NCBI RefSeq assembly: GCF_019972295.1
Contig: NZ_BLJA01000001.1
Location: 1,611,927 to 1,651,926 of the forward strand
Direction of reading: 5' to 3'
Length of the DNA: 40,000 nucleotides
Source of the DNA: Geobacter sp. AOG2
Lineage (GTDB): Bacteria > Desulfobacterota > Desulfuromonadia > Geobacterales > Pseudopelobacteraceae
Below the pieces are notes generated by a model. The model made no database searches, was not told the DNA's origin, and was given only the letters and a program-made list of their open reading frames with translations. The translations under genes were made by a program, and so were the position numbers. Below are positions 1 through 40,000 of the stretch, piece after piece. Position 1 is the first letter of the stretch. Each line of letters begins with the position of its first letter.

Positions 1-1020
1 AAACCGGCCAGTGTTACGGTGGCGGGCGGTACGACCACGGCCACCTTTACCATCAGCACCTCGCCGGTGGCTGCTGCCACGCCGGTGACGATCACCGCCG
101 GCTATGGTGGAGTGAATAAAAGCGCCACTATTACCGTCAATCCTGCCGCAGTACCTTTCGTACTCTCCGTTGCCAAAGCGGGAGACGGAACGGGTGTTGT
201 GACGTCGAACCCTGCGGGAATCAGTTGTGGCGCCACGTGCAGCGCCAGTTTTGACAGCGGCACGTCGGTTTCTCTGACCGCCTCTCCAGACCCTGGCTCT
301 GTTTTTTCCGGATGGAGTGGCGCTTGCTCGGGTACAGGAACTTGTACGGTAACTTCAACACAGAGCGTGACGGCAACCTTTACCCGCAGTAGTGGGGTAA
401 CTGCCGGGTTGGTAGCGGCTTATGCTTTCAATGAAGGAACCGGGACCACTGTTGCCGACGCGTCGGGCAACGGTCTGAACGGGACAATAAGCGGCGCCTC
501 CTGGGTAGCGGGCAAAGACGGCAATGCTCTCTCCTTTAATGGAGTGAACAATTTGGTCACGGTCCCGGCTTCCAACCTGCTCGACCTGACAACGGGGATG
601 ACATTGGAGGGGTGGGTATATCCGACCAATAGCTCAGGTAAATGGGGATGCGTCCTCATGAAAGAGACGTCGAACTTTTATGCATACGGCCTTTATGTCA
701 GTCCGGCAAATCGCCCAACTGTTTTTATGGTCATTAACGGTTCGGAACACGGATTTGAAGTACCAACCATCTTGACCACGAACACTTGGAGCCATCTGGC
801 TGCCACTTACGATGGTACAACGCTTAGCGTATATGTTAATGGGATATTGAAGGGTAGTGAGAATATTTCAACGATTATTCCAGCCTCCTCCGGAGCTCTT
901 CGGATCGGTGGTAACAGTATTTGGGCAACGGAGTATTTTACTGGTATTATTGACAATGTTCGGATATTTAATCGAGCACTCACTGGTACCGAAATTCAAA
1001 CCGATATGAACCGTAATTGA
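1..1020 (+). CDS. Secreted Ig-like/InlB-type repeat/LamG surface protein, 3' part (partial)
   Basis: The reading frame is already open at base 1, so the gene starts outside the window; the GTG at 19 is only an internal codon. About 339 residues are visible. They begin in a bacterial Ig-like repeat, followed by a cysteine-containing bacterial repeat of the divergent InlB-B type (about window residues 58-130, with the FSGWSGACSGTGTC motif). The C-terminal 200 residues are a LamG/concanavalin A-like jellyroll (AYAFNEGTGTTVADASGNG, then GMTLEGWVYP, ending DNVRIFNRALT). Such proteins are normally exported and bind carbohydrate or act as adhesins. No sorting tail (PEP-CTERM or dockerin) follows the LamG domain. 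It resembles in style the secreted genes at 2741 and 6342. The ligand is unknown. Confidence 0.85.
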   Translation, partial: KPASVTVAGGTTTATFTISTSPVAAATPVTITAGYGGVNKSATITVNPAAVPFVLSVAKAGDGTGVVTSNPAGISCGATCSASFDSGTSVSLTASPDPGSVFSGWSGACSGTGTCTVTSTQSVTATFTRSSGVTAGLVAAYAFNEGTGTTVADASGNGLNGTISGASWVAGKDGNALSFNGVNNLVTVPASNLLDLTTGMTLEGWVYPTNSSGKWGCVLMKETSNFYAYGLYVSPANRPTVFMVINGSEHGFEVPTILTTNTWSHLAATYDGTTLSVYVNGILKGSENISTIIPASSGALRIGGNSIWATEYFTGIIDNVRIFNRALTGTEIQTDMNRN

Positions 1021-1038
1021 ACGAGGGAGAACAATTAA

Positions 1039-1074
1039 GCCCAGCAGGTCGAACCCTGAGTCGGCCTGTTGGGC
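1039..1074 (+). terminator. Hairpin after the LamG gene (possible terminator)
   Basis: A 10-bp stem with one G-T wobble pairs 1039-1048 with 1065-1074, starting 18 bases after the stop codon. It has no T-run, so it is a weak or non-canonical terminator, perhaps serving the convergent genes on either side. Confidence 0.35.
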
Positions 1075-1246
1075 GGCAGAGATCATCTTTCAGTATTTCG
1101 GCGACATTCGAAGAACGGGTTTTAGAGTCTTAAAGGCTGGTAAAGACCACAATAAGTTGACCCTGAGCAGACGCTTCTAGAAGATGTGATGGTCCGGCGC
1201 GCACCATCAATCTTAATGCGGTATCGACCCAATATGTACAAATATC

Positions 1247-1867
1247 TTATGCGATTACAAAATAAAAAAACAGTTTCAAATATTCAAGCCAGATAGGGTG
1301 GTACATCTCATAGCTACTTTCAAAAGAAGTGGCCGCATACGGAACAAGCTTAATATCGTCAGGCAATGCTCTTCTAAAAGCCAGAGCCGATCGTCGCATA
1401 TGTGGAGCAGAACTCACGATCACCAGTGTTTTTACATTTTGGGGCAGATTCTTCGCGACCGTTCTTGCTTCAGTAAGAGTACCAAACAAACCCTCTGCCT
1501 GAGGTATCCACCCAATCCGATCTGGTGAAATTCCGCGCCAAGCCAGATAATCGTTTGCCCATTGCGTTCTGGTCCAGGTTTTATTGGCCTTGAAACTAAA
1601 CTGTCCGGTATGCTCATCTTTCATTAATAAAATTGATTTGACCCTCCCCATTTGCACTAATTCCGCCGCGGCATCAAGCCTCTCCCAAAGCGCCCCACCA
1701 CCTGCAAGGATATAACAAGCATCGCCTCGGGCATTTGCCCTATGCACAACGAGCGGCGCGGCGAGCCAATTTCTTAACGTTACTGAAGTCGTAAGGACAA
1801 TAATTACGAGCCAGCAGATAAAGAGTAGCTTTAAGGAATAAATAATTATAGGTTTAATCTTTGACAT
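1247..1867 (-). CDS. YdcF/SanA-family (DUF218) membrane-anchored protein
   Basis: About 206 residues. An N-terminal membrane segment (KPIIIYSLKLLFICWLVIIV) is followed by a DUF218/YdcF domain with its usual motifs: a glycine-rich ILAGGGALWERLDAA loop, then TEARTVAKNLP and VIVSSAPHMRRSALAFRRAL. Relatives SanA and ElyC affect envelope integrity and peptidoglycan precursor metabolism, but no enzymatic reaction is firmly assigned to the family. I chose the ATG at 1867, which has GGTGA about 7 bases upstream; an in-frame GTG at 1876 is the alternative. The gene stands alone and converges on the LamG gene. The family call is secure; the role is not. Confidence 0.82.
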   Translation of the reverse strand: MSKIKPIIIYSLKLLFICWLVIIVLTTSVTLRNWLAAPLVVHRANARGDACYILAGGGALWERLDAAAELVQMGRVKSILLMKDEHTGQFSFKANKTWTRTQWANDYLAWRGISPDRIGWIPQAEGLFGTLTEARTVAKNLPQNVKTLVIVSSAPHMRRSALAFRRALPDDIKLVPYAATSFESSYEMYHPIWLEYLKLFFYFVIA

Positions 1868-2543
1868 AATGATCACCAGAATAGTTGAAGCTGGGTGTTA
1901 AATGCATAATATTCGCTATTAATTAGTAGGTTATGCCTGGTAAGCAGTCATGTTAAGTCTCTAACGTTTACTACTCTCTGGAACCTGGGACTTGTCTAAA
2001 ACCGGGGACGGCAACTATCAAGTGTTTTACGACAAATATTTCATTATGTACGTCCTGTGTGTGCATAGATGCAAAAGGGAAATGACGACTGAAAAACGAT
2101 TTGAAAGATCTCGCGTATTTCACACCATTGATGCGTACTGTGTCGAATACGATCAAATGGAGGGTATAGTCTGACACTGTTGTCAGGGTAATGCCGTGGT
2201 ATTACTGGCTCCCCACTGTGGATAATCGTAACTTAAAACAAACTGTAGCGATATTTGCCGTCTTTAGTCGGAGCAGAATGGAATTGTCACAAAACGCCCA
2301 CCTATAAAGACGTTCGTACGGGGAAGGGCTAGCATGACCATGACACCCCTGTGCAGCAAGCATTTTCTTTATCCGCATAGACTATATAGCACATGCACAT
2401 CATCTATGATATATATCCAGCATCGAAAAAGTTGATACGAGCACTTATTCAAGAAGCTTGGGCAATATCACGCAAATTGAATCTATTACCAGGCAAAAAG
2501 TGCCACTGAGATTAACCCGCAGTTTTGATCAAATTTAATGTTG
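1868..2543. other. Gene-poor intergenic stretch
   Basis: About 670 bases without a convincing gene. Short frames such as 1992-2174 match no family I recognise and lack good ribosome-binding sites. One perfect 6-bp inverted repeat (CTGACA-N4-TGTCAG, 2171-2186) is present with no T-run. The stretch is AT-rich near its right end, next to the CRP-type promoter. Confidence 0.6.
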
Positions 2544-2586
2544 TGTGATTTTTATCACAAACTTTAGGTTGGCTTGCTGTTATAAA
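2544..2586 (+). promoter_or_regulatory. Class II CRP-type promoter: TGTGA-N6-TCACA site plus -10 box
   Basis: TGTGA (2544-2548), six bases, TCACA (2555-2559) is a perfect CRP/FNR-family palindrome centred at 2551.5. TATAAA at 2581-2586 has its centre exactly 32 bp downstream, which places the site at -41.5 relative to a start near 2593 (class II geometry). No good -35 hexamer is visible, as expected for an activator-dependent promoter. The same geometry occurs at 6089-6131. The likely binder is the CRP homologue encoded at 8927-9637. Confidence 0.75.
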
Positions 2587-2604
2587 TAATACAAAATTAA
2601 ATAT

Positions 2605-2719
2605 GGTAGACGATAATACTAAACCATTCGCGAGAATGGGACGGAAAGCCCATTGGGTCTCTTTGAGACAGCCGGGTCGCCGAAATACCTCAATAGGTAG
2701 TTGGCTACCCGGCTTTTTA
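2605..2719 (+). ncRNA. GEMM-I (c-di-GMP-I / cGAMP-type) riboswitch with overlapping terminator
   Basis: The aptamer has the GEMM hallmarks: AAACC at 2621, a P2 stem CCATTC/GAATGG closed by a GCGA (GNRA) loop, GGACGGAAAGCC, a second stem GTCTC/GAGAC, and the core AGCCGGGTCGCCG (from 2670). The base I align with Vc2 G20 is A, the change reported for Geobacter riboswitches that bind 3',3'-cGAMP. The core AGCCGGGT (2670-2677) is complementary to ACCCGGCT (2707-2714), which is followed by TTTTT. Folding of the aptamer therefore excludes the terminator, which predicts an ON switch. The gene begins 22 bases later. Confidence 0.9.
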
Positions 2720-2740
2720 CGTTTCACAAAGGAGAACAGA

Positions 2741-5700
2741 ATGAACAAAAAACTCGAGAATCTTAAATTCGTGTTTGGCTTTATCGTCTTTCTAATGTCT
2801 GTTTCTAATGCAGTTGCAGCGGACAAAGTAATTCAATCGACCGACCTTACTTATATAGGCGCATTTCGCGTACCGAGTGGAACCTATGGGGGCAGCGACG
2901 ATACAAAATATTCGTTCAATTACGCCGGGTTTGCCATGCCCATAGGGGTTGCCTACAATGCCGCTAATAATTCCCTGATCATGTCGGGGCATGGGAATAA
3001 CTCGTATGTCGCAGAGATTAATATCCCGGCAATAGTAAACAGTTCGAATATCAGTGCCTTGAATATCGCGACAGTAAGGCAAAACTTTACGGATGTGTCC
3101 AGGGGGCATCATGTCTTCACCAATGAAGGGCTGATTATTGGTGGTTTTCTTGTTTATAACGGGAAGTTGATTGTTGGCGCAACCGATTATTATGCTTTTG
3201 ATAACGCCCAGGAGACGTGGAGCCACTTTGTCAACTCGAACGCAAACAGCCTTGCCACCGGGACCTTTGCCGGAGACTACACGGTAACGAGTACAGGCAA
3301 CGGTGGCCCGCCTGTTTCTATCTCCAACGAATATATGACTACGGTCCCGGATAACAGCAGCAGTGGCGGCACGAACTGGCAGACGGCTTTGGGTGGGACG
3401 GTGTTGGCGGGCGCCATGTCGCCCAATATCGTTTCGCGGACGTCCTTAGGCCCTGCGGCAGTCACCTTCAATCCCGACAATTTCAGCAGCAATACGCCGC
3501 ATAATGTGCTCATGTATTGGCCCGGAGATGGATCGCATAGTCCGGCTGATTCCGTTTTCGTCGGTAGCGGTTTAGGTGAAGGCCGGTTATTCTGGAACGG
3601 CTCGACCCAATTAAATGGAGTGGTCTTCCCGAATGGGACCAAGACCGTTCTGTATTTTGGGAATACCGGCACGGGAACCACTGTCTGCTACAAAAACGGC
3701 AATCCCACAGCCTGGGGGTGTGACGCCATCGTAAACGGAGATACCGCACGGCCGGTAGGGGCTTGGGACATTCATGCCCCCACGTATCGCAACCAGATTT
3801 GGGCGGTAAACGCCGATGACCTTCTTGCCGTAAAGAATGGCAGCAAAAACCCGTGGGATATAACGCCGGCCATATGGCCCATATCATCTCCCTTCGACAC
3901 CTCCGAACACTTCATCGCCGGTGCAGCGTACGACCCTGCCACCCAGCGGATATATGTTGTTGAAGGTAAGGCTGAAAGCGGGAAATTACCAATCGTGCTG
4001 GTTTATCAGGTGAATGCGAGCAGCGCATCTGCTGATGCCACCGCACCAACGATAACCTCATTTACTATGCCGGCAAGCGCATCATCGAATACAGTTGCTG
4101 TTACTTCTCTTTCGGCAACGGATAATGTCGCGGTAACCGGCTACTGTACAACATCCACCAATAGTTCATCTGGCTGCAGTTGGTCCGCGTCGCCTCCTGC
4201 AACGGTGTCTTTCCAGAGTTCTGGGACTCAAACGGTTTACGCTTGGGCAAAAGATGCCGCTGGCAATGTCAGTCAGCCGGCAACTGCAACCGTGACGGTT
4301 ACCATAGCATCGTCGGATACCAGTGCTCCCACGGTTCCTGCTGCTCCGTCAGTAACATCTGTTTCTTCAACTCAGGTAAATCTTTCCTGGACCGCATCAA
4401 CAGATAATGTTGGCGTGTCTGGATATAAAATATACCGGAACGGAACCCAAGTAGGGACATCGACTGCCACCACTTATCAAGATACGGGGCTTACTCCAAA
4501 TACGGCATATTCCTATACTCTCTCGGCATTCGATGCTGCCAGTAATGTGTCTGCCAAATCAAGCGCAACCAGCGTAACTACGAGCGCGATTGTAACAACT
4601 TCGACTTACAATGGTTTTGCGTGCAACGCGTCGACACTCCCCATAACCGGAACTCGCATTGTAAACGTTTCGACAGAGCCGCAACTGCAAACAGCAATTA
4701 GTAATCTTCAATCCGGAGACACCATCGTGCTGGCGGATGGAACATACAACCTGACCAAGTCCATTGTTATAAATGGTATCAGCAATATTACACTACGCGG
4801 CAATACCGGCTGTGACGGTGTTGTGCTGACGGGACAAGGTATGGACAACTCAGGCGGAGTGGGAATAGGTATATGGTCATCATCTTCAAACACCACGGTA
4901 GCCCATCTGACTATTAAAAACACTTACGACAATGCCATAACTTTCGATGCTGGAGCCCAAAGCCCACATGTTTACAGTGTGAAGTTGATTGATATAGGAT
5001 CGCAATTCATCAAGGGCAACCCCACGTATAGCGGCAGTAATGTGGTTGGAGGAGTCAATAACGGGATTGTGGAGTACACATGGGTTGAATATACAAATGG
5101 GGGCCCGGCAACGGATCATGGAGCTGGAGCAGGATATTTTAACGGTATCAGTCTGCATGGATCAAGTGGCTGGCAGATTAGGAAGAACCTATTCAAAAAC
5201 CTGCATAACCCGGACTCGGCCGCGTGGTGGTGGAACCCCGCAGTGCTCACATGGAATCATTCCAGCAATACAGTAACGGAACAGAATGTCTTTATTAACT
5301 GTGACAGGGCTATTGCTTATGGCCTGGAAGTACCAACAACCACAATTGCGTCGCCAATGACCGTTGCTACGGACCACTCAGGGGGGGTAATCAGAAACAA
5401 CTTTGTCTATATGCAGCCCAATTATCTCAGCTCAGCTCGTAAAGCCGATTCTGACGCGCAGATACTGGTTTGGGATTCTCCATCAACATTAGTGTACCAT
5501 AATACAGTATTGGCAAATGGAAACGTTACCAGTAGCGTAGAAGCGCGTTTTTCAACAACAGGTGCTCAGGCTAAAAACAATTTAGTAGATACTCAAATCA
5601 GAGCAAATAGAGACGGTGGGACGTTTACTCTAAGTGGTAACTATGCTAGTGCTGCTACAGGAATGTTCCTTAATTCAGCTATAGGTGACTTACATTTAGT

Positions 5701-5881
5701 GGATAACGCATCAACAGAAGCTAATGTTATTCATAAGGTTACAGCACCTGCTTCAGCTACAACAGATTTTGATGGAGATGCCAGGCCGTCGGGAGCTAGT
5801 TCTGATATAGGAGCTGATCAATTCGTTTCTGGAAGTTTTAATGTTGCTCCAGCTGGGCTTACGGGAACTTGGAGTAAGTAA
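2741..5881 (+). CDS. Secreted multidomain protein with Fn3 and right-handed beta-helix domains
   Basis: 1046 residues from the ATG at 2741, which has AAAGGAG 6 bases upstream; upstream in-frame starts lie inside the riboswitch. A signal peptide (MNKKLENLK, hydrophobic stretch, SVSNAVAA) is followed by about 400 residues I do not recognise, perhaps propeller-like. Then come one repeat domain shared with the next gene (ending YAWAKDAAGNVS, DNA about 4030-4310), an Fn3 domain (NLSWTASTDNVGVSGYKIY), and a C-terminal region of pectate-lyase/parallel beta-helix type (SGDTIVLADGTYNL, then NITLRGNTGCDGVVLTG). Such helices bind or cleave polysaccharide; no catalytic residues could be assigned. No PEP-CTERM or dockerin tail is present. 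The last 450 bases are visibly more AT-rich than the rest. Expression should need both the CRP-type activator and the riboswitch ligand. Confidence 0.88.
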   Translation: MNKKLENLKFVFGFIVFLMSVSNAVAADKVIQSTDLTYIGAFRVPSGTYGGSDDTKYSFNYAGFAMPIGVAYNAANNSLIMSGHGNNSYVAEINIPAIVNSSNISALNIATVRQNFTDVSRGHHVFTNEGLIIGGFLVYNGKLIVGATDYYAFDNAQETWSHFVNSNANSLATGTFAGDYTVTSTGNGGPPVSISNEYMTTVPDNSSSGGTNWQTALGGTVLAGAMSPNIVSRTSLGPAAVTFNPDNFSSNTPHNVLMYWPGDGSHSPADSVFVGSGLGEGRLFWNGSTQLNGVVFPNGTKTVLYFGNTGTGTTVCYKNGNPTAWGCDAIVNGDTARPVGAWDIHAPTYRNQIWAVNADDLLAVKNGSKNPWDITPAIWPISSPFDTSEHFIAGAAYDPATQRIYVVEGKAESGKLPIVLVYQVNASSASADATAPTITSFTMPASASSNTVAVTSLSATDNVAVTGYCTTSTNSSSGCSWSASPPATVSFQSSGTQTVYAWAKDAAGNVSQPATATVTVTIASSDTSAPTVPAAPSVTSVSSTQVNLSWTASTDNVGVSGYKIYRNGTQVGTSTATTYQDTGLTPNTAYSYTLSAFDAASNVSAKSSATSVTTSAIVTTSTYNGFACNASTLPITGTRIVNVSTEPQLQTAISNLQSGDTIVLADGTYNLTKSIVINGISNITLRGNTGCDGVVLTGQGMDNSGGVGIGIWSSSSNTTVAHLTIKNTYDNAITFDAGAQSPHVYSVKLIDIGSQFIKGNPTYSGSNVVGGVNNGIVEYTWVEYTNGGPATDHGAGAGYFNGISLHGSSGWQIRKNLFKNLHNPDSAAWWWNPAVLTWNHSSNTVTEQNVFINCDRAIAYGLEVPTTTIASPMTVATDHSGGVIRNNFVYMQPNYLSSARKADSDAQILVWDSPSTLVYHNTVLANGNVTSSVEARFSTTGAQAKNNLVDTQIRANRDGGTFTLSGNYASAATGMFLNSAIGDLHLVDNASTEANVIHKVTAPASATTDFDGDARPSGASSDIGADQFVSGSFNVAPAGLTGTWSK

Positions 5882-5904
5882 TTAACCATCTTGCAATAGG
5901 TAAA

Positions 5905-6025
5905 ATGAGGTGGACGAAAATTCTAAATAATCCTTGAGGGTTGGACGGAAAGCCTACGGGTTTTCTTCAAGATAGCCGGGTCGCCGAAATGCCAGAATGG
6001 TGTAGCGGGCCCGGCTTTCCTTTTG
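5905..6025 (+). ncRNA. Degenerate GEMM-I riboswitch copy (upstream tandem unit)
   Basis: It aligns along its length with the unit at 6152-6265. The 3' part is nearly identical (core AGCCGGGTCGCCG, then ATGCCAGAATGGTGTA, then CGGGCCCGGCT), while the aptamer 5' half has diverged. The conserved AAACC is AAATA, the position aligned to Vc2 G20 is T, and the GNRA loop of P2 is TTGA. P2 (TAATCC/GGGTTG) and P3 still pair through wobbles. No CRP site or -10 box lies at the expected distance upstream, so it can only be read from the preceding gene. It is probably a decayed duplicate or a simple attenuator. Confidence 0.7.
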
Positions 6026-6039
6026 ACTTATATCCAATC

Positions 6040-6080
6040 AGAACCAGGTTGCAGAAAATCGCACCCAGGCTTTTTTAAGT
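6040..6080 (+). terminator. Decayed terminator hairpin of the upstream unit
   Basis: An imperfect hairpin with at least two internal mismatches precedes TTTTTT at 6071-6076. It occupies the position of the clean hairpin at 6282-6317 in the downstream unit and looks like a degenerate copy. It may still end transcription from the gene at 2741. Confidence 0.45.
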
Positions 6081-6088
6081 AGAATTTC

Positions 6089-6131
6089 CGTGACGCAAGT
6101 CACATACCAATTCGGACTGAGCCTCTATAGT
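6089..6131 (+). promoter_or_regulatory. Second class II CRP-type promoter
   Basis: CGTGA-N6-TCACA (6089-6104, one mismatch to the CRP consensus, centre 6096.5) is followed by TATAGT at 6126-6131. The centre-to-centre distance is 32 bp, exactly as in the promoter at 2544-2586. The predicted start is near 6138. The riboswitch AAACC follows the site centre by 68.5 bp, against 69.5 bp at the first unit. Confidence 0.72.
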
Positions 6132-6148
6132 GTAATCAAAGAAAATAA

Positions 6149-6265
6149 GGTACACGATAATACTAAACCATCCGCGAGGGTGGGACGGAAAGCCTACAGG
6201 GTCTCCTTGAGACAGCCGGGTCGCCGAAATGCCAGAATGGTGTAACGGGCCCGGCTATCTTTTTG
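6149..6265 (+). ncRNA. GEMM-I (c-di-GMP-I / cGAMP-type) riboswitch with overlapping terminator
   Basis: An intact aptamer: AAACC at 6165, P2 CCATCC/GGGTGG with a GCGA loop, GGACGGAAAGCC, P3 GTCTC/GAGAC, and core AGCCGGGTCGCCG from 6214. The base aligned with Vc2 G20 is A, as in the first riboswitch, which favours 3',3'-cGAMP (inference from published Geobacter variants). AGCCGGG (6214-6220) pairs with CCCGGCT (6250-6256) to make a terminator followed by ATCTTTTT. Ligand binding should therefore prevent termination. Confidence 0.9.
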
Positions 6266-6281
6266 CATTACGCCCTAACAG

Positions 6282-6317
6282 AGCCGGGTTGTGGACAGTC
6301 ACAACGCGGCTTTTTTA
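6282..6317 (+). terminator. Second leader terminator, possibly coupled to the riboswitch
   Basis: The stem AGCCGGGTTGTG/CACAACGCGGCT (one mismatch) precedes TTTTTT and lies 25 bases before the gene start. Its 5' arm AGCCGGG (6282-6288) repeats the aptamer core and is an exact complement of CCCGGCT at 6250-6256. When the aptamer holds its own AGCCGGG, the freed CCCGGCT could pair here and open this hairpin too. Confidence 0.7.
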
Positions 6318-6341
6318 TGTCGAAGAAACAGGAGATCATTT

Positions 6342-8327
6342 ATGAACACAGGAAACGAAACGAGAACAGGAGATGTTGTGGTGATCAAGCCATTCTTGGT
6401 CATGATATTCACCTGGATTCTTTTCCTCGCTAGCCAAAGTATTTGTTTTGCGACCACAGTGACCCTTCAATGGGATGCAGTCTCCGACAGTACCGTTTCT
6501 GGGTACAAGGTATATTACCAAGCCGATTCGTCTGTGCAGCCTTTTGCCGGGACTGGATCTACCCAAGGTGCTTCGCCAGTCGATATCAGTAACCAGACTA
6601 CGGCGACAATCAGCGGTCTTGATCCGGCCCATTCATACTATTTTGCAGTAACTGCTTATAATACTGCCGGTGTAGAAAGCCCATATTCAAATACCTTTTA
6701 TGTTCCAGAATTGACCGCGCCGACGATTTCTCTTAGCTATCCGGCTAACAATACTACTGTTTCAGGGACGATTTCAGTAACCGCCAGCGCTTCCGATAAT
6801 GTCGGAGTAGCTAAGGTCGAATACTATGTTAACGGCATCCTTGCGGCAACAGACACATCGGCTCCGTATGTTTATTCATGGAACACCTCGGCACTTGCAT
6901 CCGGTACCTATACCTTGATGGCAATGGCCTATGACGCCGCTGGCAATATTGGACAATCCAGTAACGTTTCCGTGACAGTCGTCAACGATACGGCTTCTCC
7001 TACAGTATCAGTAACTGCACCGAGCAATAATGCCACCGTGTCTGGAGCAGTGACAATCTCTGCTAGCGCCAGTGATAATGTCGGAGTAAGCAAAGTTGAG
7101 TTTTACGAAAATGGCACACTCTTGTCCGCCAGTAACGTGGCTCCTTTTACCTACAATTGGAATACTACTACCGTCTCTAATGGTACATATACCTTGTCAG
7201 CCAAAGCCTACGATGCAGCAGGCAATGTCGGCCAATCATCAAATGTCTCCGTAACGGTAAATAATACCGTTTCTGACACGACGGCCCCGATGGTCAGCGC
7301 CTTTACGCTGCCTACTACGGCAACTTCTCTGACCGTGGCGATCTCCTCCTTTAGCGCGACCGACAACGTAGCCGTGACCGGCTACTTGGTAACGCAAAGC
7401 TCGACCGCGCCGTCGGCTTCGGCTAGCGGCTGGACCAGCACCATCCCGAGTTCATTCACTTTCTCAGCTGCAGGCAGCAAGACCGCCTATGCCTGGGCCA
7501 AAGATGCCGCCGGCAACGTCTCGGCCGCGAAGAGCGCCAGCGTGACCATCACCCTGCCTGACACGACGGCCCCGACGGTCAGCGCCTTTACGCTGCCCAC
7601 CACGGCGACCTCCCTGACCGTGGCGATCTCCTCCTTCAGCGCGACCGACAACGTGGCCGTGACCGGCTACCTGGTAACCACAAGCTCGACCGCGCCGTCG
7701 GCTTCGGCCAGCGGTTGGACCAGTACCATCCCGGCCTCATTCACCTTCTCGGCTGCGGGCAGCCAGACCGCCTACGCCTGGGCCAAAGACGCAGCCGGCA
7801 ACGTCTCGGCCGCGAAGAGCGCCAGCGTGACCATCACCCTGCCTGACGCAACGGCTCCGACGGTCAGCGCCTTTACGTTGCCCACCACGGCGACCTCCCT
7901 GACCGTGGCGATCTCCTCCTTCAGCGCGACCGACAACGTGGCCGTGACCGGCTACCTGGTAACCACAAGCTCGACCCCCCCGTCAGCCAGCGCCAGCGGC
8001 TGGACCAGCACCGTCCCGACCTCGTTCACCTTCTCGGCCTCCGGCAGCCAGACCGCCTACGCCTGGGCCAAAGACGCAGCCGGTAACGTCTCGGCAGCCA
8101 AGAGTGCTGGCGTGACGATCACTCTTTCGAATACATCAAGTTATACTGTCAGCGATGCTTTGCTGGCGCTCCGGATTGCAAGCGGCAAGCTGACTCCGAC
8201 TTCAGCCCAACTGACAAGTTTGGATGTGGCCCCCGTGGTAAACGGTCAGTCGGTTCCGGATGGCAAGATTGATCCTGGGGATGTTATCGTGATCATGTCG
8301 AAGATAGTTGGAAAAACTATCTTGTAA
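6342..8327 (+). CDS. Secreted Fn3/Ig-like repeat protein with C-terminal dockerin-like domain
   Basis: 661 residues from the ATG at 6342, with AGGAG 7 bases upstream. An N-terminal signal or anchor segment (PFLVMIFTWILFLASQSICFA) is followed by an Fn3 domain (VTLQWDAVSDSTVSGYKVYY), two bacterial Ig-like domains (each with SDNVGV.KVE and YDAAGN.GQSSNVSVTV), and three tandem 95-residue repeats encoded by 285-bp units. The last 63 residues look dockerin-like: VSDALLALRIASGKL, then a calcium-loop-like PDGKIDPGDVIVIMSKIVG. The first half of the dockerin lacks an obvious calcium loop. Dockerins normally dock onto cohesins, and the next gene is a candidate partner. No enzymatic domain is present; a structural or adhesive matrix role is inferred. 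It is controlled by the CRP-type promoter and the riboswitch upstream. Confidence 0.88.
   Translation: MNTGNETRTGDVVVIKPFLVMIFTWILFLASQSICFATTVTLQWDAVSDSTVSGYKVYYQADSSVQPFAGTGSTQGASPVDISNQTTATISGLDPAHSYYFAVTAYNTAGVESPYSNTFYVPELTAPTISLSYPANNTTVSGTISVTASASDNVGVAKVEYYVNGILAATDTSAPYVYSWNTSALASGTYTLMAMAYDAAGNIGQSSNVSVTVVNDTASPTVSVTAPSNNATVSGAVTISASASDNVGVSKVEFYENGTLLSASNVAPFTYNWNTTTVSNGTYTLSAKAYDAAGNVGQSSNVSVTVNNTVSDTTAPMVSAFTLPTTATSLTVAISSFSATDNVAVTGYLVTQSSTAPSASASGWTSTIPSSFTFSAAGSKTAYAWAKDAAGNVSAAKSASVTITLPDTTAPTVSAFTLPTTATSLTVAISSFSATDNVAVTGYLVTTSSTAPSASASGWTSTIPASFTFSAAGSQTAYAWAKDAAGNVSAAKSASVTITLPDATAPTVSAFTLPTTATSLTVAISSFSATDNVAVTGYLVTTSSTPPSASASGWTSTVPTSFTFSASGSQTAYAWAKDAAGNVSAAKSAGVTITLSNTSSYTVSDALLALRIASGKLTPTSAQLTSLDVAPVVNGQSVPDGKIDPGDVIVIMSKIVGKTIL
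7275..8129 (+). repeat. Three tandem 285-bp coding repeats
   Basis: The units begin at 7275, 7560 and 7845, each starting with an Asp codon before ACGGC(C/T)CCGA. The second and third are nearly identical at the DNA level. They are more GC-rich than the flanking domains, which suggests recent duplication or gene conversion. A diverged single copy of the same domain lies in the gene at 2741. Confidence 0.9.
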
Positions 8328-8367
8328 AATAACCTGCTTGAAATAAATTTATTGGCGGATATTATGG

Positions 8368-8400
8368 AAGGCGACTTTGAAAAAAGTCGCCTTCTTATTT
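8368..8400 (+). terminator. Rho-independent terminator after the dockerin gene
   Basis: The perfect 11-bp stem AAGGCGACTTT/AAAGTCGCCTT (8368-8393) is followed by CTTATTT. It ends the 6342 transcript and rules out translation starts upstream of 8422 for the next gene. Confidence 0.8.
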
Positions 8401-8421
8401 CTGAATTGTAGGGGATTGAAC

Positions 8422-8919
8422 ATGAGGTTATTAACTCTTTTATCAGCTGCGATTGGTCTTCAAATTATGGTGATTTCAGGCTGCGGTGGGGGCGGGGGGA
8501 GTGGTAGTAGTAGTGGGAGTACCACTAAAACGGCGACACTCGTTTTTTCATCATACAGTACCAGAACTCTGATAGGAGGTTTTGCCTTGACGGTAACCCT
8601 GCCCAAAGAGGTCACCGTCAAAACAGACAGTACTGGTGCACCACTTTCGTCGGTTATCTATTTATCAGGGCAATTTTCTGGTTCATTGCCCAGCGCAGGC
8701 GTTACTTATGATACCGAGTCAAGCGCATCTAACCAGCTGATAATTGTCGATGGAAGTTCATCAGGTTATGCAGGAGAATTCCTGACCATCCGTTGTGATG
8801 TCCCTGTTAGTTACACACCAAACATTAATGATATTAACTATAGCGCTTCTTTCTGGTCCAGCGATCTCAATAACGTAGGTGTCTTGCCGAATGCCTACGC
8901 AAAAGCGACATTCAATTAG
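8422..8919 (+). CDS. Small lipoprotein, possibly cohesin-like
   Basis: 165 residues from the ATG at 8422, with AGGGG about 8 bases upstream. The N-terminus MRLLTLLSAAIGLQIMVISGC carries a lipobox (ISGC), followed by a Gly/Ser linker and about 125 residues of predicted beta-strand character. I do not recognise the family with certainty. Features such as IGGFALTVTLPKEV near the start and GEFLTIRCDVPV later resemble cohesin-type beta-sandwiches, but this is weak evidence. Because the gene just upstream ends in a dockerin-like domain, a role as its outer-membrane anchor is an attractive inference. It lies behind a terminator and converges with the CRP-family gene, leaving only 7 bases between the two stop codons. 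Confidence 0.75.
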   Translation: MRLLTLLSAAIGLQIMVISGCGGGGGSGSSSGSTTKTATLVFSSYSTRTLIGGFALTVTLPKEVTVKTDSTGAPLSSVIYLSGQFSGSLPSAGVTYDTESSASNQLIIVDGSSSGYAGEFLTIRCDVPVSYTPNINDINYSASFWSSDLNNVGVLPNAYAKATFN

Positions 8920-8926
8920 TCGGTTG

Positions 8927-9637
8927 TCAGGTACTCCTGTGTCTCGCATAAAAGGCTTTGGTCAATAAAATAGATTTATTGTCCAAGGCTTGAATCATTG
9001 TGTCCTTTTCCAGCTTATTAAGTATCCTTGTCACGGTTTCTCTCGCGACTGACGCGTAACTAGCGATCTGCTGGTGCGTGAGTTTCACATTGATAATGGT
9101 TCCCCGGTCATCCATAACTCCATACAAATCCTGCAATCTGTCAAGCACAGCCATCACACGATGCTCGGCATTGTCGAAACTTAAGATCTTGATCATAGCC
9201 CAAGAGTCGCGGAGCCGGTCACACAATAGGCCGATTATCTTATGGCGGGTTGCATCGTTATTGAGAACGAAGCGCTCGAAATCTGATTTGGAAAGAAGTC
9301 CGATGACCGCCTCTTCGTAGGCAATAACGGTGGCTGGTGAGGTCTTGCCGTCAAGCAACGCCATCTCACCGAAGAAGTCGTTTTTTTTGTGGATGCTGAT
9401 AATCTGTTCTTTGCCATCTTCATTAATTTTGGCGACCCGTACCTTGCCGGAATAGACAAAATACATATATTTGGCTGTATCTTCTTCATTAAGCACGATC
9501 TGGTTCTTGGCATAGCGTTTTTTGACGATAAGGCCTTCAATCAAGCTGATTTCTTCAGAAGAAAGTCCCGAGAAAAAAGGGATGTTCTTGATGATATTGT
9601 TATCCAGTTTCTGTCGTAGGTCTGCCTTCCAGATCAT
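8927..9637 (-). CDS. CRP/FNR-family transcriptional regulator
   Basis: 236 residues from the ATG at 9637, with GTGAGG 6 bases upstream; the GTG at 9649 is too close to that site. The N-terminal half is a cyclic-nucleotide-binding fold (about 20-140) with FFGEMALLDGK at the phosphate-binding cassette. The Arg-Ser pair that contacts cAMP phosphate in E. coli CRP is replaced by Ser-Pro (GKTSPATV, 98-104), so cAMP binding is doubtful. No FNR-type cysteine cluster is visible. The C-terminal winged helix (about 186-210) has the recognition helix RETVTR (199-204), which keeps the Arg, Glu and Arg that read TGTGA in CRP (RETVGR). Such sites lie before the genes at 2741 and 6342, so this is the likely local activator. 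Confidence 0.92.
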   Translation of the reverse strand: MIWKADLRQKLDNNIIKNIPFFSGLSSEEISLIEGLIVKKRYAKNQIVLNEEDTAKYMYFVYSGKVRVAKINEDGKEQIISIHKKNDFFGEMALLDGKTSPATVIAYEEAVIGLLSKSDFERFVLNNDATRHKIIGLLCDRLRDSWAMIKILSFDNAEHRVMAVLDRLQDLYGVMDDRGTIINVKLTHQQIASYASVARETVTRILNKLEKDTMIQALDNKSILLTKAFYARHRST

Positions 9638-10086
9638 TTTGTACCTCACTCATGGCATTAAAGAGCACCGCTCACATGGCATGATGGCCGCTTTTTATTT
9701 TTGTCCCTCGCCTTGAAACAGTACAATTTTTATGCAAGATATTCGTCACTTGTGGGAAGAGAATATTAAATTGAAATGGTTACTCATTAATTATATTTAA
9801 AGAACTTCATTTCTTTATAGTATCATCTTTCTATCGTTTGGCAACTACTCCTTGAATCCTATCTGTTTAAATAAGCAAATAAGTAATGTATTATACGGAT
9901 GAATCTGGCTAAAAATAGCTGCCTGGACGTGGATAATGGTGGCCGTAGACGGAAATCGGGGAACAAGCGGTCTCATATGCAACGGATGAAATCTGTCTAA
10001 CGCTGGTATTTTGTGCTGTACCTCTCCTGTAGGAATCCCTTATTTATTATAGTAACTTAGCCTGCTTTTTTTCTTTTTCGTGACCG
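9638..10086. other. Gene-poor stretch upstream of the CRP-family gene
   Basis: AT-rich, about 450 bases. It must contain the minus-strand promoter of the CRP-family gene, but I cannot place it. A 33-codon plus-strand frame at 9899-10000 is rich in Arg and Lys and has no known relatives to my eye. No repeat or RNA gene was seen. Confidence 0.5.
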
Positions 10087-10407
10087 GTGGTGGTGATCGG
10101 CGTGTTTCCCCTCAGCCCTCGATGGTTCGCTTCGCTCCCACTCATTATTCTGGTGCCTCTGACCGTCTGGGTGAGAGATGCAGTCTTATACCTTGTATTG
10201 GCGACACTCATCACCTTTGGGCCTATTATGGGAATTTGTCCGCCATTGGCATTGAGTTCTGGGACATCTGGGCCAGTCCTTCAGGTACTCATCGCAATCT
10301 CAGGGCCGGTGATCATCATATGGAAACTTTCCGCACATATCCATGGCCGTGGGGCAGGTATTATTACCCTGCAGGATACTCACTCAAATAGGAAATTGTT
10401 TCATTAA
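10087..10407 (+). pseudogene. Probable remnant of an endonuclease/exonuclease/phosphatase-family gene
   Basis: A 106-codon frame encodes two hydrophobic segments with a PRWFASLPLIILVPL pattern, then FGPIMGICPPL, then VLQVLI, ending with GAGIITLQD. This order resembles the membrane-anchored N-terminus and first catalytic strands of EEP-family proteins, where a GPxMG turn precedes LRVLTxNV and DIVALQE. The usual Asn-Val of the first motif is not clear. The frame stops after the ITLQD position, so the metal-binding and catalytic remainder is absent. No ribosome-binding site is convincing. I read it as a truncated, decaying gene; a short real membrane protein is the alternative. Confidence 0.4.
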
Positions 10408-10789
10408 GGGAGTAGCGCTCATGAAGGCAGGAGAGTTAGCCATACTCCCGCGATAACCTTTGCAAAAGAACGGTATTCAACAGGTACTCCATCCTGCTCA
10501 CCAATAGCCTCGCCCCACACTTTTCAGTGCACCGTAACCGTCTCGTGGGGAAAATCTGGCTTGCAACGCGGTCTATCGGATCAATCCCCGATATGGCCTG
10601 CAAACAATACTTGACCGGACGACGCTTTTCAGCCTATTCATTAGGGGTATTTTTATTGAGAAAACAGCGCACGGAAGCATGTTTTGCAGGCGGTACAAAG
10701 ATCTGTTTTTATCGGCCCCGTAGATGATAGATATTGGTAATTCCAATATTCCACCCAGCGGCGTTATCTAACGCAAAGTGTAGGAGGGC
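10408..10789. other. Intergenic stretch with no recognised gene
   Basis: About 380 bases. Short open frames in more than one register (for example 10527-10727) show no family resemblance. They may be further debris of the truncated gene upstream, but I could not recover any EEP-family motif such as GDFN or SDH. Confidence 0.45.
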
Positions 10790-10963
10790 ATGAAATATTT
10801 TTTTAGAAAAAGGAACCGAATATGTGTGAACAGAGTTACAGAAATGCGTGGAATAAAGGGCTGTGTACTTATCGGTAAAGGCTTTGGTTACGAGTCTGTG
10901 AGACCGCCCCTGATGTTGGGTTGGACCGCTTTCACTGATCGTGGGTATCGGTGGGTAAAATAA
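10790..10963 (+). CDS. Small basic ORF with strong ribosome-binding site, unknown
   Basis: 57 codons beginning MKYFFRKRNRI and ending RGYRWVK. TAGGAGGG at 10781-10788 is a near-perfect Shine-Dalgarno but lies only 1 to 2 bases from the ATG, closer than usual. The peptide is basic with no signal peptide or clear helix and matches no family I know. It sits 68 bases before the exosortase gene and could be a leader peptide or a chance frame. Confidence 0.25.
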   Translation: MKYFFRKRNRICVNRVTEMRGIKGCVLIGKGFGYESVRPPLMLGWTAFTDRGYRWVK

Positions 10964-11031
10964 ATGGCCGGAAGCAATAAAAATTCAAGTAGGCACGTGG
11001 CGACTTCTGCCGATAATCGGAGACCAGCAGT

Positions 11032-12570
11032 ATGACATTGAGCGAAGCATGCAAACAGTACAAGGCACATTTCCTGATTGTTATCCCCTTGCTTGTCGGG
11101 CTCTATTTCAGGGTTGTACCCGACATGGTCAGTGACTGGGCAAAGGACGATAATTATTCCCATGGGTTCCTTGTCCCTTTTATCGCAGGATACTTTCTCT
11201 GGCATCGATGGCCCAGTTTAAAGGATCGGAAAGTCAGCCCGAACAGCTATGGTCTGGTGGTGGTTGCTCTGGGAGGGGTTCAACTGCTGATGGGTTGGCT
11301 GGCATCAGAGTACTTTATGATGCGTTCCTCCCTGATCGTCGTCCTGGTTGGGCTTGTACTCTTCTGGTTTGGTCGGGACATTCTGAAATGGATGGCACTG
11401 CCTTTGGGGTATTTGATCTTCATGGTACCGATCCCCTATATTATTTACGACATGCTTGCTTTCCCGTTGAAATTGTTCGTAACAAAAGTTTCGGTTGGAT
11501 TCCTACGGCTTGTTGGTGTCATCGTATTGAGGGAAGGAAACATCATCATGTTTCCGTCCACAACTCTTGAGGTTGCCGACGCATGCAGCGGCATCCGGTC
11601 ACTCATGTCCCTTCTAGCGTTGGCGGTCGCCTATGCCTTTTTCGTGCAGACATCAAATGTCAGACGTTGGTTCATTATCGTTGCAGCTGTACCGGTCGCC
11701 ATTGCTACAAACGCCTTGCGGGTTATTATCACCGGCTTTCTGGCCCAGTGGTGGGGGGCTAAGGCGGCGGAAGGTTTTTTTCACGAATTTGCCGGAATGG
11801 TGGTATTCTTGCTCGCAATTGTACTTTTGGTGGTGGTGGGCTTATTGGTAAAGGGGAGGCTTGAAAATGTCGAGGGAGCGGCGTATTCTGCTATCCCATC
11901 ACCCGTTCCGACCGCTACTGCCGAGCCGGCGCCTGCTCCGCGCCTGCAAAGCTATTATGCTGTATTTACCTTGCTGTTTGGCGTAGCACTTTTTATAAAT
12001 CTGCATAGTGATGTCTCGGTACCTCCCAACCGCCCCTTCAACGAATTTCCGATGCAAGTAAAGGCATGGCAGATGGCGGGGCAATCCGAATTCAGCGCCA
12101 ATGTTCTCAGTGTTCTCAAACCGACAGATTATCTCTATCGCCAGTACAAAAATGCTGACGGCAAGGTAGTGGGGCTTTATATCGGTTTCCATGGCGGAGG
12201 TAAGGAGAGCGGGGAAATACATTCTCCCCGAAATTGTCTGCCGGGAAGCGGTTGGTACGAAATATCCGCGAAGCGTGGCACTCTGGAGATTCCCTCCGGA
12301 GGAAGCGTAAAACTGGTGCGCAGTGTCTACCAGAAAGGCGAAAACAAGGAGTTGTTCCTCTATTGGTTTCAGGCTCGCGGGCATTCAATGAATGACGAGT
12401 TTTCTCTCAAGCTTGCTGAAATGACCGGTTCATTGTTTTATCGACGCCGCGATACCTCGTTCATTCGTGTATCCGTGCCGTTCGAAGGTGATGACTCTTC
12501 GGCGCTTTCCAGAGGAGAACAGTTTGTGCGCGATATAACCCCGACGATCCAGGAGTTCCTCCCGCAATAG
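11032..12570 (+). CDS. Exosortase fused to a C-terminal EpsI domain
   Basis: 512 residues; start ATG at 11032 with GGAG upstream. The first 290 residues are a multispanning exosortase with the hallmark DNYSHGFLVP (40-49) and the proposed catalytic triad Cys185 (EVADACSGIRS), Arg230 (ATNALRV) and His251 (FFHEFAG). A Pro/Ala linker leads to an EpsI domain (about 315-512) with the HSPRNCLPGSGW motif (397-408). Exosortases cleave PEP-CTERM proteins at the inner membrane and are thought to transfer them to exported polymer. EpsI is often a separate gene; here it is fused. The nearby substrate has a standard VPEP motif, so XrtA-like specificity is inferred, although fused EpsI is also known from the XrtD subtype. 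It heads a cluster with prsK and prsR. Confidence 0.93.
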   Translation: MTLSEACKQYKAHFLIVIPLLVGLYFRVVPDMVSDWAKDDNYSHGFLVPFIAGYFLWHRWPSLKDRKVSPNSYGLVVVALGGVQLLMGWLASEYFMMRSSLIVVLVGLVLFWFGRDILKWMALPLGYLIFMVPIPYIIYDMLAFPLKLFVTKVSVGFLRLVGVIVLREGNIIMFPSTTLEVADACSGIRSLMSLLALAVAYAFFVQTSNVRRWFIIVAAVPVAIATNALRVIITGFLAQWWGAKAAEGFFHEFAGMVVFLLAIVLLVVVGLLVKGRLENVEGAAYSAIPSPVPTATAEPAPAPRLQSYYAVFTLLFGVALFINLHSDVSVPPNRPFNEFPMQVKAWQMAGQSEFSANVLSVLKPTDYLYRQYKNADGKVVGLYIGFHGGGKESGEIHSPRNCLPGSGWYEISAKRGTLEIPSGGSVKLVRSVYQKGENKELFLYWFQARGHSMNDEFSLKLAEMTGSLFYRRRDTSFIRVSVPFEGDDSSALSRGEQFVRDITPTIQEFLPQ

Positions 12571-12712
12571 ATATTCGGGTCGGCTTAGGGCAGGGCGCCG
12601 CCACATTTGAGATTGGTGAAAATGTTTATGGAAGAAAATTTCAAACCGGCAGTGGCCGTTTTGGCCGAAAGATATATGATGATTATCTCGGATTAATAAT
12701 CGGATTTGCATT

Positions 12713-14767
12713 ATGAGCATGGGTAGCATTGTCATAACGATTATTGCGATAATTTCACTGTTGTTCTCGGGTGTCTGGACTCTGCTCCGGGAACGCCATC
12801 ATAGGGGGCTTTTCCTTTGTGCAGCCCTTGTTGTTACTGCACTCCTTGAGTTGTTCGATTTATTAGCTCTTACGAGTGGCATGGATGCAATCTTCTGGAA
12901 AAAGTGTGCACTCTTTGCTGAGGCCTTTTTGCCGTCATTCTGGATTCTCAGCAGTTTAACCTACGCCCGACAATCAGGTCCTTGGAAGATAGGGCGCTTG
13001 CAGCAGGGGTTGATTGTCGTTACTTTTTTGTTCTGTTTTATCCCCATGATGTTCCCAATGAGCGCCTTTTTCTATGCCCCGGATTTTCCTGGTGAACACC
13101 TCCTCTTTCTAGGAAACACCGGATTCTACTATTACCTTGGAATATTGGCCTGCCTGGTGTTTACCTTGGTAAATTTTGAGGTAACGCTCGTAAATGCATC
13201 ACCTGACGCTCTCTGGCAAATCAAATTGGACATCATTGGTCTAGGCACCATTGTGACGGTTCTTGCGTTCTATTTCAGCCAAGCTCTCTTATACAGAACG
13301 CTTAATATGAATTATATTTCGCTCCGCTCGACCATGATTATTGTTGCAGTAGCCATGATCTCCTATTCCAAGTGGTACCGACGTGGTCGAGTCCAGATTC
13401 AGGTCTCCCGTCAGGTAGCGTTCAAATCTTTCGTCCTTTTTGCCGTTGGCTTATATTTAATTATGCTTGGCTTGTTAGGCGAAGGGATGAGTTATCTGGG
13501 AGGGGCTTTTACCCATTCCATGACCATCTCTCTTGCATTTCTGGCCGGGGTAGCCCTTTTGATCCTGCTTCTCTCTGAGAGATTCCGACGGGAAGTCAAG
13601 GTCGTACTGCACAAAAATTTTTATCAGAATAAGCATGATTACCGAGCTCAATGGCTTCGTTTTACGGAGCAACTCTCCACTTCAATGTCAGGTGAGGAAC
13701 TTCTACAGCGAATACTTTATGCATATTGCGACATATTTGGGATGGGTGGGGCTACTCTGTTTCTTTACGAGGAGGAAGAAAAAGGATACTGCGCGAAAGC
13801 GGCCTACGAAATGGACCCGATATATGATGTAATCAGCTCAGACAATATGCTTGTCGGCGTTATGAAGAAACAGGGCTGGGTGATTAATGTGAAGGACTGT
13901 GACGAAGTAATCAAAGGAGAATATAGCCATTTTCTTGAAGCAAATAGCATATCATTTATCGTTCCGCTTTTTAATGGTGAGCGCCTCGAGGGATTTATTA
14001 CATTAGGGCGTATAATTAAAGAGGATGAAGTTTATATTTATGAAGATTACGATTTGATGAAAACCATTGCCCGCCAAGCTTCTCAGGCCATACTACACCA
14101 TCGCTTCTCCGAGCAGATTGCCCAGGCACTTGAGATGGAAGCTATCAATAATGTCGCTACATTTGTGGTGCATGACTTGAAAAACCTTGTGGCGACTCTT
14201 TCGCTTATCATTGATAATGCAACCAAGTATATGCCAAATCCTGATTTTCAGAAGGATATGCTGACATCTTTGGGAAACACAGCTGAAAAGATGAGAGCTT
14301 TGATCGGTAGGTTGAAAAATTTGGGGGATAAAAACCTTTATAACGTTCATTCCGTCGATCTCCTCGATCTAGTTACCAAGACCGCCAATTTGGTTGCGGC
14401 TGGGAGAATAGCCGTGTCGGGAAAAGCTGAGAATATTATCGCAGATGGTGATGAAATCCAGAAGGTAGTCATGAATCTGTTTGTCAATGCCGTAGAGGCA
14501 TCAGACCATGAGCGGCCTATACAAGCTGAAGTAGGAAATCAATCTGGCGCGTCTTTTATCCGAGTTACGGATGAGGGATGTGGTATGTCGGACGATTACA
14601 TCCGCACAAAGCTGTTTAAGCCTTTCAAGTCTACCAAAAAACAGGGGCTTGGGATTGGTCTTTATCAATGCCGTAAAATTATTGAAGACCATGGAGGAAG
14701 GATTGAGGTCAGTAGCAAGGAAGGAAGTGGGTCAGTTTTTACGGTATGGTTTCCCCTTGGTATGTAA
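12713..14767 (+). CDS. prsK: PEP-CTERM system sensor histidine kinase PrsK
   Basis: 684 residues. The N-terminal 300 residues form about eight membrane helices, followed by a GAF domain (about 319-462) and a kinase core. The H-box is VVHDLKNLVATLS with His487; the N-box is VVMNLFVNAVEAS; G-boxes are DEGCGMSDD and GLGIGLYQCRKIIEDHGG. This architecture matches PrsK, the kinase associated with exosortase/PEP-CTERM loci, and the length fits. The ATG at 12713 has only a weak ribosome-binding site; the ATG at 12719 is also possible. It presumably phosphorylates PrsR encoded 50 bases downstream. The signal is unknown. Confidence 0.93.
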   Translation: MSMGSIVITIIAIISLLFSGVWTLLRERHHRGLFLCAALVVTALLELFDLLALTSGMDAIFWKKCALFAEAFLPSFWILSSLTYARQSGPWKIGRLQQGLIVVTFLFCFIPMMFPMSAFFYAPDFPGEHLLFLGNTGFYYYLGILACLVFTLVNFEVTLVNASPDALWQIKLDIIGLGTIVTVLAFYFSQALLYRTLNMNYISLRSTMIIVAVAMISYSKWYRRGRVQIQVSRQVAFKSFVLFAVGLYLIMLGLLGEGMSYLGGAFTHSMTISLAFLAGVALLILLLSERFRREVKVVLHKNFYQNKHDYRAQWLRFTEQLSTSMSGEELLQRILYAYCDIFGMGGATLFLYEEEEKGYCAKAAYEMDPIYDVISSDNMLVGVMKKQGWVINVKDCDEVIKGEYSHFLEANSISFIVPLFNGERLEGFITLGRIIKEDEVYIYEDYDLMKTIARQASQAILHHRFSEQIAQALEMEAINNVATFVVHDLKNLVATLSLIIDNATKYMPNPDFQKDMLTSLGNTAEKMRALIGRLKNLGDKNLYNVHSVDLLDLVTKTANLVAAGRIAVSGKAENIIADGDEIQKVVMNLFVNAVEASDHERPIQAEVGNQSGASFIRVTDEGCGMSDDYIRTKLFKPFKSTKKQGLGIGLYQCRKIIEDHGGRIEVSSKEGSGSVFTVWFPLGM

Positions 14768-14817
14768 TTTTATAAGGGTGGCGTCCTTAGTAGACTCTGA
14801 GTAAAAAGGAATAACCA

Positions 14818-16221
14818 ATGGAAAATCTGCTAATCGTTGATGATAATCCGGATATCCGTCAGCAGCTTAAATGGGGATTGGGAGAACAATACGAAATCCT
14901 TCTGGCTGGAGACGTCCCTCAAGGGCTTGCAATTTTCAAAAAACAACAACCTCGTGTGGTGATTCTCGACCTAGGACTCCCCCCTCATGAAAATTCTTCC
15001 GTTGAGGGATTCCGATGCTTGGCGGAGATGCTCGATCACAACCCGACCGCAAAAATTATCATGCTGACCGGCAACAGCGAACGGGAAAATGCGCTGCAAG
15101 CCATACAGATGGGGGCCTATGATTTTTACCCTAAGCCACCAATTCTCAATGAACTTAAGGTGATCTTGGGGCGCGCCTTCCACTTGGCAAATATTGAGGA
15201 ACAGAACCGTGCTTTGCAGCGTTCTCTTGAGCTAAAATCGACCGTTGCAGGCGGAATAATCGGCCAATGTGCCGAAATGCAGACGGTGTACACTACAATC
15301 AAGAAGGTAGCGTCATCAGATGTGCCAATTATGATTACAGGTGAGAGCGGTACGGGAAAAGAACTGGTTGCACGTGCAATTCAGGAGGCCAGTCTTCGTA
15401 AAAGTGGCCCGTTTATCCCCATCAACTGCGGGGCAATTCCGGAAAATCTTCTGGAGTCGGAGTTCTTCGGACACGAGAAAGGCGCCTTTACCGGAGCACA
15501 TGCAACTGTTCAGGGAAAACTACAATATGCCCATAAAGGGACACTCTTTCTTGACGAGATCGGCGAACTTCCGGTCAATCTCCAGGTAAAGCTGCTCCGT
15601 TTTCTTCAAGAAGGGACAATTCAGAGGGTTGGTGGCCGGGAAGATATTCAGGTTGATACTCGTACTATCTGTGCCACCAATGTTGACATTCTTAAGGCCA
15701 TCAATGAAGGAAAATTCAGGGAGGACCTGTATTACCGGATCGGCGTTATCACGATCGACCTTCCCCCGCTCAGGGAACGGGGGGACGATATTCTCCTGCT
15801 GGCCCATTATTATCTGAGGCTGTTTAACGATGAACACAAGAAGAGGGTCCGACGTTTTGGCGCGGCAGCCTTAAGCTTTCTGAAGTGCTATGAATGGCCC
15901 GGTAATGTTCGTGAATTGAGGAACAGAGTCCAAAGGGCGGTAATCATGAGCGACTCGTCCGCCATTGAGCCGGCTGATCTTGGCTGCAACAACAACCAGT
16001 TGCAGCAGCCTGAACCGTCCAAGGATATTATATCTCTCAAAGAGGCGCGGGATAAGGCCGAAAGAGAGGTGATTTCTGCGGCGATTGAACGACAGCATGG
16101 CAATATCTTGAAGGCGGCCGAGGAACTGGAAATCAGCAGGCCGACCCTTTATGATCTGATGAAAAAGCATAATTTTATTGATGGGAATCGAAAAGCGGAA
16201 GCGGGGCTCGGCGAGTCGTGA
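14818..16221 (+). CDS. prsR: Sigma-54-dependent response regulator PrsR
   Basis: 467 residues in three domains. A receiver (1-120) has acidic pocket DD at 8-9, phospho-acceptor Asp51 (VVILDLGLP) and Lys106. The AAA+ domain has Walker A GESGTGKE (175-182), the sigma-54 contact loop GAFTGA (222-227) and Walker B GTLFLDEIGE (241-250). A C-terminal Fis-type helix-turn-helix (AAEELEISRPTLYDLMKKH) completes it. This is the NtrC-type activator paired with PrsK in PEP-CTERM loci. A consensus -24/-12 promoter stands before the PEP-CTERM gene 1 kb downstream, a likely target. AAAAGGA precedes the ATG. The stop codon overlaps the next gene's GTG. Confidence 0.95.
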   Translation: MENLLIVDDNPDIRQQLKWGLGEQYEILLAGDVPQGLAIFKKQQPRVVILDLGLPPHENSSVEGFRCLAEMLDHNPTAKIIMLTGNSERENALQAIQMGAYDFYPKPPILNELKVILGRAFHLANIEEQNRALQRSLELKSTVAGGIIGQCAEMQTVYTTIKKVASSDVPIMITGESGTGKELVARAIQEASLRKSGPFIPINCGAIPENLLESEFFGHEKGAFTGAHATVQGKLQYAHKGTLFLDEIGELPVNLQVKLLRFLQEGTIQRVGGREDIQVDTRTICATNVDILKAINEGKFREDLYYRIGVITIDLPPLRERGDDILLLAHYYLRLFNDEHKKRVRRFGAAALSFLKCYEWPGNVRELRNRVQRAVIMSDSSAIEPADLGCNNNQLQQPEPSKDIISLKEARDKAEREVISAAIERQHGNILKAAEELEISRPTLYDLMKKHNFIDGNRKAEAGLGES

Positions 16222-16913
16222 CTTCTTTGCGATATGCTGCTTTTGTCCGCTGTCTGCCTTTTGCGGTCTTTATGGCATTTGTAGGTTTCGATGAAGCATT
16301 CCGCCTGTTAGCGGAGAGAGGGATCATAGTCGCTGCGGAAACAACACTTTATTATCTCTATCCGGTAAAAATTGTAATTGTAGCTTTTCTCTTATATCGA
16401 TACAGAAAAGAATATACCGAAATTTCACTTAAGGGCCTGAAGAATCTTCCTGTTACGCTCGTGGTCTGTTGTACGGGGATACTAGTGTTTACCCTTTGGA
16501 TTCACATGGATTGGTCGTTTGGCGTGATGGAATCGCCAAAAGGATTTAATCCGAATCTTTTTACAAACAGGAATCTTCAAATATGTATGACCGTTTTCAG
16601 GGTTGGAGGCGCCATAGTTGTCGTCCCGATTATGGAGGAACTTTTTTGGCGTTCATTTCTTGTCCGGTATACGATACATAGTGACTTCACAAAAGTGCCC
16701 CTCGGTTTTTTTACTCTCCAGTCATTCATAATTACAGTCCTGCTATTTGGCCTTGAGCATAATTTTATTTTCGCCGGGATGTTAGCGGGCGCAATATATA
16801 ATATTGTGCTTTATAGCACTCGCAGTCTTGCCCAGTGCATGCTTGCACATTCGGTAACCAATTTGTCCCTCGCAGTGTACGTGCTTTACACGGGAAAGTG
16901 GTATTTCTGGTGA
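16218..16913 (+). CDS. Exosortase-associated CAAX-type (CPBP) intramembrane protease
   Basis: 231 residues, a polytopic membrane protein. CPBP motifs are PIMEELFWRSFLVR (Glu-Glu and Arg of motif 1), FGLEHNFIFAGMLAGAIYN (motif 2 His and Asn) and AHSVTNLS (motif 3 His). This is the CAAX prenyl protease-related family found in exosortase/EPS clusters. The GTG start at 16218 overlaps the prsR stop (GTGA), indicating translational coupling; an internal ATG at 16272 would cut into the first membrane helix and is less likely. Its substrate is unknown; a role in processing PEP-CTERM or polymer-export components is inferred from context only. Confidence 0.88.
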   Translation: MTSLRYAAFVRCLPFAVFMAFVGFDEAFRLLAERGIIVAAETTLYYLYPVKIVIVAFLLYRYRKEYTEISLKGLKNLPVTLVVCCTGILVFTLWIHMDWSFGVMESPKGFNPNLFTNRNLQICMTVFRVGGAIVVVPIMEELFWRSFLVRYTIHSDFTKVPLGFFTLQSFIITVLLFGLEHNFIFAGMLAGAIYNIVLYSTRSLAQCMLAHSVTNLSLAVYVLYTGKWYFW

Positions 16914-17020
16914 TGCTCCAACCGCATCCGCAATATGCAAAACAGAAAAGGACATGTTGAAGAATGTTACAGAATCCACTTCACGTGTTTGATTTGGAAT
17001 TACCCCCACTAATTCATTTC

Positions 17021-17075
17021 GTCAAGAATAGCCCCGATCATGTTTGATGGGCATTTATCTCTTCTTGACCCCCAC
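17021..17075. promoter_or_regulatory. Candidate PrsR enhancer region upstream of the sigma-54 promoter
   Basis: GTCAAGAA (17021-17028) and TTCTTGAC (17062-17069) are perfect inverted 8-mers. ACCCCCAC also occurs as direct repeats at 17002-17009 and 17068-17075. They lie roughly 140-210 bp before the predicted start, a normal distance for activator sites of NtrC-type proteins. PrsR's motif is not known to me, so this is a weak assignment. Confidence 0.3.
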
Positions 17076-17183
17076 CTCTGCAATTTCTTTTCCTTTGTCT
17101 CTTATGGCGTCGGATAATTTTACACATCCATTTTTGAGTCTAAATTAATATAAAAAAAGCAATTAAATTATCTAGTTAAAAAA

Positions 17184-17199
17184 TGGCACTTAAATTGCA
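17184..17199 (+). promoter_or_regulatory. Sigma-54 (-24/-12) promoter of the PEP-CTERM gene
   Basis: TGGCAC at 17184-17189, five bases, then TTGCA at 17195-17199: a full match in sequence and spacing to the RpoN consensus TGGCAC-N5-TTGCA. Transcription would start near 17211, about 77 bases before the gene. An RpoN-dependent activator (PrsR) is encoded just upstream. Confidence 0.85.
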
Positions 17200-17287
17200 A
17201 ACTATCAGCAACAGGTATTGCTCAACAAAGAACAGAACGAGGATTCGGTTATTTTGCCAAAATAAATAAATTAAGGAGGGATAAAAA

Positions 17288-17944
17288 ATGAAAAAAATAA
17301 TGTTATTTCTGGCTGGTACGATATTTATGTTGGGGTTGTCTACGATGGCACAAGCTTTCACTATGACCTTGAGCAGTGGAAGTGAAACAGTTGTGGTAAA
17401 TGATAATGGCGTTAATGATTTTAACTCGGCGATAAATGGTATTATGTATTCAGGTAGTATAAATGGTATTAGTGTAAGTGCAATCGGAACGTCTATTTTT
17501 GATCAAAATAGCGGATCTTTTGATATCAGCTCTTTTGTTTTCAGGGGAACTGGTTCTATAACTATCAAGTTGACTGATTCTGGCCTTGTCCTTGATACGT
17601 ATGCCATATCACCTAATCTTAGTGTTGGCGAGTATTTATCAAGCACGAGCAGTTCAAATGTACAGCTAACATCTGACGTGTTGGTCAATGGGGTCTCTGT
17701 TCCAGGTGTTTCCACAACCGTGACAGGTATGGGTAGCTCTACAACTTCTGGATTGGCTACCGTCGGTAATACCTTCTCGCTCGATGAGATCATAACAGCT
17801 ACTCTAACAGGTAATTCTTCCGTAAGTATTGATGGTCTTGTGAATGTCGCTCCTGTTCCTGAGCCCGGAACGATGCTCCTGCTGGGAATCGGTTTGATTT
17901 CACTTGCTGTCGTAAGCAAGCGCAAGATGAACAAACAATCCTAA
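17288..17944 (+). CDS. PEP-CTERM sorting domain-containing exported protein
   Basis: 218 residues; ATG at 17288 with AAGGAGGG 7 bases upstream. A signal peptide (MKKIMLFLAGTIFMLGLS, then cleavage near AQA) is followed by about 165 Ser/Thr/Asn/Gly-rich residues of predicted beta type without a known domain. The C-terminus is a textbook PEP-CTERM tail: VPEPGTMLLLGIGL, a hydrophobic segment, then KRKMNKQS. It is the presumed substrate of the exosortase at 11032 and sits behind the sigma-54 promoter. It is the only PEP-CTERM protein in this window; others are expected elsewhere in the genome. There is no cysteine outside the signal region. Confidence 0.93.
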   Translation: MKKIMLFLAGTIFMLGLSTMAQAFTMTLSSGSETVVVNDNGVNDFNSAINGIMYSGSINGISVSAIGTSIFDQNSGSFDISSFVFRGTGSITIKLTDSGLVLDTYAISPNLSVGEYLSSTSSSNVQLTSDVLVNGVSVPGVSTTVTGMGSSTTSGLATVGNTFSLDEIITATLTGNSSVSIDGLVNVAPVPEPGTMLLLGIGLISLAVVSKRKMNKQS

Positions 17945-17969
17945 TCCTTTCCTTACAACCCTGATATCT

Positions 17970-18003
17970 AACGGCGGTTAATTTAATTAACCGCCGTTTT
18001 TTT
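17970..18003 (+). terminator. Rho-independent terminator after the PEP-CTERM gene
   Basis: The 11-bp perfect stem ACGGCGGTTAA/TTAACCGCCGT is followed by seven T residues. It separates the exosortase locus from the aro operon. Confidence 0.92.
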
Positions 18004-18207
18004 ATGCCTACTTGGCAAGGGGGCGGGAGGCAGATTGCGGTCTGGGTGCGCAAGCCAGGTCCGGAGGAAAACCGTCTTCCAAAAATAATGATGGCACCTT
18101 GATGTTTCCCTAACGCATTGTTATTGATCTGTTGTGTTTTGCCTTGCCGTCTGCCGGGGTTAAATGGTAATTTAGGCTCAATTTGAGAGACTCAATGGAG
18201 GCTTTTT

Positions 18208-19395
18208 GTGAGTATGTTCCGCTACCTGACTGCGGGGGAATCCCATGGGCCGCAATTGACGGCAATTATCGAAGGCCTTCCGGCCGGGGCTCGGCTTTCG
18301 GCTGACAGTATCAACCATGACTTGGCTCGGCGCCAGCAGGGGTACGGCCGCGGCGACCGAATGAAGATCGAGACGGATACGGTCAACATTTTGTCGGGCG
18401 TGCGCTGGGGCGAAACACTTGGTTCACCGGTGACACTGGTGGTGGGCAATCGCGACTGGGAAAACTGGCGAGAGAAGATGTCGCCGCTGGCGACACATCG
18501 TATGGACGGTATTGCGGTGACTCGTCCACGCCCCGGACATGCGGACCTGACCGGGGCTTTAAAGTATGGGCACGAGGATGTGCGCAATATTCTGGAACGC
18601 TCCAGTGCCCGCGAGACAGCCGTGCGTGTGGCAGTGGGAGCCGTAGCCAAGGCACTTCTGCGTGAGTTCGACATTATGGTCGGCGGATTCGTGACCGAGG
18701 TCGGAGGGGTGGAGGCACAGCGTCCCGATCTCCCGCTGGAGGAGTTGTGGAGTCTTGCCTCCCAATCGGAGCTTTTCTGCTGTGACCGTGATGCCGAGGT
18801 GGAGATGAAGCGACTGATAGATTTCAGCAAGGCCGATGGCGATACCTTGGGTGGGGTTGTAGAGGTGCAGGTCAGCGGCGTCCCTCCGGGTTTGGGTAGC
18901 TATGTCCAGTGGGATCGCAAACTGGATGCCCGCTTGGCAATGGCATTGATGAGTGTCCAGGCCATCAAGGGGGTCGAGGTCGGTATCGGTTTTGATGCGG
19001 CCCGCAGGCCAGGTTCCCAGGTGCATGACGAACTGTTCCGGGACGAGGAGCGCCTTAGTCAGGGGGCGGCAACCGCTTATTATCGCCAAACCAACCGCGC
19101 AGGCGGTATCGAGGGTGGGATGTCGAATGGCGAGGTCATTGTACTCAGGGCGGCCATGAAGCCGATACCCACTCTCTACAAGCCGCTTCGCTCGGTTGAT
19201 ATGCAGACTCATGAGCCGTATGAGGCGGCTGTGGAACGCTCCGACACCTGCGCCGTGCCGGCTGCTCTGGTTGTAGCCGAGGCGGTTGTGGCCATAGAAA
19301 TCGCTGATGCCTTCCTGGAAAAATTCGGCGGCGATTCAATCCGGGAAATCCGGCGTAATTATGAAGGTTACCGGGCTCAGGTGAGCAATGCTTGA
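18208..19395 (+). CDS. aroC: Chorismate synthase
   Basis: 395 residues. It converts 5-enolpyruvylshikimate 3-phosphate to chorismate using reduced FMN, the last shikimate step. Family signatures are present: [18 protein letters not shown] near the N-terminus, [34 protein letters not shown] and [11 protein letters not shown]. The GTG at 18208 has GGAG 7 bases upstream; the ATG at 18214 is spaced too far, so GTG is preferred. It leads a tightly overlapping operon; the aroK start lies inside its last codons. Its product also feeds MqnA, encoded at 27769. Confidence 0.98.
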
Positions 19396-19906
19396 ACGGC
19401 CGCTAATCCTCACCGGTTTTATGGGAGCGGGTAAGAGCAGTATCGGCCGTCTGCTGGCAGGCAAACTTAAGTGCCCCTTCATTGATCTTGATGCCGAGAT
19501 CGTTGCCGTGGCGGGCCGCTCCATCAATGCTATCTTTGCTGAAGAAGGGGAGGCTGTCTTCCGCGTTCTGGAAAGCTCGTGCCTGGAACACGCTCTGCAC
19601 CGGGGTGGGGCGGTGATCGCAACTGGTGGCGGTGCGGTCATTGCTGATGCAAACCGCGCCTTGATGCGGGCGTCCGGGGTGGTGGTCAATCTGACCGCTC
19701 CATTTGACCGGATTATGGAGCGCCTTTCCGGCGCCACAGACCGACCTCTGTATGCTGGTGACGACCCGGCAACACGTGCGAAAACGCTGTTGGAGCAGCG
19801 TGAACAATTTTATAACGACGCCGATATAAGAATTGACACGGATGGGAAATCCGTGGAAGATGTGGCGGCAGAGATTCTAGGGTATTTAAGGGGTTTGGAA
19901 GCGTGA
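19388..19906 (+). CDS. aroK: Shikimate kinase
   Basis: 172 residues, the usual size. It phosphorylates shikimate at the 3-hydroxyl with ATP. Walker [10 protein letters not shown] (10-18), shikimate-binding DLDAEI (33-38), FRVLESS with the binding Arg59, and the glycine triplet ATGGGAV (78-84) are all present, as is the lid-region Arg in GATDRPLY. It overlaps aroC by 8 bases, and its stop overlaps the aroB GTG, so translation is probably coupled. Confidence 0.97.
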
Positions 19907-20982
19907 GCGTCGTTACCGTCAACCTGGGAGAGAGCAGTTATGATATCCTGATCGAAAGCGGTTCATTGCCGACGCTTGGTCAGAGGTGCACCTCCCTCGG
20001 CTTGACCGGCCGGGCTGCGGTTGTCACTAATCCGACGGTGAATGCGCTGTATGGCGAGGCGGTACGGCGTTCTCTGACGGAGGCCGGCTGCTCGGTCGCG
20101 TTGATCGAAATGCCCGATGGCGAGGAATTCAAGAATGCTGCCACGCTGGGTAGCGTTTATGACGCCTTGATAGAAGCCGGCTTGGACCGGAGATCGTTCA
20201 TTGTCGCCCTTGGTGGCGGTGTGGTGGGTGATCTGGCCGGTTTTGCCGCTGCAACGTTTCTGCGTGGCATTCCTTTCGTCCAGGTGCCGACAACTCTCTT
20301 GGCGCAGGTAGACAGTAGTGTTGGGGGTAAAACTGCCATCGACCACCCTCGGGGGAAGAACCTGATAGGTGCATTCTACCAACCGCGGCTGGTGTTGATC
20401 GATGTGGATACCCTGGCAACGCTGCCGGAGCGGGAATATCGGGCAGGTCTTGCCGAGGTTGTCAAATACGGCATAGCCATTGATGGGCCTTTTTTCGAGT
20501 ATTTGGAACGGAATATTGATGCGCTGTCGGCAATGGGACGTGAGTGCCTCATGACGGTCATTCAGCGCTGTTGCGAATTAAAGGCCATGGTGGTTGAACG
20601 GGATGAAAAGGAGGCTGGTCTCCGCGAAGTGCTTAATTATGGCCACACATTGGGTCATGCCCTGGAGACCCTGGCCGGCTATCGAAGTTTGGTGCATGGG
20701 GAAGCCGTGGCGATCGGTATGGTGTTGGCGGCACGCATATGCTCTCTGCGGGGAGAGTGCCGGGATGATGATGTGACCAGGATAAAGGCGCTTCTCGGTA
20801 GCCTTGGCCTCTCCGTTACACCACCGGAGGTGAAGCGTTCACAGTTGCTGGATGTCTTGCTCAAGGATAAAAAGAGCCGAGCCGGGGCCATCAACTTCAT
20901 CTGCAACCAGGGGATTGGCAACCATACCGTTGCACAGCTTTCACCGGAAGAACTACTTACGTTAAGCGGGCTGGGGGTGTGA
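19903..20982 (+). CDS. aroB: 3-Dehydroquinate synthase
   Basis: 359 residues. It cyclises DAHP to 3-dehydroquinate with NAD and a divalent metal. Motifs: GGGVVGDLAGFAA (104-116), PTTLLAQVDSSVGGKTAI (129-146), AGLAEVVKYG with a metal-ligand Glu, and NYGHTLGHALE plus VHGEAVAIGM with the two metal-ligand His. The GTG start overlaps the aroK stop codon (GTGA). It is the third shikimate gene in the operon. Confidence 0.98.
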   Translation: MSVVTVNLGESSYDILIESGSLPTLGQRCTSLGLTGRAAVVTNPTVNALYGEAVRRSLTEAGCSVALIEMPDGEEFKNAATLGSVYDALIEAGLDRRSFIVALGGGVVGDLAGFAAATFLRGIPFVQVPTTLLAQVDSSVGGKTAIDHPRGKNLIGAFYQPRLVLIDVDTLATLPEREYRAGLAEVVKYGIAIDGPFFEYLERNIDALSAMGRECLMTVIQRCCELKAMVVERDEKEAGLREVLNYGHTLGHALETLAGYRSLVHGEAVAIGMVLAARICSLRGECRDDDVTRIKALLGSLGLSVTPPEVKRSQLLDVLLKDKKSRAGAINFICNQGIGNHTVAQLSPEELLTLSGLGV

Positions 20983-20984
20983 TC

Positions 20985-21977
20985 ATGCAGCAGGACAGCG
21001 GGTCATTCTGGACTGATATCAAGGCATACGAGGAGCGCCTTGCGGCAAACCCCGATTCTTTTTGCTTTGCCCGACTGGCGGAGATCTATCTCAAGGTCGG
21101 CTTGACGGATGATGCACTCCATGTAGCCAGAAAAGGCGTGATAAGGCATCCGGGGCATATCGCCGGCCAGCGGGCCTTGGCCATGGCCTGTCATGCCAAA
21201 GGGTTGACGGATGAGTGCCGGTCAGCACTGGAACAGGTTGTTACGGCGATACCTGAAGACATGGAAGCCCTGAAGCTGTTGGGACGACTCTATGCCGGAT
21301 CGGGAGATGACCGCGCCGCCGTCGAGATTTTGAACATCGTGCTGGACCTAAACCCGGATGACGACGAGTGCCGCCTTGAACTGGAGGCCCTTGTGCGCAA
21401 CACCCAGCAGATCGCTACCACCGGATTAGCGCCTGAAGCTGATATAGTAATGGCCTCCCGAGAACGTCGGGATTCTGAATTCGTTGCCTATGACGATGAA
21501 GACGAGATCATCGAGGATCTGGACATTCTGGAGTTGGACGAAGGCGATCTGATCGAAGAGATTTCCGTGGGTAACGAAGAGGAAGCTGAACGGGCAGAGG
21601 CAGTTCACCACGACCCGCTTTCCACCACCACCCTAGCCGAGCTTTACGTGCAGCAGGGGTTTGTCTCAAAGGCGCTCGCTATCTATCAGACTATTCTTGC
21701 AGACGACCCTGCTAATAGTGTCGCACTGACACGGATCGCTGAACTTTCGGCCACAGAGGCGAGTCGGACCAAGCCATGGGACGATGCCGCCCTGGCAGTC
21801 TCGGACGATTTTGAGCAGGCAGAATTCGGTGATTCCGACGAAGTACGGGTCGAGCCTCCGCCCGCGGCATCCACGGTCGCCGATTCGGGCCTGCAGTCTC
21901 GGGGAGAGGCCGGCAATGCCCTAGCAACCCTAGAGGAATGGCTTGAAAATATCAGGAGGATCAAGGCATGTCGCTAA
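20985..21977 (+). CDS. TPR-repeat protein of the aro operon
   Basis: 330 residues, cytoplasmic (no signal peptide). Three or more tetratricopeptide repeats lie in the first 150 residues (CFARLAEIYLKVGLTDDAL, then ALAMACHAKGLTDECRSAL, then LLGRLYAGSGDDRAAVEIL). A very acidic linker follows (YDDEDEIIEDLDILELDEGD), then another TPR (LAELYVQQGFVSKALAIYQ). The start is the ATG at 20985, with GGGGGTG upstream, or the GTG at 20979. The gene overlaps the downstream roadblock gene by 10 bases, so the two products probably work together, for example as a scaffold plus a small-GTPase regulator. Function unknown. Confidence 0.85.
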   Translation: MQQDSGSFWTDIKAYEERLAANPDSFCFARLAEIYLKVGLTDDALHVARKGVIRHPGHIAGQRALAMACHAKGLTDECRSALEQVVTAIPEDMEALKLLGRLYAGSGDDRAAVEILNIVLDLNPDDDECRLELEALVRNTQQIATTGLAPEADIVMASRERRDSEFVAYDDEDEIIEDLDILELDEGDLIEEISVGNEEEAERAEAVHHDPLSTTTLAELYVQQGFVSKALAIYQTILADDPANSVALTRIAELSATEASRTKPWDDAALAVSDDFEQAEFGDSDEVRVEPPPAASTVADSGLQSRGEAGNALATLEEWLENIRRIKACR

Positions 21978-22330
21978 GGGAGACCCTGAAAGAAATCGTG
22001 GAGAATGTCGAAGGCGGTTTGGCAGCAATGATCATGGCCTATGACGGAATCCCCATCGACGAGATTACGGTTCCCCAGTCAGAATTTGATCTTCAATCAC
22101 TGTCGGTTGAATATGCGACGGTCCTCAAGGAGATTAAGCGTGCGGCCGAACTCGTGAAGGCCGGTGCCATGGAAGAGGTTTCCATCACCACCAACCGGAC
22201 TCGGGTGGCACTTCGCGTTCTGAATGAAGATCTGTTCGCAGTCCTGATCGTGACCAGAGACGGTAATTTTGGTAAGGGGCGCTACCTGCTGCGTCTCAAG
22301 GCATACGATCTGGCTCGGGAGTTGGCCTGA
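21968..22330 (+). CDS. Roadblock/LC7 domain protein (MglB-like)
   Basis: 120 residues forming a single roadblock/LC7 domain ([18 protein letters not shown] near the start, [19 protein letters not shown] near the end). AGGAGG stands 9 bases before the ATG. Bacterial roadblock proteins such as MglB act as GTPase-activating partners of Ras-like MglA in polarity and motility. No MglA-type GTPase is in this window, so the partner is elsewhere or the function differs. It is inserted between aroB and aroQ and overlaps the TPR gene. Confidence 0.85.
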
Positions 22331-22332
22331 CC

Positions 22333-22770
22333 ATGAAATTCCTCGTCCTGCACGGTCCCAACCTTAATCTGCTCGGCCGGCGTGAACCTGACGTCTATGG
22401 CTCGCTGACATTGGAGGAGATAAACGCTGCCATTGAAGAGCTGGCCTCTGAACTTGGCTGTTCCGTAGTGTTTTTGCAGTCGAATGCCGAGGGCGCCCTG
22501 ATCGACGCCATTCAGGCTTCCGTGGGACATTATGACGGTATTGTTATCAACCCGGCGGCCTATACCCACACCAGCGTCGCCATTCGTGACGCCTTGGCGT
22601 CGGTAGGCGTTCCGTTTGTCGAGGTTCATCTTTCCAATATTCACCGTCGCGAAGAGTTTCGCCACAAGAGTCTGACTGCTGCCCTGGCGGTAGGGCAGAT
22701 TTGCGGTTTCGGCTGCGACAGTTATCTGCTTGGATTGCGGGCTCTTTTTAGTTATGGTAAAAAACATTAG
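22333..22770 (+). CDS. aroQ: 3-Dehydroquinate dehydratase, type II
   Basis: 145 residues, normal for the dodecameric type II enzyme. It dehydrates 3-dehydroquinate to 3-dehydroshikimate. Present are [17 protein letters not shown] with catalytic Tyr22, the loop Arg, the [16 protein letters not shown] substrate site, and [17 protein letters not shown] with the catalytic His. It follows the roadblock gene by 2 bases. Confidence 0.97.
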
Positions 22771-22854
22771 TCCGCCAAGTTTGTCGAAAATCTCCCGGAA
22801 TAACAAAAACAGTTAAGAATTGTTCAAAAACAGTTTGTGGTGATGGTTTCATTT

Positions 22855-23922
22855 ATGCTAAAAAACAGGCGTTCCCATCTGGTTCGGTTCTTTGAAGAGT
22901 ATTCGTTGGATTGTATCCTGTTCACGAATCTGCACAATATCCGTTACCTGTGCGGGTTCAGCGGATCGGAAGGTGCTTTGCTGCTGACACGGGATGCGGG
23001 TTGGTTTCTCTGTGACTCGCGGTATACCACCCAGGCCTCTGTTGAGGTGGGGGAAACAGAGATTCTGGAATTCACGTCAAAGCAGGAATCCATAGCCGCG
23101 CTGGTCAAGGAACAAGGTTTTTCGCGCATAGGTTTTGAGTCTACCCAGACCACTGTGGCATTCTTCACAGCGCTTTCTTCCACCCTGACCGATTGCGAAC
23201 TGGTGGCTCTGGGGGCTGAACTGGATGCTATCCGTTCCTGTAAGGATGCTGATGAATTGCAACGACTTTCCGACGTTGCGGCTCTTTCATCGGCTGCCCT
23301 TATGGCTATCAGGTCGCTTCTCAAACCGGGTATCAAGGAGAGAGAGATCGCTCTGGAACTGGAGTTGGAGATGCGCCGGCGCGGCGCGGACGGCAGGGCG
23401 TTCGACTTTATTGTTGCTTCGGGGGTGCGTGGCTCCATGCCACACGGTGTCGCCTCCGAAAAGGCGCTTCAAACAGGTGAACTGGTAACGATCGACTTTG
23501 GCGCCATCAAGGATGGTTATCATTCCGACGAGACAGTAACCGTAGCGATTGGCGATCTTGGCGAGCGCCAGCGGGTTATCCATGAGATCGTCAGGACGGC
23601 CCACGATATGGCCATTGCCGCGGTCAGGCCAGGCATTTCCTGCAAGGAACTGGATACCGTGGCGCGCGAGTACATACGGGAGCGTGGTTACGGGGACTAT
23701 TTCGGACACGGGTTGGGACATGGCGTCGGCTTGGACATTCACGAAAAACCGGTGCTCTCCCCGCGCGGTGACGCGGTTGTCGCCGAGGGGATGGTCTTCA
23801 CCATTGAACCCGGTATCTATATTCCTGGTTTTGGCGGCGTTAGGATAGAGGATACGGTTGCGGTCACCGCCGATGGCTGCCGGGTGCTGACCACTGCGCC
23901 CAAGGATTTGTTCATTTTGTAG
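22855..23922 (+). CDS. Xaa-Pro aminopeptidase/dipeptidase, M24 family
   Basis: About 355 residues. An N-terminal creatinase-like domain (LDCILFTNLHNIRYLCGFSGS) is followed by an M24 pita-bread domain. The dinuclear metal ligands are present: Asp in VTIDFGA, Asp in YHSDETV, His in GHGLGHGVGLDIHE, Glu in FTIEPGIY and Glu in VRIEDTV. It removes residues ahead of proline in peptides. The start is uncertain; I favour the ATG at 22855 (MLKNRRSHLVRF), but GTG 22837 and ATG 22843 are in frame and none has a strong ribosome-binding site. It commonly precedes accBC in such operons. Confidence 0.93.
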   Translation: MLKNRRSHLVRFFEEYSLDCILFTNLHNIRYLCGFSGSEGALLLTRDAGWFLCDSRYTTQASVEVGETEILEFTSKQESIAALVKEQGFSRIGFESTQTTVAFFTALSSTLTDCELVALGAELDAIRSCKDADELQRLSDVAALSSAALMAIRSLLKPGIKEREIALELELEMRRRGADGRAFDFIVASGVRGSMPHGVASEKALQTGELVTIDFGAIKDGYHSDETVTVAIGDLGERQRVIHEIVRTAHDMAIAAVRPGISCKELDTVAREYIRERGYGDYFGHGLGHGVGLDIHEKPVLSPRGDAVVAEGMVFTIEPGIYIPGFGGVRIEDTVAVTADGCRVLTTAPKDLFIL

Positions 23923-23983
23923 TACCATATTCATACTGGGCGTATACCTGGTACCATGAAACTGCATTCAAAGGAGAAACGTG

Positions 23984-24445
23984 ATGGACATTAAAGATTT
24001 GAAAGTATTGATAAAGATGATTACGGAGACGGATATTACCGAGTTTGAAATGGACAACTCCGATGAAAAGGTCGTCATCCGGCGTGGCCCGAAGACCGAA
24101 TATGTCACCGTCGCAGCGCCCGCTCCCCAGGCCTATGCGGCCCCGCAGCAGCAAGCTCCTGCTGTCGCCCCAGCCGTTGCCGCTGCAGTTGCACCCGTCG
24201 AAGCAGGTGAAACTCTCAATTCGCCCATCGTGGGAACCTTTTATCGGGCGCCTGCGCCGGATGCCGCCCCCTATGTCGAGGTCGGCCAGGTTGTTGAAAA
24301 GGGGCAGATATTGTGCATAGTCGAAGCCATGAAGCTGATGAATGAAATCGAGGCCGAGTATCGCTGCAAAATCGTCAAAATATGTAAGGAAAACGCCCAG
24401 CCGGTGGAGTTCGGTGATGCACTGTTTGTTGTTGAGAAGGCCTAA
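23984..24445 (+). CDS. accB: Acetyl-CoA carboxylase biotin carboxyl carrier protein
   Basis: 153 residues. It carries biotin for acetyl-CoA carboxylase, the first step of fatty-acid synthesis. An N-terminal domain ([18 protein letters not shown]) leads through an Ala/Pro-rich linker to a biotinyl domain with EAMKLMNEI, biotinylated at Lys117. AAGGAG lies 7 bases before the ATG at 23984; a GTG directly precedes it. It is paired with accC. Confidence 0.97.
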
Positions 24446-24474
24446 TTTTACTTCAGTCCAAGGGGTTAACCTCC

Positions 24475-25815
24475 ATGTTCCATAAAGTTCTTATCGCCAA
24501 CCGTGGCGAGATCGCCATCCGTGTGATTCGAGCCTGCAAAGAGTTGGGCATCAAGACTGTTGCCGTCTACTCTCAGGCCGACAGCAACTCGCTCCATGTC
24601 AAGCTGGCCGACGAAAGCGTCTGTATCGGTCCGGCGCCCAGCGCGCAAAGCTACCTCAATATTAACGCCATCATCAGCGCCGCAGAATTGACCGATGCCG
24701 AGGCAATCCATCCCGGTTACGGATTTCTCTCGGAAAACGCCAATTTTGCCGAAGTCTGCGAAAAATGCGGCATTACGTTCATCGGCCCCAGCCCCGAAAG
24801 CATGCGGATAATGGGCGATAAGATCAGTGCCCGCCAAGCGGTTATACAACACGGCGTACCAATCCTGCCCGGCACCAAGGAAGGGGTAAAAACTGTTGAT
24901 GATGCGATCAAGATCGCTAAGGAAATAGGCTTTCCGGTAATCATCAAGGCAACCGCCGGCGGCGGCGGGAGGGGAATGAAGATAGTTCATTCCCAGGCGG
25001 CCTTGCCCAACGCCTTTGCTACGGCTCGTGCCGAGGCTCAGGCCGGTTTCGGTAACCCCGAGGTGTACATCGAGAAATACTGTGAGCGGCCGCGCCACGT
25101 GGAAATCCAGATCCTGGCCGACAAGCACGGACACGTCATCCATTTGGGCGAACGGGACTGCTCCATTCAGCGCCGTCACCAGAAGCTGATCGAGGAGGCC
25201 CCTTCAACGGCAATCACCCCCGAGATGCGTGACGCCATGGGAAGTGCTGCGGTCAACGCTGCCGCTGCCGTCGGTTATAACAGTGTCGGGACGGTAGAGT
25301 TCCTGGTAGACAAGCAAAATAATTTCTATTTCATGGAGATGAATACCCGCGTACAGGTTGAGCATCCGGTGACCGAGATGGTGACCGGCGTCGATATCGT
25401 CCGGGAGCAGATTCTCTCCGCTGCCGGCGTGCCGCTTCGCTACAAACAAAAGGATATCAAGATCAGTGGACATGCTATCGAGTGTCGAATCAACGCCGAG
25501 GACCCGCTGAAATTCACCCCCTGTCCCGGCAAGATCACTGCCTACCATCCGCCGGGAGGGTTGGGGGTGCGAGTGGATTCCTTCGTTTATGACCAATACA
25601 CCGTTGTGCCCTACTACGACTCCATGATCGCTAAACTGATCGTCCACGCCGAGACGCGTGAAGACGCCATCCGGCGTATGTCGCGGGCTCTCGACGAGTA
25701 CATCATCGAAGGGATCAAGACTACCATCTTCTTCCACAAGCGTATTATGACGAACAAGGATTTCATCGAGGGGGATATCGATACCTCTTTCCTCGAAAGG
25801 ATCGTGCTGGAGTGA
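24475..25815 (+). CDS. accC: Acetyl-CoA carboxylase biotin carboxylase subunit
   Basis: 446 residues, the standard size. It carboxylates biotin on AccB with ATP and bicarbonate. Motifs: [20 protein letters not shown] at the N-terminus, [10 protein letters not shown], the ATP-grasp glycine loop [31 protein letters not shown], and [17 protein letters not shown]. It follows accB by 29 bases with AGGGG upstream. Confidence 0.98.
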
Positions 25816-25819
25816 CGTT

Positions 25820-26206
25820 ATGGACTTTCCTGAGGAACTGAAATATTCAAAGGAACATGTCTGGGTCAGAGTCGAAGGCAATTCGGCCGTAATCGGCATA
25901 ACCGACTTTGCTCAGGAAGAGTTAGGACCCATTTCCGGCGTCGAATTGCCGGAAGAGGGCGACGAGGTGGAACAGGACGATTCCGTAGGTTCCATCGAGG
26001 CGCGCAAGACGGTGGCTGATATCTATGCCCCCTTCAGCGGGACGGTGCGTACCATCAACCACGAGGCAGTCGACAACCCCGCCCTGTTAAACGATGACCC
26101 CTATGACGGAGGTTGGTTGCTGGAGGTTACGATCAACGACCAAGACGAACTGAAGGGGTTCATGTCGGCCGACGACTATGCCGACTATGTCGAAAACAAG
26201 GATTAA
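25820..26206 (+). CDS. gcvH: GcvH-type lipoyl carrier protein
   Basis: 128 residues, the normal size. GcvH shuttles the aminomethyl group in glycine cleavage via lipoyl-lysine. KYSKEHVWVRVEG, VIGITDFAQEELGPISGVELP and the lipoyl site around Lys63 (SIEARKTVADIYAPFSG) fit the family, though the site reads EARKTVAD rather than the commoner ES(V)KA(A/V)SD. It starts 4 bases after accC, far from any gcvT/gcvP in this window. A general lipoyl/octanoyl carrier role is possible, perhaps for the E2 at 33439. It ends at a terminator. Confidence 0.92.
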   Translation: MDFPEELKYSKEHVWVRVEGNSAVIGITDFAQEELGPISGVELPEEGDEVEQDDSVGSIEARKTVADIYAPFSGTVRTINHEAVDNPALLNDDPYDGGWLLEVTINDQDELKGFMSADDYADYVENKD

Positions 26207-26230
26207 TTTTTCGGCGCATATGTGCTACAA

Positions 26231-26268
26231 AGGGCGGGATAGATGCCTATCCCGCCCTCTTGTTTTGA
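26231..26268 (+). terminator. Rho-independent terminator after gcvH
   Basis: The perfect 12-bp stem AGGGCGGGATAG/CTATCCCGCCCT (26231-26258, loop ATGC) is followed by CTTGTTTTG. It closes the aro-acc-gcvH transcript. The apparent ATG at 26243 for the next gene lies in its loop and is not a real start. Confidence 0.85.
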
Positions 26269-26281
26269 AAGGAACCGGACC

Positions 26282-27769
26282 GTGCGTTCACCCATCGTAC
26301 TGTTTGTGGTATTGATGTCTCTGCCGTCTCTTGCAGCGGCCGCCGACACGCCGATCTCCCTTTCGCTCAACGAGGCGATCCGCATGGCGGTGGAGAAGAA
26401 TCTGGACGTGAGGGCTGAACTGTACAACCCAGCCCAGTTAGAGGCTGACATCAACCGTAACAGGGCGATCTACGACCCGCTTCTAACCCTGCAAACCAGC
26501 TACAGCGATTCTACCGTGCCCTCGACGGCCACGGGTAGTACCAGCTCCAGCTATGGCCGCACATATCAGGCCGACGCTTCCCTGGCACAACTCTTCTGGA
26601 CCGGCGCAACCGCAACAGCCGGCTTCAACAACAACTACAACAGCACCAATAGCATCGGTACTTTGAGCAACTACTGGGAATCGACTCTGGGGCTCACGGT
26701 CACTCAACCGCTGCTGAAGAATTTTGGGCGCGAGAATACCGATATCAATATTAACGTCTCGCGTCTCTCCAAGTTTGCCTCACTGGAACACTTCAATACC
26801 GTCCTTTTGAATACTGTCACCCAAGTCAGAACCGAATATTTCAAGCTTTATAGCCTGCGGGAGCAGTTACAAGTTGCAAGTACCTCGCTTGAACTGGCGC
26901 GCAAGATTCTGAGCGATACCAAGGCCCAGGTTGCTGCCGGTGTTCTGCCCGCTATGGAGATCACCAATGCCGAATTCGGCGTCTACTCACGGGAAAAGGA
27001 CTTGATAGATGCCGAGAGGGCGGTAAGTGATGAAGTTGATGTCCTGCGACTTCTGTTGCAGATCAAGGGGAAAGGGGATATCGTCACGGTGGATCAGCCT
27101 CGTCATGATGCTTATGCCGTGAACGAAAATACGTCGCTTAAACGGGCCATGGACCGTCCCGACATTAAGGAGCTGCGCCGCAACCTGGATATTGCCGAAC
27201 TTCAGACACGCATCTACAATAACAAGGTTCAGCCCGACTTGTCGTTTGCCGCCTCCGCCTCTCTGGTCGGCCTCAATCACACCTATCCCCGCAATCTGGA
27301 AACGCTCTCGTCGGCCGATAATCCTGCCTGGAGCCTCGGCCTGACCTTTACCTACCCACTGGGCAACAATGCAGCAGAAAACGATTACCGTAAAAGCCGC
27401 CTCAAGACCGAACAAACTGCTGTACAGATCCGAAGCCTTGAGGAAAACGCCGCCAATGACGTCAAGAGCGCCATCCGGGGTATCACCAGCACCTACAAAC
27501 AGATCGCCGTGGCCGAGCGGGGCAGGGCCTATGCCGAGGAACGCCTCAAAGCCTATCTGCGCAGGAAGGATGTCGGTCTTGCCACCAACAAGGATGTATT
27601 AGATGTGGAAAATGACCTTGTGGCAGCCAAAAACAACCAAATCGCGGCGGTGGTGAACTACGATAATGCCATTACCCATCTGTGGCAGGTAACCGGCGAA
27701 CTTCTGGAACGGCAAGGTATCCGCGTCGTAGAAGACGATGCGGACAAACTCTACAAGAATATACGCTGA
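26282..27769 (+). CDS. TolC-family outer-membrane channel/efflux protein
   Basis: 495 residues from the GTG at 26282, with AAAGGA about 9 bases upstream. A signal peptide (MRSPIVLFVVLMSLPSLAAA) precedes an outer-membrane efflux protein fold: LSLNEAIRMAVEKNLDVRAE at the start of the first repeat, a porin-like region (SYSDSTVPST, TATAGFNNNYNS), then long coiled-coil helices in two halves (GLATNKDVLDVENDLVAAKNN near the end). TolC-type trimers form exit ducts for efflux pumps or type I secretion. No membrane-fusion or pump gene is adjacent. The stop overlaps the mqnA ATG. Confidence 0.92.
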   Translation: MRSPIVLFVVLMSLPSLAAAADTPISLSLNEAIRMAVEKNLDVRAELYNPAQLEADINRNRAIYDPLLTLQTSYSDSTVPSTATGSTSSSYGRTYQADASLAQLFWTGATATAGFNNNYNSTNSIGTLSNYWESTLGLTVTQPLLKNFGRENTDININVSRLSKFASLEHFNTVLLNTVTQVRTEYFKLYSLREQLQVASTSLELARKILSDTKAQVAAGVLPAMEITNAEFGVYSREKDLIDAERAVSDEVDVLRLLLQIKGKGDIVTVDQPRHDAYAVNENTSLKRAMDRPDIKELRRNLDIAELQTRIYNNKVQPDLSFAASASLVGLNHTYPRNLETLSSADNPAWSLGLTFTYPLGNNAAENDYRKSRLKTEQTAVQIRSLEENAANDVKSAIRGITSTYKQIAVAERGRAYAEERLKAYLRRKDVGLATNKDVLDVENDLVAAKNNQIAAVVNYDNAITHLWQVTGELLERQGIRVVEDDADKLYKNIR

Positions 27770-28590
27770 TGCTCACTATTGGCCGCATAGACTACGCAAA
27801 CGTCACTCCCCTGTTTCACGCACTCAAGGCACATTTTCCCTGCGACGGCTATCGGTTCACCGCCGGGGTCCCGGCTCGCCTGAATGCCATGCTCGCCGCT
27901 GAGGAAATTGATGTCTGCCCTTCATCCTCAATAGAATATGCCATTCATTCCGAGCGCTACCTCATTCTGCCCGATCTCTCCATAAGCAGTGTCGGCCCGG
28001 TTGCCAGCGTTCTACTCTTCTCCCGTGTTCCCATAGAAGAGCTTGACGGCAAGGAGGTGTTATTGAGCGCGGAATCGGCTACATCCGTCAACCTGCTCAG
28101 GATACTCCTGGGTAAGTGTTTTGGCCAATCCTGCCGGTATACTGTATCCTCCAGCCCGCTGACCGAGGCGCTTCGCACGGCGCCCGCCATGTTGCTGATC
28201 GGGGATGCCGCGTTGCGTTCGTCCATGTCAGAAACCGGCCTGCGGATCTACGATTTGGGATCGCTCTGGTATGAATGGACCGGGTTGCCATTTGTATTTG
28301 CCCTGTGGTTTTGTACCCGTGCCGCCGTAAGGGAACGGTATCAGGAAGTGCGGCTGCTGGCTGACCAACTTGTCCAGGCCAAAGGGTATGCGGATCAGGA
28401 GCGGGAGTTTATTGCGGATGCGGTGCCTGAAATGGCATGGATGGGGCGTGAGGGGCTTATAAGATACTGGCGGGAGAATATTTCCTACGAATTGGGGGGG
28501 GCGCAACAAGAGGGATTGCGACTGTTCTACCGATATGCGGCGGAGCTTGGATTGATCCCGCATGCCCCCGAGTTGCACTTTTTTAAATAG
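27769..28590 (+). CDS. mqnA: Chorismate dehydratase (futalosine menaquinone pathway)
   Basis: 273 residues from the ATG at 27769, which shares one base with the preceding stop (TGATG). MqnA removes water from chorismate to give 3-enolpyruvylbenzoate, the first step of the futalosine route. The N-terminal [16 protein letters not shown], the substrate-site segment [17 protein letters not shown] and the later LLIGDAAL match the periplasmic-binding-protein-like MqnA family. Chorismate comes from aroC in the upstream operon. It converges with the Nudix gene and overlaps its end by 8 bases. Confidence 0.92.
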
Positions 28591-29086
28591 GTGAATGTTT
28601 TGTGCCCCATGAAACAAGAATCCGGCCAGTCGCCGTTTGTCGCCCGGAGCCGACAACAGCGGCATAGTCGGCCAGTATCCTGGCGTGGTCGAAGCAGAGC
28701 GGGGACGGCAGTTCCTCAAGTCTGAAGAGCGCCAGGTTGGCCGCGTCGTCGGCGGCACGGGGAATCCCGCTTCCCTGCGCCACAAAAACCGTTGAAATGG
28801 TGTGCATACGCGCATCCCGCTCCGGGTCCGAGTAGCATCCCAGTAAGCGCAGGTTGCCGATCTCCAATGACGTTTCTTCTTTTGCTTCCCGTCGCGCCGC
28901 TTCTTCAAGCGATTCCCCGTAGTCCACGAAACCTCCCGGCAATGCCCAGCCATGAGGCGCATTTTTGCGCTCGATCAGCACAATGCGGCCATCGATCTCG
29001 ATGATGATATCCACCGTTGGGAAGGGGTTGCGGTACTGTCTGACCGGAGAGCCGCACGAAGGGCAGGTAAGCGTATCAAAGGACAT
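28583..29086 (-). CDS. Nudix hydrolase with N-terminal zinc-ribbon motif
   Basis: 167 residues from the ATG at 29086, with GGGAGGT upstream. A short CPSCGSP motif, half of a possible zinc ribbon, precedes a Nudix domain with the box [22 protein letters not shown] (written here in two parts: [14 protein letters not shown], then [13 protein letters not shown]); the catalytic RExxEE Glu residues are intact, while the usual Gly after EE-x is Ser. Such enzymes hydrolyse nucleoside diphosphate derivatives or ADP-ribose; the substrate here is not clear. It is probably cotranscribed behind the PxxKW gene only if that gene's terminator is passed. Confidence 0.9.
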
Positions 29087-29126
29087 GGTAAACCTCCCGG
29101 CTGCCGCCGAGGCTACGCCTCGGCAC

Positions 29127-29155
29127 ACAAAAAAAGGGGGAACATGGTTCCCCCT
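29127..29155 (-). terminator. Rho-independent terminator of the PxxKW gene
   Basis: On the minus strand a perfect 9-bp stem AGGGGGAAC/GTTCCCCCT (29135-29155, 3-base loop) is followed by seven T residues and G. It ends the PxxKW gene before the Nudix gene. Confidence 0.88.
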
Positions 29156-29182
29156 CCGTACTGGTACGAAAAGATACGACGC

Positions 29183-29473
29183 TTACTTCTTCTTGCCGCC
29201 GGATGCCTTCTTGGAGGCTTTGAGGGGGTTGACCCTGACATCTTCCACCTTGATTTCCACCTTGACGTGGCTGGCGAAGTTGCAGAGGCCATTGGCCCAT
29301 TTTTTGGCCGGAGCCGGATAGGCGCTGCAAACCTGACCAATGGAACCGGTTACGATGCGCTCGCATCCTTCACAATTTTCAACTACGATCTGGCAGGAGC
29401 CGTCCGGGAAAACACACCCCTGTTTGCCCCAAAAGGTACACTCGGTACCGGGAAGTACAGTCTGACACTGCAT
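29183..29473 (-). CDS. PxxKW family cysteine-rich protein
   Basis: 96 residues with eight cysteines (3, 12, 20, 27, 34, 37, 49, 64), a CEGC pair at 34-37, and the family's Pro-x-x-Lys-Trp motif (PAPAKKW, residues 53-59). The C-terminus is very basic (ASKKASGGKKK). AGGAGGAAG precedes the ATG. The family is small and largely confined to anaerobic deltaproteobacterial-type lineages; its function is unknown, but the cysteines suggest metal or Fe-S binding, or disulfides. It is a single-gene transcript with its own terminator. Confidence 0.85.
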   Translation of the reverse strand: MQCQTVLPGTECTFWGKQGCVFPDGSCQIVVENCEGCERIVTGSIGQVCSAYPAPAKKWANGLCNFASHVKVEIKVEDVRVNPLKASKKASGGKKK

Positions 29474-29640
29474 GCTTCTTCCTCCTAAAGTATTCTGTAT
29501 TGAAATCTAACTGTAACAAGTATGGTTGAAAAAAGTCAACAGGAAAAATCCTTGAAATTATGACCTGTTTGACTTGACGGACGGACGTTGGTGTATTACC
29601 TTAATACGACAAAAGATGTCTTGTTTTTGGGAGGCGTATC

Positions 29641-31059
29641 ATGCGAATCGCTTTTGGAACGTCCGGATGGCGCGGCATTCTCTGCGAAGACTTCATTTTT
29701 GACAATGTCAGGGTGGTTATCCGGGCCATTGCCGACCACCTCATCGCCTCCGGGGAACAGCACAAAGGAGTGATAGTAGGCTGCGATACCCGTTTCATGG
29801 GGCAGCGTTTTGTCGAAGAGGCGGCGCGGGTTTTTGCGGGCGCGGGCGTCAAGGCCTACCTGTGTGAACGTGATACCCCCACGCCGGTCATCTCATTCGA
29901 AATACTGCGGCGTCATGCCGCCGGCGCCGTCAACTTTACCGCCAGCCATAATCCGCCCGAATACAACGGGGTCAAGTTCTCGCCCTCCTGGGGGGGGGCG
30001 GCGCTGCCTGAGACCACCACCGATATCGAACAACGGGCCAACAGTATGCTGGGTTCGGCCTGCTGTTCAACAAGCCTTTCCTTTGATGATGCGTCACGCC
30101 AGGGGCTCCTGGAGCGCATTGACCCCCGGCAGGGATACTTGAAAGCGTTGGAAAACAAGGTTGACTTTGATGCCATTGCGCACCTTGGGAAGGTGGCGCT
30201 TAATCCACTGTACGGCACCGGGCGGGGGTATCTGGATGAGCCGCTTAAGCAGCGCAATATTCCTTATGCCATTATCAACGACCATCTGGATCCGTACTTC
30301 GGCGGCCAGCCACCCGAGCCGTCCGAAAGTCATATCCCCGATTTTATCGCTATGGTCAAAAGCGACCCGGCAATTCGTCTGGGGTTGGCAACCGACGGCG
30401 ACGCCGACCGTTTCGGCATCTTGGACAGCGACGGTTCCTACATCGAGCCCAACTACATCATCGCCCTGCTTCTTGATTACCTGATAAGGGTGCGTAAACT
30501 GGAAGGGGGCGTGGCCCGTAGTGTCGCCACCTCCCACCTGATCGATGCCGTAGCCCGAAAACACGGCATCCCGGTCTATGAGACGCCGGTCGGCTTCAAA
30601 TATGTCGGCGAACTGATCAGCCAGGACAAGATCGTTATTGGCGGCGAAGAAAGCGCCGGGCTCTCAATCAAGGGGCATGTGCCCGAAAAAGACGGTATTC
30701 TGGCCTGTTTCCTGGTGGCGGAGATGGTAGCCCGGGAGGGAAAGACCATCCGGGAGTTGTTGGAACGGCTCTATGGCGAGGTAGGACGTTTCATCACTCG
30801 CCGAGACAACCTCAAGCTATCACCGCAACTGGAGAGCGAGTACGCAAAAAAGATTACGACACTTCCCGCCGAGGTCGCCGGGACCAAGATCAAGGAGGTG
30901 ATCAGGATCGACGGGACCAAACTGCTGCTGGAAGACGGCAGTTGGATACTTTTTCGCAAGTCGGGCACTGAGCCGGTGGTGCGCCTCTATGGTGAGGCGG
31001 CCACGGAAGCAAGGCTGGCGGAGGTTATGGCATCGGGACGAAAGTTTATAATGGGGTGA
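29641..31059 (+). CDS. Phosphoglucomutase/phosphomannomutase (alpha-D-phosphohexomutase)
   Basis: 472 residues; ATG at 29641 with GGGAGG upstream. It interconverts hexose 1- and 6-phosphates. The four family sites are visible: the phosphoserine loop TASHNPPEYNG (Ser102), the metal loop DGDADRFG (252-259), the sugar-specificity loop GGEESAGLSIKGH, and the phosphate-binding RKSGTEPVVRLY near the C-terminus. Sugar specificity (glucose or mannose) cannot be decided by eye. It stands alone between the PxxKW gene and nifU and could supply sugar nucleotides for polysaccharide. Confidence 0.93.
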   Translation: MRIAFGTSGWRGILCEDFIFDNVRVVIRAIADHLIASGEQHKGVIVGCDTRFMGQRFVEEAARVFAGAGVKAYLCERDTPTPVISFEILRRHAAGAVNFTASHNPPEYNGVKFSPSWGGAALPETTTDIEQRANSMLGSACCSTSLSFDDASRQGLLERIDPRQGYLKALENKVDFDAIAHLGKVALNPLYGTGRGYLDEPLKQRNIPYAIINDHLDPYFGGQPPEPSESHIPDFIAMVKSDPAIRLGLATDGDADRFGILDSDGSYIEPNYIIALLLDYLIRVRKLEGGVARSVATSHLIDAVARKHGIPVYETPVGFKYVGELISQDKIVIGGEESAGLSIKGHVPEKDGILACFLVAEMVAREGKTIRELLERLYGEVGRFITRRDNLKLSPQLESEYAKKITTLPAEVAGTKIKEVIRIDGTKLLLEDGSWILFRKSGTEPVVRLYGEAATEARLAEVMASGRKFIMG

Positions 31060-31177
31060 ACATTGACAGGGTGCGGGGGATAGAAACCCATAAAAAGGGC
31101 GTTGTATCCCGGTAATTCCTGCTGCAAGGTAACGGAAGTCTTTTCGAATACATTCAATACGCAAGGAGACCATCACC

Positions 31178-32053
31178 ATGTGGGACTATACACCAACCGT
31201 AAAAGATCATTTTCTCAATCCCCGTAACGTGGGGGATATCCCTGATGCTGACGCTGTCGGCGAGGTAGGTAGCTTGGCGTGCGGCGACGCCCTGAAACTC
31301 TATCTCAAGTTGGACGACAACAAGGACAAGATCGTTGACGCCAAATTTCAGACCTTTGGCTGCGCCAGCGCCATCGCCTCCTCGTCGGCCCTGACCGAGA
31401 TGGTGAAGGGCAAGAACCTGGATGAGGCCCTGGCCATCAGCAATCAGGACATTGCCGAGTTTCTGGGTGGGCTGCCGGAGGAGAAGATGCACTGCTCGGT
31501 GATGGGACAGGAAGCGCTGGAGGTTGCCATTGCCAAATACCGTGGCCATGAGGTGAAGCCTCACGACCACGACCACGATCACGGCCCGAGCTACCCCGAC
31601 CAAGAGGGAACCATTGTTTGTAAATGTTTCGGCATCACCGATGTCTTCCTGAAAAAGGTGATCGAAACCAATAAGCTGACCACGGCCGAACAGGTGACCC
31701 ATTTTACCAAAGCTGGCGGCGGCTGCGGCGGCTGTATTCCTCGGATCAAGGAGTTAATCGCCGAGGTGATGGGCGGCCAGCAGTCCGAAGAAACTCGGAA
31801 GCGGCCTGAAAAACTTTCTAATATGAAAAAGATGCAGATGATCCAGGAGGTTCTGGAGCGGGATATCCGGCCTCTGTTGTGGGCCGACGGCGGAGACCTG
31901 GAACTGATCGACATCGACGGTCCCAAGGTGCAGGTGGCCTTCCGTAAGGCGTGTGCAGGCTGTGCATCTTCCGGCTACACCTCCCGCGTGGTGGAGCAGA
32001 AACTGCGCGACCTAGTGGCGGAGGACATCGTGGTTGAGGAGGTCGCGGCATGA
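31178..32053 (+). CDS. nifU: NifU iron-sulfur cluster scaffold, three-domain
   Basis: 291 residues; AAGGAG precedes the ATG. An IscU-like N-terminal scaffold has Cys35, Cys62 and Cys106. A central [2Fe-2S] BFD-like domain has Cys148, Cys150, Cys183 and Cys186. A C-terminal Nfu domain has CAGC (Cys259, Cys262). The linker before the central domain is a His/Asp cluster (KPHDHDHDHG) that could bind metal. NifU assembles Fe-S clusters from sulfur delivered by NifS, whose ATG overlaps its stop. No nitrogenase genes are near, so general Fe-S assembly is likely. Confidence 0.95.
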   Translation: MWDYTPTVKDHFLNPRNVGDIPDADAVGEVGSLACGDALKLYLKLDDNKDKIVDAKFQTFGCASAIASSSALTEMVKGKNLDEALAISNQDIAEFLGGLPEEKMHCSVMGQEALEVAIAKYRGHEVKPHDHDHDHGPSYPDQEGTIVCKCFGITDVFLKKVIETNKLTTAEQVTHFTKAGGGCGGCIPRIKELIAEVMGGQQSEETRKRPEKLSNMKKMQMIQEVLERDIRPLLWADGGDLELIDIDGPKVQVAFRKACAGCASSGYTSRVVEQKLRDLVAEDIVVEEVAA

Positions 32054-33225
32054 AAGAAATCTATCTGGACAATAACGCCACCACCAAGGTGGACGAGGCG
32101 GTCTTCGAGGAGATGCGCCCCTATTTCTGCGAACTGTACGGCAACCCCAGTTCCATGCATTTCTTCGGCGGCCAGGTACAACAGAAGGTGGACGAGGCCC
32201 GTAAACGTGTGGCCGCACTCCTGGGTGCCTCGCCGGACGAGATTATCTTCACCGCCTGTGGCACCGAGAGCGACAACGCTGCCATTCGTTCAGCCCTGGA
32301 GGTCTTCCCGGAAAAACGCCACGTCATCACCTCTCGTGTGGAACATCCGGCCGTACTGACCCAGTGTCGCAATCTGACCCAGAAAGGGTACCGGGTCAGT
32401 GAGATCGGCGTGGATAGCGAGGGGCGGCTGGACATGGAGGAGTTGAAGGCTGTGGTAGATGCTGATACGGCCATTGTATCGCTAATGTACGCCAACAACG
32501 AGACCGGCGTGATTTTCCCCATCGAGGAGGCTGCCGCCATCGCCAAGGCCAAGGGGGCGCTGTTTCATACGGACGCCGTCCAAGCCGTAGGCAAGGTTCC
32601 GATCAACCTGGCGGCCTCGAAGATCGACATGCTGTCGCTCTCCGGCCATAAACTGCACGCGCCCAAAGGGATAGGCGTGCTCTATCTGCGCCGTGGCACC
32701 CCCTTTCGCCCCTTCATGGTGGGAGGACACCAGGAGAAGAGCCGCCGCGCCGGTACGGAAAATGCCGCCGCCATCATCGCCCTAGGTAAGGCCTGCGAAC
32801 TCGCCGGGCAAAACATGGTGACCGAGAATACTCAGGTAAAGGCTTTGCGTGACCGCTTGCAGAACGAACTTATGGCCCGTATCCCCCATGCCCGCATCAA
32901 CGGTGGCGCTGCCGAGCGCCTCCCCAATACTGTGAACATCGCCTTTGAGTTCGTAGAGGGTGAAGCGATCCTGCTTTTGCTCAACGAGTTGGGTATCTGC
33001 GCTTCGTCGGGAAGCGCCTGTACTTCCGGCTCTCTGGAACCGTCTCACGTGCTGCGGGCTATGGGTGTGCCCTTTACCTGCGCCCACGGCTCGATCCGCT
33101 TCTCGCTCTCCTGTTATACCACTGACGCCGAGATCGACACGGTCATCCGCGAACTGCCGCCGGTCATTGCCCATCTGCGGCAGATGTCGCCTTTTGGCAG
33201 GGAGTTTCTCAAGGAACAGGGTTGA
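32050..33225 (+). CDS. nifS: Cysteine desulfurase NifS
   Basis: 391 residues. A PLP enzyme that takes sulfur from cysteine for NifU. MKEIYLDNNATTKVDEAV at the N-terminus, the PLP lysine in SLSGHK (Lys201), the HTDAVQAVG cofactor Asp, and the persulfide Cys324 in SSGSACTSG are present. It overlaps nifU by four bases (ATGA). A strong terminator follows. Confidence 0.96.
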   Translation: MKEIYLDNNATTKVDEAVFEEMRPYFCELYGNPSSMHFFGGQVQQKVDEARKRVAALLGASPDEIIFTACGTESDNAAIRSALEVFPEKRHVITSRVEHPAVLTQCRNLTQKGYRVSEIGVDSEGRLDMEELKAVVDADTAIVSLMYANNETGVIFPIEEAAAIAKAKGALFHTDAVQAVGKVPINLAASKIDMLSLSGHKLHAPKGIGVLYLRRGTPFRPFMVGGHQEKSRRAGTENAAAIIALGKACELAGQNMVTENTQVKALRDRLQNELMARIPHARINGGAAERLPNTVNIAFEFVEGEAILLLLNELGICASSGSACTSGSLEPSHVLRAMGVPFTCAHGSIRFSLSCYTTDAEIDTVIRELPPVIAHLRQMSPFGREFLKEQG

Positions 33226-33316
33226 GTATTATCGGTTTTATCTGCTGGAATTACATGTGATGCCGATAGTGATTGCCACGAACCAAATAGAGCAACTATG
33301 AAAACAGCAGACCCCG

Positions 33317-33352
33317 CAGGGGGCGGCCGCAGAATGGCCGCCCCCTGTTTTT
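33317..33352 (+). terminator. Rho-independent terminator after nifS
   Basis: The perfect 12-bp stem CAGGGGGCGGCC/GGCCGCCCCCTG with a 7-base loop is followed by TTTTT. It separates nifUS from sucB. Confidence 0.93.
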
Positions 33353-33438
33353 ACTGGCGTATCGGGGAAAATGCGTTAGAATAAAATTCGGCCGTCCCGA
33401 TGAGGCGGTGATTGACCCTTTTGGGAGGAGTATTTATT

Positions 33439-34731
33439 ATGGAGATACGAGTGCCTGAGGTGGGCGAATCGGTCCGGGAAGCACTGCTGGCCAAGTGGTT
33501 CAAGAAGGACGGCGAGAGTGTTAAGAGGGACGAAGCGCTCTGCGAGATCGAAACCGACAAGATCACGCTGGACATCAACGCCGATGCGGCCGGGGTGCTC
33601 GCGATCACGGTAACCGAAGGGACGACAATTCCAGTCGGCACGGTCATCGGCTCTATCGATGAACAACAGGTTGCCGTCGCAGTTGCTCCGATTGCAACAG
33701 CACCGATATCAGCACCGGCAGTACCGGTGCAACTGTCACCGGCTAATTCCGCCTCTGCGCCATCGACGCCGGCCGCCCGACGGGAAATGCGCGAACAGGG
33801 GATTGACCCCGCCTCGGTCGTGGGGACCGGCAAGGGGGGGCGCATCACCCTGGACGACCTGTTCAGCGGCATCGCGGAAAAGTCCCAGCAAGGAGCGGCC
33901 ACACCAGTGCCCCCCCCGGATGCTGCCTCTGTTCTAATACCGTCCCAAGGCATGGTTGCCGTTTCCGTCCCGCCTGCACCGGTTGGGCCCATCGCCGCAG
34001 TCCACTCGGAGGAGCCCCCCCCTTATGTGTCCGAGAGGGAAGAACGACGGGCCATGTCCCCCATCCGCAAGCGTATCGCCGAACGCCTTGTGGCGGTGCG
34101 GCGGGAAACCGCCATGCTCACCACCTTCAACGAGGCCGACCTGAGCCACATCATGGCGTTGAGAGACAAGTACCGGGACCATTTCCAAAAGCGTCACGGC
34201 GTCAAGCTTGGCTTCATGCCGTTTTTCGTCAAGGCGTGCGTCGAGGCGCTACGGGAATTTCCGTCCGTGAATGCCAGCATTGACGGCGACGACATCGTGT
34301 ACCACCATTACTACGATATCGGCATTGCCGTGGGCGGCGAGAAAGGGCTTGTGGTCCCGATCCTGCGCAATGCGGAGCGGCTCCATTTTCACGAAGTGGA
34401 ACAGGCGATCAACGGCTTCAGCGAGAAGATCAAAACCAACCGCCTGACCATCTCCGACCTGGAGGGGGGCACCTTTACCATCTCAAACGGCGGCGTGTAC
34501 GGTTCCATGCTCTCCACCCCCATACTTAATCCACCTCAAAGCGGCGTACTCGGCATGCACGCCATCCTGGAGCGCCCAGTGGTTCGCGATGGCCAGATCG
34601 TCATACGTCCCATGATGTACCTGGCGCTCTCCTATGACCATCGCATCATCGACGGGCGTGAGGCGGTCGGGTTCCTGAAGAAGATCAAGGAATATATCGA
34701 GGACCCAGAGGAGTTGTTGCTGGAAGGCTAG
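33439..34731 (+). CDS. sucB: 2-Oxoglutarate dehydrogenase E2 (dihydrolipoamide succinyltransferase)
   Basis: 430 residues from the ATG at 33439, with GGAGGAG 8 bases upstream. The lipoyl domain has [11 protein letters not shown] (Lys41); an Ala/Pro-rich linker leads to a peripheral-subunit-binding domain ([20 protein letters not shown], about 112-147); a second flexible linker precedes the catalytic core with [12 protein letters not shown] (His401, Asp405). The sequence ETDK and [16 protein letters not shown] favour the succinyl-type E2. No E1 (sucA) is in the window; lpd (E3) is 33 bases downstream. Confidence 0.92.
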
Positions 34732-34764
34732 GGCACCTTAACATTCCATAGGGAGGATTCTGTC

Positions 34765-36225
34765 ATGTCCGATCACATATTCGATCTTATCGTTGTTGGT
34801 GCTGGACCGGGCGGCTATGTGGCCGCCATCCGCGCCACGCAATTGGGGATGAAGGTTGCCGTCGTCGAAAAGCGCGGTGCGTTGGGGGGCGTCTGTCTGA
34901 ACGAAGGGTGCATTCCCAGCAAGGCTCTGCTGGACTCCAGCGAGTTTTTTGCCGTGGCGCGGGATCGTTTTTCCGTGCACGGCATCGACATCGCTCCACC
35001 CCAACTTAACCTGGAAGCCATGATGCGCCGTAAGGACGACGTGGTCAAAAAGAATACCGACGGCATCGCCTATCTCTTCAAGAAGAACGAGATCGAGTGG
35101 ATTCATGGCACGGGGCGGCTTGCAGGACGCAACGCACTTGGCCGGCACGAGGTCGAGGTGGCGCTTGTAGAGGCTGCAACGCCCGCCGTTCAGCAGAACC
35201 TGCCTACGGATACGGAAACGACGATGAAGCTCCAGGCGCCGCGAGTACTGCTGGCAACCGGTAGCGAGGCCGCCATGCTCCCAGGTATCCCCTTTGACGG
35301 GCAGGTGGTGGTCAGTGCCCGCGAGGCGCTCTGCTTTGACGAACTTCCCCAACACTTGGTCGTTGCCGGAGGCAGCTTCATAGGCCTGGAACTGGGGTCA
35401 ATCTGGCGCCGTCTGGGAGCCCAGGTAACGGTGGTGGAGATGCTGCCCCAGATCGTGCCGGTTATGGACCGCCAGGCGGGAGACACCCTCTACCGCTCCC
35501 TGCGTAAACAGGGCATCCAGTTCAAGCTGGGGACGCGGATCACCGGGGTGCGCCGCATCGGCAGCAAGGCTATTGTCCAGTTCAACGCCGGTACCGGCAG
35601 CGAAGAGATCGATTGCGACCGCCTGCTGGTGGCTGTGGGCCGTCGCCCACTGACGACCGGGCTCAACCTGGAAGAGGTGGGGGTGCGGCTGGACGAGAAA
35701 GGAAGGGTGGCGGTGGATGCGGATTATCAGACTTCCGTACCGGGCATCTACGCCATAGGGGATCTGGTCCCTGGCCCGATGCTGGCCCACAAAGCCTCGG
35801 AAGAGGGGGTGGCCTGCGTTGAACGCATGGTGGGCAAGGTCGCAGTGGTGGAGTACGAGTATATCCCCGGCGTGGTCTATACCTGGCCGGAAGGCGCTAC
35901 GGTTGGCCAGACCGAGGAACAGCTCAAGGAGGCCGGCACCCCTTACCGGAGCGGACGGTTCAATTTTGCCGCCCTTGGCCGGGCGCGCTGCATGGACGAA
36001 ACGGAAGGATTCGTCAAGATTCTGGCACATCAGGATACGGACCGGGTTCTGGGGGTGCACATCGTCGGGCCGCGGGCATCGGACCTGATTGCCGAGGCGG
36101 TCGCTATCATGAGTTTCGGCGGCACGGCCCGGGATATAGCCCTGATCTGTCATGCCCACCCGACTCTACCCGAGGCCGTGAGGGAGGCCGCCTTGGATGT
36201 GCACAAGGAGGCGATTCACGCCTGA
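34765..36225 (+). CDS. lpdA: Dihydrolipoyl dehydrogenase (E3)
   Basis: 486 residues; GGGAGGA precedes the ATG. It reoxidises dihydrolipoamide with FAD and NAD. FAD site VVGAGPGGYVAA (10-21), redox disulfide GGVCLNEGCIPSKALL (Cys44, Cys49), NAD-binding VVAGGSFIGLELGSIW, second FAD site YAIGDLVPGPMLAHKA, and the C-terminal HAHPTLPEAVREAA with the catalytic His-Glu pair are present. It lies between sucB and aconitase. Confidence 0.96.
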   Translation: MSDHIFDLIVVGAGPGGYVAAIRATQLGMKVAVVEKRGALGGVCLNEGCIPSKALLDSSEFFAVARDRFSVHGIDIAPPQLNLEAMMRRKDDVVKKNTDGIAYLFKKNEIEWIHGTGRLAGRNALGRHEVEVALVEAATPAVQQNLPTDTETTMKLQAPRVLLATGSEAAMLPGIPFDGQVVVSAREALCFDELPQHLVVAGGSFIGLELGSIWRRLGAQVTVVEMLPQIVPVMDRQAGDTLYRSLRKQGIQFKLGTRITGVRRIGSKAIVQFNAGTGSEEIDCDRLLVAVGRRPLTTGLNLEEVGVRLDEKGRVAVDADYQTSVPGIYAIGDLVPGPMLAHKASEEGVACVERMVGKVAVVEYEYIPGVVYTWPEGATVGQTEEQLKEAGTPYRSGRFNFAALGRARCMDETEGFVKILAHQDTDRVLGVHIVGPRASDLIAEAVAIMSFGGTARDIALICHAHPTLPEAVREAALDVHKEAIHA

Positions 36226-36391
36226 GGAAGCCAACATTTTTTAGCGGCAAATATAGTGAAGTACGGAACGGTCGCAATTCACTTCAAGGGCGGCCTTGGA
36301 CTCCGGCATGTCGCTCTATCCGCCGTGCAGGTATCACAGATTAAGGGTATACTAATGACAGCATGCATTATAAAGGAAGGGGATGATTACA

Positions 36392-38329
36392 ATGGCAAAG
36401 AACCTTGCGAACAAAATACTCGAACATCATCTGGTGGAGGGGGAACTGGTCCCCGGTCGGGAGATTGCCATCCGTATCGATCACACGCTTTTGCAGGATG
36501 CCACCGGCACCATGGCCATGTTGGAGTTCATCGCCATGGGGTTGCCGAGAGTCAAAGTGGGGCTGGCGGCCCAGTATATAGATCACAACCTGCTGCAAAC
36601 CGACTATAAAAACGCCGACGACCACGCCTTTCTGACCAGCGCGGCCATGAAGTATGGCGTGCACCTGTCCAAGCCGGGCAACGGCGTTTCCCACCAGGTG
36701 CACCTGGAGCGCTTCGGCGTGCCGGGTATCACACTCCTTGGGGCCGATTCACACTCCCCCACGGCTGCCGGCATATCGGTGCTGGCTATCGGGGCCGGCG
36801 GCCTGGACGTGGCTTTGGCCATGGCCGGACATCCCTTTTATCTCCCCTGTCCCAAGGTTATGGGAGTTAAACTGGTGGGTCGCCTGCCCGACTGGGTTTC
36901 GGGCAAGGACGTCATCCTGGAGATGCTCCGTCGGCATACGGTCAAGGGGGGAGTGGGCAAGGTCATCGAGTACTACGGCCCGGGTGTTGCAACGCTTTCG
37001 GCCACCGACCGCGCCACCATAGGCAACATGGGCGCTGAACTTGGTGCCACCTCCTCCATCTTCCCCTCGGACGAACGAACGCGGGAGTTCCTGATTTCAC
37101 AGGGCAGGGGCGATTGCTGGCAACCTCTCGGGGCGGACGAGGGGGCAGCCTACGACGAATACGACGAGATCGACCTGTCCTCACTGGAACCGTTGATCGC
37201 CTGCCCGTCCTCGCCGGACAACGTCGTTGCGGTGCGGGAAGTGGAGGGCATCAAGGTAGATCAGGTGTTGGTGGGGAGTTCGGTCAACTCCTCGTTCCGC
37301 GACCTGATGATGGTCTGCCGCATTTTGGAGGGGCAGCGTGTTGCGCCTCAATTGTCGTTCCATATCAACCCAGGCAGCCGCCAGGTGCTGGAAAACGTGG
37401 CCGACCAAGGCGGGGTTGTGACGTTGCTGATGGCCGGTGCAACCATCCATCAGTCCGGTTGCTTGGGTTGCATCGGCATGGGGCAGGCGCCGGGCACCGA
37501 CCAGGTTTCGTTGCGTACCTTCCCGCGCAACTTCCCGGGCAGGAGCGGCACCAAAGGGGACAAGGTCTATCTCTGTTCCCCGGAGACCGCCGCTGCCGCG
37601 GGTATTTACGGAGTGATCACCGATCCGCGCAAGCTGGGTGCCATCAAAGCCTATCCGGCGGTGCAGAACCCCTCCGCGTATTTGCTGGACGATTCCGGCA
37701 TCATCTCCCCTCTGGAGGATACCACCTCCGTTGAGATCAAGACCGGACCTAACATCGTGCCGTTCCCGGAATTCGAGGCGCTGCCGGATACGCTGCAGGC
37801 GGAGGTGGTCATTAAGCTGGAGGATAATGTCAGCACCGACCACATCATGCCGGCAGGCAACAAGGTGCTGCCGTTGCGGAGCAACATCCCGGCCATAGCC
37901 GAACATGTCTTCGAGCAGGTTGACCCGGAGTTTCCGGCCAGGGCCAAGACGGCCGGCAACGGGGTGGTGGTGGGGGGCGAGAACTACGGTCAGGGGTCGT
38001 CCCGGGAACATGCGGCCCTTGCGCCCCGTTATCTGGGAATCCGCGCCAAGCTGGTCAAGAGCTTTGCCCGCATCCACAAGGCCAACTTGGTTAACTTCGG
38101 CATCCTGCCGCTGACCTTCAAGACCCCGGCCGATTACGATCTGTTCAAACAGGGGGACCGGGTCTCGTTCTCGGACCTGCGACGCCTTGTTGAGAGCGGC
38201 GCCGAGGAGGTGCCGGTATTGGTGGGGGACAAACAGATCATAATGCAGTTGAATATCTCCGATCGTCAACGTAAGGAATTGCTGGCCGGTGGAACACTGA
38301 ATTACGTACGGCACGAAAGCCAAGAGTGA
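36392..38329 (+). CDS. Aconitate hydratase, short (Aquifex-type)
   Basis: 645 residues, markedly shorter than the 850-900-residue AcnA/AcnB enzymes and typical of the Aquifex-type group. It interconverts citrate and isocitrate through a [4Fe-4S] cluster with ligands Cys271 (IACPSSPDN) and Cys357/Cys360 (SGCLGCIGMG). LGADSHSPTAAGISVL, EDNVSTDHIMPAG and the swivel-domain YGQGSSREHAALAPR are present. The ATG at 36392 is preferred by spacing from AAGGAAGGGG; the ATG at 36383 is in frame. It follows sucB-lpd, giving three TCA-cycle genes in a row. Confidence 0.94.
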   Translation: MAKNLANKILEHHLVEGELVPGREIAIRIDHTLLQDATGTMAMLEFIAMGLPRVKVGLAAQYIDHNLLQTDYKNADDHAFLTSAAMKYGVHLSKPGNGVSHQVHLERFGVPGITLLGADSHSPTAAGISVLAIGAGGLDVALAMAGHPFYLPCPKVMGVKLVGRLPDWVSGKDVILEMLRRHTVKGGVGKVIEYYGPGVATLSATDRATIGNMGAELGATSSIFPSDERTREFLISQGRGDCWQPLGADEGAAYDEYDEIDLSSLEPLIACPSSPDNVVAVREVEGIKVDQVLVGSSVNSSFRDLMMVCRILEGQRVAPQLSFHINPGSRQVLENVADQGGVVTLLMAGATIHQSGCLGCIGMGQAPGTDQVSLRTFPRNFPGRSGTKGDKVYLCSPETAAAAGIYGVITDPRKLGAIKAYPAVQNPSAYLLDDSGIISPLEDTTSVEIKTGPNIVPFPEFEALPDTLQAEVVIKLEDNVSTDHIMPAGNKVLPLRSNIPAIAEHVFEQVDPEFPARAKTAGNGVVVGGENYGQGSSREHAALAPRYLGIRAKLVKSFARIHKANLVNFGILPLTFKTPADYDLFKQGDRVSFSDLRRLVESGAEEVPVLVGDKQIIMQLNISDRQRKELLAGGTLNYVRHESQE

Positions 38330-38380
38330 AATGAGATCAAAGCGGCCATAGCCTGACAGACTGTTGAATATCCCCGGTTG

Positions 38381-38489
38381 TTCAAAAATAGTCAGATCGT
38401 CGCACCCGCAGAAGGCCCCGAGGAGGCGTAGCAGCGCTACGCCGCACGAAAGGGCCTTCGAGGATGGCGGCGAGATGGCTGTTTTTCAA
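38381..38489. repeat. 109-bp imperfect palindrome (MITE/REP-like element)
   Basis: The outer arms TTCAAAAA (38381-38388) and its near-complement TTTTTCAA (38482-38489) enclose a long imperfect inverted repeat. Both arms contain GAAGGCCC or its complement, and the centre is the perfect palindrome GGCGTAGC-AGC-GCTACGCC (38425-38443). It codes for nothing. Such stem-loop units are typical of dispersed intergenic repeats; I believe similar ones recur in Geobacter genomes, but only one copy is in this window. Confidence 0.7.
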
Positions 38490-38512
38490 TAACCTCCTAC
38501 AGAGGAGCATGA

Positions 38513-39955
38513 ATGCCAAGAACCGCAGTCCACAAAACCAAAATCGTTGCCACCCTTGGTCCGGCTAGTTCTTCGCCCGACATGGTGGCCCGGCTCATGG
38601 TGGCCGGCGTGGATATCTTTCGCCTCAATTTCTCCCACGGCGACAACGTCCAGAAACAAAAGTTGATCCGTACCATCAGGCAGACCTCGGAAAAGCTAGG
38701 ACGCCAGGTTGGCATCCTAGCTGACCTGCAGGGACCGAAAATCAGGACCGGCAAAATGGCGGACGATGCCATGACCTTGACCAAGGGGCAGGAGGTGATC
38801 ATCACCACTGAGGATATTCTCGGCCGGGACGGCGTCATCCCCACAGTCTACCGTTCTCTGCCGTACGACGTGCATCCCGGTTCGCGCATCCTGCTGGACG
38901 ATGGCTTGTTGGAGTTGAAGGTCGTGGCCATCGATGGTGAGCGGGTAAGGTGTGCCGTGGTGACCGGCGGCGTACTGAAAAACAACAAGGGGATCAACCT
39001 GCCGGGCGTGAATGTGTCGGCCCCCTCCCTGACCGAGAAAGACTTGGTTGATCTGGACTTTGCGCTTGAGGCCGATGTGGATTTCGTGGCTCTCTCCTTT
39101 GTTCGTACTGCCGATGATGTGGAGCAGATCAAACGGATCATCTACCTGAAGGGCAAGAACACGCCGGTGGTGGCCAAAATTGAAAAACCTGAGGCGTTGC
39201 AGAATTTCAAGAAGATCCTCCATGCGACGGATGCGGTCATGGTGGCGCGTGGTGACCTGGGGGTGGAGATCGAAGCCGAGAAGGTGCCGGTCTTCCAGAA
39301 AAAGATCATCCAAGCCTGCAACGAGGCCGGCAAGCCGGTCATCACCGCCACCCAGATGCTGGAATCCATGGTTCGCAATCCGCGGCCGACGAGGGCTGAA
39401 ACGTCCGACGTGGCCAACGCTATCGTGGACGGTACCGATGCGGTCATGCTCTCCGCCGAGACCGCCTCGGGGGATTACCCGGTGGAGGCAGTGGAAACCA
39501 TGGTCCGCATCGCGCGGGATGTGGAAAGCGCCGATTTCTGGAGTAAGGTGGACCGGAGCGCCTCAACGCCCAGCATTGCCCAAGCGGTGGCCGAGTCGGC
39601 CTGCCGGGCGGCCACCAGTCTGAGTGCCAAGACCATTGCCGTGTTCACCCAATCAGGCAGCACGGCGGCGCTTATCTCCCGCTTTCGCCCACATATACCG
39701 ATCATAGCCTATACCGCATCGCCGGAGATCCAGAGAAGGCTCTCCATCTACTGGGGGGTCAGCGCCACCGGCATCGGTATCATGGCGGACATGCACCAGC
39801 AGATCATGGCGGTGGAGCGCAATATGCTCGCTGCCGGCTACCGTAAAGGGGACATCATCGTCATCATCATGGGACTGCCCGTAGAGGCGCGGGGGTCCAC
39901 CAATCTGATGAAGGTGCATAAGCTGGGGACCGGCGAATTCTTCGAAATCTACTGA
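38513..39955 (+). CDS. pyk: Pyruvate kinase
   Basis: 480 residues, the usual size. It converts phosphoenolpyruvate and ADP to pyruvate and ATP. KTKIVATLGPASSS at the N-terminus, IFRLNFSHGD, ADLQGPKIRTGKM, the active-site lysine region VVAKIEKPEAL, VARGDLGVEIEAEKVP and ITATQMLESMVRNPRPTRAE are present. The C-terminal allosteric domain is complete. AGAGGAGC precedes the ATG. The repeat element just upstream lies in its leader or promoter region. Confidence 0.98.
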   Translation: MPRTAVHKTKIVATLGPASSSPDMVARLMVAGVDIFRLNFSHGDNVQKQKLIRTIRQTSEKLGRQVGILADLQGPKIRTGKMADDAMTLTKGQEVIITTEDILGRDGVIPTVYRSLPYDVHPGSRILLDDGLLELKVVAIDGERVRCAVVTGGVLKNNKGINLPGVNVSAPSLTEKDLVDLDFALEADVDFVALSFVRTADDVEQIKRIIYLKGKNTPVVAKIEKPEALQNFKKILHATDAVMVARGDLGVEIEAEKVPVFQKKIIQACNEAGKPVITATQMLESMVRNPRPTRAETSDVANAIVDGTDAVMLSAETASGDYPVEAVETMVRIARDVESADFWSKVDRSASTPSIAQAVAESACRAATSLSAKTIAVFTQSGSTAALISRFRPHIPIIAYTASPEIQRRLSIYWGVSATGIGIMADMHQQIMAVERNMLAAGYRKGDIIVIIMGLPVEARGSTNLMKVHKLGTGEFFEIY

Positions 39956-40000
39956 CTTGTTCGTTTTTCGGACCGGTTTTGCATGGGCAATGCAGCGCAC

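Follow-up and report, generated by a model that had tools for sequence, protein, structure and literature searches.

The window, the 40,000-nucleotide stretch of Geobacter sp. AOG2 DNA analyzed here, contains two genes on the forward strand whose products look like secreted, adhesin-like proteins. Gene 1 (2741 to 5881, +) encodes 1,046 amino acids with one fn3 domain, and gene 2 (6342 to 8327, +) encodes 661 amino acids with fn3 and bacterial Ig-like repeats; both products begin with an N-terminal segment that appears signal-like by eye. Behind gene 2 lie a 180-amino-acid open reading frame (8377 to 8919, +), for which Pfam and NCBIfam returned no match, and, on the opposite strand, a gene for a CRP/FNR-family regulator that we call RegW (8927 to 9649, −).

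Upstream of each of the two large genes is a CRP-type operator. Operator 1 (2544 to 2559, +; TGTGATTTTTATCACA) matches TGTGA-N6-TCACA without mismatches, is centered at 2551.5, and is predicted to lie at −41.5; operator 2 (6089 to 6104, +; CGTGACGCAAGTCACA) has one mismatch and is centered at 6096.5. The corresponding −10 boxes are TATAAA (2581 to 2586, +; predicted transcription start near 2593) and TATAGT (6126 to 6131, +; predicted start near 6138). In E. coli class II CRP promoters, a TGTGA-N6-TCACA site is centered at −41.5, 32 bp from the center of the −10 box. Both window promoters share this site and this spacing, exactly 32 bp between operator and −10 centers, and neither has a −35 box. 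The original prediction had described the two palindromes and their distances correctly; it had also called the promoters identical, which is true of the spacing but not of the −10 boxes.

Each promoter is followed by a GEMM-I aptamer, at 2608 to 2684 (+; 44.4 bits with the Rfam c-di-GMP-I model) and 6152 to 6228 (+; 43.0 bits). A third GEMM-I aptamer (5912 to 5988, +; 35.3 bits), overlooked in the original prediction, lies 30 nt past the gene 1 stop as a tandem copy of the 6152 element without an operator of its own. GEMM-I membership was defined by Rfam RF01051 with its gathering cutoff of 35 bits, which all three pass. The predicted distance of 68.5 to 69.5 bp from operator center to GEMM element holds when measured to the AAACC core, but measured to the aptamer start in Rfam it is 56.5 bp for the first operator and 55.5 bp for the second. 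Expression platforms follow at 2669 to 2720 (+) and 6213 to 6262 (+), both with approximate limits, and in each a terminator hairpin (AGCCGGGU...ACCCGGCUUUUU in the first) has a strand in common with the aptamer 3′ strand.

In the Rfam alignments, the 2608 and 6152 aptamers carry A, and the 5912 aptamer U, at model position 11, which we take to be published position 20. Under the A20 versus G20 rule, an A at position 20 is described as the mark of cGAMP-sensing GEMM-Ib aptamers (PMC6456294). The predicted ligand of the 2608 and 6152 aptamers is cGAMP, not c-di-GMP, and we rejected a plain c-di-GMP reading of the two on the basis of position 20. A survey of GGDEF proteins in this genome (33 matches, 30 retrieved, 25 readable at the Hypr position) found Ser at that position in one protein (L221, C1:1990461), Thr in one (L228), and Asp in 23; through its Hypr Ser, the L221 protein is predicted to make cGAMP.

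Within the window alone, palindromes of this type are not enriched (9 with at most two mismatches versus 14.5 expected). The whole genome contains 4 perfect sites and 49 with at most one mismatch, compared with 25 for a reversed-pattern control; the perfect site L020, inside a coding sequence, was taken as chance, and some sites, such as L019, stand without a riboswitch. Of the 16 GEMM-I matches in this genome, 3 have a site with at most one mismatch centered 54.5 or 55.5 nt upstream of the aptamer, where 0.014 would be expected by chance in a 70-nt window (P ~5 × 10−7). The third of these composites joins a GEMM-I aptamer to a perfect TGTGA-N6-TCACA at the matching distance. An unselected sample of 14 other genomes contains 129 aptamers; a perfect site lies upstream of 17 of them and a site with one mismatch upstream of 4 more, while for the same aptamers the reversed pattern gave no perfect match and 1 with one mismatch, and the best of 29 permuted half-sites gave 1. 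Because the other 108 of these 129 aptamers lack such a site, the cassette is a minority arrangement. The argument that the shared geometry was unlikely to be accidental is borne out both by the probability in this genome and by the sample (21 of 129 versus 1 reversed).

A search of 138 genomes of the order identified 87 strict composites in 53 genomes and none with the reversed pattern; viral contigs yielded 0 matches to the composite pattern. The genome-wide composite search that had been proposed comes out above chance, and a chance origin of the palindromes is rejected on the own-genome, 14-genome, 138-genome, and probability tests together. Among 50 distinct instances, a −10 score of at least 3 occurs at 32 bp in 17, compared with 0 to 6 at any other distance from 18 to 59, and column counts over 37 loci, from which L034 had been removed as a chance match, likewise show the 32-bp spacing recurring; the best −10-like hexamer lies outside 31 to 33 bp in 24 of the 50. 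Across the same instances the distance from site to aptamer ranges from 61 to 107, and the spacer sequence also differs. This retention of the 32-bp spacing while the aptamer distance varies agrees with the prediction of a class II CRP-family promoter. The observation of two sites with −10 boxes and aptamers is confirmed and is stronger than was claimed, and the third copy, the 53 of 138 genomes, and the kept spacing support the proposal that one cassette is reused for different extracellular proteins.

A G20-type core pattern gave a single match among the 138 genomes, which at first backed the view that the composite occurs only with A20 aptamers. That view is weakened because beside RegW in two genomes (G117 and G122) a GGUAAACC G20-type aptamer, invisible to the G20 core pattern, follows a site that has a −10-like hexamer 32 bp away.

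Most of the first genes behind composites encode fn3/Ig-like proteins, a trend not shared by the genes that follow other riboswitches of this kind. This comparison sets 48 de-duplicated composite genes against 69 of the 80 behind other aptamers (omitting 5 from loci outside the sample and 6 second entries of tandem pairs), with crude first-gene calling and some wrong calls (e.g., 72 and 166 amino acids); 1 of 161 aptamers, with a two-mismatch site, was placed in neither group.

RegW is a candidate activator for these promoters. Matches to PF00027 (87.6 bits) and PF13545 (46.6 bits) place it in the CRP/FNR superfamily, and it falls below the cutoff of the NCBIfam CRP model (79.5 versus 266 bits). 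Its recognition helix reads RETVTR, and RETV[TS]R is found in all 19 sequences, relatives and paralogs together, that were aligned. RegW differs from CRP in that the cAMP-contacting Arg is absent: the Arg-Ser of the phosphate-binding cassette is missing (FGEMALLDGKTSPATV), and none of the 10 closest aligned relatives has the Arg. RegW is CRP-like in its DNA-reading helix and probably not a cAMP receptor.

Relatives of RegW (at least 44% identity) are encoded in 50 of the 53 composite genomes versus 28 of 85 others, and at the genus level in 15 of 15 composite genera versus 5 of 14 others; the association holds within genera (z of 6.2, or 4.3 at 50% identity). The three composite genomes lacking such a relative are G101, G118, and G120, and for two of them completeness is below 90%; conversely, 28 genomes have a relative and no strict composite. 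Where a composite and a relative of at least 50% identity are both present, they lie less than 10 kb apart in 21 of 37 genomes, spanning 8 genera. There are also 37 unlinked relatives at this identity, and we inspected 20 of their neighborhoods (13 of 21 from composite-free genomes and 7 of 16 from composite genomes): 10 lack any GEMM aptamer, and 3 have aptamers with no good site at the distance. RegW, already suggested in the original prediction, is the best candidate for the regulator, and the activator is most likely RegW or a close relative.

It is possible, though rather improbable, that RegW is merely a neighbor and that the operator is bound by one or both of two other CRP-family proteins of this genome, C1:3741013 and C1:1380967. 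These paralogs share the RegW helix type, both carrying RETV[TS]R helices, and G118 has a composite but only the relatives of 34 to 36% identity. Against this stand the 21 genomes in which a relative of at least 50% identity is within 10 kb of a composite, whereas among the matches listed no composite linkage was seen for the 32 to 38% paralogs (the nearest, in G019, is ~18 kb away), and G071, G119, and G121 have composites yet, among the matches listed for them, no relative in the 32 to 38% range. Somewhat less plausible still is a repressor site, at which a CRP-family protein on the −35 region would block transcription. The operator does occupy the −35 position, the sign of regulation is not given by sequence alone, and repression is possible for CRP-family proteins (PMC545781); however, class II activation calls for just such an exact 32-bp spacing to a −10 box without a −35 box, and riboswitch promoters of this genome that lack the site (L010, L011, and L014) carry TTGACA −35 boxes. 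We give very little credence to the idea that a duplicated promoter-leader was copied along with related fn3/Ig genes and kept by descent instead of regulation: many composite downstream genes are related to the 661-amino-acid protein and tandem copies exist, but the site and −10 box stay while spacer sequence and site-to-aptamer length differ, the orthologous promoters of the third own-genome copy keep TGTGACGG[C/G]CGTCACA despite changed flanks, and the aptamer behind the site and its −10-like hexamer belongs to a different subfamily in G117 and G122.

Comparative sequence evidence shows the parts of the cassette, their spacing and recurrence, and their co-occurrence and linkage with RegW; that RegW binds the operator, that it activates instead of repressing, and that these aptamers bind cGAMP is inferred. 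We consider it likely that the cassette is an AND gate, in which RegW-type class II activation of initiation is combined with cGAMP riboswitch control of elongation. A CRP/FNR-family activator, likeliest RegW or a close relative, would bind TGTGA-N6-TCACA at −41.5 and recruit RNA polymerase to a promoter whose −10 box is not accompanied by a −35 box. The transcript would start with the GEMM-Ib aptamer; without cGAMP, the aptamer 3′ strand would pair into the terminator hairpin and transcription would stop, whereas with cGAMP the aptamer would retain this strand and the secreted fn3/Ig-like protein gene would be transcribed. We put at about even the broader proposal of a lineage-wide AND gate that controls extracellular adhesin-like genes through two serial inputs, a non-cAMP activator of the CRP family and a riboswitch for a cyclic dinucleotide, with the promoter half conserved and the RNA half exchangeable; exchangeability is suggested by the G20 aptamers that follow the site and −10-like hexamer in G117 and G122.

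A GEMM-Ib (3′,3′-cGAMP) regulon is known in Geobacter sulfurreducens (PMC6456294, PMC8835794), and the cassette resembles it, as described there, in its A20 aptamers, ON-switch control through a terminator, tandem copies, extracellular genes, and Hypr GGDEF protein. The targets named in those accounts are cytochromes, transpeptidases, and pili, whereas the composites precede fn3/Ig proteins; the passages covered from these accounts mention no CRP-type operator or second input, and "crp" occurs 0 times in either main text (PMC6456294, PMC8835794). The Vibrio cholerae gbpA leader likewise has a CRP site upstream of a GEMM-I (c-di-GMP-I) element, Vc1, before an extracellular-protein gene, but it is described as a single gene with cAMP-CRP and a c-di-GMP element, and c-di-GMP inhibition of gbpA is reported to be independent of Vc1 (PMC4545359). 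HcpR is also of the CRP/FNR family, with a Desulfovibrio consensus of TTGTGA-N6-TCACAA; its regulon differs, with targets such as hcp, sat, and apsAB, and the Desulfuromonas form is described with another motif and Ser or Pro replacing Arg180 (PMC545781). The SETISR protein (L067) resembles that form more than RegW does, and HcpR is not favored as the operator's regulator by motif and helix. In the open-access papers searched, we found no description of an activator-gated cGAMP riboswitch.

So far, cGAMP in Geobacter-type bacteria is known to switch on extracellular electron transfer genes. If the AND-gate reading is true, the cGAMP regulon would be subdivided at the promoter, with an activator gate on a matrix branch and none on a respiratory branch, and the cassette points to RegW as a testable candidate regulator of secreted fn3/Ig proteins. 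Dozens of Geobacter-type bacteria carry the cassette, frequently close to the gene of the likely activator, and these many natural copies would allow study of promoter-riboswitch coupling and of changes in aptamer type under a kept promoter. Separately, relatives of the 180-amino-acid open reading frame behind gene 2 lie beside RegW in G117 (L237) and behind a composite gene in L065.

The palindromes, −10 boxes and aptamers of the two window promoters (two of each) were all confirmed at the positions of the original prediction, with the sites at 2544-2559 and 6089-6104 and the site and −10 centres 32 bp apart in both cases. The controlled genes encode proteins of 1,046 aa (gene 1, with an fn3 domain) and 661 aa (gene 2, with fn3 and bacterial Ig-like repeats), whose signal peptides were assigned by eye alone. 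A third aptamer, missed by the original prediction, lies at 5912-5988, 30 nt 3′ of the gene 1 stop codon. It is a tandem copy of the element at 6152, terminators included, without an operator of its own, and carries U at aptamer position 20 (U20) plus further altered bases. Speculatively, this copy may terminate gene 1 transcripts or permit read-through into gene 2, possibly as a switchable terminator between the two genes; its U20 and altered bases may also, as speculatively, mark a decaying element.

To gauge chance, we counted sites across the genome, a single 3.92-Mb contig (C1). Palindrome number in the window alone shows no excess; genome-wide there are 4 perfect sites and 49 with at most one mismatch, versus 25 for the reversed-pattern control. 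In this genome, 3 of 16 GEMM-I matches (the two window copies and one at C1:2613753) have a site with at most one mismatch centred 54.5 or 55.5 nt upstream, against an expectation of 0.014 (P ~5e-7). All three site-bearing aptamers have A at position 20 (A20); among the 16, seven are A20 and seven G20, the 5912 copy is U20, and one could not be assigned clearly. Of the two remaining perfect sites, one (L020) falls within a gene. The other (L019, 1501-1516; G000:C1:2632655-2632670) is intergenic, precedes a secreted serine-hydrolase-like gene without a riboswitch, and is possibly a target of the CRP/FNR-family protein RegW beyond the riboswitch set. A GATAGT lies ~33 bp from this site.

The association extends to other genomes. 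A site-blind sample of 129 pattern-matched aptamers (at most two mismatches; 121 A20, 8 G20) from 14 other genomes of the family has, 38-110 nt upstream, 17 perfect sites, 4 with one mismatch, none with two and 108 with three or more. On the same aptamers the reversed pattern gives no perfect and one single-mismatch match, and none of 29 permuted half-site palindromes exceeds a single match. The 21 site-bearing aptamers are all A20 and come from 9 of the 14 genomes. A composite pattern spanning site and aptamer matched 38 times in 35 loci of the genome_contigs collection; 37 matches were kept and one discarded as chance. By title, the records belong to Geobacter-type genera, to Desulfuromonadales or Deltaproteobacteria, and in one case to a Proteobacteria MAG. 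Across 138 genomes of the order, 87 strict-composite matches were found, spread over 53 genomes and 15 of 29 genera; the reversed control yielded none.

Columns 30-33 to the right of the site centre (37 loci) favor A (30/37), T (24/37), A (30/37) and A (24/37), a −10 box centred 32 bp from the site centre. In 50 distinct instances, −10 scores of at least 3 occur 17 times at 32 bp and 0 to 6 times at any of the remaining distances between 18 and 59; the best hexamer, searched at 22-45 bp, lies at 31-33 bp in 26. Site-to-aptamer-core distances in these instances range from 61 to 107. Because the −10 distance peaks at 32 bp while the aptamer distance varies, the operator is tied to the promoter and not to the RNA. 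The 106-107 distances stem from the outer of two perfect sites lying 41 bp apart before a single aptamer (L117 and L130), where the inner perfect site is at 65-66 and has GATAAA at 32 bp. The operator's TCACA half occupies the place of the −35 box; riboswitch promoters without a site in this genome have TTGACA (L010, L011 and L014). In promoters orthologous to the third site-bearing copy (C1:2613753), TGTGACGG[C/G]CGTCACA is kept while flanks and spacer are altered. In many composite promoters the −10 box is GATAAA or GATAAG, without the customary T at either end, as would suit promoters that depend strongly on an activator.

First genes behind composites (n=48) encode fn3 (31/48), Big_7 (26/48) and Big_13 (25/48) domains; behind 69 site-free sample aptamers, fn3 (9/69) and Big_13 (3/69) occur along with cytochrome, YkuD and SPOR families. 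The fn3 difference (P ~9e-9) compares groups drawn differently, the composite group including loci picked by the composite pattern, and gene calling behind aptamers was crude. Proteins with at least three CXXCH motifs number 0/57 versus 6/92.

The candidate activator, RegW (8927-9649, CRP/FNR superfamily), is encoded convergently to gene 2 and to a 180-aa ORF. It adjoins an EpsI-domain exosortase and a histidine kinase of the PrsK type (11032-14767); TGTGAACAGAGTTACA at 10825-10840, which has one mismatch to the site, lies upstream of this exosortase ORF (11032). Five proteins in the genome combine a cNMP-type domain with a Crp-type HTH, and three have CRP-like recognition helices (RegW and L069, RETVTR; L070, RETVSR); L067 has SETISR, and the L071 helix is dissimilar. 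RegW lacks Arg at the cAMP-phosphate position, and with the model for CRP proper it reaches 79.5 bits, well under the cut-off of 266. RegW relatives (at least 44% identity) occur in 50 of 53 composite genomes versus 28 of 85 without a composite, and in 15/15 composite genera versus 5/14 others. Within genera the association persists (z 6.2; z 4.3 at 50% identity), although related genomes are non-independent. Among 37 genomes combining a composite with a relative at 50% identity or above, 21 (8 genera) encode RegW no more than 10 kb from a composite, a lower bound because many assemblies are fragmented; none of the 33 proteins in the 44-50% group is this close. Against RegW stand three composite genomes without a relative and 28 genomes with a relative and no strict composite.

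We also examined 20 neighbourhoods of RegW relatives unlinked to a composite. In four (G029, G030, G038 and G039) an aptamer is preceded by a site whose right half is degraded (1 or 2 mismatches), and a −10-like hexamer lies 32 bp from that site. In G117 and G122, a RegW-linked relative of gene 2 carries G20-type aptamers (GGUAAACC; L237 12758-13054, two in tandem, and L236 10328-10486, respectively), ahead of which stand a site (0 and 1 mismatch, respectively) and, 32 bp from it, a −10-like hexamer. In G020 an aptamer just behind RegW has a perfect site 108 nt before it, a spacing that does not match class II. G031, G036 and G042 contain aptamers that lack a good site at composite distance, and the other 10 neighbourhoods, three of them cut by contig ends, show no GEMM-I by aptamer pattern or Rfam. 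By these contents, 6/20 back the class II reading and the rest do not. We infer that RegW binds and activates the composite promoters.

The aptamers at 2608 and 6152 have A at position 20 in the Rfam alignment, where Rfam position 11 presumably corresponds to published position 20. Of 33 GGDEF matches in the genome, 30 were fetched and 25 were readable at the selectivity position: Asp in 23, Thr in 1 and Ser in 1 (L221, C1:1990461). In a lower-threshold Rfam scan the top model for the window aptamers is RF03167, with scores under its cut-off. Predicted folds of both window elements place the aptamer 3′ strand within the terminator, as expected of an ON switch. PMC6456294 describes A20 and G20 as selecting cGAMP and c-di-GMP in a relative, Ser at the GGDEF position as the Hypr mark, and (section 8) lower expression of genes behind GEMM-Ib riboswitches upon deletion of the cGAMP synthase gene. 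We infer cGAMP as the likely ligand of the cassette.

The simplest reading of the parts, spacing, recurrence and linkage found in sequence would be an AND gate in series, with a promoter activator followed by a riboswitch. Searches of open-access literature yielded no earlier description of a recurring cassette of fixed geometry that joins cGAMP-type aptamers to a candidate non-cAMP regulator and to a target-gene set of its own. Each layer is already known singly, and in the V. cholerae gbpA leader a CRP site and a GEMM-I element occur together (PMC4545359).
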